Shown piece by piece: positions 1 through 64,000 of a stretch of 64,000 nucleotides of DNA. The stretch covers positions 1 through 64,000 of the forward strand of contig JANWYV010000054.1 of NCBI GenBank assembly GCA_025055075.1. The letters are read 5' to 3'. Position 1 is the first letter of the stretch. Each line of letters begins with the position of its first letter. The notes beneath the pieces are model-generated. The model was not told the origin of the DNA and made no database searches. It saw nothing but the letters and a program-made list of their open reading frames with translations. Source of the DNA: Blastocatellia bacterium (lineage in GTDB: Bacteria > Acidobacteriota > Blastocatellia > HR10). The position numbers were made by a program, and so were the translations under genes.

Positions 1-677
1 TCGAAATCGTTCACCCGTCCCTGGAATGACGGAAGCTGCGCTTCCAGCGCGCGCAGCCGACTCGCCGCTCGCGGCACGAGGCTCAACGGTTCTCTCCACT
101 CCCGATGAACGGTCGTTCCCTCGATGACGCGCAACTGAATCGCGTACTCGCCTTGCCCGAGCCCACGAATGGGCATGGTGAAGTCAACCGGCGGATTCGG
201 CGACGCGATGACGCCCGTGGCCACCGTGCGATCCTGCTGTAGCAATGACCAGCGCACTTGTAGCGAACGTCCCAGGCGTGGCGTCGCATACGCGGTGTGC
301 AGCGTCCAGCGCGGTGCCGCTTCTTGCGTCGGATCGAGCAGGCGCGGACCGCGCATCACCAGCGCATCGGCCCATTGCCGCTCTGCCGACGGCGTGCCCG
401 CTTGTTCGAGCTTGAAGATCGCTTGCGCGACCGAGCGGCACGTCTCGGCGAAGCGATTCAGAAAAAAGGTGCTCACCGCCTGCGAGATCATCGGCACAGC
501 CCGCGCGCGCGCCTCTTCAGAGTCCCGGGCTCGCTCCCAAGCCGCGTCTAATTCCCTCAATTTCACAGCCAGGTCACGGCGCGTGGCTTGAGTGGTTTGA
601 GCGATCGCGCCGCCGCTCCAGCAGAGCACAATCATGACGGCGCAATTCACAAGGCCAACGAAACCGAAACGCCTCAT
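1..677 (-). CDS. Exported protein of unknown function, C-terminus cut by window edge
   Basis: An open frame runs leftwards from an ATG at 677 and leaves the window without a stop, giving 225 visible residues. A GGAAGGAG ribosome site lies 10-17 bases before the start. The N-terminus looks like a signal peptide (basic MRRFGF, a hydrophobic stretch, then cleavage near AIAQ). The mature part begins with a helical, charged segment and then a beta-rich segment with phrases such as GEYAIQLRVIEG that suggest an immunoglobulin-like domain. I do not recognise the family. It lies downstream of the efflux operon on the same strand with a 224-base gap, so it may be its own unit. A secreted hydrolase with a beta-sandwich N-domain is possible, but the catalytic part would lie outside the window. 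Confidence 0.75.
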   Translation of the reverse strand, partial: MRRFGFVGLVNCAVMIVLCWSGGAIAQTTQATRRDLAVKLRELDAAWERARDSEEARARAVPMISQAVSTFFLNRFAETCRSVAQAIFKLEQAGTPSAERQWADALVMRGPRLLDPTQEAAPRWTLHTAYATPRLGRSLQVRWSLLQQDRTVATGVIASPNPPVDFTMPIRGLGQGEYAIQLRVIEGTTVHREWREPLSLVPRAASRLRALEAQLPSFQGRVNDF

Positions 678-901
678 AAAAATACAGGCTCCTTCCGTCT
701 TTCACGCTTTAGTTCACCGAGTATTTGACGCCGATTCTAGAGAGTGGCGATCCCTTAGTCAACTTCTGGACAGAGTTCGCCGAATTTCCGCGTGCCTTCG
801 ACATGGCGCTTCGGAGAAGAGATGATGGGTCGGCCGGTATCATTCCTTCATTCATCTCTCATCCAAGACCCAAGCTGACCGTCAGTGAGCCACGGCGTGA
901 C

Positions 902-3900
902 CTAGTTGCTCCGGTGACGAACTTCGTCCGAGGACTCACTATTCTGGTTTCGTTCGCGCCGCGCCATCAAGTAATAGAGACTCGGCAACGCCAGCAGCGT
1001 TAAGAATAAACTCGACAGCAACCCGCCGACCACGACCGTCGCCAGCGGGCGCTGCACGTCCGACCCAATTCCAGTGGCCCGGGCCGCCGGGATCATACCC
1101 AGCATCGCCACTAAAATCATCATCAGTACGGGGCGCATCTGCGCCACCGCACCGTGAATGATTGCTTCTTCCAGCGAGCGCCGGTGTTCGGAGCGCTGCC
1201 GGTTGATTTCCGCCACGACGAGCAAGCCGCTCATGACCGCCACGCCAAAGAGCGAGATGAAGCCGACCGCAGCCGAGACGCTCATATTGATACCGCGCAG
1301 ATAAAGGGCGACGACCCCACCGACCAATGAGAACGGCACGCTCATCAGCACCAAGCCGGCATAGGCGGATGAGCCGAAGGCGGAGAAAAGTAATGCGAAG
1401 ATGATGGCCACAGTGACCGGCAAAATAATATTCAATCGCCGTCGCGCCCGCTCCAGGTTTTCAAACATCCCACCCCATGTCACCTGATACCCCTGAGGTA
1501 GCTTGACCTCTGATCTGAAGCGGCGTTGGGCTTCCGCCACAAACCCACCTTGATCGCGTCCTCGAATATTGGTGCGGACGGTGATCTGCCGCTGATTCTC
1601 CCGCCGCGCGATGATAGTGGCTCCGTTCGCCGTTGAAATGTCAGCCACCTGGGAGAGCGGCACACGCCCACCGTTCCCTGTCGGCAGTAAGATGTTCCCG
1701 ATCGCCGTCGGGTCCGCCCGCGCCTCAGGTGGATATCGCACCGTGATGTCAAAGCGCTTTTCTCCCTCAAACACGCTGCCGACGGCGCGCCCGCCAATGG
1801 CTAGCTCGATGACATCTTGGACGTCACTCACGTTGATCCCGTAGCGCGCCACGGCCTGCCGGTCAATGCGAATGCGGAGCTGAGCTTGTTCGGCCTCCTG
1901 TTCAATGGCCGTATCCGCCGCGCCGCGCACTTGCTTAAGCAGCTCAAGCGTTTGCGTCGCCAGTCGCCGCAGTTCCTTCAAGTCCGGTCCGCTGATGATC
2001 ACTGCCAGGTCTGCCGACGAGCCCGTAGCCATCTCTGTTGACGTATCAATGATCGGTTGAGTGAAGTTGAAAGTCGCGCCAGGGATCTCTGCTCGGAGGG
2101 ACCGCGCTAATTCCTCCACCAGATCGCGCTTGGTTTTTCCTTTGGGCCAGGTATCGTAGGGGTGCAGGGTGATCAGGAGTTCGATCCGATTCGGTCCAAA
2201 GGGATCAGTGCCGGAGTCGTTGCGCCCACTTTGCGACATTACGTCTTTGACTTCGGGTGATTGCATGATGATCTCGCGCATCCGGTCGGCCAGCTCCGCT
2301 GATTTGGTCAGCGAGATGCCCGGTGGGAGATTGGCGCGAATCCAGATCACACCCTCATCAAGTTGAGGCAGAAACTCGGTGCCTAAGGAGAGCCCGAGCC
2401 CGAACGCTCCAATCACGAGGCCGACGGCGACGCCCACCACAATCCAGGCCCGCCGCACACACAAGCGGATGAGGAGTTCGTACTTGCCCGAGAACCACGT
2501 AAACAGGGGATTCTCCCAACTTTTTGCGCCATGACGGAACAAGTAGGTAGCCAACACCGGAACGAGCGTCAAGGACAGGATCAGCGACCCCAGGAGTGCG
2601 CTGGCGACGGTGAATGCCATCGGCCCGAATAGCCGGCGCTCCACACGCTCCATCGTAAACAGCGGGACATAAGCCGAGATGATGATGAGCAGCGAGAAGA
2701 AAATAGGCCGCGCGACGTCCAGTGCCGCATTGTGAACCGTGCGCGTGGCTTCTTCGCTCACCCCCTCCCGCTGACGCTCCTGGAGTTTGCGGACGATATG
2801 CTCAACCATGACCAGCGTTCCATCCACGATGATGCCGAAATCCAGCGCCCCCAGGCTGAGTAGATTGGCCGGAATGCTGGCGAAGTACATGCACACGAAG
2901 GCAAAGAGCAGCGACAGGGGAATCGTCAAGGCCGTCAGCAGCGCGGCCTTCGCACTCCCCAGAAAGAAAAAGAGCACTGCCACCACAATCACCAGCCCTT
3001 CGGCCAACGTGCGCGAGACCGTGCGCAGCGTGTTGTTGACCAGATCCGTCCGATCATAAAACGGCCTGATCGTCACTCCAGCCGGCAGCCGCGTCGCGTT
3101 CAGCTCGTCAATGGCCTTCTTCACGGACCGGAGCACCTCGCTGGGATTTTCCCATCGCCGCATGATGATAATGCCCTCGACGCCGCCCGATTGGCCGTTG
3201 AGGCCGAAAATGCCGGTGGGCGTCGCCGCGCCGATCCTGACGCGACCCACATCCCGAATGAAGATCGGTGCGCCGTCGGGGGAACTCAGCACGATGTTCT
3301 CAATGTCGGCGGCTGATTGGATCAAGCCCATGCCGCGAATGACCATCGCTTGCTGCTGATTATCGAGCATGGCCCCGCCTGCATTTCGATTGTTGGCGTT
3401 GATGGCTTGAGCGATCTGGCTGATTGTGAGCCGGTATTTTTCCAGTGCCAGCGGGTCCACTTCGATCTGGTACTGCTTGACCAGCCCCCCGAATGTTACG
3501 ACGTCAGCTACACCGGGCACTTGCAAGAGTCGCGGAACAACTATCCAGTCCTGGATCTCGCGCAAGCGCATGGCATCGTAGCCGGCGCCGACCAACTCAT
3601 AGCGGAATATCTCGCCGATGCCGGAAGTGAGCGGCCCCAACTGGGGAGTCACACCATCGGGCAACGCGGCGTCGCGTAGCTTTTCCAGCACTGCTTGCCG
3701 AGCGAAATAATCATCCGTGCCATCAGCAAACGTCAGCTCCACCACCGACAACCCGAAGATCGTCCGCGAGCGGCGGGCGATCACGTTCGGCACATTGTTG
3801 AGCGCACGCTCAATCGGTATAGTGACCTGCTGCTCGACTTCCTCCGCCGCATACCCAGGATAAAGCGTGATTACAACCACCTGCGTGTCGGAAATGTCGG

Positions 3901-4018
3901 GATAGGCTTCAACTTTAAGTTGAGTGAAGACATAGATACCCAGTCCCACCAGGGCCACGCCCAGGCAGAAGATCAAAAACCTTTGCTGCAAGGCAAAACG
4001 GAGCAGTGTCGCAGCCAC
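902..4018 (-). CDS. czcA: CzcA/CusA-family heavy-metal efflux RND pump (inner membrane)
   Basis: A 1038-residue proton-driven RND transporter, full length for the heavy-metal-efflux (HME) branch. It opens with the usual first membrane helix and periplasmic start (VEAYPDISDTQV). The TM4 signature DFGIIVDG at residues 393-400 carries the acidic pair typical of CzcA-type metal exporters, and twelve hydrophobic segments follow the standard layout. The start is GTG at 4018 behind a GAGGAGGT ribosome site. It is the last gene of a three-gene operon with the adaptor and the outer-membrane factor, which together form a tripartite pump for divalent cations (Co, Zn, Cd or Ni; the exact metal cannot be read here). 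A monovalent Cu/Ag pump is less likely, since the residue pattern is CzcA-like. Confidence 0.93.
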   Translation of the reverse strand: MAATLLRFALQQRFLIFCLGVALVGLGIYVFTQLKVEAYPDISDTQVVVITLYPGYAAEEVEQQVTIPIERALNNVPNVIARRSRTIFGLSVVELTFADGTDDYFARQAVLEKLRDAALPDGVTPQLGPLTSGIGEIFRYELVGAGYDAMRLREIQDWIVVPRLLQVPGVADVVTFGGLVKQYQIEVDPLALEKYRLTISQIAQAINANNRNAGGAMLDNQQQAMVIRGMGLIQSAADIENIVLSSPDGAPIFIRDVGRVRIGAATPTGIFGLNGQSGGVEGIIIMRRWENPSEVLRSVKKAIDELNATRLPAGVTIRPFYDRTDLVNNTLRTVSRTLAEGLVIVVAVLFFFLGSAKAALLTALTIPLSLLFAFVCMYFASIPANLLSLGALDFGIIVDGTLVMVEHIVRKLQERQREGVSEEATRTVHNAALDVARPIFFSLLIIISAYVPLFTMERVERRLFGPMAFTVASALLGSLILSLTLVPVLATYLFRHGAKSWENPLFTWFSGKYELLIRLCVRRAWIVVGVAVGLVIGAFGLGLSLGTEFLPQLDEGVIWIRANLPPGISLTKSAELADRMREIIMQSPEVKDVMSQSGRNDSGTDPFGPNRIELLITLHPYDTWPKGKTKRDLVEELARSLRAEIPGATFNFTQPIIDTSTEMATGSSADLAVIISGPDLKELRRLATQTLELLKQVRGAADTAIEQEAEQAQLRIRIDRQAVARYGINVSDVQDVIELAIGGRAVGSVFEGEKRFDITVRYPPEARADPTAIGNILLPTGNGGRVPLSQVADISTANGATIIARRENQRQITVRTNIRGRDQGGFVAEAQRRFRSEVKLPQGYQVTWGGMFENLERARRRLNIILPVTVAIIFALLFSAFGSSAYAGLVLMSVPFSLVGGVVALYLRGINMSVSAAVGFISLFGVAVMSGLLVVAEINRQRSEHRRSLEEAIIHGAVAQMRPVLMMILVAMLGMIPAARATGIGSDVQRPLATVVVGGLLSSLFLTLLALPSLYYLMARRERNQNSESSDEVRHRSN

Positions 4019-4028
4019 AATTACCTCC

Positions 4029-5183
4029 TCATGGATTCCTCAGCAACACGGTGCCGTCCACTACCACGCGCTCCCCGGGGGACACACCACGTACAATTGC
4101 GATCATGGCTCCGACGCGAGTTCCGATGACTACCTCTCTTCGCTCAAACCGGCCCTGACTTTGCTCCACGAAGATCACACTCTGTCCGTCGTCTTGCAGG
4201 ACGGCACCGACCGGCAGCACCGGCATCTGTTGCACTGATTCCCAATAACGGAGGCGGGCAAACATTTCGGGTCGGAACCGACCTTGCGCATTCTCCAACT
4301 CGACGAACACTTTCACAGTGCGGGTTTGCGGATCGAGCGTGTCACCCAGGCGCGCAACGCGCCCGTGAAAGACCTCTCCGGGGTATGCGTCCAAGGTGAT
4401 CTCCACCTGCTTGCCAATCTGGATCAAGCGAATCGAATTTTCTGGCACATTGGCAGCCACCCAAACGGTCCTCAAGTCGGCAATGGTCAGGACCGGCGCC
4501 GTGGTATCGTTGCGATATTCGCCGGCTACGACATTAATCTCGAGCACCTTACCCGAGAGCGGTGCACGTACAACGAGGGGCTGTCTGAAGTCGCCAGGCG
4601 TCACACCGAGGAGCTTGAGTCGGCGCAGCGCCTGCTCCTTTGCGGCCTTGGCCTGCTCGACAGCGGCTTTGGCTTGGATGAGCGCGCTTTCCGCATTGAG
4701 TACATCTTTTTTGGCGACTGCATCATGCTCGTAAAGGTCTCTCACGCGATCATAATCAGCTTGCGCTTTCACCAGTGCGGCCTTGGCCTGCGTCAGCGCC
4801 GCCTCAGCTTGCACATAGGCCGATTGCGCAGCGTCCACTTCGGGGCTTTCAATAGTGAGGAGCGGTTGGCCGGCTGAGACGGCGTCCCCAAGCTTGATCA
4901 ACACCTCCGAAATGCGACCCGGCACGGGCAACGGAAGGCGAGAGACCCGATTGGGATTGACCTCGACTTTGCCAGGAGCCACGACTTCGTTGACCGGCAG
5001 ATCGGCCAGCTTGACCGCCTCCACCCGAATCTGCGCCAACTTGGGAGAGTCAGCCGGGATGATGACTAATCCCGATGACGAACCAGGCGCAGAGGCCGAG
5101 GGTGAGGAATCGGTCCGCTTCATCTGGCTTCCGCATCCTGCCAAAAGGACGAGACACGCTAAAAGCAATCCCGCCTTGTTCAC
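4029..5183 (-). CDS. czcB: Periplasmic adaptor subunit (lipoprotein) of RND metal efflux pump
   Basis: A 384-residue membrane-fusion protein. The N-terminus is a lipoprotein signal with lipobox LLAGC, so it should be acylated and anchored in the periplasm. It then shows a barrel-sandwich half (GRISEVLIKLGDAV), a long Ala/Lys/Gln-rich coiled-coil hairpin around residues 120-195, the second half-lipoyl strand (PLSGKVLEINVVAGE), and a C-terminal beta-barrel/MPN region. The start is GTG at 5183 and overlaps the stop of the upstream TolC-like gene by four bases, indicating translational coupling. It links the inner-membrane pump with the outer-membrane channel. No His-rich metal-binding extension is present, unlike classical CzcB. 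Confidence 0.92.
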   Translation of the reverse strand: MNKAGLLLACLVLLAGCGSQMKRTDSSPSASAPGSSSGLVIIPADSPKLAQIRVEAVKLADLPVNEVVAPGKVEVNPNRVSRLPLPVPGRISEVLIKLGDAVSAGQPLLTIESPEVDAAQSAYVQAEAALTQAKAALVKAQADYDRVRDLYEHDAVAKKDVLNAESALIQAKAAVEQAKAAKEQALRRLKLLGVTPGDFRQPLVVRAPLSGKVLEINVVAGEYRNDTTAPVLTIADLRTVWVAANVPENSIRLIQIGKQVEITLDAYPGEVFHGRVARLGDTLDPQTRTVKVFVELENAQGRFRPEMFARLRYWESVQQMPVLPVGAVLQDDGQSVIFVEQSQGRFERREVVIGTRVGAMIAIVRGVSPGERVVVDGTVLLRNP

Positions 5184-6547
5184 TGATTCAGCCCCTTTCC
5201 AGAGATCGAGTCAATCAAGTAGAGACATCGCGCATACTCGGCGCGAGCCTCGTTGTAGCTTTGCATGGTGTCATTGAAGGCGCGCTGCGCGTCCAATAAT
5301 TCCACGAAACTGGCCTCGCCGCGCCGATACGAATATTCCATCGTCCGGAGCACCTGACGCGCTTGCTGGAGCATATCGGCCTCAATGGTTGTGAGCAAGG
5401 ACCGTGCGGTCTCACACTGCTGAAAGGCCGAGCGCACTTCATTGCGAATGTCTGCTTCCAGCGCCCGTAGGCGCGCCTCGATCTGGGCTAGTTCCTGGCG
5501 CGCGCGCTCGATCTCCCCCTGGTTGCGATTGAAGATCGGGAGCGGGAGGCTGAAAAAGACACCGATCGAGTTCCCCTTGCCCGCGATTCCCTGCTGCCGT
5601 CGAACCTCTATGCCGAAGCTATAATCCGCCTTGCCGTACGCCAGTTGCAACCGCACTTCGGCGAGTGCCCGCGCCTGCTCGCGCTTGAGCGCCTGTAGAT
5701 CAGGACGCAGATTCAACGCTTGCTGCTCAATCACCTCCAGAGAAACGGGCACTAAATCACGGCGCAGCTCGCCGATGACGTCGAATGTCTCTGACAGGAC
5801 GGTGCGCCCCATGAGCCCCTGCAGTCGTTGTCGCGCCAGACGCAACCGCGACTGCGCCTGCATCACAGCATTCTGGAGTTGCAGTGCCGCGAGCCTCGTC
5901 CGCGTCAGTTCGACCGGCGCCAGATCACCGGCGTTCACTCGTGCCGCATTGACTTGCACGATCTGGTTGAATAATCTCAGGTTCTCCTCGGCCAGCGCCA
6001 GATTGGATTTAGCTAGCAGCACGTCAACAAAGGCCATCTGTACCTCTAGCACAATCGTGCGCGTCGCGTTGAGAAGTTGCCAGCGAGCAACTTCCCGCGC
6101 CTGTTCAGCCACCTCAATGCGGCTCCGCCGCTTGCCGCCACGCTCAATCAAGAAATCCGTGCGGATGAAGTATTCGGGAGGCCCCGCACCATTCTGCTCG
6201 TTAAATCCTGTGCCCAACCAGTCGAGATGATCGCCGCCCATGCTAACGACCGGATTGGGGCGCAGCCGGGCGGTGATCATCTTTGCCTCAGCGATACTCA
6301 AGTTGTAGCGTTCAGCGAGCAAACTAAGGTTATTTTCAATGGCCTCCTGCACAGCCTGCTCAATAGTGATGGCTGTGGGTCGGTGAGATTGCGCGACGAC
6401 CCGATCGCTGACGCCGATAAGAAGAAACGCGGAGACTAAACTCGCAGTCCATAAGCATTGCCGCCATTTGGCAATTTTCCCAGCGCCCCTTTCCTCTCGA
6501 GGAGTTCCGCGGCAACGCCGGCTCGAGGCGAATAGAACACGTTTCAT
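5180..6547 (-). CDS. czcC: TolC-family outer-membrane factor of metal efflux operon
   Basis: A 455-residue outer-membrane efflux protein and first gene of the operon. A signal peptide with hydrophobic core (LWTASLVSAFLLIGV) is followed by two repeats of long helices and short beta segments typical of TolC/CzcC, for example AVQEAIENNLSLLAERYNLS in the first half and ALKREQARALAEVRLQ in the second. ATG at 6547 follows a GGGAGAG site. The signal peptide is preceded by about 25 basic residues, so initiation might be somewhat downstream, although no better ribosome site is obvious. It forms the exit channel for the CzcAB pair. Confidence 0.9.
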   Translation of the reverse strand: MKRVLFASSRRCRGTPREERGAGKIAKWRQCLWTASLVSAFLLIGVSDRVVAQSHRPTAITIEQAVQEAIENNLSLLAERYNLSIAEAKMITARLRPNPVVSMGGDHLDWLGTGFNEQNGAGPPEYFIRTDFLIERGGKRRSRIEVAEQAREVARWQLLNATRTIVLEVQMAFVDVLLAKSNLALAEENLRLFNQIVQVNAARVNAGDLAPVELTRTRLAALQLQNAVMQAQSRLRLARQRLQGLMGRTVLSETFDVIGELRRDLVPVSLEVIEQQALNLRPDLQALKREQARALAEVRLQLAYGKADYSFGIEVRRQQGIAGKGNSIGVFFSLPLPIFNRNQGEIERARQELAQIEARLRALEADIRNEVRSAFQQCETARSLLTTIEADMLQQARQVLRTMEYSYRRGEASFVELLDAQRAFNDTMQSYNEARAEYARCLYLIDSISGKGLNQ

Positions 6548-6612
6548 CCACTCTCTCCCGAATCAGTGAATTTCTAGTGGAACCTTATAGCAAGGGCTCA
6601 AACAAGAAGTCT

Positions 6613-6628
6613 ATTATACGTTGGTATA
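6613..6628 (-). promoter_or_regulatory. Palindromic site overlapping a perfect -10 box of the efflux operon
   Basis: The 88-base gap between the response-regulator gene and the efflux operon contains, on the minus strand, TATAAT (6613-6618). It overlaps the inverted repeat TATAC-N4-GTATA (6615-6628). No good -35 box is present at 16-18 bases, which is what an activator-dependent promoter looks like. The nearest candidate activator is the FixJ-type regulator encoded immediately upstream. This is inference from position and symmetry. Confidence 0.5.
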
Positions 6629-6635
6629 GGTATGC

Positions 6636-7277
6636 TCAGAGTACGTGGAGTTCCGCTTGTGTGCGAGCGATCCCCAACTTCTCCGACATCCTGACCAATT
6701 CCGCCAACGATGTCGCTCGCATCTTTTTCATCACCTGAGCGCGATGGACTTTGACGGTGATCTCGCTAATGCCGAGTTCCACGGCGATTTGTTTGTTAAG
6801 CCGCCCTGCCACGACTTTAGCCATCACTTCTCGCTCGCGCGGCGTCAGGGTTTCATATCGGCGGCGCAACTCCATCCTTTCCGCGCGCTGCTGCCGCGCG
6901 ACCCGGTCGCGTTCCAGTGCCTGCTCAATTGCGTTCAAAAGGGCCTGGTCAGAGAACGGTTTGGGAAGAAAATCAACGGCTCCGGCTTTCATGGCTCGCA
7001 CCGACATCGGAATGTCACCATGCCCAGTGATAAAAACAATGGGAATCTCGAGGCCGCTCGCCGCCAGCTGCTGCTGAAAATCGAGTCCACTGAGCCCAGG
7101 TAGTTGCACATCCAGCACCAAGCAGCTCGGGACGTCAGCTCGCGGGCTCGCCAAGAATTGTTGTGCCGAGGCAAACGTCTGGACTTTAAGGCCCGCCGAC
7201 CGAATTAGACTTTCCAACGACTCACGGACAGATTCGTCGTCGTCCACGACAAACACAATTGCATCTGGCTCCGGCAT
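6636..7277 (-). CDS. FixJ/NarL-type response regulator (REC + LuxR HTH)
   Basis: A 213-residue two-component regulator. The receiver domain occupies residues 1-120, with the acidic cluster DDDE near the N-terminus, phosphoacceptor Asp56 (in VLDVQLPG) and the conserved Lys in FLPKPF. A LuxR-type helix-turn-helix follows (LTPREREVMAKVVAGRLNKQ, then EITVKVHRAQVMKKM). The domain order and motifs fit the FixJ/StyR/TodT group. It starts 8 bases after the histidine kinase stop, so the pair is co-transcribed, and it lies directly before the metal efflux operon, which it probably controls through the palindrome at 6613-6628. Confidence 0.92.
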   Translation of the reverse strand: MPEPDAIVFVVDDDESVRESLESLIRSAGLKVQTFASAQQFLASPRADVPSCLVLDVQLPGLSGLDFQQQLAASGLEIPIVFITGHGDIPMSVRAMKAGAVDFLPKPFSDQALLNAIEQALERDRVARQQRAERMELRRRYETLTPREREVMAKVVAGRLNKQIAVELGISEITVKVHRAQVMKKMRATSLAELVRMSEKLGIARTQAELHVL

Positions 7278-7285
7278 GATCGCTC

Positions 7286-8761
7286 CTACTCGTGTTTCGG
7301 AAGAGTAAACTGAAAGGTTGCACCAGGACCATCATTCGGGACGGCCCAGAGCCGCCCACCATGATCTTCGACAATGGAGCGACTGATCGCCAGCCCCATC
7401 CCCAGACCCTGCGGCTTGGTGGTATAAAATGCATCAAAGATCTTTTCCAACTCCTCTTGAGGGATCCCAATCCCGGAATCTTGCACCGTGACGAGGACTT
7501 TGTCAGATTCGTATAAACCAGAGGAGATATATACTTGTCGCGGACGCTCGGTCACTGCGGCCAGGGATTCGATCCCATTGATGACGAGATTGAGGATGAC
7601 CTGTTGTAATTGCACCCGATCTCCCCACACGAGCGGGAGATCAGCGGCCAATTCCAGGCGAATCGTCGCGCCGATCCTCTCGGCCTCACTTCGGGTCATA
7701 TGGGCCACTTCTTGAATGAGCTGGTTAATGTCGAGCCGCGTCTTCACGGTTTCACTTTTGCGGAGAAACGCTCGGATCCCCCTGATGACCTCGCTGGCGC
7801 GATTCCCATCGCGGATGATGCGTCGGGCGGCCTCGCTGGCCTCGGTGAGATTGGGTGGATCAGCCGCGAGCCAGCGCAGGCAGGCACTGGCGTTGGTCAC
7901 GATGGCCGCGAGCGGTTGGTTGATCTCGTGGGCAATAGAGGCAGCCAATGCGCCCATCGTCATTACCCGCGTGACGTAAGCCAGCTCCGATTGCGACTTT
8001 CGCAGGGCCTCTTCAGCCCGCTTTCGGTCCTCGATGTCGGTGCCAATCCCATACCATTTAAGAACCTTCCCGTTCTTGTCACGCAGCGGCACAGCACGAA
8101 CCAGCAGCCAGCGATATTCTCCATCGGCCCGCCGCAAGCGCGTCTCCGTCTCCAACGGGTTCCCCGTTGCCAGGGCGGCCCCCCACTCATCGGCAAAGCG
8201 GGCACGATCGTCGGGATGAACAACCCTCTCGACCCAATCCAGCCCCGGCTCCGGGGAGAGACCCGTATAGTCCAGCCATCGTTGGTTGAGGAACTCTACC
8301 GAGCCGTCCGGCAAACTGCTCCAGACCAGTCCGGGAATTGTGTCAATGAGAAGCCGTAGTTGGTCCTTTAAATCCTGAATCTCCTGGAAGGATTTATGGA
8401 CTTTCGACATCAGGCGGGTGATGACAAAGGAGGTAGACAAGAACGCAAGTGGCGCAATCACATCCAACGGCTGATTCATCGCCGGGCGAAATAACGGCGC
8501 AGTAAAGAACGAGTCCAGGCATAAATAGGCGATGATGGAAACAAAGGCCGAGGGAATAAAGCTGCTCCGGAGGGAGACCAGCACGATGACAATTAGGTAA
8601 AGAAGGGCGACTGTTGTGGGATTGACCTGGAAGCGAAAACAAACAAAGGTAAGCCCCGCCAGCGCCATGGTGCCAAACAACCAGTGGATCGCTGAGCGGC
8701 GGAACCTACCGGGTTGAATTCCCTTCATTGAGGAGACCACATCCGAATTGGTTGATGTCAC
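7286..8761 (-). CDS. Membrane PAS sensor histidine kinase
   Basis: A 491-residue kinase. Residues 25-115 form four membrane helices of the KdpD-like DUF4118 type. A PAS domain follows at about 135-250 (FLNQRWLDYTGLSPEPGLDW), then a HisKA domain with phospho-acceptor His278 in AHEINQPLAAIV, and a HATPase domain with N box (LNLVINGIES) and G boxes (DSGIGIP, GLGMGLAIS). It is the sensor partner of the regulator 8 bases downstream. The frame opens at a GTG at 8761 with no ribosome site; ATG 8728 is an alternative start that keeps all domains. The family often senses redox state or hydrophobic ligands; a metal-linked stimulus is only suggested by the neighbouring efflux operon. Confidence 0.9.
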   Translation of the reverse strand: MTSTNSDVVSSMKGIQPGRFRRSAIHWLFGTMALAGLTFVCFRFQVNPTTVALLYLIVIVLVSLRSSFIPSAFVSIIAYLCLDSFFTAPLFRPAMNQPLDVIAPLAFLSTSFVITRLMSKVHKSFQEIQDLKDQLRLLIDTIPGLVWSSLPDGSVEFLNQRWLDYTGLSPEPGLDWVERVVHPDDRARFADEWGAALATGNPLETETRLRRADGEYRWLLVRAVPLRDKNGKVLKWYGIGTDIEDRKRAEEALRKSQSELAYVTRVMTMGALAASIAHEINQPLAAIVTNASACLRWLAADPPNLTEASEAARRIIRDGNRASEVIRGIRAFLRKSETVKTRLDINQLIQEVAHMTRSEAERIGATIRLELAADLPLVWGDRVQLQQVILNLVINGIESLAAVTERPRQVYISSGLYESDKVLVTVQDSGIGIPQEELEKIFDAFYTTKPQGLGMGLAISRSIVEDHGGRLWAVPNDGPGATFQFTLPKHE

Positions 8762-9339
8762 CTTTATTCTTTGCCGCCGTCGTTCCGCCCAGGCTAAGCG
8801 CCCACAAGCCGATCACCCACTGCGGAACCGTCGGCGACGAATAATACCACAACCGGGAATCCAGTGGCTATCGTCTTCTCGATACCGAAGACTGTCAGTC
8901 CAACGACGTGGGAAAACTGGGAGCTGCCGACATTCGCCCGAGCATTCATGATGGCCGTTCCAGACGCACAATCAGGAGCACATCAAACCCGATTGGAAAA
9001 GAGAGTTGCAATCTGTAAGTCTACATGATCAGCCAGAAGGCCGGGGCTTGCAACGTGACGAAGGCTAGCGGCGGGCCGAAGGCGAGACAGAAATGCTGCG
9101 ACGGGCCTATTGCCTGAGCCCGCTCGCCAAGTGCTCAACTACCGAACGAAGTAGTCGTTGTCACTGCTAACCAATAGCCCCGAAGAAAGCGTTCAGGGGA
9201 TGAGACAGGAGAAGGGATCATGAGGAGAAGAGAAATATTTTGTCGCATCTGTGGGCGCGATGTGAGAGAATGTCGTGCTCCCAGAGATGGGATCACCACG
9301 CAAAGGGAGTACGAACACGACAATTACACAGGTCTAAAC
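8762..9339. other. Intergenic stretch, no gene recognised
   Basis: About 580 bases between the divergently placed histidine kinase and transposase remnant. Short open frames are present on both strands, but none has a plausible ribosome site or protein-like composition. No long inverted repeat that could be the left end of the insertion sequence was found by eye. It probably contains the kinase promoter and insertion-sequence debris. Confidence 0.5.
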
Positions 9340-10050
9340 CATGCATCACTCTTTCCCAGAGGTGTTGGCCTGGCTGGATCCAGATTCCCGATTGGCGCGA
9401 CCCGCGCTTGGACGCGGTATACGGTTCGGGAGGTGATCGCCAGCAGGCTGATGGTCTTTCTGTTGAAGCTGGGCTCCCGACGACAGTGGAATGAAGAACG
9501 AGGCTGCGATCAGTTCGAGGTCAATGTAGCGTTGTTCTTTCACTGCTCGCGGGTTGTACACGGCGATAACGTCGATTATTTTTTTCGGTCGCTGCAGACC
9601 CAGCATCTGCACATGGTACGGCTGAAGCTGGTCCACCAGCTACGGTGTCGGTGGATGTTGAATCAGTTTCGACAGTCGAGCGGGTACTTGCTGCTGGTCG
9701 TGGATGGGACTGGGATGCTCCATTTCGCCAAGCCTTATCGTGAGCATTGCTTGAGTCAACGACTCAGCAATGGTCAGCGGGTTTACTCCCCTCCGGTGCT
9801 GGAGGCCAAGACTGTCCGCGCTAACGGGCTGGTGGTGTCGCTCGGCAGCAAGCTGTTAGTCAACGAAGAGGGAGCCGACCGTCAGGATTGCGAGTTGAAA
9901 GCATTCTACCGCTTGGCCACCCAGATCAAGCGCGATTTTCCTCAATTGCGACTGTGTCTGGTGCCGGACAGCTTGTATACTGGTGAGCTGAAGCTCTTTC
10001 AATCGAATGATCGAGGAATTAAGATGATGGGCGACACCTTCAGGTTGTCG
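9340..10050 (+). pseudogene. Decayed DDE transposase (IS4-like fold), frameshifted and truncated
   Basis: Translation from ATG 9340 gives MHHSFPEVLAWLDPD and hits a stop near 9436. The protein-like reading then continues in another frame: YTVREVIASRLMVFLLKLGS, a catalytic-type Asp in LLVVDGTGMLHF, the insertion-like stretch AKTVRANGLVVSLGSK, a DCE motif and a second Asp in LCLVPDSLYTG. The third acidic residue and the C-terminal part are missing; sequence similarity to a transposase fades at about 10050. The pattern (Asp in a hydrophobic strand, later LVPDSLY) is typical of IS4-superfamily DDE enzymes, but I cannot name the family. It marks the edge of the accessory block. Confidence 0.7.
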
Positions 10051-10097
10051 CCGGCGCCGTGCTTGCGATGCCAACGACAAGCTGAAGCGTGTCGGAC

Positions 10098-10149
10098 ATT
10101 TTGGAAGGGAGTGCCCATGTGCTCTGCCTATGCCGCAAAGAATGAAAAC
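10098..10149 (+). repeat. Imperfect direct repeat, copy 1 of 2
   Basis: A 52-base unit that recurs ungapped at 10221-10272 with 40 of 52 identical positions. The best conserved ends are ATTTT at the left and AAGAATGAAAAC at the right. The two copies are 123 bases apart and follow the transposase remnant, so they may be insertion-sequence end debris or an interspersed repeat family. Confidence 0.65.
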
Positions 10150-10182
10150 TTGGCAGCTTCCGCTTCCGGCGGGCGTGGTTTT

Positions 10183-10200
10183 GCGTGCCAATAAGCACGC
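10183..10200. repeat. Small hairpin between the two repeat copies
   Basis: GCGTGC (10183-10188) and GCACGC (10195-10200) are perfect complements around a 6-base loop, located between the two 52-base repeats. No T-run follows, so it is not an obvious terminator. Confidence 0.4.
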
Positions 10201-10220
10201 CGGGGGTTACGCTCACAGGG

Positions 10221-10272
10221 ATTTTCGGACGAATCGCCCACGTGCTCCGCGCATGCTGCGAAGAATGAAAAC
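10221..10272 (+). repeat. Imperfect direct repeat, copy 2 of 2
   Basis: Second copy of the 52-base unit described at 10098-10149. It contains CACGTG and ends in the conserved AAGAATGAAAAC. The torD-like gene starts 48 bases downstream, so its promoter may lie in or beside this repeat. Confidence 0.65.
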
Positions 10273-10320
10273 GGAGCACAGGAGGGGACGCTCGTGCCGC
10301 ATTCTCAAAAGGAGGCACCA

Positions 10321-11037
10321 ATGAAATCACCCGACAAGTTTCTAGAAACGGAAGGTCGCCGGGAAGATGTCTACAGGCTGCTTTCGGCTTGTTATTGCGT
10401 GCCAGGGCCTGAACTGCGGGAACCCGATCTGCTGGACGGTTTGATCGCCTCGCTGAAGGTAGTGTGCGGTGAGGCCGTCGGTTTCGCCGAGCAGATGAAA
10501 GCTGCTTTATCTCAATACACCGAGACGGACCTGCTCGTGGATTACTCAAAACTCTTCATCGGTCCGTTCAAGCTGCTGGCTCCGCCCTATGGCTCTGTGT
10601 ATCTCGATCCCGATCGGAGGCTCATGGGCGATTCCACCCTCGACGTGATTAAGCGGTATCAACGAGCGGGCGTGAGATTCGATCCTACGCAAAAAGATCT
10701 GCCGGATCATATCGCTGTGGAGCTTGAGTTCATGAGCTATCTAATCTGGAGGGAGCGAGAAGCCTACCAAAATGCTAATTTCGAGGCGCTTCGGCAGCGA
10801 CTCGACGATCAGCAAGCGTTCTTGCACCAACATCTGAGCGCTTGGGTTCCCGATTTCGCTCGAGCCATTAAGAGCGGAACGAACAATCTCTTCTACAGTA
10901 GCTTGGCCGACGTCACGACCACATTCATTGAGAGCGATCTCAAACATGTCGAAGAGTTGAGGGAAAAGTTGGCCCGCGGAACAGGTCCCTTTGCGCAAAG
11001 CGAAGCGCCCGAGACGATGGATCGGGAGGACGATTGA
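10321..11037 (+). CDS. TorD/DmsD-family molybdoenzyme chaperone (orphan)
   Basis: A 238-residue cytoplasmic, all-helical chaperone. Family marks include the N-terminal RREDVYRLLSACY, the YSKLFIGP segment and the APPYGSVYLD motif, all typical of TorD-like proteins that bind the twin-arginine signal and help insert the molybdenum cofactor into DMSO-reductase-family enzymes. ATG 10321 is chosen because AAAAGGAGG lies 6-13 bases before it; a longer frame begins upstream without such a site. No molybdoenzyme gene is next to it: the left side is a transposase remnant and the right side is kdsB. Its partner was probably lost or lies elsewhere. Confidence 0.85.
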   Translation: MKSPDKFLETEGRREDVYRLLSACYCVPGPELREPDLLDGLIASLKVVCGEAVGFAEQMKAALSQYTETDLLVDYSKLFIGPFKLLAPPYGSVYLDPDRRLMGDSTLDVIKRYQRAGVRFDPTQKDLPDHIAVELEFMSYLIWREREAYQNANFEALRQRLDDQQAFLHQHLSAWVPDFARAIKSGTNNLFYSSLADVTTTFIESDLKHVEELREKLARGTGPFAQSEAPETMDREDD

Positions 11038-11282
11038 CTCCTCCATGATTGCAGCAGCACGCGCTGGACGCCACCGATAGGTTCGCGCTGCTGTTGCCGC
11101 TTTATTTTTCCCGATACGATTCGGGACGCGGCGAAGGTCCCGATCCACGCTTGATCGAGCGACGAAGGGTGTGTGACGCAGATCCTCAAGGTCCGCCCGT
11201 GACAGGGCAGCGATTCTCTTCGAGTTCTCCCCATAGCCGCTTGTTTAGATTGCCTGCGTCCACAATCTTGACCCATTGCCAG

Positions 11283-12086
11283 ATGTCCCCTATCTTCCCC
11301 GACGTGGCACGCGAGCGGATCGTCGTCATCATTCCGGCGCGGTACGCCTCGCAGCGGCTGCCCGGGAAACCGCTTCTGGAGATCGGCGGGCGCCCGATGA
11401 TCTTGCACGTATACGAACGGGCGCGGTGCGTCCCTGGCGTCGAACGCGTTCTCGTGGCGACCGACGACGAGCGGATCGCTGACGTTGTGCAACGAGCCGG
11501 AGGAGAAGCGCTTCTGACTTCTGCTCGCCATCGAAGTGGGACCGAACGCGTGGCCGAAGCCGCTGCCCATCTGGAGGCGGAGATCATCGTCAATGTCCAA
11601 GGGGATGAACCGCTCATCAAGCCTGAGGTGATCGCGGCGGCTCTCAATCCCGTGCTCGCCGATCCCCATATCTTGATGGCGACGACCAGCGAGCCTGTGG
11701 AGAGCATCGAAGAAGTCCTGAACCCGAACGTCGTGAAGGTCGTCACCGATCGCGAGGGATTCGCCCTCTATTTCTCCCGACAGCCAATTCCATGGCCGCG
11801 CGAGGCCGTTCGACGAACGGGTTCGCTTGAAGCCGCGCTTCGTGCCGATTCCTCGCTACTTGGGCTTTATCGCCGACACACGGGGTTGTACGTCTATCGG
11901 CGCGAGCTCCTGCAACACCTAGCGGCTTGGCCCCCAACGCCTCTCGAAGAAGCTGAACAACTGGAGCAGCTCCGCGCTTTGGAACATGGCGTTCGAATCA
12001 AAGTCGTGCCCGTCACAGAGCGCTCTATGGGCGTGGATACGCCAGAGGACTTAGAACGCGTGCGCGCCTTGCTCGCAACACGGTGA
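11283..12086 (+). CDS. kdsB: 3-deoxy-manno-octulosonate cytidylyltransferase (CMP-Kdo synthetase)
   Basis: A 267-residue enzyme that activates Kdo with CTP for the inner core of lipopolysaccharide. The nucleotide-binding start IIPARYASQRLPGKPLLEIGG is canonical; VATDDERI, the NVQGDEPLI metal/substrate segment, the IPWPREAVR-type loop and the C-terminal GVDTPEDLERVR are all present. Usual length is about 250. ATG 11283 is preferred; the frame is open for 234 bases upstream with no initiation signal and non-conserved sequence. It implies a Gram-negative envelope with Kdo. The nearest downstream feature is tRNA-Arg. Confidence 0.95.
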   Translation: MSPIFPDVARERIVVIIPARYASQRLPGKPLLEIGGRPMILHVYERARCVPGVERVLVATDDERIADVVQRAGGEALLTSARHRSGTERVAEAAAHLEAEIIVNVQGDEPLIKPEVIAAALNPVLADPHILMATTSEPVESIEEVLNPNVVKVVTDREGFALYFSRQPIPWPREAVRRTGSLEAALRADSSLLGLYRRHTGLYVYRRELLQHLAAWPPTPLEEAEQLEQLRALEHGVRIKVVPVTERSMGVDTPEDLERVRALLATR

Positions 12087-12134
12087 GGCCGAAGCTCCGC
12101 GGAGTCACTGAGGGGCTGCAACCGCAGAGGCGAC

Positions 12135-12163
12135 TGGACAGAATGGGGAAGTCGTGGTATTCT
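12135..12163 (+). promoter_or_regulatory. Likely promoter of tRNA-Arg
   Basis: TGGACA (12135-12140) and TATTCT (12158-12163) are separated by 17 bases. The predicted transcription start near 12170 lies about 14 bases ahead of the tRNA. Confidence 0.45.
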
Positions 12164-12183
12164 TGCGCACGGGTGCTGAGGGT

Positions 12184-12260
12184 GCACCCGTAGCTCAGTT
12201 GGATAGAGCGTCGGACTACGAATCCGAAGGTCGCAGGTTCAAGTCCTGCCGGGTGCACCA
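12184..12260 (+). tRNA. tRNA-Arg (anticodon ACG)
   Basis: A 77-base cloverleaf. The acceptor arms GCACCCG and CGGGTGC pair perfectly, the D-arm reads GCTCAGTTGGATAGAGC, the anticodon stem TCGGA/TCCGA encloses CTACGAA with anticodon ACG (12218-12220), and the T-arm has the GGTTCAAGTCC core. Discriminator A and an encoded CCA complete it. The A34 should be edited to inosine by TadA to read CGN codons. Confidence 0.98.
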
Positions 12261-12335
12261 CCAAAATCGTTCCCCATTGGAGAATGCTGATCTTGATCGT
12301 CCTCTCATCCTCAACACGCGCACTGACCTGACTGA

Positions 12336-13877
<1,542 letters not shown>

Positions 13878-13887
13878 GACGGAGACG

Positions 13888-14304
13888 ATGAAGGGAAAGA
13901 TCAAACTGGAGGTCGTAACGCCCGAACGCCTGGTGCTCGAAGAATGGGTGGATGAGGTCACGGTTCCCGGCCTCGGCGGAGAATTGGGCATTCTTCCCGA
14001 GCACACGTATCTGCTGAGCTTGCTGCAGACGGGGATCGTGAGCTACCGGATTGGCAACGAACGGCATCTGCTCGCCGTGCGCGGAGGATATGTGGAAGTG
14101 CTTCCTGATAAGGTGACCGTCCTGGCAGATACGGCGGAGCGTCCCGAAGAGATCGACATCGAGCGCGCGCGCCGTTCGCGCGAGCGCGCTTTGCGCGAGA
14201 TGCGACAAAGCACGAGCGAGATCGAATTCCTGCGCGCTCAGGCTCGCCTACAACGGGCGCTCGTGCGCCTGCGCGTCGCCGGGAAGGGCCTCGAAGAGGA
14301 ATGA
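13888..14304 (+). CDS. atpC: F-type ATP synthase subunit epsilon
   Basis: A 138-residue central-stalk subunit. The N-terminal beta sandwich (LEVVTPERLVLEEWVDEVTVPGLGG compressed in the usual way, then GELGILPEHTYLLSLLQTG) and the two C-terminal inhibitory helices are both present. ATG 13888 lies 10 bases after the atpD stop and is preceded by GGAG. A longer frame beginning inside atpD is not credible. The next gene is convergent and ends 4 bases away, with no room for a terminator hairpin between them. Confidence 0.95.
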   Translation: MKGKIKLEVVTPERLVLEEWVDEVTVPGLGGELGILPEHTYLLSLLQTGIVSYRIGNERHLLAVRGGYVEVLPDKVTVLADTAERPEEIDIERARRSRERALREMRQSTSEIEFLRAQARLQRALVRLRVAGKGLEEE

Positions 14305-14308
14305 CCCG

Positions 14309-15358
14309 CTAAAGGATATAGCCGCGCCGATGGCGAATGTGAAGCCCCTTGCGCGTCGGAACGCGGATCTCGATCTGACGAAATCGCCCATCGGGATTAG
14401 GATTGGAGGGATAATAAGCGACCAAATATTGGCTCCGTAATTCGGTCTCGATCTCTCGGAAAGCGCGCGCGAGATCGTTGGTGTTCTTCGGGAAATAAGC
14501 GCGTCCTCCCGTCTCTTGCGTCAACCGCCGAAGCACGCCGCTGTTGATCCCGAACCGATACCGATCGCCGATGCCGATGGCATAGATGGTCACCTCCGCA
14601 CGCAATGCCTCCGCAATAGCGTCTTGGAGCCGATACAGGCTCGTCGTATCTTCGCCATCGGTGAGGAGGAGGATCGTACGACGTCCCGGCTGCTGAGCCA
14701 AAAGTTCACGCGAGGTGAGCAAGATGGCATCGTAGAGCGACGTACCGCCGAAGCGCGGATCATGTCCCGTTGGCGGCGTATAGCGCACGCGGTTCAAGGC
14801 AGCCTCCAGCCGCGAGACCGTTGAGGTGAAATCCTCAATGAGGAACACTTCATCGCGGAAGATGACGATAGCGACGACGTCCTTGCCCGGGCGTACGAGA
14901 GAGCGGATGAACTGTGCGGCTGCTGCTTTTGCTTCCGGCAAGGTGTATTGCTGACTCGCGCTGACATCAATGAGCAGCGCGATCGTCAGGGGCAAATCCG
15001 TTTGACGGACGAAGGTGAAAACCTCCTGCTCCTGGCCGTCTTCGAAGACGCGCACCTCTTCGCGCCGAAGATCGGTGACGATGGCGTGACGCCGATCAGT
15101 AGCCGTGAAGAAGACGTTGACCAGCCGAGCGCTCAAATGCACCTGTTCGCCAGGTTCTTCGGCATCCGTCCGCTTGAGCTTCTGTTCGACGCGATCGCCG
15201 AGATCGCGCGAGGCGTTTTCCCGATTTCTCCCCTCCCACGCGAACGACAAAGGATAGATCGGGAGTCCGAGGCCGATCAGGAGAAAACCGATCGCGAGAT
15301 GGCGTCGCTTTCGCTTTTCAGGGATGGGGATGAGATGGCGATTTGACATCTCGCTCAC
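14309..15358 (-). CDS. Secreted VWFA-domain protein (acidobacterial type), first copy
   Basis: A 349-residue protein with an N-terminal basic stretch and a hydrophobic signal/anchor (IGFLLIGLGLPIYPLSF). A short beta domain with ARLVNVFFTATDRRHAIVTDL precedes a von Willebrand A domain carrying the complete MIDAS motif DVSAS near residue 133, the Thr/Asp loops, and LLTDGEDTTS. The C-terminus (DGRFRQIEIRVPTRKG) ends in an RRGY motif. This architecture matches the VWFA-related proteins abundant in Acidobacteria. Function is unknown; metal-dependent adhesion or periplasmic scaffolding is likely. It overlaps the end of the upstream paralogue by 4 bases, so both form an operon. Confidence 0.85.
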   Translation of the reverse strand: MSEMSNRHLIPIPEKRKRRHLAIGFLLIGLGLPIYPLSFAWEGRNRENASRDLGDRVEQKLKRTDAEEPGEQVHLSARLVNVFFTATDRRHAIVTDLRREEVRVFEDGQEQEVFTFVRQTDLPLTIALLIDVSASQQYTLPEAKAAAAQFIRSLVRPGKDVVAIVIFRDEVFLIEDFTSTVSRLEAALNRVRYTPPTGHDPRFGGTSLYDAILLTSRELLAQQPGRRTILLLTDGEDTTSLYRLQDAIAEALRAEVTIYAIGIGDRYRFGINSGVLRRLTQETGGRAYFPKNTNDLARAFREIETELRSQYLVAYYPSNPNPDGRFRQIEIRVPTRKGLHIRHRRGYIL

Positions 15359-16308
15359 GAAGCTTGCGGCGCCTTATATCCCCGCTTGGTGCGCGCACGC
15401 AGATCCTTGCGGCCGGGGATGCGCACTTCGATCTTGCGGAATCGTCCGTCGCGCTCTTGGTTGCTGGAGACGTAGAAGAGATAGTACTGGCTGCGCAACT
15501 CCGCGCTGATGTCGGAGAAATTGCGTTCGAGATCGAGCACTTTCTGAGGGAAGAACGCGCGTCCTCCCGTCTCCTCAGCGATGCGCCGCAACTCTTTCAT
15601 TCCCGGGGCATCCACCATGCCCATGGTCACGCCGAAGCCGCCGGCATGTGCCGTTCCGATGGCATAGATGACGACCTCATTGCGTTGCGCCAACTCGATG
15701 ACTTCCTCCAACGTGCGCTCGCTCGCATTATCCTCTCCATCGGAGATGAGGACGAGGACCCGACGTCCCGACGCCGTCGTCATCTTCTCTTCGATCACGC
15801 GATAGAGGGCATCGTAGAGCGGCGTCGCCCCACCCGCCTTCACCGCTTGGATCGCCGCTTTCAAATCCTCCACATCGTCGGTGAAATCCTGATGCAGCTC
15901 AATCACCGACCCAAAGGTGACAAAGAGCGCGCGATCCTTCTTCGGACGGATGATGCCATCGAGGAACGCGATCGTCGCTTCCTTCTCGAACTTCAACTTC
16001 GGACGGACGCTATTGCTCGTGTCCATGACGAGAGCGACGCTGAGCGGCAACTCGTTCTCCTTCGAGAAGGAGAGGATGCGCTGTGGGACGCCATCCTCGC
16101 GCACTTCGAAATCCTCGATCGTGAGGTCTGTCACCAGTCGGCCATCCTTATCGTAGACAGCGACCGGTAGGTTGACGCCGATTGTGCCCAACCGCACTTC
16201 TTCCTGAAGCGGAGTGACCGTGGGCGATGGGCGCTGAGAGAAAATACTCCCATTGCCGAGAACGAGGAGAACGGCGAATGCGCTGACCAATCGCTTCCAC
16301 CAGCTCAT
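15355..16308 (-). CDS. Secreted VWFA-domain protein (acidobacterial type), second copy
   Basis: A 317-residue paralogue of the downstream gene with the same layout: signal peptide (RLVSAFAVLLVLGNGSIFSQ), a beta segment (VYDKDGRLVTDLTIEDFEV), a VWFA domain with MIDAS DTSNS and LISDGEDNAS, and a C-terminal GRFRKIEVRIPGRKD followed by RGYK. ATG 16308 is chosen because a strong promoter ends only 11 bases upstream; the frame is open to 16416, but that extension would start before the promoter and overlap the helicase gene. Since the predicted transcription start is about 5 bases before the ATG, translation may be near-leaderless. Confidence 0.85.
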   Translation of the reverse strand: MSWWKRLVSAFAVLLVLGNGSIFSQRPSPTVTPLQEEVRLGTIGVNLPVAVYDKDGRLVTDLTIEDFEVREDGVPQRILSFSKENELPLSVALVMDTSNSVRPKLKFEKEATIAFLDGIIRPKKDRALFVTFGSVIELHQDFTDDVEDLKAAIQAVKAGGATPLYDALYRVIEEKMTTASGRRVLVLISDGEDNASERTLEEVIELAQRNEVVIYAIGTAHAGGFGVTMGMVDAPGMKELRRIAEETGGRAFFPQKVLDLERNFSDISAELRSQYYLFYVSSNQERDGRFRKIEVRIPGRKDLRARTKRGYKAPQAS

Positions 16309-16319
16309 AGGACAATCCC

Positions 16320-16349
16320 ATTCTATGCGGGTGCGTGCGCTTCTGTCAA
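16320..16349 (-). promoter_or_regulatory. Strong promoter of the VWFA operon
   Basis: On the minus strand TTGACA (16344-16349) and TAGAAT (16320-16325) are separated by 18 bases. Transcription should begin near 16313, only about 5 bases before the ATG at 16308. Confidence 0.7.
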
Positions 16350-16367
16350 ACTGAGGAGATGCACCAC

Positions 16368-19300
16368 TCAGACCGCGCGTTCGGGACAGAAACCGGCGCA
16401 GGGACAACGCCGACACCGATCGGGCTCAGGGCGCGCTGGAAAGTCCGCCAGCGTTCGAGCCCGCGCGATCTCTTCGGTCAACCGCTCCAGCAGCGTCGCC
16501 GTTTCATCGAACGCTTCCACCGGTACGGGCACACGCACATTGGGATCGAGAAAGTACAGCTCCGCGCGAACCGCGCGCGGCCGCCACGCGCGCTGCGCGG
16601 CGAGCGCGTAGATCTGCATCTGCAGCGCGTACTCTTCGACGAGCGCTCCGAGGTCTCCGCCCGCGCGATTCGTCTTGAAGTCAACGATCCACGCCACTTC
16701 ATCCTCGGTCCAGATCAGCTTATCCAACCGCCCTCGCACGATCCCCCACGCCGTGCGATAGAGGATCTCGCGCTCGCTCTCGACACGTCCGGGCTTCTCC
16801 CCCCACAGGATCGCCTCGATCGCGCGATAGAGATCGCTCCGTACGTAGGTTTCGACAAGTGGACGCACATCTTCTTTGACCCTCTTCCGATAGACGCGCA
16901 GGCGTTCGTCCCACGAGGCCTCGGCCTCTTGGTTCACCAGCTGAGCGACATCCGCCAATCCTCCGCTCGATGCGGAGGCTCCACTAATGACCATCTCCTC
17001 GACGAGGCGATCGAGCGTAGCCTCCCATGGCTCCGACCCATCGTATTCCTCACAAAAGCGATGGACGATACGCCCGCGCAGTGTGGAAGGGACTCGTCCG
17101 ATCTCTCGTGAAGGTTCCCTCGCCTCATCCACCTCATCCCACGCCGGGAGGTTGAGGACGCTCTCGAAATAGAACTGAAGCGGACAGCGGTGGAACGCGA
17201 GCACGCGCGTGACGGCGATCGGCGAGACACTCCCGCCGATGTCCCGTAGAGCGGGGGCCAAACGACTCAGCACGCGTTCCATGGCCGCACGTTGGTCATC
17301 AGAGAGTGGAGGCAAAAGCGAGGAGGCAACAGGTTCGCCGCGCTCAAGCTGCGGATAACGCGCAATCAGCGGCTTCGAGGCGCCCGCTTCCCTCTTCAAA
17401 GCTTCCCCTGTGCCGAGAGTGATTCGAATCTTCACGCCGTTCCACTCATATTCCTCGGGAAGCCCTTCAATGCTCCGCAGTCCTAAGACGCGTGCGATCC
17501 ATTCGAGCCAGCTCGCCCCAGGAAGGATGGGCGCCGCTTCGGCCTCTTCTTCCTGAACGACGAGACGCTCAGCCGCTCCGGAGAGGACAAGATAATCCCG
17601 CGCGCGCGTCATCGCGACGAAGAGCAGTCGCTGATGCTCGAAATGTTCGCGAAGTCGAAGGACCTCGAGGACGCGCCGTCGCGACCACGTATCGTGAAGT
17701 CGCCCTCGGTGATCCGGGATCTTCATCCCGATGCCCGCGGCCCGATCGAAGATGAGGGGCGGAGCATCCTTGCGGAAGGGACGTCCCAAGTCCGGGAGGA
17801 TGACGACGGGGAATTCCAAGCCTTTCGCTTTATGCACGGTCATCAACCGCACGGCATCGGCGGTCTCGGTCGTCACTTGAGCTTCGCTCTCCTCGGCCAT
17901 CTCGGCGAATTGCTGGACGAAAGCCGTGAACTCATCGAGCGTTCGTGGCCCGCTGGCTTCGAACTCGCGCGCCAGCTCGATGAGCTTTCGAATATTGGCC
18001 ACGCGCTGGTGGCCATCGAAGGCCGTCGCCTGAATGGCGTCGAATTGCGTGAGTGCGAGGATCTCCTGAAGCAATTCGACCAAAGAGAGCCGATCTCGCA
18101 GATGAAGGAGGCGGGTGAGCACCTCAGCGGCACGGGCGACGCGCGGACGTTCTTGGGCGGCGATCCCCCACGCGTGCTCGTGATGCTGCAAGCTCGTCAG
18201 GAGCGGATGGGGATCGAGCCATCCATCGCCCGATGCCTCCGCCGCCTGCCGCAGCCAGAAGAGCGCCTCATCCGACAAACCGAAGAGCGGCGAGCGCAGA
18301 GTCGCCGCGAGAGCTATCTCGTCCGTCGCATTCTCGAGGAACTGAAGCAGCGAGAGCAAGTCGCGAATCTCCTCGCGCTCGTAAAAGCCCCGTCCGGCGA
18401 GCACATAATACGGGATGCCGCGCTCGCGCAAGGCCCGCTCGTAAACCTTCACATCGGTCATCGCGCGGAAGAGCAGCGCTATGTCACCGTAGCGGACCGC
18501 GCGCACGCGCTCGCGTCCGTCTCCCTGTTCTTCTCCCACCAGCAGCTCGCCCTCGCCCACCATGCGCACGATGCGTTCGGCCAGGCGTTGAGCCTCCCAT
18601 CGGCGCGCGTCCTCCGCCGTGCGGACATGCGGGCCGACTTCCAGAAGCAATTCGACGGGCGCCGCCACGTGCCCTTCTCGCCGCGCCACGCTCTCCACGA
18701 AAGGCGTTCGCCCTAAGGCTTCGAGCATCTCCGCCGTCCACGCCCCCTCCTCTACGTGCATGAGGCGAGCGAAGAACGCGTTGAAGAAGTGTACGAGTTT
18801 CGCTGTGCTTCGAAAATTGTGCTCCAACTCGATGTGCGCGCCTCCCTGCTCTTGTAACTCCCGCTGCGCTTTCAGAAACACTTCGACCGCTGCTCCGCGG
18901 AAGTTGTAGATGGATTGCTTCGCATCGCCGACGATGAAGAGCTGAGGTCGATCTCCTCCTCCCCGCAAGAGATCGAGGACCTCCTTCTGCAAGGCGTTCG
19001 TGTCTTGGAACTCGTCCACGAGGAGGAACTTGATCTCTCGCCGGACGGAGTCCGCGATCGCGGCCTGCGTGCGGAGCAACTCGCGCGCTTTCCATTGCAG
19101 ATCCTCATAATCGAGACCGATCGCTTCGCGTTTGAGGGTCGCGTAGCGTTCGTCCACGCGCTGCAGGAGGCGACCTAGCGCGGCGATCGTCTCTCCCGCA
19201 CACGCATCGTAGAACGTCAGCTCGATCTCCTCCAAACAAGCTTCCACTTCCGCAGCCAGCTCACTCAAGCGCCCGCGCTTCTCGATACGCGCATCCCGCA

Positions 19301-20081
19301 GCGCCCGCATGCACTCTTCCAAGACAGTGATGTCTTCGATCCGCGGCTCCAGACGCAGGAGCGGTCCATACAACCGATAGGTGCGGACGAAGGCGGCGAT
19401 CTGCGCAGCCATGCGCTCGGTCGGCTTCGGGAGTGCCTCGAGCCTTCTCACGATCTCCTCGAGCCGTTCGACCATCGCTTGATAGTCAGCCGGTGTGCGC
19501 CGCTTGTTCTCGGTCAGGGCGAGGACCTGTTCCACGTGCATGCCCAAGGCGCGCGCCATGGCATAGAGATCGGCAACCGCTTCGATTAATCCGCGCCGCG
19601 AATATCCGATGACCAAACGTCCGAGGATCGCATCTTGCGCCTCGATGCCTTCCTCGATGACCTCCTCGACGGCTCGTATGAGGAGCACGCGGCTTTGGAA
19701 TTCGTCGAGGATGACGAACTCCGGGTCCACTTGCGCAGCGATCGGATGCGCGCGCAATAAGCGGGCGCAGAATCCGTGGATTGTGGAGATCGCCGCTGTC
19801 TCCAACTGCCGCTTCGCTTCGTGCCATCGCCGCGAGGGAGTGTGTCGCATGCGCTCCCTCAAGGCGAGCCGAATCTTCGCCTTCATCTCATTGGCCGCTT
19901 TGTTGGTGAACGTAATGGCGACGATCTCATCCATGTTGGCGAGGCCGCCTTCGAGGATGCGCAGCACGCGCTCGACGAGCACTCGCGTCTTCCCAGCCCC
20001 TGGTCCGGCTGTCACAACGAGCGACCGACCGAGCGTTTCCACGGCGCGACGTTGATCGGGAGTGAGATGCTCGCGAGTCAT
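16368..20081 (-). CDS. addA: AddA-like UvrD helicase-nuclease with iron-sulfur cysteines
   Basis: A 1237-residue superfamily 1A helicase fused to a PD-(D/E)XK nuclease, the main motor of an AddAB-type double-strand-break end processor. Helicase motifs: Q/Walker A region GPGAGKTRVLVERV near residue 27, AITFTNKAANEMK, motif II VDEFQDTN, motif IV/V LMTVHKAKGLEFPVV, motif VI AMTRARDYL. The nuclease has GRLD, then Asp1134 and Lys1136 in VDFKT. Unusually for AddA, Cys966 (HRCPLQFYFE) plus Cys1223, Cys1226 and Cys1232 at the C-terminus form the 1+3 set that holds a 4Fe-4S cluster in AddB and Cas4. Start ATG 20081 overlaps the upstream gene stop by 4 bases. Confidence 0.9.
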   Translation of the reverse strand: MTREHLTPDQRRAVETLGRSLVVTAGPGAGKTRVLVERVLRILEGGLANMDEIVAITFTNKAANEMKAKIRLALRERMRHTPSRRWHEAKRQLETAAISTIHGFCARLLRAHPIAAQVDPEFVILDEFQSRVLLIRAVEEVIEEGIEAQDAILGRLVIGYSRRGLIEAVADLYAMARALGMHVEQVLALTENKRRTPADYQAMVERLEEIVRRLEALPKPTERMAAQIAAFVRTYRLYGPLLRLEPRIEDITVLEECMRALRDARIEKRGRLSELAAEVEACLEEIELTFYDACAGETIAALGRLLQRVDERYATLKREAIGLDYEDLQWKARELLRTQAAIADSVRREIKFLLVDEFQDTNALQKEVLDLLRGGGDRPQLFIVGDAKQSIYNFRGAAVEVFLKAQRELQEQGGAHIELEHNFRSTAKLVHFFNAFFARLMHVEEGAWTAEMLEALGRTPFVESVARREGHVAAPVELLLEVGPHVRTAEDARRWEAQRLAERIVRMVGEGELLVGEEQGDGRERVRAVRYGDIALLFRAMTDVKVYERALRERGIPYYVLAGRGFYEREEIRDLLSLLQFLENATDEIALAATLRSPLFGLSDEALFWLRQAAEASGDGWLDPHPLLTSLQHHEHAWGIAAQERPRVARAAEVLTRLLHLRDRLSLVELLQEILALTQFDAIQATAFDGHQRVANIRKLIELAREFEASGPRTLDEFTAFVQQFAEMAEESEAQVTTETADAVRLMTVHKAKGLEFPVVILPDLGRPFRKDAPPLIFDRAAGIGMKIPDHRGRLHDTWSRRRVLEVLRLREHFEHQRLLFVAMTRARDYLVLSGAAERLVVQEEEAEAAPILPGASWLEWIARVLGLRSIEGLPEEYEWNGVKIRITLGTGEALKREAGASKPLIARYPQLERGEPVASSLLPPLSDDQRAAMERVLSRLAPALRDIGGSVSPIAVTRVLAFHRCPLQFYFESVLNLPAWDEVDEAREPSREIGRVPSTLRGRIVHRFCEEYDGSEPWEATLDRLVEEMVISGASASSGGLADVAQLVNQEAEASWDERLRVYRKRVKEDVRPLVETYVRSDLYRAIEAILWGEKPGRVESEREILYRTAWGIVRGRLDKLIWTEDEVAWIVDFKTNRAGGDLGALVEEYALQMQIYALAAQRAWRPRAVRAELYFLDPNVRVPVPVEAFDETATLLERLTEEIARARTLADFPARPEPDRCRRCPCAGFCPERAV

Positions 20082-23000
20082 TCCCGTTCCTCAAAAGCGG
20101 AGGATCCCTCGTTCACCGCGAAGTGCGCCCGATAGGGATCGAAGCGACACACAGCCTGAAATTCGCAGTGCTGGCACACGCGCGTACTTCTCGGTTGGAC
20201 GCGAAAATCTCCGCGACGCATCCCCTCGACGTACTGCCAGGCGAAGTGCTCGGCGCGGACGAGTCGCTCCCTCCATTCCGGCGTCGGCAGCGAGGAACGT
20301 GCGCGCTCGCTGATGGCCGTCAACTCCACCGCTTCCCGCCGATAGAGGCCGCGCGTGCGCTTCCCCGTACGAATCGAGTAATATCCCCCGCCGACGACCT
20401 CCTCGCCCGGCCGGAGGAACAATCGCTCCAGCGCGAGGATATAAAGGGGGAGCTGCAAATCAACGCCTTCTTCGATCTCCTCCGCGGAAGCCCCGCTTCC
20501 CGATTTGTAGTCGTAGGCGATGTAATGCCCCTCGTCCGACCGATCCACGCGATCAATGCGTCCGCGAATCTGAAGGCGATCTTCCTCGACGATGGCGCGG
20601 CCATGTTCCGAAGATGACTTCGCGCGGCGCAGCACGAGCGGCTCCCGCCGGGAGTCGGGATGGCATCGGTCCCGATCTTGTGGTTCTATGCCGAATCCGA
20701 GTTCCAACCAATATGGGCGCATGCGCCCACCAGTCCGCTGTTGATAGGCGATCTCCGCGTCCAGGAATTGAATCAACGTGTCGAGAAGCTCCGCCTTCTC
20801 CAATTCCCACAGCGCGCGATTGATCGGCAGCGCCTTCTGCTCGTATTCCGAGAAAATGCGCTCGGCCACGCGCGCCATCTCCTCGCGATACTCGTAGCGC
20901 CGCTCGGGTGCGAGCGATCCTCGCCCATGCCGCTCGAAGAACTCATGCAGGATGACGTGCAGCAAATACCCGCGATCCAGGGCGACAAGGTCGAGCGAAG
21001 CCTCCTCGCGTTTCTCCAAGCGCAGCACGCGCTGCGCGAAGAATCGGAACGGACATTGACCGTACGTGTTCAACTGACTCGGAGAATAGATGCGCCGCGG
21101 GCCGAATCGGCCACGCAAATGCTGGCGCACGACGGCGTCGGTGAGGACGCCGGTGAATGGTCCGGGCTCTCCTGCTTCTCGCCGACGCTCGATCGCCGCC
21201 CGATGAAGGAGCGATTGATCCACCCATCCGGCTCGAAGCGCTTCATTGTAGAGGTGAAGCACCAGCGCATCATCCGGCGTCGTCTGATAAACGCTCGCCA
21301 AAAGCGCTCGACGCCCATCGTCCAGCGAAGCGATGGCCCGCACATCGTAGGTCGTCGGATCTATCTCTCGAATCGGGATCGCCGAGATCCCCCCCTCGCC
21401 CTCTCCATAGACTTCGCGCACTTCCTCGAGGAAGGGCGAAGGGACCGTGTCCTCGCCCGTTGCCTCCGCGCGCGGATAGGTCAAATACACGCGCTCGGTC
21501 GCTTGACCGACGGCATGATAGAAGAAATGCGCTTCTTTGGCCTCGAAGCGACGCGGCGAGAGGTCTTCGAGGAAAAGACCGGCGGCGGCCAGTCGCTCTC
21601 GTTCAGCCATCGAATAAATCCAATCGTGTTCGGGTGCGCGAGGGAATCCCCCTTCGATCAACCCCGGCAGAATGACGACGCGGAAGGCGAGGCCGCGCGC
21701 CTGCGTGGCTTCCAACAAGCGGACGCCAGCAGGATCACCGCGCTCCCGACGAAACTCCACCTGCTCGATCCAATGCACGAAGAGATCGCGAAATTCCCGC
21801 ACGTCGAGTGGCCGTTGGAATACAGTCGCCGCAGTGATCGTGGTCTTATCCTCGCGTGCTCCCTGAATCCCATGCGCAGCGATCGCGCGATCGGCGCGCT
21901 CGCAGAGATGCACAAGCCGATCCAAGCATTCCTCCAGGGCTTGCCACCCTCGCAAATCGCGGGCGATCCGTCGCCAGGCCTCCTCGTCTCGTCCGGCTTC
22001 GAGAAGCTCGCGCTGCACCTGATCCCGCAGTCCAAAGGCGTCGAGCGCACGTCGGAACCCCTCCACGAAATCGGGAACCTGCCCCCGCTCGGGGATGTGC
22101 GCGAGCGCGCGCTGCATCCCATCCACGGCTTCGAGCGTCGCTTCCAGCGCAGCTTCCGCACGCCGGAGCCGCGCCAGCTCCTGTTGCACTTCTTCCAGAT
22201 CCACCGTTCGCGCCGTGAGCGTCTGCGCCTGGTGCTCCTTGATCCGCCGAAGATCGCGCGCCCGTTTCCGAAACTCGTGGATGTTCAAGTCCACGCCCAC
22301 GGCGCGCATCGCGCTCTCGAGGGCATCGCGATCGTATGAGCTGAACGAACGGAGATAGTCGCTCTTGAGCAGCGCCGCATACGCGGCGGCCCGCTCCCGT
22401 TCCACGCGCGCTTCCAGGACGCGCAACGCGGCCTTGACGATGGGAACGGCGGTCAACGGCTCTCGCACATCGAGCGCAATGGGAATGCCCAAGCGCGGCA
22501 GTTCTTCTCCGAGTGCCCGCAGATATGCGACGTCGCGCGCGATCACAGCGATCTCCGACGTCCGGTACCCCTCATCGTGAACGAGCCGCTTGATGAGGCG
22601 AGCGATCTCCCGGACCTCTTCCGCAAACCCCATCGCCGCGATGATCGTGATTGGGGGCTCGCCCTCGACGATCCGCTCCCCACGCTCGCCCGTCCCCCCC
22701 GTATCGGCGAAGAGTCGCCGCAAAGGTCGAAGACGCACATCGTAGGAGAGCGTCTCCGTCCTTTGCAGCGTGATGGCGCGCTCGCCGAACGAGTGAAAGA
22801 ACTGAAGCGTAGCGGCGAGCGGCTCCTGAAAGACGGACGGATTCTCCGGATCGAAGACCAGGCTCACCATGGTCTTCGGGATGCGCTCGATCAAATACCG
22901 CAACAGCGTCTTCTGAACGGGGGTGAAGTCGAAGAAGCCCTCGATCAAGAGCACGCGCGTCTCCCGCAGCCAAGGGGGGAGATCCGGACGTCGGCGGAAG

Positions 23001-23563
23001 ATCTCCAAGACGCTGCGATACGCGCCATCCGGATCGAGAGCGACAATATCATTCAGCACGCGCGCGTACGCGGTGTAAATTGTCGCCACATCATGATCGC
23101 GAGCATCGGTGAGAGCCGTTCGCGAGGCGAATTCGGCGAAATCCTCCGCCGACATATCCGCGCGCTGGAGTTCGCCGAGCAATCGCGCGATCGAACGAGC
23201 ACAGCCTGGCAAATGGGCGATCTCCCGAACGTGCCGGAGCATTCCCCGAGCGTTCAGTTCCGCGAGCAAACGCTCGACGATGACGCCGCGCTCTCCTTCC
23301 TCGAGGAACAGGGGAGTTTGTCGGCCCTCCTGAAGGAATCGCCGCACGAAGCCGTCGAAGAGAAACACGCGCAGCTCTCCACAAGCTGTCACACGCTCGC
23401 CGTCCACGATCCGACGCACGACGTCCTCCCAGAGCGGACGCGTCGCCACGAGATAGAGGAATGTCCGGTCGTGCCCGGCCCGCAACGCATCCTGGCAATG
23501 GGAGACGAAGATCTCTCGGTTCTTTCCCAAAACCGGTTCGAACCAGATCTCGATGCGGCCCAC
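20078..23563 (-). CDS. addB: AddB-like inactivated helicase and iron-sulfur PD-(D/E)XK nuclease
   Basis: A 1161-residue partner of the downstream AddA-like protein. The N-terminal two thirds resemble a UvrD-like fold without an intact Walker A motif, as in AddB. The C-terminal nuclease shows the motif RGRIDRVD and then YDYKSG, and the cluster cysteines Cys837 (YGQCPFRFFA), Cys1130, Cys1133 and Cys1139 (CQHCEFQAVC). Start is uncertain: GTG 23563 has a GGGAG ribosome site 7 bases before it, while ATG 23599 overlaps the -10 box of the only good promoter and is therefore unlikely. The two genes together should process DNA ends for RecA loading; Chi-like recognition cannot be judged. Confidence 0.85.
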   Translation of the reverse strand: MGRIEIWFEPVLGKNREIFVSHCQDALRAGHDRTFLYLVATRPLWEDVVRRIVDGERVTACGELRVFLFDGFVRRFLQEGRQTPLFLEEGERGVIVERLLAELNARGMLRHVREIAHLPGCARSIARLLGELQRADMSAEDFAEFASRTALTDARDHDVATIYTAYARVLNDIVALDPDGAYRSVLEIFRRRPDLPPWLRETRVLLIEGFFDFTPVQKTLLRYLIERIPKTMVSLVFDPENPSVFQEPLAATLQFFHSFGERAITLQRTETLSYDVRLRPLRRLFADTGGTGERGERIVEGEPPITIIAAMGFAEEVREIARLIKRLVHDEGYRTSEIAVIARDVAYLRALGEELPRLGIPIALDVREPLTAVPIVKAALRVLEARVERERAAAYAALLKSDYLRSFSSYDRDALESAMRAVGVDLNIHEFRKRARDLRRIKEHQAQTLTARTVDLEEVQQELARLRRAEAALEATLEAVDGMQRALAHIPERGQVPDFVEGFRRALDAFGLRDQVQRELLEAGRDEEAWRRIARDLRGWQALEECLDRLVHLCERADRAIAAHGIQGAREDKTTITAATVFQRPLDVREFRDLFVHWIEQVEFRRERGDPAGVRLLEATQARGLAFRVVILPGLIEGGFPRAPEHDWIYSMAERERLAAAGLFLEDLSPRRFEAKEAHFFYHAVGQATERVYLTYPRAEATGEDTVPSPFLEEVREVYGEGEGGISAIPIREIDPTTYDVRAIASLDDGRRALLASVYQTTPDDALVLHLYNEALRAGWVDQSLLHRAAIERRREAGEPGPFTGVLTDAVVRQHLRGRFGPRRIYSPSQLNTYGQCPFRFFAQRVLRLEKREEASLDLVALDRGYLLHVILHEFFERHGRGSLAPERRYEYREEMARVAERIFSEYEQKALPINRALWELEKAELLDTLIQFLDAEIAYQQRTGGRMRPYWLELGFGIEPQDRDRCHPDSRREPLVLRRAKSSSEHGRAIVEEDRLQIRGRIDRVDRSDEGHYIAYDYKSGSGASAEEIEEGVDLQLPLYILALERLFLRPGEEVVGGGYYSIRTGKRTRGLYRREAVELTAISERARSSLPTPEWRERLVRAEHFAWQYVEGMRRGDFRVQPRSTRVCQHCEFQAVCRFDPYRAHFAVNEGSSAFEERE

Positions 23564-23597
23564 AGCCTTCTCCCTTTCGACGCAGCTCTGCCCCCTC

Positions 23598-23627
23598 ATT
23601 GTACCGCGAATCCGACGCGATGCCCAA
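23598..23627 (-). promoter_or_regulatory. Likely promoter of the addBA operon
   Basis: Minus-strand TTGGGC (23622-23627) and TACAAT (23598-23603) with an 18-base spacer. The expected transcription start near 23591 lies downstream of ATG 23599, which supports GTG 23563 as the addB start. Confidence 0.5.
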
Positions 23628-23630
23628 CCG

Positions 23631-23659
23631 TTGGCATTCTCGCCTCCATATGGCACAAT
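23631..23659 (+). promoter_or_regulatory. Likely promoter of the threonine dehydratase gene
   Basis: TTGGCA (23631-23636), 17-base spacer, CACAAT (23654-23659). It points away from the addBA promoter; the two -35 regions are almost back to back, giving a compact divergent control region. Confidence 0.5.
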
Positions 23660-23692
23660 CAGGCGCTGAGATTCGCCGGGAGGAGAGAGCGC

Positions 23693-24655
23693 ATGCACGC
23701 CATTCCGACGATCCTCGACATCCTCGATGCCGAACGGCTCATCCGTCGGTATCTTCCCCGCACGCCGCTGTATCCGTGCCCGGGATTGAGCGAGCTGCTC
23801 CAGGCCGAGGTGTACGTGAAATACGAAAACCATCAACCGATCGGGGCGTTCAAGGTGCGCGGCGGGGTAAATCTGATCGCGCGTCTGAGCGAGGAGGAAC
23901 GACGACGCGGCGTCATCACAGCTTCGACGGGGAACCATGGTCAGTCCATCGCATGGGCCGCGCGACTCTTCGGCGTGCGAGCGCGCGTCGTCGTGCCCGT
24001 CGGCAGTAATCCCGATAAGGTGAAGGCCATCGAGCGCCTCGGCGCGGAGATCATCGTCCACGGGAGAGATTTCGACGAGGCGCGCGAATACGTCGAGGCG
24101 TTAGCTGAGCGCGAGGGGTATCGGTACATCCACTCGGCGAACGAGCCGCACTTGATCGCGGGCGTGGGAACGATCGGCTTGGAGATCGTCGAAGACCTGC
24201 CGGACGTCGAGGTCATCCTCGTCCCCGTCGGCGGCGGCAGCGGCGCTTCCGGTATCTCCATCGCCGCTCGTGCTCTCAATCCGGAGATCGAAGTCATCGG
24301 CGTCCAATCCGAAGCGGCCCCGGCCGCCTATCTCTCTTGGCGCGAGGGACGGGTCGTCGCGACCGACTTCATGAACACGTTCGCCGAGGGACTGGCGACT
24401 CGCGTCGGCTTCGAGCTGCCGCTCGCCATCCTGCGCGAGAACCTCGCCGATTTCGTCCTCGTCAGCGAAGACGAGATTCGTCGCGCCATGCTCCTCATGA
24501 TGGAAGCGACCCATAATCTCGTCGAAGCTGCCGGAGCCGCGCCCTTGGCCGCCGCCCTTCGGATCCGCGACCGATTGTGCGGACGCAAGGTCGTACTCGA
24601 TCTCTCCGGCGGTAATATCACGCTCGTCGCCCTGCGCCAACTCCTCGTGGCGTGA
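23693..24655 (+). CDS. ilvA: Threonine dehydratase (PLP-dependent ammonia-lyase)
   Basis: A 320-residue fold-type II PLP enzyme that deaminates L-threonine (or serine) to 2-oxobutyrate. PLP lysine is in GAFKVRGGVN near residue 52, the substrate loop STGNHGQS follows, the phosphate-binding glycines are in VPVGGGSGASG, and the C-terminal DLSGGN closes the site. ATG 23693 follows GGGAGGAGAG. There is no ACT-type regulatory domain, so it is of the short, catabolic or unregulated class, although it could still feed isoleucine synthesis. A serine racemase or related dehydratase remains possible. Threonine synthase lies 440 bases downstream on the same strand. Confidence 0.85.
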   Translation: MHAIPTILDILDAERLIRRYLPRTPLYPCPGLSELLQAEVYVKYENHQPIGAFKVRGGVNLIARLSEEERRRGVITASTGNHGQSIAWAARLFGVRARVVVPVGSNPDKVKAIERLGAEIIVHGRDFDEAREYVEALAEREGYRYIHSANEPHLIAGVGTIGLEIVEDLPDVEVILVPVGGGSGASGISIAARALNPEIEVIGVQSEAAPAAYLSWREGRVVATDFMNTFAEGLATRVGFELPLAILRENLADFVLVSEDEIRRAMLLMMEATHNLVEAAGAAPLAAALRIRDRLCGRKVVLDLSGGNITLVALRQLLVA

Positions 24656-24907
24656 AGCCGGGCTCATCGCCGTCGAGGACCACGCCGAGTTATGCCGCCG
24701 CTTCAGATCGCCTCGCTCATGAGCACCGTGAACGCCCTCGCGTCTTGCTGAAGGCGAGGCCGCCTCTCCAAATTGAGAAGAGGGCGGCTCGACAGAGGAG
24801 ATCACCTCTGTAACCGAGGCGATCCGAGATGAGTCGCTCGTGTCGTTCCCTTGCGATCGCCGCACGGATCATCCGTTGTTCATTTGCGCTCTCGAGCCGG
24901 GGAACGA

Positions 24908-24974
24908 GTCCGCCCATCACGGGCGGACCTTGACAGATTCGGTGCGAGTGCGTAGCCTGTGTCATTTACACAGG
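24908..24974 (+). promoter_or_regulatory. Promoter of the thrC operon with palindromic operator
   Basis: TTGACA (24930-24935) is a consensus -35 box; 17 bases on lies TAGCCT (24953-24958), a weak -10. The inverted repeat CCTGTGT-N5-ACACAGG (24956-24974) overlaps the -10 and start region, so it may be an operator; its TGTG...CACA core resembles CRP/FNR-family sites. A second perfect repeat, GTCCGCCC-N5-GGGCGGAC (24908-24928), lies directly upstream of the -35 box. Binding proteins are not known. Confidence 0.45.
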
Positions 24975-25046
24975 CGAGGCGATTCATCGCGATTGATGTT
25001 CGGTGAGGGAGAACGGGTTGTTCGGAGCGAGTTCTGGTGGAAGACG

Positions 25047-25079
25047 AAATCTCACGCCTGCGGGCGCGAGATTTCTTTT
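25047..25079 (+). terminator. Attenuator-like intrinsic terminator before thrC
   Basis: AAATCTC (25047-25053) pairs with GAGATTT (25068-25074), continued after one A-C mismatch by CGCC/GGCG around a TGCG tetraloop, and is followed by CTTTT. The thrC ribosome site begins 2 bases later. A terminator placed between promoter and coding region is the classic sign of transcription attenuation; it could also block or expose the ribosome site. I did not find a convincing competing antiterminator or a run of Thr codons in a leader peptide. Confidence 0.6.
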
Positions 25080-25092
25080 AAGGAGGAGGACG

Positions 25093-26355
25093 ATGGCATA
25101 CGCCACTAATGCCGTCGAGGCGGAAACGCGAAGTTATGTGACTGGATTGCGCTGTCGGGTGTGTCGCGCGACATATCCGGAGCAACCCGTGGCGATCTGC
25201 GAGGAGTGCTTCGGTCCTCTGGAAGTGGAGTACGATTACGATGCGCTCGCGCGCGTGATTTCCCGCGAGCGCATCCTCTCGCGTCCGCCGACGATGTGGC
25301 GATATTGGGAACTGCTGCCCTTGAATGCGCCGCCGCGCGTGGGAGTCGAGACCGGAGGCACGCCGCTCGTGCCCGCTCCTCGCCTGGGCGCCGCGCTCGG
25401 GTTGAAGAACCTCTTCCTCAAGAACGACGGCGTGTGTCATCCGACGCTCTCCTTCAAGGATCGCGTCGTCGCCGTCTCGCTCTCCAAAGCGTGCGAATTC
25501 GGCTTCGATACGGTGGGGTGCGCTTCGACGGGGAACCTGGCCAACTCGGTTGCAGCCAATGCCGCGCGCGCGGGATTGAAGGCCTACATCTTCATCCCGG
25601 AGACGCTCGAACAGGCGAAAATCCTCGGCACGCAGATTTACGGGGCGCGCGTGATCGCCATTCGCGGCACGTATGACGATGTCAATCGCCTCTGCAGTGA
25701 GATCGTTTACACCTTGCCCTGGGGATTGGTCAACGTCAACCTTCGCCCCTTCTATTCGGAGGGCTCGAAGACGGTCGGATTTGAGATCGCCGAACAACTG
25801 GGCTGGCGCGCTCCCGACGCGGTGGTCGTCCCGATGGCCGGAGGTTCGCTCCTGACGAAGATTCACAAAGCGTTTGGGGAGCTACAGCGCCTTGGTCTGA
25901 TCCCGCCGACCCGCACCCGCCTATTCGGCGCTCAAGCGAGAGGGTGTAACCCGATCGTCGCCGCCGTCAAAGAGGAGAGCGAGACGATTCGTCCGGTGAA
26001 ACCGCGGACGATCGCGCACTCGCTCGCTATCGGTGACCCGGCGGATGGCTATTTCGCCGCGCGAGCGATTCGCGAGAGCGGCGGTTGGGCCGAAGACGCC
26101 ACCGATGAGGAGATCCTCGAAGGCATCCGCTTGTTGGCCGAGACGGAAGGGATTTTCACGGAGACGGCCGGAGGGGTGACCGTCGCCGCGACGAAGAAGC
26201 TCGTCGAGCAAGGGTGGTTGGCCCCTGATGAGACGGTCGTCTTGGCCATCACCGGCAACGGCCTCAAGACGACGGAGGCCCTCACAGCATCGCCTCCTAT
26301 CGCTATTGCTCCGAAGATCACTGAAGTCGAACGATTGCTCCGAGAGGGAATATGA
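25093..26355 (+). CDS. thrC: Threonine synthase (or related PLP enzyme)
   Basis: A 420-residue fold-type II PLP enzyme. The N-terminus has two CxxC pairs (CRVC, CEEC) of the zinc-ribbon kind found in one threonine synthase class. The PLP lysine is in LSFKDRVV, followed by STGNLANSVAANAARAG and VPMAGGSLLTKI. It should convert O-phosphohomoserine to threonine. ATG 25093 follows AAGGAGGAGG. It heads an operon with a MoaD-like carrier, a rhodanese and a MoeB-like activating enzyme, a context unusual for plain threonine synthesis. It therefore may instead, or also, accept sulfur from the carrier to make homocysteine or cysteine; this is inference from context. Confidence 0.85.
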   Translation: MAYATNAVEAETRSYVTGLRCRVCRATYPEQPVAICEECFGPLEVEYDYDALARVISRERILSRPPTMWRYWELLPLNAPPRVGVETGGTPLVPAPRLGAALGLKNLFLKNDGVCHPTLSFKDRVVAVSLSKACEFGFDTVGCASTGNLANSVAANAARAGLKAYIFIPETLEQAKILGTQIYGARVIAIRGTYDDVNRLCSEIVYTLPWGLVNVNLRPFYSEGSKTVGFEIAEQLGWRAPDAVVVPMAGGSLLTKIHKAFGELQRLGLIPPTRTRLFGAQARGCNPIVAAVKEESETIRPVKPRTIAHSLAIGDPADGYFAARAIRESGGWAEDATDEEILEGIRLLAETEGIFTETAGGVTVAATKKLVEQGWLAPDETVVLAITGNGLKTTEALTASPPIAIAPKITEVERLLREGI

Positions 26356-26382
26356 ATCTCTGCCAGCAGGAGGGGGGAGACG

Positions 26383-26679
26383 ATGAGCGTGACGGTTCGG
26401 ATTCCACAACCGCTCCGACGCTTCACGGAGAACCGGGATGTGATCGAACTGTCGGCCGGAACTGTCGGCGAGGTCCTGGAACAGTTAGAGCGACAGTATC
26501 CGGGCATCACTGAGCGCTTGCGCGAACCCGATGGGCAGCTTCGACGGTTCGTGAACATCTACGTGGATGGCGAGGACATTCGCTTTCTGAGCGGACTGGC
26601 GACAGAGGTGCGAGATGGCACGGAAGTCTCCATCATCCCCGCCATCGCGGGGGGGAGCGGGCACTTCCTCCTTCGCTGA
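26383..26679 (+). CDS. MoaD/ThiS-like ubiquitin-fold sulfur carrier with C-terminal tail
   Basis: A 98-residue beta-grasp protein. TVRIPQPLRRFTENRDVIEL, then a helix (TVGEVLEQLERQYPGI) and VNIYVDGEDIRFL match the MoaD/CysO group. The usual C-terminal Gly-Gly is at residues 90-91 (PAIAGG) but seven more residues, SGHFLLR, follow before the stop. To be adenylated and thiocarboxylated by an E1-like enzyme, the tail would have to be removed, as is known for some carriers processed by JAMM proteases. The Gly-Gly codons lie in a run of seven G (26649-26655); a +1 slip there would fuse it in frame with the rhodanese downstream. Start ATG 26383 lies behind GGAGGGGGGAG. Confidence 0.87.
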   Translation: MSVTVRIPQPLRRFTENRDVIELSAGTVGEVLEQLERQYPGITERLREPDGQLRRFVNIYVDGEDIRFLSGLATEVRDGTEVSIIPAIAGGSGHFLLR

Positions 26680-26707
26680 CCCGGCCCCGTGCGCTCGCAC
26701 GCGGCCG

Positions 26708-27067
26708 ATGGAGATCGAGCCTGAGGAATTGAAGGCCCTTCTGGAGGAACGTCCGGAGGCCATCCTTCTGGTGGATGTGCGACAGCCGGACGAACATGCC
26801 TATTGCTGCATCCCCAGCTCGCGGTTGATCCCATGGCCCGAGCTTCCGTGGCGCGCGAGCGAGTTGAATCCGCGTGCTGAGATCGTCCTCTATTGCTATC
26901 AGGGCGTGCGAAGTGCGCTCGCCGCGGCTTGGCTCGCGGAGCTGGGGTTCGAACGCGTTCGAATTCTGCGTGGTGGGATCCGAGCGTGGGCTGCGCGCAT
27001 TGATCCCTCGCTTCCACAGTATGGAGCGCATAGCGAGGAATTGACGGAGGAAGGGAGAATCCGATAG
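26708..27067 (+). CDS. Single-domain rhodanese sulfurtransferase (TtuD candidate)
   Basis: A 119-residue rhodanese domain. It begins with ELKALLEERPEAILLVDVRQ, has the active-site loop CYQGVRSAL with the catalytic Cys in LYCYQGVRS (normally carrying a persulfide), and ends with the RGGIRAWAA segment. It likely hands sulfur from a desulfurase or thiosulfate to the thiocarboxylate step on the carrier protein, with the MoeB-like enzyme that follows 20 bases on. In Thermus such a rhodanese (TtuD) serves tRNA 2-thiolation. ATG 26708 has no strong ribosome site (CGGCCG before it), which fits either translational coupling or the frameshift fusion discussed for the carrier. Confidence 0.87.
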   Translation: MEIEPEELKALLEERPEAILLVDVRQPDEHAYCCIPSSRLIPWPELPWRASELNPRAEIVLYCYQGVRSALAAAWLAELGFERVRILRGGIRAWAARIDPSLPQYGAHSEELTEEGRIR

Positions 27068-27087
27068 TTTCTTCGATCGGGAGGGGC

Positions 27088-28116
27088 ATGAATCGAGAGA
27101 AGTACTCGCGGCAAATCCTCTTTCGAGAGATCGGCGAAGCGGGACAGGAGCGCTTGCTCCAGAGTCGCGCCGTCATCATCGGCTGCGGAGCGCTCGGCGC
27201 CGCGCAGGCGGAGATGCTCGCGCGCGCGGGCGTGGGGTTCTTGCGGCTGGTGGATCGCGATTTCGTCGAGGAATCCAACCTGCACCGACAGATCATGTTC
27301 GAGGAACGCGATGCTGCGGAACGGCTCCCCAAGGCGGTCGCGTGCGCGCGGCGCGTTGAGCGCATCAATTCCGATGTGCGCACAGAGGTCATCGTCGCCG
27401 ACGTGAACTACAAGAACATCGAACGGCTGATCGCCGATGTGGACGTCGTCCTCGATGGCACGGACAATTTCGAGACGCGTTATCTCATCAACGACGCGTG
27501 CGTCAAACACGGGAAGCCTTGGATCTACGGCGCGGCCGTTGGCTCCTATGGGCTCACGATGACGATTCGTCCGGGCATCACGCCGTGCTTGCGGTGCGTG
27601 TTCGAGAAGATCCCTCCGCCCGGATCTTCTCCCACCTGCGATACGGCGGGCATCATCCTTCCCATCATCCTCACCATCGCCTCGATCCAGGTGACGGAGG
27701 CGCTCAAGCTGCTCATCGGGCGCGTCGAGAAGCTACACGAAGGGCTGATTCAAGTGGACGTGTGGGAGACGTCCTTCCATCGCGTGAGCCTGCGCAAAGT
27801 GCGCGAGAGCGCCGATTGTCCGGCCTGCCGTCACCGGCGGTTCGAATTCCTGGAAGCAAGCGTGCGGCAATCGGCTCTGACGCTGTGCGGACGGAATGCC
27901 GTTCACATTTCGAGTTTCGGCGACGCCTCGCTCGATCTGCGAGAGATCGCCGAACGCTTGAAGCCGCTCGGGGAGGTGACACTCAAAGAGTTCCTCCTCA
28001 TCTTTCGTGTGAACGGCTATGAACTGAATCTCTTTCCGGACGGGCATTGCATCGTCAAAGGGACGGAGGATATGGCGCTGGCTCGAAGTCTCTACGCCCG
28101 ATATATCGGGATTTGA
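27088..28116 (+). CDS. moeB: MoeB/ThiF-like E1 enzyme activating sulfur carriers (TtuC candidate)
   Basis: A 342-residue adenylyltransferase. Nucleotide-binding loop IIGCGALGAAQAEML (Gly32 region), the Arg/Asn active site ESNLHRQ, DGTDNFETRYLIND, catalytic-type Cys184 in SPTCDTAG, and a zinc site from Cys167/Cys170 and Cys244/Cys247. After the core, residues 255-342 form an extra C-terminal domain with LTLCGRNAVHI that looks like a small ferredoxin-like or beta-grasp add-on rather than the rhodanese found in some homologues; the rhodanese is the separate gene upstream. It adenylates the carrier C-terminus. ATG 27088 follows GGGAGGGGC. It may serve both carriers in this window, as TtuC does in Thermus. 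Confidence 0.9.
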   Translation: MNREKYSRQILFREIGEAGQERLLQSRAVIIGCGALGAAQAEMLARAGVGFLRLVDRDFVEESNLHRQIMFEERDAAERLPKAVACARRVERINSDVRTEVIVADVNYKNIERLIADVDVVLDGTDNFETRYLINDACVKHGKPWIYGAAVGSYGLTMTIRPGITPCLRCVFEKIPPPGSSPTCDTAGIILPIILTIASIQVTEALKLLIGRVEKLHEGLIQVDVWETSFHRVSLRKVRESADCPACRHRRFEFLEASVRQSALTLCGRNAVHISSFGDASLDLREIAERLKPLGEVTLKEFLLIFRVNGYELNLFPDGHCIVKGTEDMALARSLYARYIGI

Positions 28117-28147
28117 GGCTCCTCGAACGCCGCGGCTTGACCTTCCC

Positions 28148-28176
28148 TTGCCCGAGACTCGATGGATGCGTATTAT
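28148..28176 (+). promoter_or_regulatory. Likely promoter of the M28-like peptidase gene
   Basis: TTGCCC (28148-28153), 17-base spacer, TATTAT (28171-28176). The start codon at 28213 lies 37 bases downstream, leaving room for the GGGAGGA ribosome site. Confidence 0.5.
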
Positions 28177-28212
28177 TGTGCCGCCATGGTTCACCAATTG
28201 GGAGGAACGGCG

Positions 28213-30294
28213 ATGCGGAAAGGTATGGCGGGCATTCTCCTCGCCCTTCTGATCTTCTCTGCTGCTCCGGCACAAACATTACCACTCCTCACCGACGCGG
28301 AATATCGTTATCTCGTCAATGAGATCTCCGGCGACATCGCCTACGAGCACATCCGATACTTCACGCTCTTCCACCGACCGCGAGGAGGAACGGAAGGATT
28401 GATGCGCGTGGCGGAATATGCGGAGCAAAAGGCGCGGGAATATGGCTTGGAAGACGTGAGGTTGATCAAGCAGCCATATCCGCTGGAGGCGTGGAAGGTG
28501 CGACGTGCGGAGCTGTGGATGATCGAGCCGGAATGGCAACGCCTGGCCGATTTCTTGCAGACCCATGTCCATGTGGCTGACAACAGCCGCTCAGCCGACG
28601 TCCGCGCGGAACTGGTCGATGTCGGAGCGGGCTTGGAAGAAAAGGATTACGTCGGGAAGGACGTGCGGGGGAAGATCGTCCTCGCCTATGGATCGCTCGA
28701 TCGCGTGATGGAGGAAGCCGTGTGGAAGCGCGGCGCGTTGGGGATCGTGTATTATCCCGATCCTTCGGCGACCGAATATCCGCTGAACAGCATCAATTTC
28801 CCCGATCAGATTCGATGGGTGCGCATCCCCCTTCGAAGTGCGGATGGGAAGGAAGGGACATTCGCCTTCTCGCTCTCACTTCGGCAAGGCTTGATGCTGC
28901 GTCGGCGGCTCGCTCAAGGACCGGTCAAGGTTCATGCGCGGATCGAAGCTGAAGTGCTTCCGGAGAAGTGGCAGGTCATGGTCGAGGGGTTCATCCGTGG
29001 CACTGAGATCCCGGATCAGGATATCGTGCTGACGGCGCATCTGCAGGAGGAGAAATTCTCCGCCAATGATAATGCCAGCGGATGCGCGGGCCTTTTGGAG
29101 ATCGCGCGCGCGCTCACGAAATTGATTCGCGAAGGGAAAATTCGACGACCGCGCCGCAACATTCGCTTCTGGTGGGTAACGGAGATCTCCGGCCCACGAC
29201 AATACTTCGCCGATCACCCGGATGAGCCGCGACGAATGCTCGTCAACATCAATCTGGACATGATCGGCGCCAATCAGGGACAGGACTTGCTGCGGGTTCA
29301 GAACATCACGCGCGTTCCCTTCTCGCGCAGCCACTTCCTGACGGATGTCGCCGAGCGCGTCGTTGAATTCGTCGTCACCAGCAATACCTCGCAGTTAGCG
29401 CAATTCCAAGCGGGATCGCCTTTTCCTTATCCTAAGCCGATCCTCGCGCATCTCGGAACGCGCCATCGCTACAACGCGCAGATGATCCCCTTCCACAACA
29501 ACACCGATCACATGACGTTCAACGAAGCGCCGATCGGCGTTCCAGGGATCACCTTCACCAACTGGCCCGACAACTATATTCACACGACGGACGACGACCT
29601 CTGGAACATCGATCGCACGCAATTGCAGCGGAATACGTTCGCTGCCGCCGCCATCGCCTACTTCATCGCCTCACTTGACGCGGAACGCGGGCGCATCCTC
29701 GCAACGGAGGTCTTCACGCGAGCGCTCGAGCGGATGGCCTTCGATGAGCGCCTGGCTTTCGAAATGGTCTTGCACGAGCCGGACAAGACGTTCGCCTTCG
29801 GGCGCGCTCGAAATCAGATCCTCCAAGCCGCAGCACGCGAACGCCTGGCGCTCGAGTCCATCCTTCGCCCGGTCCCCGAAGCCCGAGGGCTCGTCGAACA
29901 CTTCAAGACCATGCTCGCAGAGAGAGAAGCCCAAGCGCTCTCGAATTTGGAGCGATACTATGTGAAGATCACGGGACAAGCGCGCGCTCCTTCGCTCGTC
30001 CGCTCTCCGAAGGAGGAAGAATTGGCGCGGAAGATCCCCGTCCTCGCCGCCGGGCCAGCCGAATTCTTGGAGCGGCGTCATCGCGTCCGCAACGTGGAGG
30101 GCTTGCACCCACTGATGGCCTTCGAGGTGCTCAATTTCATTGATGGCTCGCGATCGGTCCTGGACATCTACAATGCTGTGGATGCGGAAGCACGCCGCGC
30201 CGGAGCTCACTACTATGGGACGGTGACGCTGGAACGCGTCGAACACTATGTGCGAAATCTCATCGAAGCCGGGCTTGTCCGGTGGAAGCTATGA
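28213..30294 (+). CDS. Exported M28-like aminopeptidase with PA insert and PqqD-like tail
   Basis: A 693-residue protein with a clear signal peptide (MRKGMAGILLALLIFSAAPAQ). A PA-like domain (about 115-205, with KIVLAYGSLDRVMEEAVWKRG) is followed by a peptidase core: His276 in TAHLQEEK, Asp286 in ANDNASG, a TEISG segment, NINLDMIG and YIHTTDDD. The classic HxD start of M28 is replaced by HLQ, as in the divergent aminopeptidase-like branch with AHL...ANDNASG. The last 65 residues (FEVLNFIDGSRSVLDIYN, then HYVRNLIEAGLV) look like a PqqD-type winged helix. ATG 28213 has GGGAGGA before it. Likely digests peptides outside the cytoplasm. Confidence 0.82.
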   Translation: MRKGMAGILLALLIFSAAPAQTLPLLTDAEYRYLVNEISGDIAYEHIRYFTLFHRPRGGTEGLMRVAEYAEQKAREYGLEDVRLIKQPYPLEAWKVRRAELWMIEPEWQRLADFLQTHVHVADNSRSADVRAELVDVGAGLEEKDYVGKDVRGKIVLAYGSLDRVMEEAVWKRGALGIVYYPDPSATEYPLNSINFPDQIRWVRIPLRSADGKEGTFAFSLSLRQGLMLRRRLAQGPVKVHARIEAEVLPEKWQVMVEGFIRGTEIPDQDIVLTAHLQEEKFSANDNASGCAGLLEIARALTKLIREGKIRRPRRNIRFWWVTEISGPRQYFADHPDEPRRMLVNINLDMIGANQGQDLLRVQNITRVPFSRSHFLTDVAERVVEFVVTSNTSQLAQFQAGSPFPYPKPILAHLGTRHRYNAQMIPFHNNTDHMTFNEAPIGVPGITFTNWPDNYIHTTDDDLWNIDRTQLQRNTFAAAAIAYFIASLDAERGRILATEVFTRALERMAFDERLAFEMVLHEPDKTFAFGRARNQILQAAARERLALESILRPVPEARGLVEHFKTMLAEREAQALSNLERYYVKITGQARAPSLVRSPKEEELARKIPVLAAGPAEFLERRHRVRNVEGLHPLMAFEVLNFIDGSRSVLDIYNAVDAEARRAGAHYYGTVTLERVEHYVRNLIEAGLVRWKL

Positions 30295-30366
30295 GCCGAT
30301 CCGCCGGAGCGATGCTGATCCCCTCTCCGCTACTGGGATGGGTCTTCGGAAAGGAGGTGCGCACGT

Positions 30367-30789
30367 ATGCAAGAAGTTCGAGTCGTCCTCGCCGATGAAC
30401 GGCTCTTCGTCGGTCACTCGCCGAGTGGTCGGGCCATCGTCATTGACGCTGACCGAGAGCGGGACAGCGCTCCGGGCCCCATGCAGTTACTCTTGCTCGC
30501 CCTGGGCGCGTGTACGGGCACGGATGTCGCGACTATTCTGAAGAAGAAGCGGCAAGTGGTCACGCATTACGAAGTGCGTGTCTCCGCCGAACAGCGCGAG
30601 GAGTATCCCCGCATCTGGCAGGACATCGTCGTGCGACACATCGTGCGCGGGCGCCAGATCTCTGAGGGAGCTGTGCGAGAAGCCATCCGCCTCTCTGAGA
30701 CGAAATATTGCAGCGTCTCAGCGATGCTCGGTGCTGCGACGACCGTCACCATGACCTACGAGATCCAGGAGGAGGAAGTGGCCTCATGA
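30367..30789 (+). CDS. OsmC/Ohr-family peroxidase-like protein
   Basis: A 140-residue OsmC-fold protein. Both redox cysteines are present: Cys49 in LALGACTGTD and Cys115 in ETKYCSVSAM, the second in the usual long-helix position. This family reduces organic hydroperoxides with a thiol partner. AAAGGAGG lies 9-16 bases before ATG 30367. The stop overlaps the start of the LigD-type phosphoesterase gene by 4 bases, so the two are translated together. Whether the link is oxidative-damage defence is inference. Confidence 0.9.
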   Translation: MQEVRVVLADERLFVGHSPSGRAIVIDADRERDSAPGPMQLLLLALGACTGTDVATILKKKRQVVTHYEVRVSAEQREEYPRIWQDIVVRHIVRGRQISEGAVREAIRLSETKYCSVSAMLGAATTVTMTYEIQEEEVAS

Positions 30790-31385
30790 GCGCGGCGTCT
30801 CAGGAACATCGGAAGATCGTCGAGCGTCCTTCCGAAGACGCGCGCCGTCCTTTTCCTGATCTCCCGCCCCCGATCTTCGTCGTGCAAAAACATCACGCTT
30901 CGCGTTTGCACTACGACTTTCGTCTCGAAATCGGCGGCGTGCTCGTCTCGTGGGCGATTCCCAAGGGGCCGTCGCTCTCGCCGCGGGAGCGACGATTGGC
31001 CATTCAAACGGAGGATCACCCTTTGGGATACGCGACGTTCGAGGGAAAGATCCCGCCGGGAAATTACGGCGCCGGGACCGTCATCGTGTGGGATTATGGG
31101 CGCTGGGAGATGTTATCGCCGGACCAGGATCCGATGCGCGCGCTGCGGGCCGGGACGTTGAAATTCGTCCTGTACGGGCGAAAACTGCATGGCCGATGGG
31201 CGCTCGTTCGCTTGAAGGGGCGCACGGAAAAGGAATGGCTCCTCATCAAAGAGCGCGATGAGGAGGCGCGCGAAGCACCGGCGATCACGGAAGCGGAACC
31301 GCGCTCGGCGCTCTCCGGGCGCACGCTGGAAGAAGTCGAGCGAGATCCGAACGCCCCCGTGCTCTCGTGCCACGATTTCGGATGA
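30786..31385 (+). CDS. Stand-alone LigD-type 3'-phosphoesterase
   Basis: A 199-residue protein corresponding to only the phosphoesterase domain of bacterial LigD, which trims 3'-phosphate or 3'-ribonucleotide ends during DNA repair. The metal/catalytic set is recognisable: His36, His42 and Asp44 in QKHHASRLHYDFRLE, His78 in EDHPLGYATFEG, then IPPGNYGAG and LKGR. Neither ligase nor primase/polymerase domain follows, and no Ku is nearby. ATG 30786 overlaps the stop of the OsmC-like gene. Such free PE proteins occur in bacteria and archaea; the partner is unknown here. Confidence 0.9.
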   Translation: MSAASQEHRKIVERPSEDARRPFPDLPPPIFVVQKHHASRLHYDFRLEIGGVLVSWAIPKGPSLSPRERRLAIQTEDHPLGYATFEGKIPPGNYGAGTVIVWDYGRWEMLSPDQDPMRALRAGTLKFVLYGRKLHGRWALVRLKGRTEKEWLLIKERDEEAREAPAITEAEPRSALSGRTLEEVERDPNAPVLSCHDFG

Positions 31386-31607
31386 GGCCGAAGCACTTGA
31401 CGCTATGGCCGAAGCGTATTCTAATTCGCACGGTGCCGATGCGACAGATTCGGCGTGAGCATGACCGGCACGAGGACCGGGACGCGATCGTTCCGGTCGC
31501 AGTGGGAAGAGTCCGCGTCGTTGTCCCCGGAGGCCCCGGCATTCGTCCCAAGTCTTTCGGATGGACGCGACGCACCATTGCACAGGATCGAGCTGAGGGA
31601 GCGACCT

Positions 31608-33134
31608 ATGCACAGCTACTTCCGGATCGTGAGCGAGTTGGATCGGCTCTTGAAGAGCACGTTGCCCCCGGATCAATGGGATGCGCGTGTCGCCGAGTTG
31701 GCACGACGGATCGAGCGCGAGGACACGCGCATCATCCCGCTTTTATTCAAGAAACTGCGCAACACGCGAGATTCGGAACTCGCCTCCCTCATCGTCTTCG
31801 TCATTGAAAAACTCGAGGATCCCACAGTTGTCGAAGGCGTCCTGGAGCTCATGCGCGATCCCTCGGTTGCGGACGAGGTCAAGATCGAGCTTCTTCCCTT
31901 CCTCCTCCGCCACGGGATAGATCTCTCCTCCCCGAGCCTCGCCGCTACCTTCAATGATCCGCAAGGGATCATCCATACGCTCATCGAGTGGCTGTTGGAT
32001 GGCCTGGAGAACGACGAGAACGCTATCGGTTCGATCGTCGAGAATCTCGGGCAATGGGATCGGACATCGCAGCGACGATGGTTGAGCTATTTCGGCGAGA
32101 GAGGTGATGAACGAGCGTTGCCGCTTCTGGCCACGGTGGCCGAATCCCACGATGCGGAACTAGCACGGATGGCCATCGCGGAGATCGCGCGCATTCCCTC
32201 AGGGCGCGCCGTTTTCGTCCTGGAGACGCTCTTCAATCACCGTCAGACGTTACGGGGAGAGATCGAGCGCGCGCTGCGGAAACTGCGGACCGCGGGGTTC
32301 GCAGCGCAGCCCTTGTTTCCCGCGATCGGACGGGTGCGAGAATGCTGGCTCACGCACATTGACGGTTATGGGAGTCAGCTCCTGCTGATCGCTCGCGAAG
32401 GGGAAGGCGGCCGATACGAAGTGGCGTTGTTCATGTTGAACGAATGCGAGGGGATCAAAGAATGCTATAGCGTTCGAAAGCTCACTGAGCGCGCGTATCG
32501 CCACGCCGTGACCATGCTGCATCGCGAGATGCCGCTTATCCCGGTGAGCTACGATGACGCGCGCGCGCTCGTCTGCGACGCTCTCTTCGCCGCGCGACGC
32601 CATGGTGCGCTCATCTGCCCGGAATTCGCCTTCCGCCGGCGGATCTTCGGGGAGGATGATCTCACGCCGAAGGAATATCGTCCGGAATTTCCGCGATTCC
32701 TACTGACAGAAGTGCGTCGGCATCGCGCGGAGCTTTTGGCGGCCTCGGATCGGTTGCTCACTGTGCTTCCCTTCTCCGAATGGTGGTTCGATGTGCCCGC
32801 CGCGCACGACTTCGTCGTGCAGGAGGGACTCCATCGAGCGCGTGGTCGCCTCCGCCTATCGCGGAAGACCGTGCGCGCGTTCGTCGAGAAGGTGCTTGAA
32901 CCTCACCGCGAGCTGTTGATCCGGAGATTCGCGCTGACGGCCAAACTCTCGCTTCACCTCGCCCGTCGTCGGAATGTCTCCCGGGCGATTTGGGAGACGA
33001 CGTTGGCCCTTTGGGATGCCTCGCGCGATCGGCGGCGATCGCTTTGGCGTATCCCCTTCTTCTCCAAATTGGCGCAAATGACGATCGAACAGGTGATGGC
33101 GGAAATTGATCATCCGATCGCCCCATCGTCTTAA
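31608..33134 (+). CDS. HEAT-repeat protein of unknown function
   Basis: A 508-residue soluble protein. Residues 10-230 form paired helices with HEAT character (RIIPLLFKKLRNTRDSELAS, ERALPLLATVAESHDAELAR). The following part, about 240-508, contains a beta-rich segment (GYGSQLLLIAREGEGGRYEV) and long charged helices without a domain I recognise. ATG 31608 is chosen for the GAGGGAG site 8 bases before; an open extension to 31455 has low protein character. dcd follows 21 bases later, suggesting co-transcription. No signal peptide; likely a cytoplasmic scaffold. Confidence 0.8.
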   Translation: MHSYFRIVSELDRLLKSTLPPDQWDARVAELARRIEREDTRIIPLLFKKLRNTRDSELASLIVFVIEKLEDPTVVEGVLELMRDPSVADEVKIELLPFLLRHGIDLSSPSLAATFNDPQGIIHTLIEWLLDGLENDENAIGSIVENLGQWDRTSQRRWLSYFGERGDERALPLLATVAESHDAELARMAIAEIARIPSGRAVFVLETLFNHRQTLRGEIERALRKLRTAGFAAQPLFPAIGRVRECWLTHIDGYGSQLLLIAREGEGGRYEVALFMLNECEGIKECYSVRKLTERAYRHAVTMLHREMPLIPVSYDDARALVCDALFAARRHGALICPEFAFRRRIFGEDDLTPKEYRPEFPRFLLTEVRRHRAELLAASDRLLTVLPFSEWWFDVPAAHDFVVQEGLHRARGRLRLSRKTVRAFVEKVLEPHRELLIRRFALTAKLSLHLARRRNVSRAIWETTLALWDASRDRRRSLWRIPFFSKLAQMTIEQVMAEIDHPIAPSS

Positions 33135-33155
33135 TCTGAGTCTCGGGAGGTCGCC

Positions 33156-33746
33156 ATGCCGGTGAAATCGGACAAGTGGATTCGTCGGATGGCTTTGGAA
33201 TACGGCATGATCGTCCCCTTCGAGGAGCGCTTGATTCGCGAAGTCGAAGGTCGGCGGATCATCAGCGCGGGCCTCTCCAGCTACGGGTATGACATTCGCC
33301 TCGCCAAGGACGGCTTCTTCATCTTCTCTCCGATCAAGGGGCGAGAGATTGATCCCAAGAACTTCGACACGAGCAGCCTGATCGAAGCCCCGTTGCGCAC
33401 GGCCGAGGACGGATCGCAGTATTGGCTCTTGCCTCCGCTCTCCTACGCTCTCGGCGTCACAGTCGAGACGTTCAATATTCCGCGGCGGGTGATCGGCCTG
33501 GCCTTCGGCAAGAGCACCTATGCGCGCTCGGGAGTCATCATTAATGCGACGCCGCTCGAACCCTGTTGGCGAGGCCGCTTAGTGCTGGAGATTTCGAACT
33601 CCGCCGATCTCCCCGTCCGTATCTACGCCGAAGAGGGCATCGGACAGATCATCTTCATCGAGAGCGATGAGGAGTGCGAGGTCTCGTACGAAGACCGACA
33701 GGGGAAATACCAGGATCAAACCGGATTGGTTCCGCCGAAGGTTTGA
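33156..33746 (+). CDS. dcd: dCTP deaminase
   Basis: A 196-residue member of the dUTPase fold family that deaminates dCTP to dUTP for dTMP synthesis. The N-terminal SAGLSSYGYDIRL, the phosphate-binding GKSTYARSGV, the catalytic Glu in NATPLEPCWRG and the C-terminal GKYQDQTGLV match Dcd. Length is normal (about 190). Start ATG 33156 follows GGGAGG. A bifunctional dCTP deaminase/dUTPase cannot be excluded by eye. Confidence 0.95.
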   Translation: MPVKSDKWIRRMALEYGMIVPFEERLIREVEGRRIISAGLSSYGYDIRLAKDGFFIFSPIKGREIDPKNFDTSSLIEAPLRTAEDGSQYWLLPPLSYALGVTVETFNIPRRVIGLAFGKSTYARSGVIINATPLEPCWRGRLVLEISNSADLPVRIYAEEGIGQIIFIESDEECEVSYEDRQGKYQDQTGLVPPKV

Positions 33747-33758
33747 AGACAATGTTCC

Positions 33759-34712
33759 TTATTCGCCTCCCTCAATGAGGGCGGCAGCCAGAAGCGGGAT
33801 CAAAATCTCATGATGCCCCGTCAAGGCAAAGCCGCGGCCTACGCCGGCGACCGGACGTCGCACGACGTTCGTCATCGGGCGGTAGTGTTGGATGAAATCG
33901 AAGTTCGCCGTCGTGATGTCGTGGAGTTTCACGCCGAGATTGCGCACGACGGTGACGGCTTTTAAAAAGACTTCGGGCAACATCACAGCGGAGCCCACGT
34001 TGAGATAGACGCCGCCGCCCTCCATCTCTCGCACAAGGGAGCAGAAGAGGCGGAAATCGCGATGGCTGGTGGCGCCAATGGCCTCGCCGCTTGCCGAAGG
34101 ATGAATGTGCGTGATGTCCGCGCCGAGGCTAATATGTACGGTCATCGGCACGCGCTCGGCATACGCGGCATAAAGGAGCGAGAAGGTCTTGTAGGGAGGA
34201 TCGAGCCGGTACAAAGCACGCCCGATGGCCTCGCCCATCCCCAGGCCATCCCGAAACCCCTCGCCAATGGCTTCATTGATCAAGCGGCCCGTCTCCTCAG
34301 CCATGCCAAATCGCCCCTCTCCGAGCGATGCTTCCACATCCTCGGAAGTCGCTCCGCAAAGCGCGATCTCGAAATCATGAATCACCCCGGCCCCCGTCAT
34401 GGCCACACCGGTGATCATCCGCCGCTGCACAAGATCAATCAGGATCGGCGCCAGACCGCATTTGATGACGTGTCCCCCTAGGCCCATAAGGACTGGCTTC
34501 CCTCGCCGCCGCGCCCGCTGAATGCTCGCGACGATCGCTCGAAAATCCTCCCCAGCGAGTATGCGTGGAAGGCTATCGAGAAAGGTCTTCAGCGATGTCC
34601 CTGGTTTATAGGGCCGCGCGAACTCGCGAATCGTGACCTTACTCGGGCGATCGGCGAGGCGATAGGTGCGAAGCGGTGTGAGATCAATCGGACGTTGCTC
34701 GTAGATGCTCAT
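33759..34712 (-). CDS. Deoxyhypusine-synthase-like protein lacking the catalytic lysine motif
   Basis: A 317-residue NAD-binding DHS-fold protein. GLGGHVIKCGLAPILIDLVQ, then TGVAMTGAGVIHDFEIAL and GRFGMAEETG are very close to deoxyhypusine synthase. The region that should hold the WGK catalytic lysine instead reads NVVRRPVAGVGRGFALTG, with no lysine. Bacteria have no eIF5A, so the substrate is something else, perhaps a polyamine (homospermidine-type reaction) or another transfer to NAD-bound intermediates. ATG 34712 is used. A glycine-zipper gene lies upstream with a 54-base gap. Confidence 0.78.
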   Translation of the reverse strand: MSIYEQRPIDLTPLRTYRLADRPSKVTIREFARPYKPGTSLKTFLDSLPRILAGEDFRAIVASIQRARRRGKPVLMGLGGHVIKCGLAPILIDLVQRRMITGVAMTGAGVIHDFEIALCGATSEDVEASLGEGRFGMAEETGRLINEAIGEGFRDGLGMGEAIGRALYRLDPPYKTFSLLYAAYAERVPMTVHISLGADITHIHPSASGEAIGATSHRDFRLFCSLVREMEGGGVYLNVGSAVMLPEVFLKAVTVVRNLGVKLHDITTANFDFIQHYRPMTNVVRRPVAGVGRGFALTGHHEILIPLLAAALIEGGE

Positions 34713-34766
34713 CCGACGACCGCCCAGCGAAGGAGGAGGGACTTCCCCCCTCCCCGAGCGAGAGAT

Positions 34767-35447
34767 TCACCGTGATCTCGGCAGGATCAGCTCGCGGTCC
34801 AGCACCATGCCGATCTCCGTCCCCGACGGGACTTCGACTTCAGCCCCTTTGCGCAGGAGCGCAGCGGCTGTGCCCAAGCCCGCACCGACGGCTGCGCCGA
34901 TGCCTGCCCCTTTCCCTCCACCCGCAGCAGCGCCGATGACAGCTCCTACACCGGCGCCGCCACCGATGAAGACGACGTCGCGCTTGATGGATGAGCCGCC
35001 CTTGACTTCTCCTTCCTCCCCAACCTGGCGCTTCTCTCCCTCAGGGGTCTCCAAGCTCGCGAGCGAACCGTAGATCTTATACTTCTGCCCCGATGGGAGC
35101 TGAAGCTCCTCGAACGTGACGGCGATCGTACCGCTTCGCCGCCGCGCCGCTCGCGTGACAGAAGTCACGCGCCCGGTCACGATGCTTCCGACGGGCACAG
35201 CTACTACATCACCGACGACAACAGGAGCGATGACTTCCGCCATGAAGGTGTCTCCCTTCTGGGCCGTCCGAGAGCTGAGCCCCTGTCGCAGTCGCAGCCG
35301 AAAGAGCGTATCCACGGGAACTCGAACGCTTCCCTGCGCAGCCGCGATGCCCAGCGGGCGAGCGGCTTCCCATTTGCTCACGGTGAGCGGCCCAGCCAAA
35401 AGCGCGAATGTGGGTATCAAACCAAGTGCCATAAAGCGCTTCATCAT
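34767..35447 (-). CDS. Exported protein with glycine-zipper segment
   Basis: A 226-residue protein beginning with a signal peptide (FMALGLIPTFALLAGPLTV). The central part (FMAEVIAPVVVGDVVAVPVG, then GSIVTGRVTSV) is a beta-rich domain found in acidobacterial envelope proteins. Residues about 160-200 are a Gly/Ala zipper (GAGVGAVIGAAAGGGKGAG) able to insert in or pack against a membrane. ATG 35447 follows GAGGAGG; a second ATG is the next codon. Function unknown; outer-membrane association is likely. Confidence 0.8.
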   Translation of the reverse strand: MMKRFMALGLIPTFALLAGPLTVSKWEAARPLGIAAAQGSVRVPVDTLFRLRLRQGLSSRTAQKGDTFMAEVIAPVVVGDVVAVPVGSIVTGRVTSVTRAARRRSGTIAVTFEELQLPSGQKYKIYGSLASLETPEGEKRQVGEEGEVKGGSSIKRDVVFIGGGAGVGAVIGAAAGGGKGAGIGAAVGAGLGTAAALLRKGAEVEVPSGTEIGMVLDRELILPRSR

Positions 35448-35541
35448 CGTTTCCTCCTCATGGTGAAGTGAAACGCCACTATCTTTAGATGCGTCCTGAG
35501 CCTTCTGCGACGTCCCACCGAGGGAGAATTCCCCTCGCGGC

Positions 35542-36417
35542 TCACGGCGTGATGAATTGTCGCGCATTCTCCGGCGTGATGATCACTCCGCGGGCGACAT
35601 GGCCCACCGAGGGCAATCGCGCCGGTTGCCCATTGATCGTCACTTTCAGAGCAGGAACGCTCCCCACTGACAAGCGTACCTGTTTCCTCGGTGTGAACGT
35701 GCGGACATCGCCAGCGCGCAGCATCTCCTGTCGAGGCTTGGGCTCATCGTCCACTTGAACCGAGATCCAACAATTCCCCGTCGCCTCCAGCCGGACCTCC
35801 AATGGAGTGGCAGGTACGCTCGGGACTTGCTCGCGAGAAGCGGCAGCCGCAGCCCCCTCCAAGCTCACAGAATCCGATGGAGCTACTGGAGCGACGTCAG
35901 AAGAAGACACCGATGGGGTTGCCGGCGTGGGAACCGACTCTGGGAGGCGAGTTGGTTCCTGCTCCTCGGGAGAAACAACGGGTGCGCGACTCGCTCTCCA
36001 GCTCTCCCACAACTGCTTTCCCTCTCGCTGCCAGTAATGCCACCCCCCATATCCGCCTAGCGCCAAGACCCCCACAACGAAGAGGACGACGACGACCCGA
36101 GTCCAAAAGATGGAGCGCGCGCGTTCGGCCGCTACGGTCGTGAAGGGGTATCGTGGGACGTCCTCTCGTACCTGTCCCGTTTGTTCGTAATATCGGGCGA
36201 TCGCTTCCTCCTCATCCATCCCCACATGACGGGCATAGGTGCGAATGAAGGAACGAGTGAAGAGTCCTCCCGGCAGGGACTGAAAGTCATCTTCCTCGAT
36301 GGCACGGAGGAAACGCACGGCCACCCGCGTGGCATTCGAAATATCCTCTAATTCGATCCCTCGGGCCTCGCGACGGCGCTTCAATTCTTGGCCGAGCGTC
36401 AGCCGTTCCGTTTGCAT
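35542..36417 (-). CDS. rodZ: RodZ-like membrane HTH protein
   Basis: A 291-residue protein. The N-terminal HTH_25 domain (LGQELKRRREARGIELEDIS, then FLRAIEEDDFQSLPGG and RSFIRTYA) is followed by a single membrane helix around 108-126 (VVVVLFVVGVLALGGYGG), a Pro/Ser/Val-rich linker and a C-terminal periplasmic DUF4115-type beta domain (WISVQVDD, MLRAGDVRTFTP). This is the RodZ architecture, which links MreB to the cell wall machinery. ATG 36417 follows GGAGAGGGG. mreB is not in the window. Confidence 0.88.
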   Translation of the reverse strand: MQTERLTLGQELKRRREARGIELEDISNATRVAVRFLRAIEEDDFQSLPGGLFTRSFIRTYARHVGMDEEEAIARYYEQTGQVREDVPRYPFTTVAAERARSIFWTRVVVVLFVVGVLALGGYGGWHYWQREGKQLWESWRASRAPVVSPEEQEPTRLPESVPTPATPSVSSSDVAPVAPSDSVSLEGAAAAASREQVPSVPATPLEVRLEATGNCWISVQVDDEPKPRQEMLRAGDVRTFTPRKQVRLSVGSVPALKVTINGQPARLPSVGHVARGVIITPENARQFITP

Positions 36418-36439
36418 TTCCCCTCTCCAACGCTGTTAA

Positions 36440-36468
36440 AATATGCCGTGCCCCCCTTGAGCTGTCAA
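36440..36468 (-). promoter_or_regulatory. Likely promoter of the rodZ-like gene
   Basis: Minus-strand TTGACA (36463-36468), 17-base spacer, CATATT (36440-36445). The -35 box overlaps the stop codon of the thioesterase gene upstream. Confidence 0.55.
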
Positions 36469-36896
36469 GCACCCGCTCCGCGACGCAAGCGCTCGATGAA
36501 AATTGGCGGGAGCGTTCGCGCTCGTCCCTCCCGATCCACGACAACGTGGACCGTCTCTCCTTCGGCAAGCTTCCGCCCATCCTCTCCGAGGATCTCGTAG
36601 CGAAAGCTCAACGAACGCTTGCGCGTTTCCCCGAGCCAGGTGCGGATGATGATCTCATCGTCGTAGCGGGCTGGCGCTAAATACCGACACCGCGCCTCGA
36701 CCACGACCAGGTAGAGTCCCCATTCCTCCTCAAGCTGCCGATAGGCGAACCCGCGCTGTCGACAAAACTCGCTACGTCCAACCTCGAACCAAACGAAATG
36801 ATTCGCGTAATAGGCCACGCCCATTTGATCGGTCTCCGCATAGCGCACCCGCGTCGCCACTTCGACCGGATCTCGACGCCCCTCATCCATGCCCAT
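36465..36896 (-). CDS. YbgC/FadM-type hot-dog acyl-CoA thioesterase
   Basis: A 143-residue single hot-dog domain. The active-site stretch RYAETDQMGVAYYANHFVWF contains the catalytic Asp of the 4-hydroxybenzoyl-CoA thioesterase class, followed by VEARCRYLAPARYDDEIIIR. It should hydrolyse acyl-CoA thioesters. ATG 36896 lies behind GAGGAGAA; an upstream open extension has no support and would run into the divergent peptidase. The divergent gene begins 82 bases away. Confidence 0.9.
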   Translation of the reverse strand: MGMDEGRRDPVEVATRVRYAETDQMGVAYYANHFVWFEVGRSEFCRQRGFAYRQLEEEWGLYLVVVEARCRYLAPARYDDEIIIRTWLGETRKRSLSFRYEILGEDGRKLAEGETVHVVVDREGRARTLPPIFIERLRRGAGA

Positions 36897-36978
36897 TTCT
36901 CCTCGCGAAAGCCGACGTTTGACAAACCCTCCGACTTCGGTTACAAACGAAGTGAAATGTAGAGCGAAAGGCACGAAG

Positions 36979-38412
36979 ATGTCAAAACGAAGCTCCATCT
37001 CGCCTCTCTCACGACGCCGAATCGCATGGGTGACTGGGTGCTTCGCGCTCCTTTTGCTGTCAGCCGCCTCTTCTCCAGATCGGCTCTCGGCCTTGAGGCA
37101 GACGACTCGCCCGAGCGCTTTGAATGTGGTCGAGGAGGTTCTGGCCGAAGTCAGCCGTCTTCGCGGGCTCTCGGTGCGACATCCAGTCAAGGCCGGCATC
37201 CAATCCCGCGCGGAGATCGAACGCCATCTGGTGGAAGATTTGAACGAGCGGATCTCTCCTGAAGAATTCGATGCGGCGGCGAAGGTCCTCATCGCCTTCG
37301 GCCTGGCACCGCGTGGGTTCGACTATCGCGATCTCCTGCTGCGGATTTTGACCGAGCAGGTCGCCGGATACTATCGCCCGAAGACGAAGACGCTCTATCT
37401 GGCCGATTGGCTGACGTTCGAGGAACAACGTCTGGTCATGGTGCACGAGTTGGTCCACGCCCTTCAAGATCAGCATTTCAACCTCGCGCGCTTCGAAGAC
37501 GGCCCGAAAGGCGAGAGCGATCGTGATCTCGCCGTGCATGCATTGATCGAGGGCGAGGCCATGGGGGTGATGCTCACCTATATACTGAAGCCCCAGGGCC
37601 TAGATTTGACTTCGATCCCCGTCCCTCTCACAGCCATTTTCGAGCAGCTTCAGGCGATGGACGACGATCGCAGTCGAGTCCTGCAAAGCGCTCCTGCGGC
37701 CGTGCGTGAGAGTTTGCTGTTCCCCTACACCTATGGGACGGCCTTCGTCCAATATCTCGTGCGGCGGGAGTCATGGACGCGCGTCTCCCGCGCATATGCC
37801 GATCCGCCGGATTCGACTGAGCAAATCCTTCATCCGGAGAAATTCTTCTCCCGCGATCGCCCCATTCGCATCCGCTTGAACGAGATTCGTTCTCTTCTTG
37901 GTCGGTCCGTGCGGAAGCGGATGGCTGATCGTAACGGCGAATTCGGATACCGCCTCATCCTTCAGGAGTACGTGGACAAACGAACGGCCGAACGAGCGGC
38001 GGAAGGATGGGAGGGAGACCAATTCGCGCTCTACGAGGACGCGCGCACAGGACACCTCATCCTCGTTCACCTCTCCACGTGGGAGAGCGAGGCCGAGGCT
38101 CGCGAGTTCGCTGATGCATACGGACGTCGCACGATGCGCCGCTATAAGATGGCGCGCGAGATCCCTTACGGGCTGGAGGCGTCGGGGCGAGCATGGGAGA
38201 CGGATCAGGGGCGCGTCTACATCGAGCGTCGTGGAGCAGACGTGCTCGTCGTGGAGGGCTTGCCGAACCAATTAGCGGATCGCTGGCCTCGATTGCGACG
38301 CATCTTGTGGACGAGCCGCAAGCTCGCTCCACGAGAAGAAGGGATCCGCGAGCGCGCCCTGGCAATGCCGCCTCGTGTGATCCCCATCTCAGAGCAGCGC
38401 GAGACTCGATGA
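36979..38412 (+). CDS. Exported zinc metallopeptidase-like protein (HExxH)
   Basis: A 477-residue protein with a signal peptide (RRIAWVTGCFALLLLSAASS). The zinc motif HELVH is at residues 156-160 (VMVHELVHALQDQHF), and a likely third ligand Glu is in ALIEGEAMG at 191-193, a gluzincin-like arrangement. The N-terminal part has helices and the phrase GYYRPKTKTLYLADW typical of this uncharacterised family. The C-terminal part includes a ferredoxin-like segment (HLSTWESEAEAREFADAYG). ATG 36979 is preferred over an upstream open extension. It is followed after 9 bases by an M1-family peptidase gene. Confidence 0.82.
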   Translation: MSKRSSISPLSRRRIAWVTGCFALLLLSAASSPDRLSALRQTTRPSALNVVEEVLAEVSRLRGLSVRHPVKAGIQSRAEIERHLVEDLNERISPEEFDAAAKVLIAFGLAPRGFDYRDLLLRILTEQVAGYYRPKTKTLYLADWLTFEEQRLVMVHELVHALQDQHFNLARFEDGPKGESDRDLAVHALIEGEAMGVMLTYILKPQGLDLTSIPVPLTAIFEQLQAMDDDRSRVLQSAPAAVRESLLFPYTYGTAFVQYLVRRESWTRVSRAYADPPDSTEQILHPEKFFSRDRPIRIRLNEIRSLLGRSVRKRMADRNGEFGYRLILQEYVDKRTAERAAEGWEGDQFALYEDARTGHLILVHLSTWESEAEAREFADAYGRRTMRRYKMAREIPYGLEASGRAWETDQGRVYIERRGADVLVVEGLPNQLADRWPRLRRILWTSRKLAPREEGIRERALAMPPRVIPISEQRETR

Positions 38413-38421
38413 GAGGGCCAT

Positions 38422-40905
38422 ATGCCTCGATCCGTGGGGTCCGTTCTCACGCTCCTCCTCCTCGCAATGCCCTCGCTTCCCTTCTCGACAAATGAGCGGC
38501 AAGCGGAGACTTCGGCCGCTGATCCCGTCTATCTCGCCTTGCGCCAGATGCAACCGGGCGAGGAGCGTGCGAGCGTCGAGGAAATGGAGCTGCGGCGCGA
38601 TGCTGGTCACTTCTTCTTCCATCGCGGGACGTTCTATTTCTTCGCGCCAGTGATGGGGCGCACGCTCGGAGCTATCTTCGTGGGCGAAGGGACATTCACG
38701 CTCTCCCCTTCACTTGAGGTCGAGCGACAATTCCTCGCCCATCTGACAGGCACTAGCGAGTTGCGCGAGCCCTTCGAGGAGGCGATCCTCTACTTCACCG
38801 ACAGGACGGGAGAAGAGCTGCGCCGGCATCTCACAATCACTCGCGCCCCACCGTCGAAACCGATCGCAGATCGAATCCGCGAGCATCAACGGGTGGTGCG
38901 GCGTCAGCTCAAGCCCGCGCTCGAATTGCGCCTGCTGGCCGATCTCTATGCGCCACAGCGTGAGGGTTTCTTCCTCTGCTTCCTGAAGGGGAAGAAGCAC
39001 CCGAAGCTCGTGTTTGGCGTAGATCCCCTTGGATTCGCCCCTTCGCTGCCAAGCCCTGAAGAAGTAGGTCTGGCGAGCTATGAGGAGACGACTCAGGGCA
39101 TCTGGGCGCTCTTTCACCGCAACGCGGAGCGAGCCTCGGCCAACGTTGAAGAGAAAGATCATCGCGAGTACGATCTGACGCAGTATCGCCTCCAGGTCAG
39201 CTTGGATCGCGGCGGACGGTTAGACGTCACGGCGGAAGTCACCTTCGTCCCTCTCCAACCGCATCTGCGCGTCATTCGCTTCTCCCTTTTCCCGAAACTG
39301 CGCGTCGAACGCGCGTGGGATGCGGCGGGAAATCCCCTCCCATTCCTTCAAGCGGACGAAGAAGAGGGGGAGGCGCTGGCCATAATCTTTCCGGAACCGC
39401 TTCCGGTAGGCGTGCCGCGCACCGTGTCCCTTCGCTATGGCGGCAGCGGAGCCGTGCGTCCGAGCGGTCCCGGCAACTATATCCTCATCCCCGAAGCGCG
39501 GTCCACCTGGTATCCGAACAACTGGCAAATGCCCTTCGGCGATCGCGCGACGTTCGAGCTCACGTTCACGATTCCACGCGACCATACGATCGTCGCCACG
39601 GGGCATCCTCGCGATCGGGATTCGGAGAGGTCGCGCTGGACGAGCGAGTGGCCCACCACGGTCGCGGGGTTCAATTTCGGCCTCTTCCAGACGCGACAGC
39701 GGATCGAGGAGGGGATCGCTCTCGAAGTCTACACGAATCCGACTGAACCGGATGAAATCCGCCGCGTGCAATTGCTGGCGGAGCAGTTGGAACGACGAGG
39801 CATTCGCCTGGATCTGCCGATGGGGAGTCTGACCACAAGCGGCCTTGCGGAGAATATGCTCATCGAGGCGCTCAACGCGATGCGTATCTTCACCCGCTAC
39901 TTCGGACCGAATCCCTACGGGCGCATCGCGCTCTCGCAGCAACCGGCCGCGTTCTTCGGACAAAGCTGGCCGATGCTCATTTATCTGCCGTACACGGCGT
40001 TCCTGGACGGCACGCAGCGACGCGCACTCGGCTTGCCCGTGCGTTTCTCCGAATTCACGGATGTCGTCGGCGCACACGAGGTCGCCCACCAATGGTGGGG
40101 GCATATCGTGAGCTGGAAGACGTACCGCGATCAATGGATGTCCGAAGGCTTCTCGGATTTCTCGGCCGCGCTTTATCTGCAGTTCGCCTTTCACCAGGAC
40201 CCGGAGCGACGCTTGAAGCGATTCCTCGATTTCTGGAAAAGCCAACGCGAGGTGATCACGCAAAAGGCTTTACTCGGCCTCACTCGCACGAGTCTGGAGC
40301 CTTATCGGGTTGGTCCGCTCATCCTGGGCGTGCGCTTGAACACGGGACGAACAAGCGGGGCTTATGAGCGACTCGCATATGCGAAGGGGGCCTTCGTCCT
40401 ACATATGCTACGCATGATGCTGCGCGATCCGCGCGCTCCCCTGGGACAGGGCGATGACCGATTCATCGCTCTGATGCGCGAGTTCGTCCGCACCTACGCG
40501 CATCGCGCGGCCTCGACCCAGGACTTTCAACGGATCGTCGAGAAACATATGACGCCGGAAATGGACCTGGAGGGGAACGGGCGCATGGAATGGTTCTTCC
40601 GACAATGGGTCTACGGGACGGCCATCCCGCATTACGTGCTTCACTATCGGATCCACCCAACCCCGGATGGCAAGCATCGGCTTTGGCTCAAAGTCTCTCA
40701 AAGCCGCGTGCCCGATGATTTCCGCATGCTCGTCCCCGTCTATCTCGATTACGGCGAGGGGAAGCTCGTGCGCCTGGGTACGGCGACCTTACAGGGGAAT
40801 GGTTCGGTCGAGACCGAAGTGACGCTGGCAACCCCTCCCCGACGCGTCCTCTTGAACGCCTTCGAAGACGTGCTGTGCACAAAGGAGGAAAAGGCCGCGA
40901 AGTGA
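38422..40905 (+). CDS. Exported M1-family aminopeptidase-like protein
   Basis: An 827-residue protein with a short signal peptide (VLTLLLLAMPSLPFS). The M1 zinc motif is intact: His552, Glu553 and His556 in HEVAHQWWGH, with Glu575 in WMSEGF. An N-terminal beta saddle (about 240-440, TFELTFTIPRDHTIVATGHP) precedes the catalytic domain; the exopeptidase GAMEN motif is not obvious, so the substrate may differ from classical aminopeptidases. A large unique N-terminal domain (25-235) is unassigned. It forms an operon with the HExxH protein upstream (9-base gap); both probably act on extracellular protein. Confidence 0.87.
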   Translation: MPRSVGSVLTLLLLAMPSLPFSTNERQAETSAADPVYLALRQMQPGEERASVEEMELRRDAGHFFFHRGTFYFFAPVMGRTLGAIFVGEGTFTLSPSLEVERQFLAHLTGTSELREPFEEAILYFTDRTGEELRRHLTITRAPPSKPIADRIREHQRVVRRQLKPALELRLLADLYAPQREGFFLCFLKGKKHPKLVFGVDPLGFAPSLPSPEEVGLASYEETTQGIWALFHRNAERASANVEEKDHREYDLTQYRLQVSLDRGGRLDVTAEVTFVPLQPHLRVIRFSLFPKLRVERAWDAAGNPLPFLQADEEEGEALAIIFPEPLPVGVPRTVSLRYGGSGAVRPSGPGNYILIPEARSTWYPNNWQMPFGDRATFELTFTIPRDHTIVATGHPRDRDSERSRWTSEWPTTVAGFNFGLFQTRQRIEEGIALEVYTNPTEPDEIRRVQLLAEQLERRGIRLDLPMGSLTTSGLAENMLIEALNAMRIFTRYFGPNPYGRIALSQQPAAFFGQSWPMLIYLPYTAFLDGTQRRALGLPVRFSEFTDVVGAHEVAHQWWGHIVSWKTYRDQWMSEGFSDFSAALYLQFAFHQDPERRLKRFLDFWKSQREVITQKALLGLTRTSLEPYRVGPLILGVRLNTGRTSGAYERLAYAKGAFVLHMLRMMLRDPRAPLGQGDDRFIALMREFVRTYAHRAASTQDFQRIVEKHMTPEMDLEGNGRMEWFFRQWVYGTAIPHYVLHYRIHPTPDGKHRLWLKVSQSRVPDDFRMLVPVYLDYGEGKLVRLGTATLQGNGSVETEVTLATPPRRVLLNAFEDVLCTKEEKAAK

Positions 40906-40913
40906 GTCGCGAT

Positions 40914-40943
40914 TTGCGCCTCCCTGGCCGAGCGGCGTATATT
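40914..40943 (+). promoter_or_regulatory. Possible promoter of the HD-ttuB-ttuA operon
   Basis: TTGCGC (40914-40919), 18-base spacer, TATATT (40938-40943), 37 bases before the HD-protein start. Confidence 0.45.
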
Positions 40944-40979
40944 TACATCGTGTCGAATTCGAGAGAGCGAGGGGTGATC

Positions 40980-41687
40980 ATGTCAACGAAAGTGATCGAG
41001 CCAATCGCGCGAATCGTGACGTTGGAGGACCTACTGCAAGATGAGACGGCCCTGGCCTATGTCGAGGCGGCTGATGCCGTGCTCGAAGCGATCGGCTATA
41101 CGGAGCACGGTATCCGACATGCGAAGAAGACGGGGAAATGGGCACGCGAGATCCTGCAAAAACTCGGCTATGAGCCACCGCTGCCGGAGCTGGCGGCCAT
41201 CGCCGGCTTCTTCCACGACGCGGGCAACGTCATCAATCGAAATGTGCACGCTCAATCGGGCGCGCTCATGGCCATGCAAATTCTCACAGCGATGAAGATG
41301 CCACCGCGCTACATCGGCATCGTGATGGCGGCCATCGGCCATCATGACGAATCCGATGGCATGCCCGTGAGCCCGGTGAGTGCTGCGGTCATTATCGCCG
41401 ACAAGGCCGATGTGCATCGTTCCCGCGTTCGCTTGACCGATCCCAAACAATTCGACATCCACGATCGCATCAACTACTCGGTCACCCGCAGCACGCTCGC
41501 TGTGGATCCCGAGCAGCGCGTCATCACGCTGGAGCTCGAGGTGGACACGTCTATTGGGAGCGTCATGGAGTTCTTCGAGATCTTCACCGAGCGCATGATC
41601 CTGACGCGAAAGGCCGTCGAATTCCTCGGCTGCCAATTCCGTCTCGTCGCCAATAACGTCGAGCTCCACGGCGCGAGTCGCCGATGA
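40980..41687 (+). CDS. HD-domain phosphohydrolase
   Basis: A 235-residue metal-dependent phosphohydrolase. The metal ligands are visible: the early His in EHGIRHAKKTG, the HD doublet in GFFHDAGNVINRN, His in NVHAQSGAL, and HHDESDG; the Asp of ADKADVHRSR completes the site. The C-terminal part (TRSTLAVDPEQRVITLELEV) is an additional beta segment. ATG 40980 follows GAGGGGTG; an upstream extension is unsupported. The substrate is unknown. It stands at the head of the ttuB-ttuA operon (21-base gap to ttuB), so a role near tRNA or nucleotide metabolism is suggested but not shown. Confidence 0.85.
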   Translation: MSTKVIEPIARIVTLEDLLQDETALAYVEAADAVLEAIGYTEHGIRHAKKTGKWAREILQKLGYEPPLPELAAIAGFFHDAGNVINRNVHAQSGALMAMQILTAMKMPPRYIGIVMAAIGHHDESDGMPVSPVSAAVIIADKADVHRSRVRLTDPKQFDIHDRINYSVTRSTLAVDPEQRVITLELEVDTSIGSVMEFFEIFTERMILTRKAVEFLGCQFRLVANNVELHGASRR

Positions 41688-41708
41688 GCGCATTCGTGAT
41701 TCGCCCCT

Positions 41709-41906
41709 ATGAAGGTCCGATACGGCCAGCAGGAATACGAATTCACCGAGCGCATGAGTGTGCGTGTGTTGCTCGAGAAGCTCGGGGTTCTGCCCGAGAC
41801 AGTCGTCGTCGTGAGAAACGACGAGATCGTGACCGAAGATGAGTGGCTCGATGTGGAGGATGACGTCGAATTGATTCGCGTCGTCTCCGGAGGCGTCGGG
41901 ACATGA
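41709..41906 (+). CDS. ttuB: TtuB-like ubiquitin-fold sulfur carrier
   Basis: A 65-residue ThiS-like beta-grasp protein: KVRYGQQEYEF, a helix MSVRVLLEKLGVLPE, VVVVRNDEIV and the terminal ELIRVVSGG. The Gly-Gly lies at residues 61-62 and is followed by VGT before the stop, which is unusual because the carrier normally ends at Gly-Gly. It overlaps the ttuA start by 4 bases, so it should be the direct sulfur donor of TtuA, as TtuB-thiocarboxylate is in Thermus. A thiamine ThiS role is less likely given the neighbour. The tail would need removal, or TtuB here uses a different end. Confidence 0.87.
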   Translation: MKVRYGQQEYEFTERMSVRVLLEKLGVLPETVVVVRNDEIVTEDEWLDVEDDVELIRVVSGGVGT

Positions 41907-42901
41907 AATGCCGGAAGTGCTTGAAGAAAGCCATCATCTACATGCCGGAGCACCGACTGGCGCTCTGCTCGGCGTGCTACTCGCCGTGGTTCCTCGATTA
42001 CACGGAGCGAACGATCCGCAAGTTCAAGATGTTCTCCCGCCGAGACCGCGTTCTGGTCGCTGTCTCTGGCGGAAAAGATAGCCTCTCGCTCTGGCACGCC
42101 TTGTGCGCGCTCGGATATGAGGCCGATGGCTTTTACATCGATCTGGGAATCACCGGCAACGATCGCTATTCAGAGCAATCGAAGCAACGTTGTATGGAAC
42201 TCGCTGAGAAGCTCGATCGGCGCCTGCACATCATCAGCGTCGCCGAAGAGGTCGGCGCGCCAATCCCAGAGATCAAAGACCTCACGGCTCGCGAAGCCTG
42301 CTCCGCCTGCGGATTGATCAAACGGTACTTCATGAATCGCTACGCCTTGGAAGCCGAATACGATGTGATCGCCACCGGACATAATCTCGATGACGAAGTC
42401 GCCGTCCTCTTCTCGAACGTCCTCAATTGGAATCGCGGGTATCTCGCTCGCCAATATCCGGTCTTGGATGAGCGGGAGGGGTTGAAGAAGAAGGTCAAGC
42501 CTTTCGTCTATTTCACCGAGAAGCAAACGACGGTTTATGCGTTGGTGAACCGGATCGCGTACATCCGCGACGAATGTCCGTATGCGCTCGGCGCGACGAC
42601 GCTGTCGTACAAGGCCATCCTCGCGCAACTGGAGCATCAAGCGCCGGGCACGAAACGGCGTTTTCTCGACGGCTTCTATCAAATTCGCGCGCTCTTCGCG
42701 GGAGCCGAGACCACGGCGCTCATCCCCTGCTCGCGCTGCGGTCAGCCGACGACGGCCGACGTCTGCGCATATTGCCGATTGGTCGAGCATGTCCAGCGAC
42801 GGCGTGGCCTTGTTTCAATGGTCGAGCCACAAGTGACCGTGTCGGAAACAGAGGGTGGAATCGAGCACGAGGAGTCGCCGGTTCTCGATCGGCGATCGTG
42901 A
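41903..42901 (+). CDS. ttuA: TtuA-like tRNA 2-thiolation enzyme (s2T54)
   Basis: A 332-residue TtcA/TtuA-family PP-loop enzyme. Zinc finger 1 uses Cys3/Cys6 and Cys22/Cys25, the PP-loop SGGKDS is at 55-60, the iron-sulfur cysteines are Cys133/Cys136 (CSACG) and Cys225 (DECPYA), and a second zinc finger uses Cys276/Cys279 and Cys288/Cys291. This full set matches TtuA, which thiolates ribothymidine 54 in tRNA and stabilises tRNA at high temperature. It starts inside the ttuB stop. A short unstructured C-terminal tail (after residue 300) is extra. Presence of TtuA is a good hint of thermophily. Confidence 0.93.
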   Translation: MKCRKCLKKAIIYMPEHRLALCSACYSPWFLDYTERTIRKFKMFSRRDRVLVAVSGGKDSLSLWHALCALGYEADGFYIDLGITGNDRYSEQSKQRCMELAEKLDRRLHIISVAEEVGAPIPEIKDLTAREACSACGLIKRYFMNRYALEAEYDVIATGHNLDDEVAVLFSNVLNWNRGYLARQYPVLDEREGLKKKVKPFVYFTEKQTTVYALVNRIAYIRDECPYALGATTLSYKAILAQLEHQAPGTKRRFLDGFYQIRALFAGAETTALIPCSRCGQPTTADVCAYCRLVEHVQRRRGLVSMVEPQVTVSETEGGIEHEESPVLDRRS

Positions 42902-42929
42902 GCGGTTCCCTTTCCTGCTTGAAAGGGAG

Positions 42930-44588
42930 ATGGTCATCCTCGAACTGTTCCTGCTGCTTGCTGTAGGGGTGAACGGAGAGGATGGTTCGGTGGCTCAAGC
43001 CGCCAATGCCCTCCGCATCTACGTGAACGAGCAACCGGCCGGGCACGAGACGTTCTCTGTCACGAAGACCGAGACGCACATCACGTGGACGGGTCGCGCT
43101 TCGCTCGAGCTCCGTTCGTTCTCGATCGCCATCGGCTCTTTCACGCTCGTCACTGATGCTCAATATCGTCCTCGTGAAGCCCACGTGAGGGCGACCATCG
43201 GCCCTTCGGAACAGGAAGTGCGCACGACGTTCGCCGACGGCAAGGCGCGGAGCGAGATCACCGTGGGGGGGATGAGGACGACAAAAGAAGACAGCGTCTC
43301 GCCGGATGCGCTCGTCGTGCTCTCGAACGTTCCCTTCTTCATCTACGAAGTCTTGGCACAGCGCGTGGACCTCTCTCGAACGGAGCCTCAGAATTTTCGC
43401 GCTTACGTCCTTCCCCAAATTGAGCTGCCGCTCACGGTGCGCGTCAAAGGGCGCGAACGTGTCCCGTTCGCCAACCGAGCGGAAGATCTGATCCATCTGG
43501 AACTCGCGCTCACCCAGCCGACGGGCCAGATGGTCTCGATGGAGATGTGGGTAGACGATGCGCGCCGCTTGATCAAGCTCATCCTTCCCGGCTTACTTTT
43601 CATCGAGGCCTACCGCGAGGGATATGAGAAAGCGATCGCGAGCATCGCGCCGAAGGATTACGAGGCCCTGGAGGTGACCTTCCCCTCCGAGGCGATCATG
43701 CTGGCTGGGACGCTTACGCTTCCGAAACAGCGCTCTCACCCATTACCGGCTCTTGTCCTGATTGCTGGCTCTGGTCCCCACGAACGCGACGAGAATGTCG
43801 CGGGCGTGAAGGTCTTCGAACAAATCGCCGATCATTTGACGAGACACGGATTCGCCGTCCTGCGGTACGACAAGCGTGGAGTGGGGAAGTCCCAGGGAGA
43901 TTATCCTACGGCGACAACCTACGATTTCGCCGATGACGCGCACGCCGCTGTGCGATTCCTCCGCACGCGACCGGAGATCGCGCCGGATCGGATCGCTCTT
44001 ATTGGCCACAGCGAAGGCGCCATCGTCGCCTTGCTCGTGGCTGCCCGAGACCCAAAACTCGCGGCCATCGTCCTCATGGCTGGTCCCGCCACAAGCGGGG
44101 AAGAGGTCATTCTGGAACAGCAAGCTTATTTACTCCGGAACCTTCCGGAGAAGGATCGGCAGGAGCGCATCGCCTGGCAGAGGAAGATCCTCGAAGCGGT
44201 TAAGACCGATCGGGGATGGGAAGAGATCGAACGCGCTCTTCCTCCCGAAGCGCGCGCGCAATTGGCGGCAGCACGTTCGCCGTGGTTTCGAGAATTCGTG
44301 CGGCTTCGACCGCTCGCCCTTCTGGAGCACCTCGCGTGTCCGATCCTCATTCTCCAAGGAGGGAAGGATACACAAGTCTTCCCTCACCATGCCGAGGCCT
44401 TCTCCCGTGCTCTTCAGGCGATTGGTAGAGTCCCCTACGAGGTGAAGGTCTTCCCCACGCTCAATCACCTCTTTCACAAGGCCGAAACCGGAGACATCTC
44501 AGAGTACGGGAAGCTCACCAAGCAGCTCGATGCCGAATTCCTCACTGTCCTCACCGAATGGTTGCGAGAACGCCTGAAGGGGAGATAA
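42930..44588 (+). CDS. Alpha/beta-hydrolase with N-terminal accessory domain
   Basis: A 552-residue protein. A hydrophobic start (ILELFLLLAVGV) is probably a signal peptide. Residues about 30-245 form a beta-rich accessory domain. The hydrolase has the oxyanion GSGPHERDENVAG, nucleophile Ser in GHSEGA, the acid in QGGKDTQ and the His in TLNHLF. This is the organisation of periplasmic esterases/peptidases of the S9-like hydrolase group. ATG 42930 has a very close purine-rich site (AAAGGGAG), so the start is not certain. It lies 28 bases after ttuA but need not share its function. Confidence 0.82.
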   Translation: MVILELFLLLAVGVNGEDGSVAQAANALRIYVNEQPAGHETFSVTKTETHITWTGRASLELRSFSIAIGSFTLVTDAQYRPREAHVRATIGPSEQEVRTTFADGKARSEITVGGMRTTKEDSVSPDALVVLSNVPFFIYEVLAQRVDLSRTEPQNFRAYVLPQIELPLTVRVKGRERVPFANRAEDLIHLELALTQPTGQMVSMEMWVDDARRLIKLILPGLLFIEAYREGYEKAIASIAPKDYEALEVTFPSEAIMLAGTLTLPKQRSHPLPALVLIAGSGPHERDENVAGVKVFEQIADHLTRHGFAVLRYDKRGVGKSQGDYPTATTYDFADDAHAAVRFLRTRPEIAPDRIALIGHSEGAIVALLVAARDPKLAAIVLMAGPATSGEEVILEQQAYLLRNLPEKDRQERIAWQRKILEAVKTDRGWEEIERALPPEARAQLAAARSPWFREFVRLRPLALLEHLACPILILQGGKDTQVFPHHAEAFSRALQAIGRVPYEVKVFPTLNHLFHKAETGDISEYGKLTKQLDAEFLTVLTEWLRERLKGR

Positions 44589-44590
44589 AT

Positions 44591-44626
44591 GAGCGAGGGC
44601 CGTGAGAAACCAACAAGGCCTCGCTC
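44591..44626. terminator. Stem-loop between the hydrolase and YceI genes
   Basis: GAGCGAGGGCC (44591-44601) pairs with GGCCTCGCTC (44617-44626), giving about 10 pairs with one bulged G and a 15-base loop. It sits in the 161-base gap between convergent genes and may end both transcripts; no strong T-run follows on either side. Confidence 0.45.
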
Positions 44627-44749
44627 GCCAATCTCCCAGCAGGACGTCAGCCCTCAATGTGGGACCTGATGATCGGCCGCGCCCTCCGTCCCAATGGACA
44701 CATTGGGTGCGAAAGGGAACGAGTCTCCATCGCTTGGGCCGCGCGAAGG

Positions 44750-45358
44750 TCAACGAGAGGCTGCAGGAGCAGCTCGCTTGATCGCTTGAACATTCAACTC
44801 GATCTTGACATCGTTCCCGACGACCAATCCCCCGCCTTCAAGCGCACGGCTCCAGGAGACGCCATAATCGAGCCGATTGATTGTGAGGCCAGCTTCGACC
44901 CCAAGCCGCGTGTTCCCCCGCGGATCCCTCACGACGCCGAGGATTCGGAAGGGGATCGCCACTTCCCGAGAGACGCCGCGCATCGTCAGCGTCCCGATGC
45001 AAACGTAGTCGTCCCCACGCTTCTCGATCCGCGTGCTCACGAAGGTGATCTCCGGGTATTTCGCCGCGTCGAAGAAATCGGGGCTCCGGAGATGGTTATC
45101 GCGATCGGCGTTTCCCGTATCAATGCTCGCCGTCTTGATCGTGACGCGCACCGAGGACTTCGTGATGTCCTTCTCATCGTAGACGATCGTCCCGGAGAAC
45201 TCGCGAAATCGTCCGCGCACGTTCGTCACCATCATGTGACGGACGGAGAATTCGATCGAACTGTGCACGGGATCAATGACGAACTCGTCCGCGCCCCAAG
45301 CGGGGACGAGCGCCCCCACCAAGATCGCGATGACCAACAAGACGCGAGAACCTCTCAT
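44750..45358 (-). CDS. Exported YceI-family lipid-binding protein
   Basis: A 202-residue protein. The signal peptide (VLLVIAILVGALVPAWG) is followed by FVIDPVHSSIEFSVRHMMV, RGRFREFSGTIV, NHLRSPDFFDAAKYPEITF and a closing KIELNVQA strand, all standard for the YceI lipocalin-like barrel that binds polyisoprenoids such as ubiquinone precursors in the periplasm. A CDGSH gene ends 12 bases upstream, so both may be one transcript. Confidence 0.92.
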   Translation of the reverse strand: MRGSRVLLVIAILVGALVPAWGADEFVIDPVHSSIEFSVRHMMVTNVRGRFREFSGTIVYDEKDITKSSVRVTIKTASIDTGNADRDNHLRSPDFFDAAKYPEITFVSTRIEKRGDDYVCIGTLTMRGVSREVAIPFRILGVVRDPRGNTRLGVEAGLTINRLDYGVSWSRALEGGGLVVGNDVKIELNVQAIKRAAPAASR

Positions 45359-45370
45359 GTTCCCCTCCTC

Positions 45371-45607
45371 TCACAAGGTCTTATGCGTCCCATCGCAATA
45401 GGGAGCATTTTTCGTGTGCTTGCATTGACACAAGGAGACCTTCCTCGATTCCGTGACCTCGAATCGAAGGGGGGTGAACTCCGTCCCTTTATGGGACCCA
45501 TCGCAAAACGGCTGATTTTGCGATCGTCCACACCGACACCAATAGTAGGTCCCTGGTTCCAGGATCAAAACCGCGGGCTTCTTGAACGCGATCATCGGTT
45601 CACTCAT
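45371..45607 (-). CDS. Double CDGSH iron-sulfur protein
   Basis: A 78-residue protein made of two CDGSH units: CRCGRSQNQPFCDGSHKG and, with a conserved change, CQCKHTKNAPYCDGTHKT. Each has the three Cys and one His that bind a 2Fe-2S cluster (mitoNEET-like). The start, ATG 45607, follows GGAGGT. Function is likely electron or cluster transfer. It is co-directional with the YceI gene; a promoter with direct repeats lies at 45806-45838. Confidence 0.93.
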   Translation of the reverse strand: MSEPMIAFKKPAVLILEPGTYYWCRCGRSQNQPFCDGSHKGTEFTPLRFEVTESRKVSLCQCKHTKNAPYCDGTHKTL

Positions 45608-45805
45608 ACAGTGACCTCCAGAGATGAAAGCTGTGGGGAGCTCCCAGGCGAAGATGCCCACGAGATCCCACGTTCACAAAATGCCGTTTCGAGCCGATGA
45701 ATAATGATGCGTGCCGTAACCAAATTTCCGTGCGCGTTCGATCCGTCGTTCGTGCGGAATCGGCTTTCACCCAACCTCACCCCGCTCGCCTGAACCCGAA
45801 TGAGG

Positions 45806-45838
45806 ATCACATGTATCACATGGCTCGGAGATTGTCAA
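45806..45838 (-). promoter_or_regulatory. Possible regulated promoter of the CDGSH gene with direct repeats
   Basis: Minus-strand TTGACA (45833-45838) with TACATG (45810-45815) 17 bases away. The plus-strand octamer ATCACATG occurs twice, at 45806-45813 and 45815-45822, 9 bases apart and over the -10 region, which suggests a repressor or activator site. Confidence 0.4.
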
Positions 45839-45912
45839 CCTCATCCACCTCCCGATCTCCTTCGACGTTGATCCGCGAAAGCAGGTGGGCGCTCTCTCGC
45901 ACGAAAATCTTC

Positions 45913-45942
45913 TTGACGAATGAGGCCAATTCCCATCATACT
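45913..45942 (+). promoter_or_regulatory. Possible promoter of the GAF-PAS sensor kinase
   Basis: TTGACG (45913-45918), 18-base spacer, CATACT (45937-45942); the start codon at 46046 is about 100 bases downstream. Confidence 0.4.
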
Positions 45943-46045
45943 ACGCTCGCGATGTGGCGAAATGCGGGAATGCGGATCGGATGGCCCTTTCATGCGGATG
46001 GAGCTTCGCGTGGGATTTCTCTTCGAGTGGTAGCGAGGAGGGGAT

Positions 46046-48448
46046 ATGACGAGCTCATTGGCACACGGCGATCGGCTCATGCACCTGGCGACGCACGAAC
46101 GGATCCTCCAACGGATGACCGAGGTCCTGGAATGCACCCGGCAGCTCGCGATCCTGAACGTCGCCGCCGCAGCCACCTCCGACATTTGTGATCTCGACGC
46201 TCTGCTCCAGAACGCGCTCGAGCGTCTTCTCGAACTCCTCTCGTTCGAGGCGGGAGCGATCTATCTGCGGGAGAGCGCGCCCTCGCGCGATGCGGATCGC
46301 GCGGAGTCCTCCCGAGCTCTTCGCCTTCGGCTTTCACGGGGTATCCCTCCGAGCTTCGCCGAGCTGCTGGAGCGCGCTTCCGTTGGTGAGGGACCCATCG
46401 CCGATGTCGCCGCTGCAGGAGAGCCCCTTTTTCTCGAAGTCTCAACCGTGGAACCGCTGCCCTATCGGCACCTGATCCGACGCGCAGGTTTTCATATCTT
46501 CGCGCTCATCCCCCTCCGCGCTGGGGATGAGACGATCGGGGTTCTCTTGCTCGCGAGTCGAACCTCTTCAATGCCTGGTGTTGGCGAGAGAGCGCTCTCC
46601 TCGACAGATGCCCTCGCGAGCGGTATTCGCGCGAACATCCTCCGTGATCTCCCAGCGGAGTATCGCTCGGCATTCTCCCTGGCGCTCGGAAATCTTTTGG
46701 GGACGGCGATCGAGAACGCGCGCCGATACCGGGAGATGGTGAAGCACGTTCAGCGAGAGCGCCATCGGGTTGAGTTATGGCAGCGCGTCGGTCGCCTTGC
46801 GACGACGCTCCTAGCTCGTTCTTTGCAGAGAATCCCGCGCGAGGGAGGAATGATCGCGCCGGTGAGCGAAGACGAACTGCTGGCAGAAGCTTGTCGCCTG
46901 ATTCAAGAGGCGTTCGGCTTGCCGAATGTCTCGATCTTCAAGCTTGACGAGTCGGCCGAAGAGATCGTCCTCGTGGCGACGCAGAGCCGATATGCCCGAC
47001 CCGCCCCCTTGGGCTATCGGCAGAGTATCTATGTGGGCACGCTCGGCTGGGTCGCGCGGCATGGGGAAGCCCTTTTGGCGAACGATGTTTCCATCGAGCC
47101 CCGCTTCGTCCGTTACCACGCGGAGACGCGGGCGGAATTTGATCTCCCGATCAAAGTCCATGGTCGTCTGATTGGGATCGTGAGCATCGAGAGCGATCGC
47201 CCCCATGCGTTCACCGAAGACGATGTGATCGCCCTTCGGTGGATCACCGACCACCTCTCCTGGCACGTGGAGAACACGAGATTCGCGGAGATGCTCCGGC
47301 GACAGCTCGAACACGCGACCGAATCGGAGCGTCTGCATCGAATGGTGATCGAAGCCCTTGGCGATGGGATCGCGATCATCCAGGACCGACGCATTCGATA
47401 TGCGAATCGTCGCTGGACGGAACTCGTGGGACTTCCGGCTGGAGAATCGTCTGTCCTCTCAGACTTTCTGGCTCTCGTTCGGGAAGAGGATCGCGATCGC
47501 TTGCGTGCGCTCCTGGACACGGAGTCACGATTGGAGATGGCTTCTCCAATTGAGCTTCGATTCACACGAAAGGATGGCGGCGAAATCGCCCTTCAGGTCC
47601 AGAGCGTACCGGTCGAATATGAGGGGAAGCCCGCCGTAGGTGTGATCCTGAGCGAGAGAGGACGCGAACGATCGTCCCTCGAACGGCGTCTTCAAGCTGA
47701 GAAGCTCGCGGCCCTCGAACAGCTCGTCTCGGGCATCGCCCACGAGCTGAACAATCCGCTCACTAGTGTGCTCGGATATGCGGAGCTGCTGCTCGCCCAC
47801 GAGCCTTTGAGCGAGAGCGCGCGACACGACCTACAGACGATCATCGAGCAAGCACAGCGTGCGAAGAAAGTCATCCAAAACTTGCTCGCTTTCGCTCGTT
47901 TCTATCGCCCGGAGAAAATCACCATAGATGTCAACGACGTTCTTCGCGCAGCGCTCGACGCCTATCGCGCGCGCACGCCATCGAGCCCACTTCGCGTGAT
48001 CTTGAATCTTGCGCCGGATCTGCCTCGCATCTGGGCGGACCGCAACCTCCTCGAACAGGTTTTCTTCAACATCATCCTCAACGCCGAACATGCCGTTCAG
48101 CAAGCGCGCGGGCACGGGACGCTCCTGGTCGAGACGCGGATGAAGCGATCGGGTGGTGAAGGTTCCCCTCACGAAGTGCTCGAAATTCGCTTCACTGATG
48201 ACGGCCCCGGCATCCCGGCTTCTCATCTTTCCCGCATCTTCGACCCGTTCTTCACGACGAAACCTCCGGGCGTAGGGACCGGTCTGGGACTCTCCATCTG
48301 CCATGGGATCATCAAGGAGCATGGAGGCGAGATCTATGCCCTCAGCGAAGAAGGTCATGGGGCCACGTTCGTCATCGAACTCCCTGTCTCCCCTGCCGGA
48401 AGAGCGAGAGAGTCAATCCCCACGAATCACTCTCCTCACCTTCGTTGA
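46046..48448 (+). CDS. Soluble GAF-GAF-PAS sensor histidine kinase
   Basis: An 800-residue kinase without membrane helices. Two GAF domains (about 36-230 and 275-415), a PAS domain (about 430-545, ALGDGIAIIQDRRIRYANRR), then HisKA with His566 in SGIAHELNNPLTSVLGY, and a HATPase with N box NIILNAEHAVQQ and G boxes DDGPGIP and GTGLGLSICHG. All catalytic parts are intact. No response regulator is adjacent; the PocR-REC protein encoded convergently next door (49618-50943) is a possible partner. ATG 46046 follows GAGGAGGGG. Ligands of the GAF domains cannot be inferred. Confidence 0.92.
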   Translation: MTSSLAHGDRLMHLATHERILQRMTEVLECTRQLAILNVAAAATSDICDLDALLQNALERLLELLSFEAGAIYLRESAPSRDADRAESSRALRLRLSRGIPPSFAELLERASVGEGPIADVAAAGEPLFLEVSTVEPLPYRHLIRRAGFHIFALIPLRAGDETIGVLLLASRTSSMPGVGERALSSTDALASGIRANILRDLPAEYRSAFSLALGNLLGTAIENARRYREMVKHVQRERHRVELWQRVGRLATTLLARSLQRIPREGGMIAPVSEDELLAEACRLIQEAFGLPNVSIFKLDESAEEIVLVATQSRYARPAPLGYRQSIYVGTLGWVARHGEALLANDVSIEPRFVRYHAETRAEFDLPIKVHGRLIGIVSIESDRPHAFTEDDVIALRWITDHLSWHVENTRFAEMLRRQLEHATESERLHRMVIEALGDGIAIIQDRRIRYANRRWTELVGLPAGESSVLSDFLALVREEDRDRLRALLDTESRLEMASPIELRFTRKDGGEIALQVQSVPVEYEGKPAVGVILSERGRERSSLERRLQAEKLAALEQLVSGIAHELNNPLTSVLGYAELLLAHEPLSESARHDLQTIIEQAQRAKKVIQNLLAFARFYRPEKITIDVNDVLRAALDAYRARTPSSPLRVILNLAPDLPRIWADRNLLEQVFFNIILNAEHAVQQARGHGTLLVETRMKRSGGEGSPHEVLEIRFTDDGPGIPASHLSRIFDPFFTTKPPGVGTGLGLSICHGIIKEHGGEIYALSEEGHGATFVIELPVSPAGRARESIPTNHSPHLR

Positions 48449-48466
48449 ATGGGGCAAGCGATTTCA

Positions 48467-49600
48467 CTAAGGCAGATTGAGGGGGAGCGAGGGAGCGCGT
48501 AAAAACGTCGTTCCCAAGGCGCGATACCGTCGGATGAGGGGATCGAAGGAAACCCGTTGTCCGTTCTCCCGTCGGAGCAATCGAAGGAGGAGATGCGCGT
48601 GAAGCTCTTCCAAGCGGAATCCGAATTGGCGCGCCGTCTTCAGCGCCATTCGAAAATAGCGCTCTGCCCGCCCCGGCGCGCCATGAAGCAGATGAAGCTC
48701 GCCCTCTCCGAGCCATACGTAAATTCTTCCACGCATATCGCGCGTCTTTCGGAAGAGCCGATCCGCTTCGCGGAAATCCACGCGCGCGCGCTCATAATGG
48801 CCGAGCATCTTGTAGGCCGTCGCTTCGCCCCAGAGCGTGTAGGCGTAGCTCACCTCATCGCCGATCGTGCGATAAAGCGCCGTAGCGCGCTCGAAGAACT
48901 CCAAAGCGCGTTCGTATTCGCCTCGCATCCGATGCGCGTTGGCGATGCCGCAGAAGGAATACGCGCGACCGAACGTGTCGCGCAGACGGCGGAACCGATC
49001 GTTCGCCTCCGTATAGAATTCGAACGAAGCGGCGTACCGCCCCATCACGCGCGAGACGCCACCGAGGCCGCAGAGAGCGTAAGCAGCCCCCACCCGATCA
49101 CCGGCGCGCTCATACCATCGCCAGGCGTCGCGGAAGCTCTGATAGGCGGCGCGCAGGTCACCGCTCAGGCGAAACGTCCCACCTCGCGCCCAGAGCAAAT
49201 AGGCGCGCCCGAAATCATCCCCTATCATCCGATACACGCGTTCGGCCTCGCGGAAGAGACGCAAGGCTTCGGTCAACTCTCCCACCGCTCGCACGGCCAT
49301 CCCCTCTCCCATAAGGGCATCGGCCGCGCTCACGTCTTCGCCCAATGCCTGCGCCAGGCGCGCCGCGCGTTGATAAGCGCGTCGCGCTTGTCGAAACCTC
49401 CCAAGCAGCCGCAGACAATGGCCCTGGGCCAACGCGCACTCCATAAGCCCTCGCTCATCTCGCTCGCGCGCGAAAACTCGCTGCGCTTCGCGATAGTGCT
49501 CGAGCGCTTCGGCGAACGCCCCCCGCTGCCGTTGCCGTTCCGCCAGGGCGAATAGCTGACGTCCTCGCCGCATTCCTTCCCCCCACGACGTCCTCAGCAC
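48467..49600 (-). CDS. Tetratricopeptide-repeat protein
   Basis: A 377-residue protein made almost entirely of TPR units of about 40 residues from residue 12 to 345: for example GAFAEALEHYREAQRVFARE, GRFRQARRAYQRAARLAQAL, GEYERALEFFERATALYRTI, GHYERARVDFREADRLFRKT. The 40-residue spacing resembles the TPR_12 / Rapsyn-LGN type. GTG 49600 is chosen because AAGGAGG stands 5 bases before it; ATG 49573 is an alternative. It begins 17 bases after the PocR-REC gene, so it is co-expressed and may be its interaction partner. Confidence 0.85.
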   Translation of the reverse strand: MLRTSWGEGMRRGRQLFALAERQRQRGAFAEALEHYREAQRVFARERDERGLMECALAQGHCLRLLGRFRQARRAYQRAARLAQALGEDVSAADALMGEGMAVRAVGELTEALRLFREAERVYRMIGDDFGRAYLLWARGGTFRLSGDLRAAYQSFRDAWRWYERAGDRVGAAYALCGLGGVSRVMGRYAASFEFYTEANDRFRRLRDTFGRAYSFCGIANAHRMRGEYERALEFFERATALYRTIGDEVSYAYTLWGEATAYKMLGHYERARVDFREADRLFRKTRDMRGRIYVWLGEGELHLLHGAPGRAERYFRMALKTARQFGFRLEELHAHLLLRLLRRENGQRVSFDPLIRRYRALGTTFLRAPSLPLNLP

Positions 49601-49617
49601 GGGCGCCTCCTTCTCGC

Positions 49618-50943
49618 CTAGGAGGCTGGCGACTCACTTCGCTCCAACCCGGCTTTCACCAACGCCAACAGTTCCTCCAACGAACAAGGTTTTGACAAGC
49701 GCAAGCTCCCCGTCTCACGGAGGAAGACAAGCGCTTCTTCGCTTAAGATGTCCCCCGTCAGGAAGACCATGCGACGCACCAGGGAAGGAGCCACTTGTCG
49801 GACACGCTCGTACAGTTCCCTCCCTCCTATCCCCGGCATACGCAGATCGGCGATGATCAGATCGTACTGTTTCCGCTCGATCATGGAAAGCGCTGTCTCT
49901 CCGTCGAGCGAGATGTCGACATCGTAATGAGCCGCTCGCAACGCGCGCGCGATCAATTCAGCGATCGGCCTCTCGTCTTCCACGACGAGGATGCTTCTCG
50001 ATCCGATAGGTGATTCGGCGGCCTTCTCGACAGAGGGATCGCGACTTCCCATGGTCATCTTCGCAGAAGAGAATCCCTGACGAACGTACTGCGTCAGTGA
50101 TCGTACGGCTTCAATGGCCGAGCGCGCCTCTCGTTTGACAAATTCGAGAGACTCCTGGACATCGGGCGCTTCGACCACTTGGCGCGCCAGATGGGCATGA
50201 AGATGAATGCTCGTCAGCCGATTGTTAACCTCGTGCGCCATCTGCGAGAGCCTCTCCACCAAAGCCGAGAGAGGTTCTGCCGAAGAAGGCGAGACTATCG
50301 AGCAATAATGCGCCCACTCATATCGCGCTGAGATCTCCGCTGAGAAGGCTTCGGCCATCAAGCGAACCAACTCGCGCACGTGGCTTAACTGTTCATCCGA
50401 AATGGCCCATCGTCGCGCTTGTTCACGGCTTGCTCCGAGAGCGGGATTCCCCGTCGGAAAGAGCGCCTCCAGGACTTCGTTCGTGAAGAAATGCTCGAGG
50501 GGAAAAGCCGCCACGGTGATGGCCGCTTTCGGATACGTCTGCTCATGGTACGTCAAGAGGATGGGGCAGCTCCACAAGGTGGAGCGTCCGCCGACGCAAT
50601 CAGCGATGACGGGCTCCCGTCGCTGCATCGCCAGAAGCGATGCTCGCCACGTGTCGTGCACGCATCGGGAGGAACCCGCCATCTCCAGCCTATTCAGCTC
50701 ATGACAAAGTGGCGACCTCACTCGCATCGGCGCGACATCGGGATGAATCGGCCGCGGGGACGCTTCATCGTATAGATAGATGGACGCCTCCATCCGCGTG
50801 ATCTCGCTCAAGTGCACTTGCGCTTGAAGGAGTTTCTGCGGATCGAGCAATGCCTCCAAGGGGACGCGCTCTGGAGGCAAGAGATTCCCCTCGGCGTCCA
50901 TGCACCGCCGCACGTCGAAGATCCATCCGCTCTGGAGCTTCAT
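49618..50943 (-). CDS. PocR sensory domain + HisKA-like segment + receiver domain, no kinase ATPase
   Basis: A 441-residue hybrid. Residues 5-160 match a PocR ligand-binding domain with conserved Cys (SPLCHELNR, SSRCVHDTW, IADCVGG). Residues about 228-285 form a dimerisation helix pair with a phospho-acceptor-like His237 in SQMAHEVNNRLTS, as in HisKA. Instead of the ATPase domain, a receiver domain follows directly (317-435): VVEDERP, phospho-Asp366 in IIADLRMPG, and Lys in LSKPCS. It cannot phosphorylate itself by known means, so it probably relays phosphate from another kinase or works as a ligand-gated scaffold. ATG 50943 follows AAGGAGGG. Confidence 0.85.
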   Translation of the reverse strand: MKLQSGWIFDVRRCMDAEGNLLPPERVPLEALLDPQKLLQAQVHLSEITRMEASIYLYDEASPRPIHPDVAPMRVRSPLCHELNRLEMAGSSRCVHDTWRASLLAMQRREPVIADCVGGRSTLWSCPILLTYHEQTYPKAAITVAAFPLEHFFTNEVLEALFPTGNPALGASREQARRWAISDEQLSHVRELVRLMAEAFSAEISARYEWAHYCSIVSPSSAEPLSALVERLSQMAHEVNNRLTSIHLHAHLARQVVEAPDVQESLEFVKREARSAIEAVRSLTQYVRQGFSSAKMTMGSRDPSVEKAAESPIGSRSILVVEDERPIAELIARALRAAHYDVDISLDGETALSMIERKQYDLIIADLRMPGIGGRELYERVRQVAPSLVRRMVFLTGDILSEEALVFLRETGSLRLSKPCSLEELLALVKAGLERSESPAS

Positions 50944-51013
50944 CGCCCCCTCCTTCTCAGACAGCGACCCCATCCATCGGATAGCCTCCAGGTCCGCGCG
51001 CGCTCACGGCGCA

Positions 51014-52384
51014 TCATGGTTTTCCCTCCGATGTCCGGCGGACGACCACAGTTTGGACATACCGCTGCAAGAAGTCGCGAGCGCGCTCCGATTCGCCGGC
51101 TGCCTGCCACGCGGCTGCGGCAAAGAGCAGGTTCTCCTCCGATCCTCCCAGCTCCATCGCGCGCACGAAACTCTCGGCCGCGGTGCGATACTCGCCGAGG
51201 GCGAAACGCGTCTGTCCCAACCAGTGATGGTATAGGCCATTGGAGGAATCCCACCGTATCCCTTCTTCCAAGATGCGTTCCGCTTCCGCATATTGACCAG
51301 CGCGAAATCTCTCGATCGCGCGATCCAAATGCGCATGCGCGCGCTCGGTCGTCGAGAGCGAAACACCCCCTCTCTCAGCCCGCCATCGTTCGACATTCAT
51401 TCCCGCGATGAAGAGCACGATGGCGCTGAGCAGCGCTACGAGCAACACCACGCCATACGCGCGACCCAAACGGCGCAGATCCATCGTCAACGAGCGCTCC
51501 GATTCCGAAGGAAGAACACGACGCCCCGCTGATGCCTCGGAAGCATCCGACGCGGTCGAGAGCGATGGGTGTCCCTCCGCCGTCGATTCGAGGAGCCCTC
51601 GGCCTTCCCATTCGACTCCGCGCTCGGATCGACTGGGACGCGGGGACACCGAATCCACGCGCACGACGAGAGCGGTGAAATTATCGCGCGCGCCTCGCTC
51701 GTAGCACAGTTCCTTGAGCCGATCGCATACCCGCTGTGGATCCGATTCCCGCGCCAAAAGGTCCTGCAGTTCCTCATCGGTCACGTGGCGCGTGATCCCA
51801 TCGGTGCACAGCAAGAAGACCGTATTCGGCTCCAGCCCAATCTTCTTCATGTCCGGGATGACCTCTTCGCCAATGCCCAGGGCCCGTGTGAGGACATACT
51901 TCTTCGTGTACTCCAAGATGGAGAATCCGCCCAAATGCTCGGCTTCGACGAGCGTATGGTCAATCGTTTCGCGATAGAGCTTCCCTGCGGCGAAGCGATA
52001 GACGCGGCTATCGCCAATGTGACAGATCACCGCGTGTCGTGGCTCCAGAAGCAATACGGCGAGCGTCGTGGCCATGCCGCTCAATGATTCCTCGCTCATC
52101 GCCATCTCGCGAAGCGCTCCGTTCAGATATGCGATCACTTGCTCCAAATATCGCATGCGGTCGCCGCGCGTTTTTCTGGAGAAATGATGACGGAGGATCT
52201 CCATCGCCGTCCGGCTGGCAATCTCCCCCGCATTCTGTCCTCCCACGCCATCGGCCACGGCGAACAAGCCCACATCGTCCAATACCACGTAGCTATCCTC
52301 ATTCACCGGACGGCGAGGATTCAACCCGCGATCGGAGACGAGACCATAACTCCCCCTCTTGAACGGTTTGGCCATCGTGCTCAT
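51014..52384 (-). CDS. PP2C-type Ser/Thr phosphatase with membrane anchor and TPR tail
   Basis: A 456-residue protein. Residues 10-245 are a bacterial PP2C/PphA-like phosphatase with metal-binding motifs RPVNEDSYVV, ADGVGGQNAGE, GDSRVYRF, LCTDGITRHV and RDNFTALVV. A linker leads to one membrane helix (GVVLLVALLSAIVLFIAGM, about 310-330). The C-terminal 120 residues are TPR-like and lie on the other side of the membrane (GQYAEAERILEEGIRW, GEYRTAAESFVRAMELG). ATG 52384 is used with the GGGAG site before it. It should reverse Ser/Thr phosphorylation by Hanks-type kinases, none of which is in the window. Confidence 0.88.
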   Translation of the reverse strand: MSTMAKPFKRGSYGLVSDRGLNPRRPVNEDSYVVLDDVGLFAVADGVGGQNAGEIASRTAMEILRHHFSRKTRGDRMRYLEQVIAYLNGALREMAMSEESLSGMATTLAVLLLEPRHAVICHIGDSRVYRFAAGKLYRETIDHTLVEAEHLGGFSILEYTKKYVLTRALGIGEEVIPDMKKIGLEPNTVFLLCTDGITRHVTDEELQDLLARESDPQRVCDRLKELCYERGARDNFTALVVRVDSVSPRPSRSERGVEWEGRGLLESTAEGHPSLSTASDASEASAGRRVLPSESERSLTMDLRRLGRAYGVVLLVALLSAIVLFIAGMNVERWRAERGGVSLSTTERAHAHLDRAIERFRAGQYAEAERILEEGIRWDSSNGLYHHWLGQTRFALGEYRTAAESFVRAMELGGSEENLLFAAAAWQAAGESERARDFLQRYVQTVVVRRTSEGKP

Positions 52385-52561
52385 GACAACTCTCCCGCTG
52401 CGTGGCTCGGCAAACCGCCCTTGCCCATCCGCTTCAGTCCCTTTCGAGGGGAACTGCACTTCACCCACTCCGGCCGAGCGACATCCCTTCACACCATCGC
52501 CCGCGTGATGGCCTCTCGCCCCATTGTTCCCGAAAGCCGAGCTCGCATATCCGACGGTGTA

Positions 52562-52590
52562 ATTGTAATCTTCGCCCGACCCAGCGGCAA
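52562..52590 (-). promoter_or_regulatory. Likely promoter of the PP2C-PocR-TPR run
   Basis: Minus-strand TTGCCG (52585-52590), 17-base spacer, TACAAT (52562-52567). It leaves a leader of about 170 bases before the PP2C start; the 260-base gap holds no gene. Confidence 0.5.
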
Positions 52591-52644
52591 CGCGAGATGG
52601 ACCGAGGGGGGATGTGAGCCACGCGGTAGCGCGAGGGAGGCCGC

Positions 52645-53058
52645 TCATTCCCCAACGACCTTGATCACTACGCGCTTGCGCCGACGTCCATCGAACTCCG
52701 CATAGAAGACCCGCTGCCATGTCCCTAGATCCAGCTTCCCATTGGTCACCGGTATGATGACTTGATGATGGAGGAGCAAGCACTTCAGGTGCGCGTCTCC
52801 GTTGTCTTCGCCCGTGGCATGATGGCGATACGGGGCACCGTAGGGAGCGAGTTTCTCCAACATCTCATCGAGGTCCTGAAGTAATCCCTCCTCGTCGTCG
52901 TTGATATAAACGCCCGCCGTCGTATGGAGGGCAGAGACCAAGACCAGGCCTTCTCGAATCCCACTCTTTTGCACCGCGCGCTCCACCTCGCGCGTGATGT
53001 TGATGTACTCGCGCCGCTTCTTCGTGTGAAACTCCAGATACTCCGTATGCGACTTCAT
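52645..53058 (-). CDS. YjbQ/UPF0047-family protein
   Basis: A 137-residue protein of the YjbQ family, a small beta-sandwich trimer with a metal site ([30 protein letters not shown], and [12 protein letters not shown]). Some members make thiamine phosphate in vitro, but the physiological role is open. ATG 53058 follows GGGAGGGGAG; the extension to 53091 is not needed. It starts 29 bases after glgB, so both may share a transcript. Confidence 0.92.
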
Positions 53059-53087
53059 CTCCCCCTCCCTCGTGGATGAGTCCGCGA

Positions 53088-55289
53088 TCAATCGCGCTTC
53101 AAGACGATGACCGCCAGTGGAGGCAGCGTTACGCGAACCGAGTACGGGCGATCGGACCAGGCGATGGGTTCGGCCCGAATCGGCTCGGGATTGCCATGGC
53201 CGCTCCCTCCATATTCTGGCCGATCGCTGTTGAAGACCTCCCGATACTCGCCCGGTTCCGGGACGCCAACGCGATAGCCCAGGCGCGGCACCGGCGTGAA
53301 ATTGCAGATGAAGATGAGGAACGGAGCCTCACGACGCGCGCGCCGCAAAAAGGCGATGATGCTACACTCCCAATCGCGAAAATCAATCCACTCGAATCCC
53401 TCTGGCTCGAAATCGCGCTCGTAGAGCGCTGGCTCGGCCAGATAAAAATGGTTCAGGTCGCGGACGTACCGGTGCAGTTGGCGATGCGGCTCCTCTTCGA
53501 GCAAATGCCAATCGAGGCTCGAAGAGACGTCCCATTCGCGCCACTGTCCGAACTCGCTCCCCATGAAGAGGAGCTTCTTGCCCGGATGACCGAACATGTA
53601 TCCGTAGAGGAGCCGCAGATTCGCGAACTTCTGCCAGCGATCGCCAGGCATCTTCTCTATGAGCGAGCGCTTCCCATGCACCACTTCATCGTGCGAGAGC
53701 GGCAGGATATAGTTCTCCGAGAACGCATACATGAGCGAGAACGTCAGATCGTTGTGGTGATACTTGCGATAGATCGGATCCTTGGCCATATACCGCAGCG
53801 TGTCGTTCATCCACCCCATATTCCATTTGAACGTGAAGCCCAATCCGCCGAGATACGTCGGACGCGAGACCATGGGCCAGGCCGTAGATTCTTCGGCGAT
53901 CGTCACCGCGCCAGGATACAGCGCGTGCACCCATTCGTTGAATCGTCGAAGAAAAGCGATTGCCTCCAGGTCCTCGTTCCCGCCATAGATATTGGGCACC
54001 CATTCGCCCGGTCTTCGCGAGTAATCCAGATACAGCATCGAAGCGACGGCATCCACGCGCAGCCCGTCGGCATGATAGCGATCCAGCCAAAAGAGCGCGC
54101 TCCCGAGCAGGAAATTTCGCACTTCGTTCCGGCCATAGTTGAAAATCAGCGTCCCCCAATCCGGATGCTCCCCGCGACGCGGATCGGCATGCTCGTACAA
54201 ATGCGTGCCATCGAAGAAAGCCAACCCGTGCGCATCCCTGGGAAAGTGCGCGGGCACCCAATCGAGGATCACGCCGATTCCCCACTCGTGCAGCGTGTTC
54301 ACGAAATATGCGAAATCATCGGGCGTCCCGTACCGACTCGTCGGCGCATAATAACCGACGGCCTGATACCCCCATGATCCGTCGAACGGATGCTCCAAAA
54401 TGGGCAAAAGCTCGACGTGCGTGTACCCCATCTCCTTCACATACGCGGCCAACTGATGTGCGGCCTCTCGATACGTGAGCGGCCGATGTCCCTCTTCGGG
54501 CACACGCCGCCAGGAACCGAGATGCACCTCATAGATGTTCATCGGCGCATCCAGGGCATTCCGACGCGCGCGCTCTTGCATCCACGCTTCATCGGCGAAG
54601 CGACAGCGCGAGAGATCGAAGACGATCGTCGCCGTCTTGGGCGGAGGCTCGAAGAAGAAACCGTAGGGATCGCTTTTCAGAAGCAGCACGTCCCCATATT
54701 GCGACTTGATCTCAAACTTGTAGAGCGTGCCTTCCGGAAGGTCGGGAATGAAGAGTTCCCACACGCCACTGGTCCCTCGCACCCGCATGGGATGCCGGCG
54801 TCCATCCCAAGCATTGAAGTCGCCGACGACACTGACACGTCGCGCGTTCGGTGCCCAAACGGCGAAATGGACGCCGCGCACGCCCTCAATTTCGCGCACG
54901 TGCGCACCGAGTTTCTCATAAATGCGTTGATGCGTGCCCTCGCCGATGAGATAGAGATCGAAATCGGTGAGCACAGGAGGAAAGCTATATGGATCGAGGA
55001 ATTCCCGGATTTCTCCTCCGCTCACCGTGCGAAGCCGATACGGGAGAGGCTCCGTCTCTCCCCAGAGGACAGCTTCGTAAAATCCATCCGGATGCACACG
55101 TTCCATCGGATGCACTTGTCCCGAACGAGCATCTATGACGAAGGCTGTGTCGGCCTCTGGCAAGAAGGCGCGAATGGCGAAGCCTGATTCTCCTTCGCGC
55201 GCGACTGGATGCCTGCCTAAGATGTGAAACGGATCGGCGTGTTCGGCCCGCACGATCAATTCGATCTCTGCTGGCGATGCCGTGCTCAT
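53088..55289 (-). CDS. glgB: 1,4-alpha-glucan branching enzyme
   Basis: A 733-residue GH13 enzyme of normal length that makes alpha-1,6 branches in glycogen. Two N-terminal beta-sandwich (CBM48-type) modules are followed by the barrel with [12 protein letters not shown], the nucleophile Asp in [16 protein letters not shown], the acid/base Glu in [10 protein letters not shown] and the stabilising Asp in [12 protein letters not shown] 55289 is preferred because the probable promoter (-10 at 55317-55322) lies between it and the alternative ATG at 55316. No other glycogen gene is in the window. Confidence 0.95.
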
Positions 55290-55290
55290 A

Positions 55291-55346
55291 CTGGCAAGGT
55301 CTCGCGAAGCCCGCATATAATGCCCATCTCGTCGGCTCGGCCTCAA
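55291..55346. promoter_or_regulatory. Overlapping divergent promoters of glgB and the P-loop kinase
   Basis: Rightwards: CTGGCA (55291-55296) and a perfect TATAAT (55316-55321), spacer 19. Leftwards: minus-strand TTGAGG (55341-55346) and CATTAT (55317-55322), spacer 18. The two -10 boxes cover the same bases, so only one direction can be occupied at a time. Confidence 0.5.
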
Positions 55347-55361
55347 TGGTTGGGAGGGAGG

Positions 55362-55859
55362 ATGCGACCGAGCGCGCACATTTTAATCGGGCTTCCCGGC
55401 TCTGGCAAGAGCACGCTCGCGCGGCGCCTGGCCGAGCAGCATGCGCCAGCTTCGATCATCAGTTCCGATGAGATCCGCAAGCACCTTTACGGTGATGAAG
55501 CTATCCAGGGGGAAGCCGCGCGAGTGTTTCGTCTCGCGCGCTCGAATTTGCTGGCCGCCGTGCGCGCGGGACGCAATGTCATCTATGACGCTACGAACGT
55601 CAACCCGAAATTCCGCCGCCTGACGATCCGCGAGCTGCGCGAAAGCGGCGTTCGATGGATCATCGGCTACTGGCTCGATGTGCCGCTTCCCCTCTGTCAA
55701 GAGCGGAATCGCGAGCGCGATCGCGTGGTTCCCGAAGCCGTCCTGCGCCGCATGCTGGAGGAATTGCGTCGATCTCCTCCCACCTTCCATGAAGGATTCG
55801 ATGAGTTGGTAATCACCGGAGCGGACGTCGAGATCTGCGCTGACCTCGTGGGGAAATGA
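55362..55859 (+). CDS. Small P-loop kinase (polynucleotide-kinase-like)
   Basis: A 165-residue ATPase: Walker [12 protein letters not shown] at residues 8-17, [11 protein letters not shown] substrate lid, the [11 protein letters not shown] motif of T4 Pnk/Zeta-like kinases and an RERDRVVPE lid arginine segment. It should phosphorylate a small metabolite or nucleic acid 5' end. ATG 55362 follows GGGAGGGAGG; an upstream open frame has no support. No partner gene shows its substrate. Confidence 0.87.
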
Positions 55860-55887
55860 CGTGCCCGCGTCGCCCCCATGCGGGCCG

Positions 55888-57288
55888 TCATGCCATCCAC
55901 TGCAGGAGCAGCGTCGCGAGCCCGAGCATGATGGTCACGCTCGCGACGTCCTGAAACGCCGTCTCGAAGGGACCGGCCGTCAACGCGGGGTCAAAGCCCA
56001 GACGTTTCGAGAGCATCGGGATCACTGTCCCCACGACTCCCGAGAGATTGATGGCGACGAACATCGAGAAGCCGACGACGAATCCAAAGACGGGATCGAA
56101 CCATGTGCCGCGCTCCGCCATGCGTTGCCACCCATGCCAGAAGCCACCGACGAGGAAGATGAGCGGACCCAGGATCGCTCCTAAAATGAGCGTCGTCCGA
56201 AGCTGCCGCCAAACCGGACGCCACCAATCTTTCAAGCTGATGTGTCCCGTCGCCAATCCCCGCACGACGATCGTCGCCGATTGCAGTCCCGTATTCCCCG
56301 AGATCGCTTGAATGACCGGCATGAACGACGCCAGAAGAATGACCGTCCCCAGCGTATCATCGAACCGATGGATGACGACACCAGCGATCAGTTCAATGAG
56401 GACCGTCATGAGGAGCCATGGCAAGCGCAATCGGGCGATCTCCCCAGGCGTCCGCCGCTCCAACTCCGCGGCATCCGATCCGACCATGCGGAAGTAATCT
56501 TCGGTCAGCTCCTCCTGAAGGACATCAATCACATCATCCACAGTTACGATCCCCACGAGCCGGTTCTCGTCATCCACGACGGGAACAGCCATGAGATCGT
56601 ACTTCGAGACAACGCGCGCGACTTCCTCCTGATCCGTGCTCGTGTGCACACTGATGACGTCCGTGGACATGATCTTGCGCAGAGGCGTGCTCGGAGGATT
56701 GAGCAACAGTTGGCGCAGGCTCACGACTCCGACGAGATGATGCCGATCGTCCACGACGTAGAGGTAGAAGACCATCTCCAGCTCGTCGCTCTTGCGCTGC
56801 AAGGTGGAGATGGCCTCGCCGACGGTCATGTCCTCATGCAACGCGAAGACATGAGGATTCATGATGCGCCCGGCCGTGTTTTCCTCGAACTGCAGCTGAT
56901 CCACGACATCCACCGACCGGGCGACATGCATCAGCTCGAGCACGCGCTCGACCAATCCCGGAGGTAATTTGGAGGTGATCTGCGTCGCATCGTCTACGGG
57001 GATCTTCTGCAGGAGGTCGGCGATCGTCTCCGGTTCCAAGTGGGCGAGGAGCGAAGCCGCTTCCTCCGGCGGCATCTCGCTCAAGGTCGAAGCTACAAAA
57101 TTCCCGTCTTGCTTTAGCAGAGAGCGGAAGGCGAAGAGTCGCTCCCCATCGGTGAGGTTCCCGAAGATGACGGCGACGTCGGCTGGACGCATCTTGCGGA
57201 GCAAATTCACGAGGTTAGTACTCGCCCCAATGCGCGCCAATTTGCGCGCCGACTCGATGGCCAGGTCGAGTTTCCGCTGGTACGCCAT
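55888..57288 (-). CDS. mgtE: MgtE-type magnesium transporter
   Basis: A 466-residue channel. The N domain (superhelical, RPADVAVIFGNLTDGERLFAF, EAASLLAHLEPETIADLLQKI) is followed by two CBS domains (IMNPHVFALHEDMTVGEAI and IMSTDVISVHTSTDQEE) and five C-terminal membrane helices with VIQAISGNTGLQS and FVAINLSGVVGT. Length and order are canonical. It controls Mg2+ entry by Mg2+ binding to the cytosolic domains. Start ATG 57288; gene upstream (alkyltransferase-like) ends 70 bases away. Confidence 0.96.
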   Translation of the reverse strand: MAYQRKLDLAIESARKLARIGASTNLVNLLRKMRPADVAVIFGNLTDGERLFAFRSLLKQDGNFVASTLSEMPPEEAASLLAHLEPETIADLLQKIPVDDATQITSKLPPGLVERVLELMHVARSVDVVDQLQFEENTAGRIMNPHVFALHEDMTVGEAISTLQRKSDELEMVFYLYVVDDRHHLVGVVSLRQLLLNPPSTPLRKIMSTDVISVHTSTDQEEVARVVSKYDLMAVPVVDDENRLVGIVTVDDVIDVLQEELTEDYFRMVGSDAAELERRTPGEIARLRLPWLLMTVLIELIAGVVIHRFDDTLGTVILLASFMPVIQAISGNTGLQSATIVVRGLATGHISLKDWWRPVWRQLRTTLILGAILGPLIFLVGGFWHGWQRMAERGTWFDPVFGFVVGFSMFVAINLSGVVGTVIPMLSKRLGFDPALTAGPFETAFQDVASVTIMLGLATLLLQWMA

Positions 57289-57357
57289 CCTCAGTTTTTC
57301 GTCCTCGTCCCGTCATCTTCGCCAAACACCTAAGAATGACAAATTTCGCGCCACTTT

Positions 57358-57783
57358 TCAACGGAAATCTCCGGAAGCGAAAATTTTTCTGTCCCGGCTT
57401 CGACGAGAGGGCACCGTACGACGCGGTCGCCACCGATACGCCTCAATCGCCACTTGATCCTCGGCGAGAAACGCGACACCTTCAGCTCGCAGGAGATCGC
57501 GCTGAAGCTGCTGCAGCCAGAGCGCGCGCCGACCAATAGTCAAACGTCCATCGCGATTGACCACCCGATGCCAAGGAACATCGGGAGGGCAAACCGCGAG
57601 CGCCCATCCGACCACGCGCGCCGAGACATTCGCCCGGCAGAGCGCCGCGATGTCGCCGTAAGACGCCACGCGCCCGCGCGGAATGCGTCGCACGAGACGA
57701 TAGATCTCAGCAAAGCATCGGCCTCGAACCCTTTGATGGGCCGATTCGTTCCCTCTGGCGGTCCTTCCTTCACGCTCCCGCAT
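57358..57783 (-). CDS. atl: Alkyltransferase-like DNA repair protein (ATL)
   Basis: A 141-residue MGMT-fold protein. The DNA-binding helix-turn-helix (IPRGRVASYGDIAALC) and the arginine finger (ANVSARVVGWAL) are normal, but the active site reads PPDVPWHRVVNRDG with Trp71 in place of the reactive Cys. That is the mark of alkyltransferase-like proteins, which flip O6-alkylguanine out and hand it to nucleotide-excision repair instead of removing the alkyl group. ATG 57783 is chosen; a TTG further upstream is possible. It overlaps the upstream membrane-protein gene by 14 bases. The C-terminus (about 40 residues, Arg-rich) is longer than usual. Confidence 0.9.
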   Translation of the reverse strand: MREREGRTARGNESAHQRVRGRCFAEIYRLVRRIPRGRVASYGDIAALCRANVSARVVGWALAVCPPDVPWHRVVNRDGRLTIGRRALWLQQLQRDLLRAEGVAFLAEDQVAIEAYRWRPRRTVPSRRSRDRKIFASGDFR

Positions 57784-58255
57784 GACGTAATGCTCCAGCA
57801 AGCGCGAGCATGATGTAAATCAGAACGATCGCTTCAAGAGCATCCAACACACCAATCACGGTGAGCGCCGTGCGCGCTCGCGCGCGAAAGGAGGGAGCAG
57901 GCTTCGAATCCTGTTGCAGGTGAGCGACGGCCTGCGACGTCGCCCCTGTCCACTCGTTGGCCGCCCATCCAAACCAGTGATAGAGAACGACGAAGAGGAC
58001 AGGCCCCCATGCGAGCGCCCCCGGATAGGCGAGCGCATAAAGGAAAAGCAACGTGAAGTACACGGCTTCCAACCGAATCAACCCGGTCAATTGACCGAGT
58101 CCTTCGATCTCGCGCGGCGTGAGTGTCGCTGGGACATCCGAGGTCACTCGCGCCAGCGCCCGCAATCGAGTCCATCCGAGTACGTTTATCCCCAGACAGA
58201 GCAGCGTCAGCGCGAGCATCCCCGCGGTCACCACCTGAAACGTCCTTCCCGCCAT
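57770..58255 (-). CDS. Small membrane protein, four predicted helices
   Basis: A 161-residue integral membrane protein. Hydrophobic segments at about 8-28 (VVTAGMLALTLLCLGINVLG), 58-78 (LEAVYFTLLFLYALAYPGA), 80-95 (WGPVLFVVLYHWFGWAA) and 133-152 (VLDALEAIVLIYIMLALAG). I do not recognise the family. The start, ATG 58255, lies 6 bases after a GATACT sequence and has no ribosome site, so it may be leaderless. The alkyltransferase-like gene overlaps its end. Confidence 0.75.
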   Translation of the reverse strand: MAGRTFQVVTAGMLALTLLCLGINVLGWTRLRALARVTSDVPATLTPREIEGLGQLTGLIRLEAVYFTLLFLYALAYPGALAWGPVLFVVLYHWFGWAANEWTGATSQAVAHLQQDSKPAPSFRARARTALTVIGVLDALEAIVLIYIMLALAGALRHAGA

Positions 58256-58353
58256 AGGGCAAGTATCATGTTCAAAGAGGAACCCAGAAGCAAGTGAAGA
58301 ATTCGCGATCCAAATGAAAACGATGATGAAGGACGGCCATCGGACGCATGAGC

Positions 58354-58383
58354 TTGACGTATGTGAGCACAGGCCGATATAAC
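58354..58383 (+). promoter_or_regulatory. Promoter of the dienelactone hydrolase gene
   Basis: TTGACG (58354-58359), 18-base spacer, TATAAC (58378-58383). The start codon at 58436 follows with a GAGGAGG ribosome site. Confidence 0.6.
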
Positions 58384-58435
58384 TTCACCTTCGTTCGACG
58401 AAGAGAATTTCCGGAACACGGCGAGGAGGAAACCA

Positions 58436-59113
58436 ATGGCCGGACAAATGGTTGAATTCACGGCGAACGGGAAGACGGCGTCGGGGTATCTTTCGCTCCC
58501 TGCCGAGAAGGGTCCCGGCGTCGTTGTCATTCAAGAGTGGTGGGGGTTGGTGGATCACATCAAAGATGTCTGCGACCGCTTTGCGGCGGCCGGATACGTC
58601 GCTCTGGCTCCCGATCTGTATCATGGGCAGACGACGAAATCCCCCGATGAAGCGGGAAAGCTCATGATGGCGCTTCGAATTGATGAAGCCGAGAAAGAGC
58701 TGCGGGGAGCGATCCAATACCTGCTTGCTCATCCGTCGGTCGAACCGAAGAAGGTCGGCACGATCGGATTCTGCATGGGGGGAGCGCTCTCGCTCTACGC
58801 CGCGTGCGAGAACCCTCAGGTGAGCGCATGTGTTGTCTTCTACGGCGGGCATCCGAATGTGAAACCGAAGTTGGAGAAACTGCACGCGCCCGTGCTCGGC
58901 ATCTATGCGGAGCGGGATCAATTCGTGACGCCGGAATCGGTGCGTCAATTGGAAGCGCAGTTGAAGCAGCTCGGGAAGACGGTCGAATTCCACATTTATC
59001 CGGGAGTGGACCACGCGTTTTTCAATGACACGCGACCGGAAGTGTACAACCGAGAGGCTGCGGAAGACGCCTGGCGGCGAACTTTGGAATTCTTCGGCAA
59101 ATACTTGCGCTGA
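58436..59113 (+). CDS. Dienelactone hydrolase family protein
   Basis: A 225-residue alpha/beta hydrolase. Nucleophile Cys in GFCMGGALS, acid Asp in AERDQFVTPE and His in GVDHAFFNDTRP form the Cys-His-Asp triad of dienelactone hydrolases; VVIQEWWGLVDHIKD and APDLYHG are family marks. It hydrolyses lactones or small esters in the cytoplasm. No aromatic degradation genes are close, so the natural substrate is unclear. Confidence 0.93.
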   Translation: MAGQMVEFTANGKTASGYLSLPAEKGPGVVVIQEWWGLVDHIKDVCDRFAAAGYVALAPDLYHGQTTKSPDEAGKLMMALRIDEAEKELRGAIQYLLAHPSVEPKKVGTIGFCMGGALSLYAACENPQVSACVVFYGGHPNVKPKLEKLHAPVLGIYAERDQFVTPESVRQLEAQLKQLGKTVEFHIYPGVDHAFFNDTRPEVYNREAAEDAWRRTLEFFGKYLR

Positions 59114-59241
59114 GGCACTCCGCGATGCGGATCTTGGCTCGAGCGTTTCGAGACGCCGAAGCGCTCGGGCGCACGGAAGCGGCTCATCGCGTGGCGTCCT
59201 TGATCAATTCCGGCGAGATGCGCGCGAGAGAGACAACGTCC

Positions 59242-60036
59242 TCACGCCTCGCTCGCAGAATCGGCGACAGCCATTCCCATGATGTGATAGCCGCCATCAA
59301 CGAAGAGGATCTCGCCGGTGATGCCGCGTGAGAGCGAGCTCACGAAGAAGAGGGCGGCATCAGCCACTTCGGCTGGATCGGTGTTGCGCCGAAGTGGGGC
59401 GGTCTGCGCCACGTGTTTCAGCATGCGGGAGAAACCGGGAACGCCGCTGGCAGCGAGCGTCTTGATTGGACCGGGCGAGAGTGCGTTGACGCGAATCCCC
59501 CGCGGCCCAAGTTCGGCAGCGAGATATTTTACCGTGGACTCAAGCGCGGCCTTGGCCACGCCCATGATGTTGTAGCCTGGCATCACGCGCTCGCTCCCCA
59601 GATAGGTGAGCGTCACGATGCTCCCCCCGTGCTCCGCCATAAGCGAGGCCGCACGACGCGCCACGGCGATGAGCGAATAGACGCTGACCTCATGGGCGAT
59701 GCGATATCCCTCTCGCGACGTGTGAAGGAATGCCCCTTCCAAATCCTCGCGCGGAGCGAACGCGACCGAGTGAATGAGGAAATCGAGATGCTGAAACTCA
59801 CGCGCGAGTGTTTGGAAGACCGCCTCGATCTGCTCCTCCTCGGTCACATCGCACGGGAGAATGAGCGGAGGATGCCGCAAGGTTGCTGCCAGTTCGCGCA
59901 CGTTCTCTCCGAGCCGCTCATTTTGATACGTCAGCGCGAGCCGAGCGCCCGCTTCGTCGAAGCGCTGGGCGATCGCCCACGCGATGCTCCGCTTATTCGC
60001 GACACCGAAGATGATCCCCGTCTTCCCTTCGAGCAT
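59242..60036 (-). CDS. fabI: Enoyl-ACP reductase (NADH), FabI type
   Basis: A 264-residue SDR enzyme that completes each cycle of fatty-acid elongation. The cofactor loop GVANKRSIAWAI, the SVAFAPREDLEG segment and the active site Tyr/Lys pair (YLGSERVMPGYNIMGVAK) are typical of FabI. The promoter ends 8 bases before the ATG at 60036 and no ribosome site is present, so the message should be leaderless or nearly so. The divergent DedA-type operon starts 118 bases away. Confidence 0.95.
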   Translation of the reverse strand: MLEGKTGIIFGVANKRSIAWAIAQRFDEAGARLALTYQNERLGENVRELAATLRHPPLILPCDVTEEEQIEAVFQTLAREFQHLDFLIHSVAFAPREDLEGAFLHTSREGYRIAHEVSVYSLIAVARRAASLMAEHGGSIVTLTYLGSERVMPGYNIMGVAKAALESTVKYLAAELGPRGIRVNALSPGPIKTLAASGVPGFSRMLKHVAQTAPLRRNTDPAEVADAALFFVSSLSRGITGEILFVDGGYHIMGMAVADSASEA

Positions 60037-60044
60037 AGGCCCAA

Positions 60045-60073
60045 ACGATACCCGACGACGCCGGAGGCGTCAA
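60045..60073 (-). promoter_or_regulatory. Promoter of fabI, predicting a leaderless mRNA
   Basis: Minus-strand TTGACG (60068-60073), 17-base spacer, TATCGT (60045-60050). Expected start of transcription 60037-60038 is at the ATG (60036). Confidence 0.55.
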
Positions 60074-60087
60074 CTCCCCACCGATTT

Positions 60088-60116
60088 TTGACAGCCTCGG
60101 CGCAAGCAGCTAAACT
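60088..60116 (+). promoter_or_regulatory. Promoter of the two DedA-like genes
   Basis: Consensus TTGACA (60088-60093), 17-base spacer, TAAACT (60111-60116); the GTG start at 60154 follows a CGGAGGGG ribosome site. Confidence 0.65.
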
Positions 60117-60153
60117 CTCCGCTTTCGCGATCGAATGATACGGAGGGGATGCC

Positions 60154-60816
60154 GTGCTGGACACCTTTTGGGATGTTCTCAAGGATCTCCTCCTTGGACT
60201 GGGTCCGGCGGGGATGATCCTCATTGCCACGCTCGACTCCTCACTCCTCTCAATCCCAGAGATCAACGACGTGATTGTCGTCACGCGCGTCCTCCACCAT
60301 CCGGCGGAAGCGCTTTATTGGCCGCTGCTCGCCGCCACGGGATCTGTCCTCGGGTGTCTCCTCCTCTACACGCTCGCTCGCGTGGGCGGCGAGGCGTTTC
60401 TGCGCCAGCGATTCTCGCCCGAGAAGGTGCGTCGCGTGGAGCGGCTTTACGCGCAATATGGAGCGTTCGTATTGCTCATCCCAGCGTTGTGTCCTCCACC
60501 AGCGCCCTTTAAGATCTTCGTCGCGACGGCTGGGGCGCTCCGATATCCGCGCATGAAGTTCATACTGACGATCTTGCTGGCGCGATCCGCGCGATATTAC
60601 ATCGAGGGGGCTCTCGCCTTGATCTACGGTCACGCCATCTTGCGATACATGCGCGAACATGGGGTCACGATCGCACTCGGAATCGGAGCGATCACGGTGA
60701 TCGGCTATGGGATCGTGCGCGTGCTTCGGCGGCGCGCGCCGCTGTTCGTTGATGACTTGCCCCCCTCCTCGGCGGCGAATCCCTCTTCGCTGGATCCCGA
60801 GCATCGGCGCGCATGA
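60154..60816 (+). CDS. DedA/VTT-family membrane protein, first copy
   Basis: A 220-residue protein with the VTT (SNARE-associated) fold: hydrophobic helices near 12-35, 55-78, 103-125 and 165-190, and a re-entrant region with LIPALCPPPAPFKIFVATAGA that replaces the usual F-PxxR-G motif. DedA-type proteins take part in lipid carrier or proton-coupled transport. Start GTG 60154 is supported by its ribosome site. It overlaps the second copy by 4 bases. Confidence 0.82.
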   Translation: MLDTFWDVLKDLLLGLGPAGMILIATLDSSLLSIPEINDVIVVTRVLHHPAEALYWPLLAATGSVLGCLLLYTLARVGGEAFLRQRFSPEKVRRVERLYAQYGAFVLLIPALCPPPAPFKIFVATAGALRYPRMKFILTILLARSARYYIEGALALIYGHAILRYMREHGVTIALGIGAITVIGYGIVRVLRRRAPLFVDDLPPSSAANPSSLDPEHRRA

Positions 60817-61397
60817 AGGCCATGGAAGAAATCCTGCTCGACCTCGGCTTGGTGGGCCTTTTTGTGATCGCGCTCCTCGATTCGGCGATGCTCCCGCTGG
60901 CCGGAGGTCCAGACGGCGTCTTGGTGCTTCTCTCCATGTGGAATCCCACACGGGTCTGGTTGTATACCGGAGCCGCGACGATCGGGTCCGCGCTCGGGTG
61001 TCTTGTCCTCTACACGCTCACGCGGCGAGTGGGCGAACGCATGCTCTCGCGCCTCTCTCCATCCCGTCAAGAGCAGCTCCGCCAATTCCTCAATCAATAC
61101 GGTCTTCTGGCCATTGCCCTCGCTGTCTTCCTTCCTCCTCCATTTCCGGCAAAACCGACGCTCGTTATGGCTGGGATCTTGGGGATACCGCGCGAACGAT
61201 TTCTCATGGGGGTCCTACTGGGACGCCTGACGCGTTATGGACTAGAGGGTTATCTGGCGGCGCGGTTCGGGTCGGCAGCGATGTCCCTTATCAAACGTGC
61301 TTCGCCGTGGTTTCTTCTGGGCGCGGCCGTTCTCGTGGTGTTCTTAATCCTCCTGAAGAAACGACGTTCCCCATCCGCCAATCAAAATGAAGCGTAG
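60813..61397 (+). CDS. DedA/VTT-family membrane protein, second copy
   Basis: A 194-residue paralogue of the upstream gene, sharing the ATLDS/ALLDS-type start, GSxLGCLxLYTL segment and VFLPPPFPAKPTLVMAGIL. Hydrophobic helices at about 8-28, 48-68, 93-118 and 165-183. It is shorter and ends with a basic Lys/Arg tail. Overlap ATGA with the first copy shows coupling, and the pair may form a heterodimer. The neighbouring downstream gene is convergent. Confidence 0.82.
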   Translation: MKAMEEILLDLGLVGLFVIALLDSAMLPLAGGPDGVLVLLSMWNPTRVWLYTGAATIGSALGCLVLYTLTRRVGERMLSRLSPSRQEQLRQFLNQYGLLAIALAVFLPPPFPAKPTLVMAGILGIPRERFLMGVLLGRLTRYGLEGYLAARFGSAAMSLIKRASPWFLLGAAVLVVFLILLKKRRSPSANQNEA

Positions 61398-61404
61398 GTC
61401 TCCA

Positions 61405-61887
61405 TCAGGACGACGTGGAGGCCATACGCCTAGTCGCCAGATGAATCTGCGTGAGCAGTTCCTTGGTCATCTGAGCGATGATCGTCTCGGCACGATGTCG
61501 GACGATACGCTCCTCTTGTTCCACTTGGATGCCTCGTTCCTTCATGAACGCCAAGCAACTGGGAATGATGTACTCTTCCAACTCGCGGGCGAGCCATCCG
61601 GCGATGAATCGGCGGAAGCGTTCCACCTCATCCGGTTGTCGTAGGAGCGATGACGCCTGCGGATGCCGCACGACATGGTCCACGATATCGCAGCCGAAGC
61701 GTCGCGTCTCCTCGAGCCACGTCTGGCACGCTTCCCAAATCACTCCAGGATGTACGAGGCGAAATTCTCCCTCAGCCGTGAGCCGCTTGCGGACGGGAAG
61801 GACCCGCACTTCAGCCTGTTCCCTTCTTCGCGGCTGCTCCTGTTCGATATACGCTTGAGCTAATTCCACCAGCGACGACGCTGCCAT
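61405..61887 (-). CDS. Conserved-looking hypothetical protein
   Basis: A 160-residue soluble protein, mainly helical, rich in Arg and Glu. It has Trp/Cys residues in VIWEACQTWLEETRRFGCDI and a helix EEYIIPSCLAFMKERGIQ. No domain recognised. ATG 61887 follows GAGGGAGGGGAG, a strong ribosome site. It is 51 bases downstream of the M20 amidohydrolase gene on the same strand, so co-transcription is likely. Confidence 0.7.
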   Translation of the reverse strand: MAASSLVELAQAYIEQEQPRRREQAEVRVLPVRKRLTAEGEFRLVHPGVIWEACQTWLEETRRFGCDIVDHVVRHPQASSLLRQPDEVERFRRFIAGWLARELEEYIIPSCLAFMKERGIQVEQEERIVRHRAETIIAQMTKELLTQIHLATRRMASTSS

Positions 61888-61938
61888 CTCCCCTCCCTCG
61901 CGATTCGTCTGAGAAGCCTTCGCCGGTCGCGCGCTCTC

Positions 61939-63261
61939 TCATTGCGCAGAAGAGGCGGCCTGCCGCTCCAGATAATCGAGCAGGATGCTCGCCGCCACCT
62001 TCACGCCCAGTGGGAGCGCATCCTCATCAAGATCGAATTCCGGCGTATGAATCATCGCGGTGATCCCCTTGGCCTCGTTCCGCACGCCGAGGAAGAAGAA
62101 GAACCCAGGGATCACACGGGCGTAGTAGCTGAAATCCTCGGCCCCCATGTGAGGACGCGTCGTGACGAGATTCTCCCCGCCGAGCACCCGTCGAAGCGTT
62201 GGAAGCGTCTCCTCGACCAAACGAGGATCATTGTAGGTCACGATCGCGCCTTCTTCGATCTTCAGTTCGTATGATCCGCCCAGTGCTTCGGTCACCCCCT
62301 TCAGGGTTTGATGCATCATCTGAATCACTTGGGCGCGGACCTTCTCATCGAGCGTGCGCAGCGTCCCCTGCAGCTTCACCTCGTCCGTGATGATGTTGTG
62401 CCGATTTCCTCCGTGAATGCTTCCAAGCGTGAGGACAAAGGGCTGAAACGTATCCACGCGCCGGCTGCGAATTACTTGAAGCGCCGTGATGGCATGAGCG
62501 GCGATGACTATCGCATCCACGCCCTCATGGGGATACGCCCCATGCACCTTCTTCCCTCGAATCGTGATCTCGATGAGGTCGGCTGACGCCATGGCCGGTC
62601 CGATGTGATAGGCGATCTTCCCCACGTCCACGCGTGGATCAACATGCAGACCGAAGATCGCCTGCGGGCGCGGATTCTCCAGGACTCCCTCCTTGATCAT
62701 CAATCGCGCGCCCCCTTCCTCGCCTGGAGGAGGCCCTTCTTCCGCCGGCTGGAAGATGAACTTCACCGTTCCCCGCAGACGATCGCGCATCTGACTGAGG
62801 ACAGTCGCCACGCCCAGCCCGATCGCAGTGTGCGCGTCGTGCCCGCACGCATGCTTCACTCCCGGATTCCGAGATTTATAGGGGACTTCTATGGTCTCCT
62901 CGATTGGCAAAGCATCCATGTCCGCGCGATAGGCGACGACCGGACCAGGCAAAGCTCCCCTTAGGAGAGCCACGACCCCGTGTCGGGCGATCCCAGTTTG
63001 CACCTCAAGGCCGAGCTGACGAAGATATTCAGCCACAACCCGTGAGGTCCGTTCCTCGCGATTCGAAAGCTCCGGATACATGTGAAAATCCCGCCGCCAT
63101 GCGACGAGTCGCTCGCGCAATTGCTCAACGGCCTGCGCGAGGCGAGCTTCCCGAGAGACCTCTTGAGCGTCCAAAATAGTCGGATTCATACCCCTCACCA
63201 TGAGCAAAAGGATAAAAGTCCATCCCCATCTCGCTGTGCGATGTACATGCCCAACGCGCAT
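61939..63261 (-). CDS. Exported M20-family amidohydrolase
   Basis: A 440-residue protein with an N-terminal signal peptide (WGWTFILLLMVRGMNPT). The zinc-binding residues of M20 peptidase/amidohydrolases are present: HACGHDAHTA, FQPAEEGPPPGEEGG, LHVDP and the final HTPEFDLDE; MGAEDFSYYA fits the aminoacylase/IAA-hydrolase group. It likely removes acyl groups from N-acyl amino acids outside the cytoplasm. ATG 63261 is preferred; a GTG at 63288 is possible since the promoter lies at 63326-63355. Confidence 0.88.
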   Translation of the reverse strand: MRVGHVHRTARWGWTFILLLMVRGMNPTILDAQEVSREARLAQAVEQLRERLVAWRRDFHMYPELSNREERTSRVVAEYLRQLGLEVQTGIARHGVVALLRGALPGPVVAYRADMDALPIEETIEVPYKSRNPGVKHACGHDAHTAIGLGVATVLSQMRDRLRGTVKFIFQPAEEGPPPGEEGGARLMIKEGVLENPRPQAIFGLHVDPRVDVGKIAYHIGPAMASADLIEITIRGKKVHGAYPHEGVDAIVIAAHAITALQVIRSRRVDTFQPFVLTLGSIHGGNRHNIITDEVKLQGTLRTLDEKVRAQVIQMMHQTLKGVTEALGGSYELKIEEGAIVTYNDPRLVEETLPTLRRVLGGENLVTTRPHMGAEDFSYYARVIPGFFFFLGVRNEAKGITAMIHTPEFDLDEDALPLGVKVAASILLDYLERQAASSAQ

Positions 63262-63526
63262 GTTCCGTGCACCCCATGACGACGTCACCGCCGTCCTCCG
63301 CCTCTTTCAGCTTTTCAGGTGGCGTATTCTACGCAGAGAAGCGAGAGAGAATCAAGCCACCTCTTCGCTCGAGCCCCACTTGAGGCCAATGCCTCCATGA
63401 GCGAGATTCCCTTACCAATTCATCACGCGCATACCAGCGACTCCCCTCGACCAAGGGCGATGGGGAGCAAGCTTCTCGGCCGCTCCCTCGTTGAGCAGCG
63501 ATCCTTCGTCCTGCTTCGCCGCCCTC
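63262..63526. other. Intergenic region between amidohydrolase and tRNA-Gly
   Basis: No gene recognised. On the minus strand it holds the amidohydrolase promoter; the rest (63356-63526) shows no repeat or hairpin that I can support. Confidence 0.5.
63326..63355 (-). promoter_or_regulatory. Likely promoter of the amidohydrolase gene
   Basis: Minus-strand TTGATT (63350-63355), 18-base spacer, TAGAAT (63326-63331). Confidence 0.5.
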
Positions 63527-63554
63527 TTGACACAGACCGGGAAGGGAGTAAAAT
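63527..63554 (+). promoter_or_regulatory. Promoter of tRNA-Gly
   Basis: TTGACA (63527-63532), 16-base spacer, TAAAAT (63549-63554); the tRNA begins 12 bases after the -10 box. Confidence 0.65.
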
Positions 63555-63566
63555 TAAGCTTCTGAA

Positions 63567-63641
<75 letters not shown>

Positions 63642-63654
63642 GGGACTTATCGAG

Positions 63655-63735
63655 ATCGGCGAAGGCTGACTGTCAGAACTCGGGTCCTGACGAACCGCCC
63701 AAATGGGGTGGTTGAAAATTTGAGCCTTCGCCGAT
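63655..63735 (+). repeat. 13-bp inverted repeat enclosing two hairpins, between two tRNA genes
   Basis: ATCGGCGAAGGCT (63655-63667) and AGCCTTCGCCGAT (63723-63735) are perfect complements. Inside lie GTCAG/CTGAC (63672-63676 with 63687-63691) and AACC-G-CCC with GGG-GTGGTT (63693-63700 with 63705-63713). As RNA it would fold as a three-way junction. The right arm coincides with the spacer of the tRNA-Cys promoter. It might be the end of the tRNA-Gly transcript, a processing signal or a mobile repeat. Confidence 0.7.
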
Positions 63736-63741
63736 TATAAT
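63712..63741 (+). promoter_or_regulatory. Promoter of tRNA-Cys
   Basis: TTGAAA (63712-63717), 18-base spacer, consensus TATAAT (63736-63741). The tRNA starts 18 bases after the -10 box. The spacer is the right arm of the 13-bp inverted repeat. Confidence 0.7.
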
Positions 63742-63758
63742 TTTGGCCGGAAGAAGAA

Positions 63759-63833
63759 GGCGGCGTAGCCAAGTGGTAAGGCGGAGGTCTGCAAAACCTC
63801 GATACCTGGGTTCGAATCCCAGCGCCGCCTCCA
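63759..63833 (+). tRNA. tRNA-Cys (anticodon GCA)
   Basis: A 75-base cloverleaf: acceptor GGCGGCG/CGCCGCC, D-arm GCCAAGTGGTAAGGC, anticodon stem GAGGT/ACCTC with loop CTGCAAA and anticodon GCA (63791-63793), T-arm CTGGGTTCGAATCCCAG, discriminator T and encoded CCA. The remaining 167 bases to the window end show no supported gene. Confidence 0.98.
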
Positions 63834-64000
63834 GCGAAATTTCATGCCTCCCTTGAGATCGCCCCGCCCAAGGAAAAACTGTAGGGCTTCGAGCGCCTTT
63901 CCCGTCCAGGAGACTCGCCGCTTCCCGCTCCCGCCATACCATGCGCATATCGTTCGGTCGCCGCAATCATCGGAGCCTTTGACTCATGAAAAGCAACGCC

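Follow-up and report, generated by a model that had tools for sequence, protein, structure and literature searches.

A MetO-like sulfur carrier with residues beyond Gly-Gly in a Blastocatellia genome, and the association of such tails with JAMM peptidase genes

Sulfur carriers whose genes encode residues past the Gly-Gly (capped carriers) are known from the QbsE/QbsD and HcyS/HcyD pairs, each made of a carrier and a JAMM peptidase. The JAMM gene commonly, but not universally, clusters with the gene of the capped carrier, and the JAMM motif consists of a Glu, a His-x-His and a Ser-x-x-Asp. In the CysO/Mec/CysM system of Mycobacterium, it is Mec that releases cysteine. MetO and MetM were reportedly described in Streptomyces by Hasebe et al. 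in 2024 (AEM e01247-24), and a SAM riboswitch is said to lie upstream of metM in S. albulus, without being universal. Part of PMC6006322, which also names QbsD, describes the Streptomyces carriers PtmS2 and PtmS3 with caps after Gly-Gly (MV and C, respectively) and reports that inactivation of the JAMM protease halts thioacid production. According to the relevant section of PMC8832034, the Deinococcus JAMM peptidase cleaves MoaD-MoaE so that a Gly becomes the C-terminus, and JAMM-less cells show cPMP while the wild type does not; an excerpt of PMC9916421 also describes JAMM as needed for MoaD-MoaE in Deinococcus. TtuB, MoaD and ThiS share a single E1 in T. thermophilus, where deletion of the JAMM gene disturbs TtuB conjugates and tRNA thiolation (sections of PMC3980101), thus shared enzymes have precedent. 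A role of JAB domains in releasing ThiS/MoaD domains from fusions was proposed by Iyer et al. 2006 in a section of PMC1779556. Finally, the Streptomyces MetM/MetO pair uses a sulfur carrier to convert O-phosphohomoserine to homocysteine, as stated in part of PMC12172450, where a Microcystis MetM homologue is reported not to function fully as MetM in cells.

We examined a 64,000-nucleotide stretch of a Blastocatellia bacterium genome (contig JANWYV010000054.1 of assembly GCA_025055075.1), hereafter the window, and the features of interest are collected in Table 1. In the carrier ORF (ATG start, TGA stop), PAIAGG at residues 86–91 is followed directly by SGHFLLR, exactly as the original prediction had read it. 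The Pfam ThiS profile spans residues 5–91 (E 5.7e-17), ending at the second glycine. The carrier shares the ThiS/MoaD domain with Gly-Gly of MetO, here with seven residues beyond it, and encoded residues past Gly-Gly are also the mark of the PtmS2, QbsE and HcyS type. An alignment of 19 carrier sequences showed 26 invariant columns, both glycines included. The structure predicted from this alignment had a mean pLDDT of 88.9, with about 91–97 (averaged per ten-residue block) for the body through residue 80 and less than 50 for residues 90–98, a model in which the carrier is a folded body with a flexible C-terminal end.

Table 1. Positions of the genes and sites discussed, numbered along the window.
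Feature	Position	Strand	Basis
MetM-like PLP enzyme of the threonine-synthase family; its gene immediately precedes that of the carrier	25093..26355	+	PRK08197 and TIGR00260 above cut-off
MetO-like ThiS/MoaD-family sulfur carrier, 98 aa	26383..26679	+	ORF, Pfam match, alignment
Codons of the conserved Gly90-Gly91	26650..26655	+	Invariant in 19/19 aligned sequences
Seven-residue tail SGHFLLR and stop codon	26656..26679	+	Sequence, orthologue C-termini, structure model
Stand-alone rhodanese-domain protein	26708..27067	+	Profile match; likely sulfur relay to the carrier
E1-like MoeB/ThiF-family adenylyltransferase	27088..28116	+	Profile matches; likely activates the carrier
Second ThiS-family carrier of the window, TtuB-like, SGG then VGT	41709..41906	+	Profile matches, C-terminus reading
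TtuA-like tRNA 2-thiouridine synthase	41903..42901	+	Above Pfam TtuA_LIM_N cut-off

The carrier had first been labelled MoaD-like. Only 27 bases separate its start from the end of the MetM-like gene, for which we chose the start codon at 25093 (the ORF as listed begins at 25003). The product of that gene, named threonine synthase by NCBIfam, is distinct from the other threonine synthases of the genome, two further strong paralogues encoded elsewhere (38% identity). We surveyed 80 named related loci, counting as adjacent any MetM-like gene of at least 50% identity that ended at most 600 bases upstream: such a gene precedes MetO in 57 of the 76 loci with enough upstream sequence, and the four same-genus loci (L118–L121) retain both the MetM and the E1 neighbours. 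MoaD itself was considered and rejected, as no MoaE is adjacent or fused to the window carrier: the genome has a single MoaE match, on contig C4, and there it forms a fusion with a different MoaD. From this neighbourhood and the separate MoaD-MoaE fusion, the carrier would be better called MetO-like, and the earlier label is replaced. The pair appears to correspond to the MetM/MetO of homocysteine synthesis; the MetM assignment rests on synteny, because the Microcystis homologue is reported to be less than fully a MetM in cells. The Cys/Met-metabolism PLP family is represented in the genome by three strong matches, and a canonical homocysteine route may therefore operate alongside; this and the NCBIfam name count against the MetM reading.

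A search with Rfam models for SAM riboswitches in positions 23500–31500 of the window gave none, whereas MetM-MetO loci elsewhere often have one: 14 of 25 scanned named loci (of the 80) carry a match in the same orientation as MetM, and SAM_alpha matches lie near the pair in two of nine class loci (L124 and L126). SAM riboswitches upstream of MetM-MetO occur in several phyla, for example at L041:6484-6602, L050:620-736, L037:288-408, L036:6319-6427 and L048:213-342, among others.

The tail differs even between close relatives. Same-genus carriers are 86–96% identical to that of the window, and in four separate genomes (L005–L008) Gly-Gly is followed by SESVLRC, SAL, GAL and NEHAPSL; a same-family orthologue has KG, one from the same order SQERER, and two from another genus have C. 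A comparison of close homologues, which had been proposed as a check, thus gave a divided answer: all those of the genus are tailed (three or seven residues), but neither the sequence nor the length of the tail is conserved. From these C-termini, the tail looks like a property of the lineage that is free in sequence and length. The original prediction had considered that close homologues might end at Gly-Gly and that the tail might then be a sequencing error in a run of G. The first part holds for 12 of the 20 class orthologues (L005–L024), which stop exactly at the glycines, the other eight being tailed. The second part fails. Although the glycine codons do sit within a run of seven G, tails in four separate same-genus genomes show that this is not an error of the window's assembly, and by frame arithmetic a one-base gain or loss in the run would not expose Gly-Gly, since translation of the carrier would continue in the frame that the ORF at 26615–27067 (rhodanese) uses, or in the third frame. 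A sequencing or assembly artefact is therefore hardly credible.

We searched the whole genome (G000, 98.8% complete) for JAMM/Mec-type proteases, as the original prediction had suggested. Three Prok-JAB matches were found, all of them outside the window, in agreement with its statement that the window holds no JAMM gene. The third match reads as RadC and was discarded as a trimming candidate. The other two are Mec-like JAMM proteins of 143 and 145 residues, both encoded on contig C13 (Prok-JAB scores of 88.5 and 83.7 bits), with the HxH...SxxD motif (HSHPDAEARPSAYD and HSHPASAAYPSATD) and an upstream Glu. With scores of 86 and 88.9, both stay below the curated cut-off of 130 for the haloarchaeal desampylase model, and the solved chains closest in sequence to the first protein are 2kcq and 2kks, followed by chains called JAMM1. 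The last part of a CysM gene overlaps the first JAMM gene, a CysO-E1-rhodanese triple fusion follows, and the three form one unit (L114:7478-10451); the second JAMM gene overlaps bshC, of bacillithiol synthesis (L115:8914-9351). The genome of this capped carrier thus has JAMM peptidases, as in the known pairs, but their genes are not clustered with the carrier gene, lying on C13 while the carrier lies on C54, and this speaks against trimming by JAMM. A JAMM gene lies inside 15 of the 80 related named loci.

All five ThiS-family matches of the genome, read at their C-termini after a profile search, have residues after the glycines: the MetO-like carrier (SGHFLLR), the CysO-E1-rhodanese fusion, the MoaD-MoaE fusion, a ThiS-like carrier (S) and the TtuB-like carrier, which is capped too, since its SGG is followed by VGT. 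The gene of this last carrier overlaps the TtuA-like tRNA thiolation gene, whose product falls short of the curated threshold set for the nearest NCBIfam model.

We then compared tails with JAMM genes across genomes. In the 80 named genomes, with a JAMM line of 43 bits, 41 tailed MetO came from genomes with JAMM and three from genomes without, while untailed MetO were divided into 12 and 24, respectively. Most of the untailed JAMM-less cases (20 of 24) are Verrucomicrobiota, and without this phylum the association is weak (tailed 41 with and 3 without JAMM, untailed 10 and 4; Fisher P 0.051). We therefore compared the other carriers within the class, in a set of 98 genomes in which a Prok-JAB match of at least 60 bits defined the presence of JAMM; G073, with 50.6 bits inside a 1179-residue frame, was counted as JAMM-less. 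The count was based on 145 carriers (142 plus three from the window's own genome) of about 246 distinct matches, with identical C-termini merged per genome. It leaves out most long-frame CysO-E1 and MoaD-MoaE fusions, most stand-alone MetO (those of the class were counted separately, in the reading of orthologue C-termini), eight stand-alone carriers of JAMM-less genomes, matches that stop before the end of the profile, and some of the entries of G010–G029. L034 and L035 of the named set are genomes G004 and G003, respectively.

Among stand-alone carriers of the class other than MetO and CysO, short tails were present in 26 of 56 from JAMM genomes and in none of 65 from JAMM-less genomes. Fusions or long ends numbered 20 in JAMM genomes and one in JAMM-less genomes; G056, a JAMM-less genome, has one MoaD-MoaE fusion. 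When the JAMM label was shuffled within families, equally few tailed JAMM-less genomes arose in 0.025% of the trials (P 0.00025), and by genus short tails occurred in 10 of 17 with JAMM versus 0 of 10 without. In genus g11, none of the 56 carriers read has a tail (14 in JAMM genomes, 42 in JAMM-less). The 14 untailed stand-alone carriers in JAMM genomes show that JAMM is not sufficient for tails, and in the lack of any tail the genus is uninformative as a contrast, even though it has genomes of both kinds. The CysO-E1 fusion is found in 58 of the 98 class genomes, all 58 among the 63 with JAMM (five have JAMM without the fusion and 35 have neither). The source of that association may be the pathway, with Mec releasing cysteine, rather than trimming; clearer evidence comes from the tailed ThiS- and TtuB-like carriers.

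Exceptions were also found. Three tailed MetO are in genomes with no JAMM gene detected (L043, L072 and L076), and the genome of L076 has two further tailed carriers. In 16 named JAMM-less genomes, 32 of 35 non-MetO carriers end at Gly-Gly, the tailed ones being one in G171, which has a 41-bit Prok-JAB match, and two in G140. The corresponding figures for 13 named JAMM genomes, picked for their tailed MetO, were 22 Gly-Gly ends of 36, eight short tails and six fusions or long ends. It is possible that the counter-example genomes are incomplete and that a JAMM gene was missed. Separately, we observed that the tail of the Omnitrophota MetO at L043:4680-5003, from one of these genomes, repeats the end motif (SDARRFCAPAIAGGKD). 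In two other loci, both with a JAMM gene (L066:8001-8516 and L095:8001-8516), MetO carries an 80-residue domain behind Gly-Gly, which in L066 matches Pfam NIL; this domain, known from methionine transporters, might thus sense methionine.

The three tailed MetO without detected JAMM would also be expected if a different protease or carboxypeptidase trimmed the tail, either a housekeeping enzyme or the M28 peptidase encoded at 28162–30294, whose gene adjoins the carrier locus here and in the four same-genus loci. Such trimming seems unlikely to us, as tails track JAMM genes and M28 is absent from all named loci outside the genus. The adjacent M28 was rejected as the trimming enzyme: its N-terminus is signal-peptide-like, so the product is probably exported, and the neighbour is restricted to the genus.

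Taken with the two JAMM proteins of the genome, the association of tails with JAMM genes agrees with the earlier expectation that a tailed carrier should need a JAMM-type cut. We therefore favour, as the probable explanation, that the MetO precursor is trimmed by a resident JAMM peptidase while its tail drifts neutrally, and that the carrier then enters a MetM homocysteine route. The carrier would be made as an inactive precursor, and a Mec-type JAMM peptidase, whose gene lies outside the window, would cut after Gly91 and remove SGHFLLR; the first candidate is the enzyme encoded beside CysM and the CysO-E1-rhodanese fusion, and the second the one beside bshC. The neighbouring E1-like protein may adenylate the trimmed Gly91, the rhodanese, or a desulfurase that supplies it, may help to turn the adenylated residue into a thiocarboxylate, and the MetM-like enzyme could pass the sulfur to O-phosphohomoserine, giving homocysteine. 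With a JAMM peptidase always present and tolerant of many tails, the tail would be free to drift. The gene pair in JAMM-less named genomes also bears on the last step: MetM directly precedes MetO in 21 of 26 with enough upstream sequence and MetO ends at Gly-Gly in 24 of 27, so the MetM route, unlike CysO/Mec, seems to work without JAMM for product release.

The same protease would serve if the tail were a regulated cap, with MetO stored inactive and uncapped by JAMM when methionine is short, and MetM-MetO does lie near SAM riboswitches in other phyla. However, many orthologues lack a tail, congeneric carriers share neither its length nor its sequence, tails are found on ThiS- and TtuB-like carriers as well, and drift of the tail speaks against a regulatory role; we regard such a cap as decidedly improbable, and the earlier proposal that proteolysis gates activity finds no support for the same reasons. 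An unconserved tail, together with tailed ThiS- and TtuB-like carriers, fits constitutive trimming of a neutrally drifting extension. Lack of conservation would equally suit a carrier that is left unprocessed, its thiocarboxylate chemistry lost or its role a different one, with the tail merely tolerated. Against this are the Gly-Gly and 24 other columns invariant in 19/19 sequences, the high identity within the genus and the MetM and E1 neighbours kept in the same-genus loci, which make it very improbable. The carrier may also be released by a different mechanism, the alternative raised at the outset.

Cutting of capped carriers by JAMM is a process of an already known kind, which would account for the odd tail, while gene order assigns the carrier to methionine rather than molybdopterin synthesis. 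The genome-wide association of tails with JAMM genes was not found in print among openly licensed papers. A simple rule follows: an extension past Gly-Gly is a pointer to a JAMM peptidase encoded in the same genome, which can predict a need for the protease and help to find the partner enzyme. More tentatively, and with somewhat more doubt than confidence, we propose that in this lineage one or two deubiquitinase-like JAMM peptidases license all the sulfur carriers and that tails are a neutral ratchet. A single trimming step would then underlie the synthesis of thiamin, molybdopterin, cysteine and methionine as well as tRNA thiolation; once a general trimmer is fixed, loss of the stop after Gly-Gly and fusion of domains would be free, and if the trimmer were lost, all carriers would have to end at Gly-Gly. 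The data suggest that JAMM peptidases, relatives of eukaryotic deubiquitinases, can act as general maturation enzymes of bacterial ubiquitin-like carriers, beyond one pathway.

Compared with described systems, the locus resembles in gene order Streptomyces MetO/MetM, in which a ThiS/MoaD-type carrier is likewise encoded directly behind a threonine-synthase homologue; here the carrier has a seven-residue tail and is followed by rhodanese and E1 genes, positions 23500–31500 are without a riboswitch, and the MetM role is predicted from the genes. PtmS2 and PtmS3, with the JAMM protease PtmS1, likewise have residues after Gly-Gly and a JAMM gene in the genome. In that system, one of the capped carriers is encoded in a cluster with the JAMM gene, and Gly-Gly is the terminus of two other carriers (part of PMC6006322), whereas in the window's genome the JAMM genes and the carrier gene are on separate contigs and no uncapped ThiS-family carrier was found. 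The CysO of Mycobacterium belongs to the same carrier family (in a sequence comparison of the window carrier with PDB chains, CysO chain 3dwg ranked second), and the genome has a CysM-JAMM-CysO unit of its own; unlike in Mycobacterium, this unit lies away from MetO, its CysO shares one polypeptide with E1 and rhodanese domains, and MetO partners a threonine-synthase homologue. Finally, as with DR0402 of D. radiodurans, the JAMM cut would fall after the C-terminal glycine of the carrier, and the window's genome also has a MoaD-MoaE fusion; the substrate of DR0402 is such a fusion, while the window carrier has a short tail.
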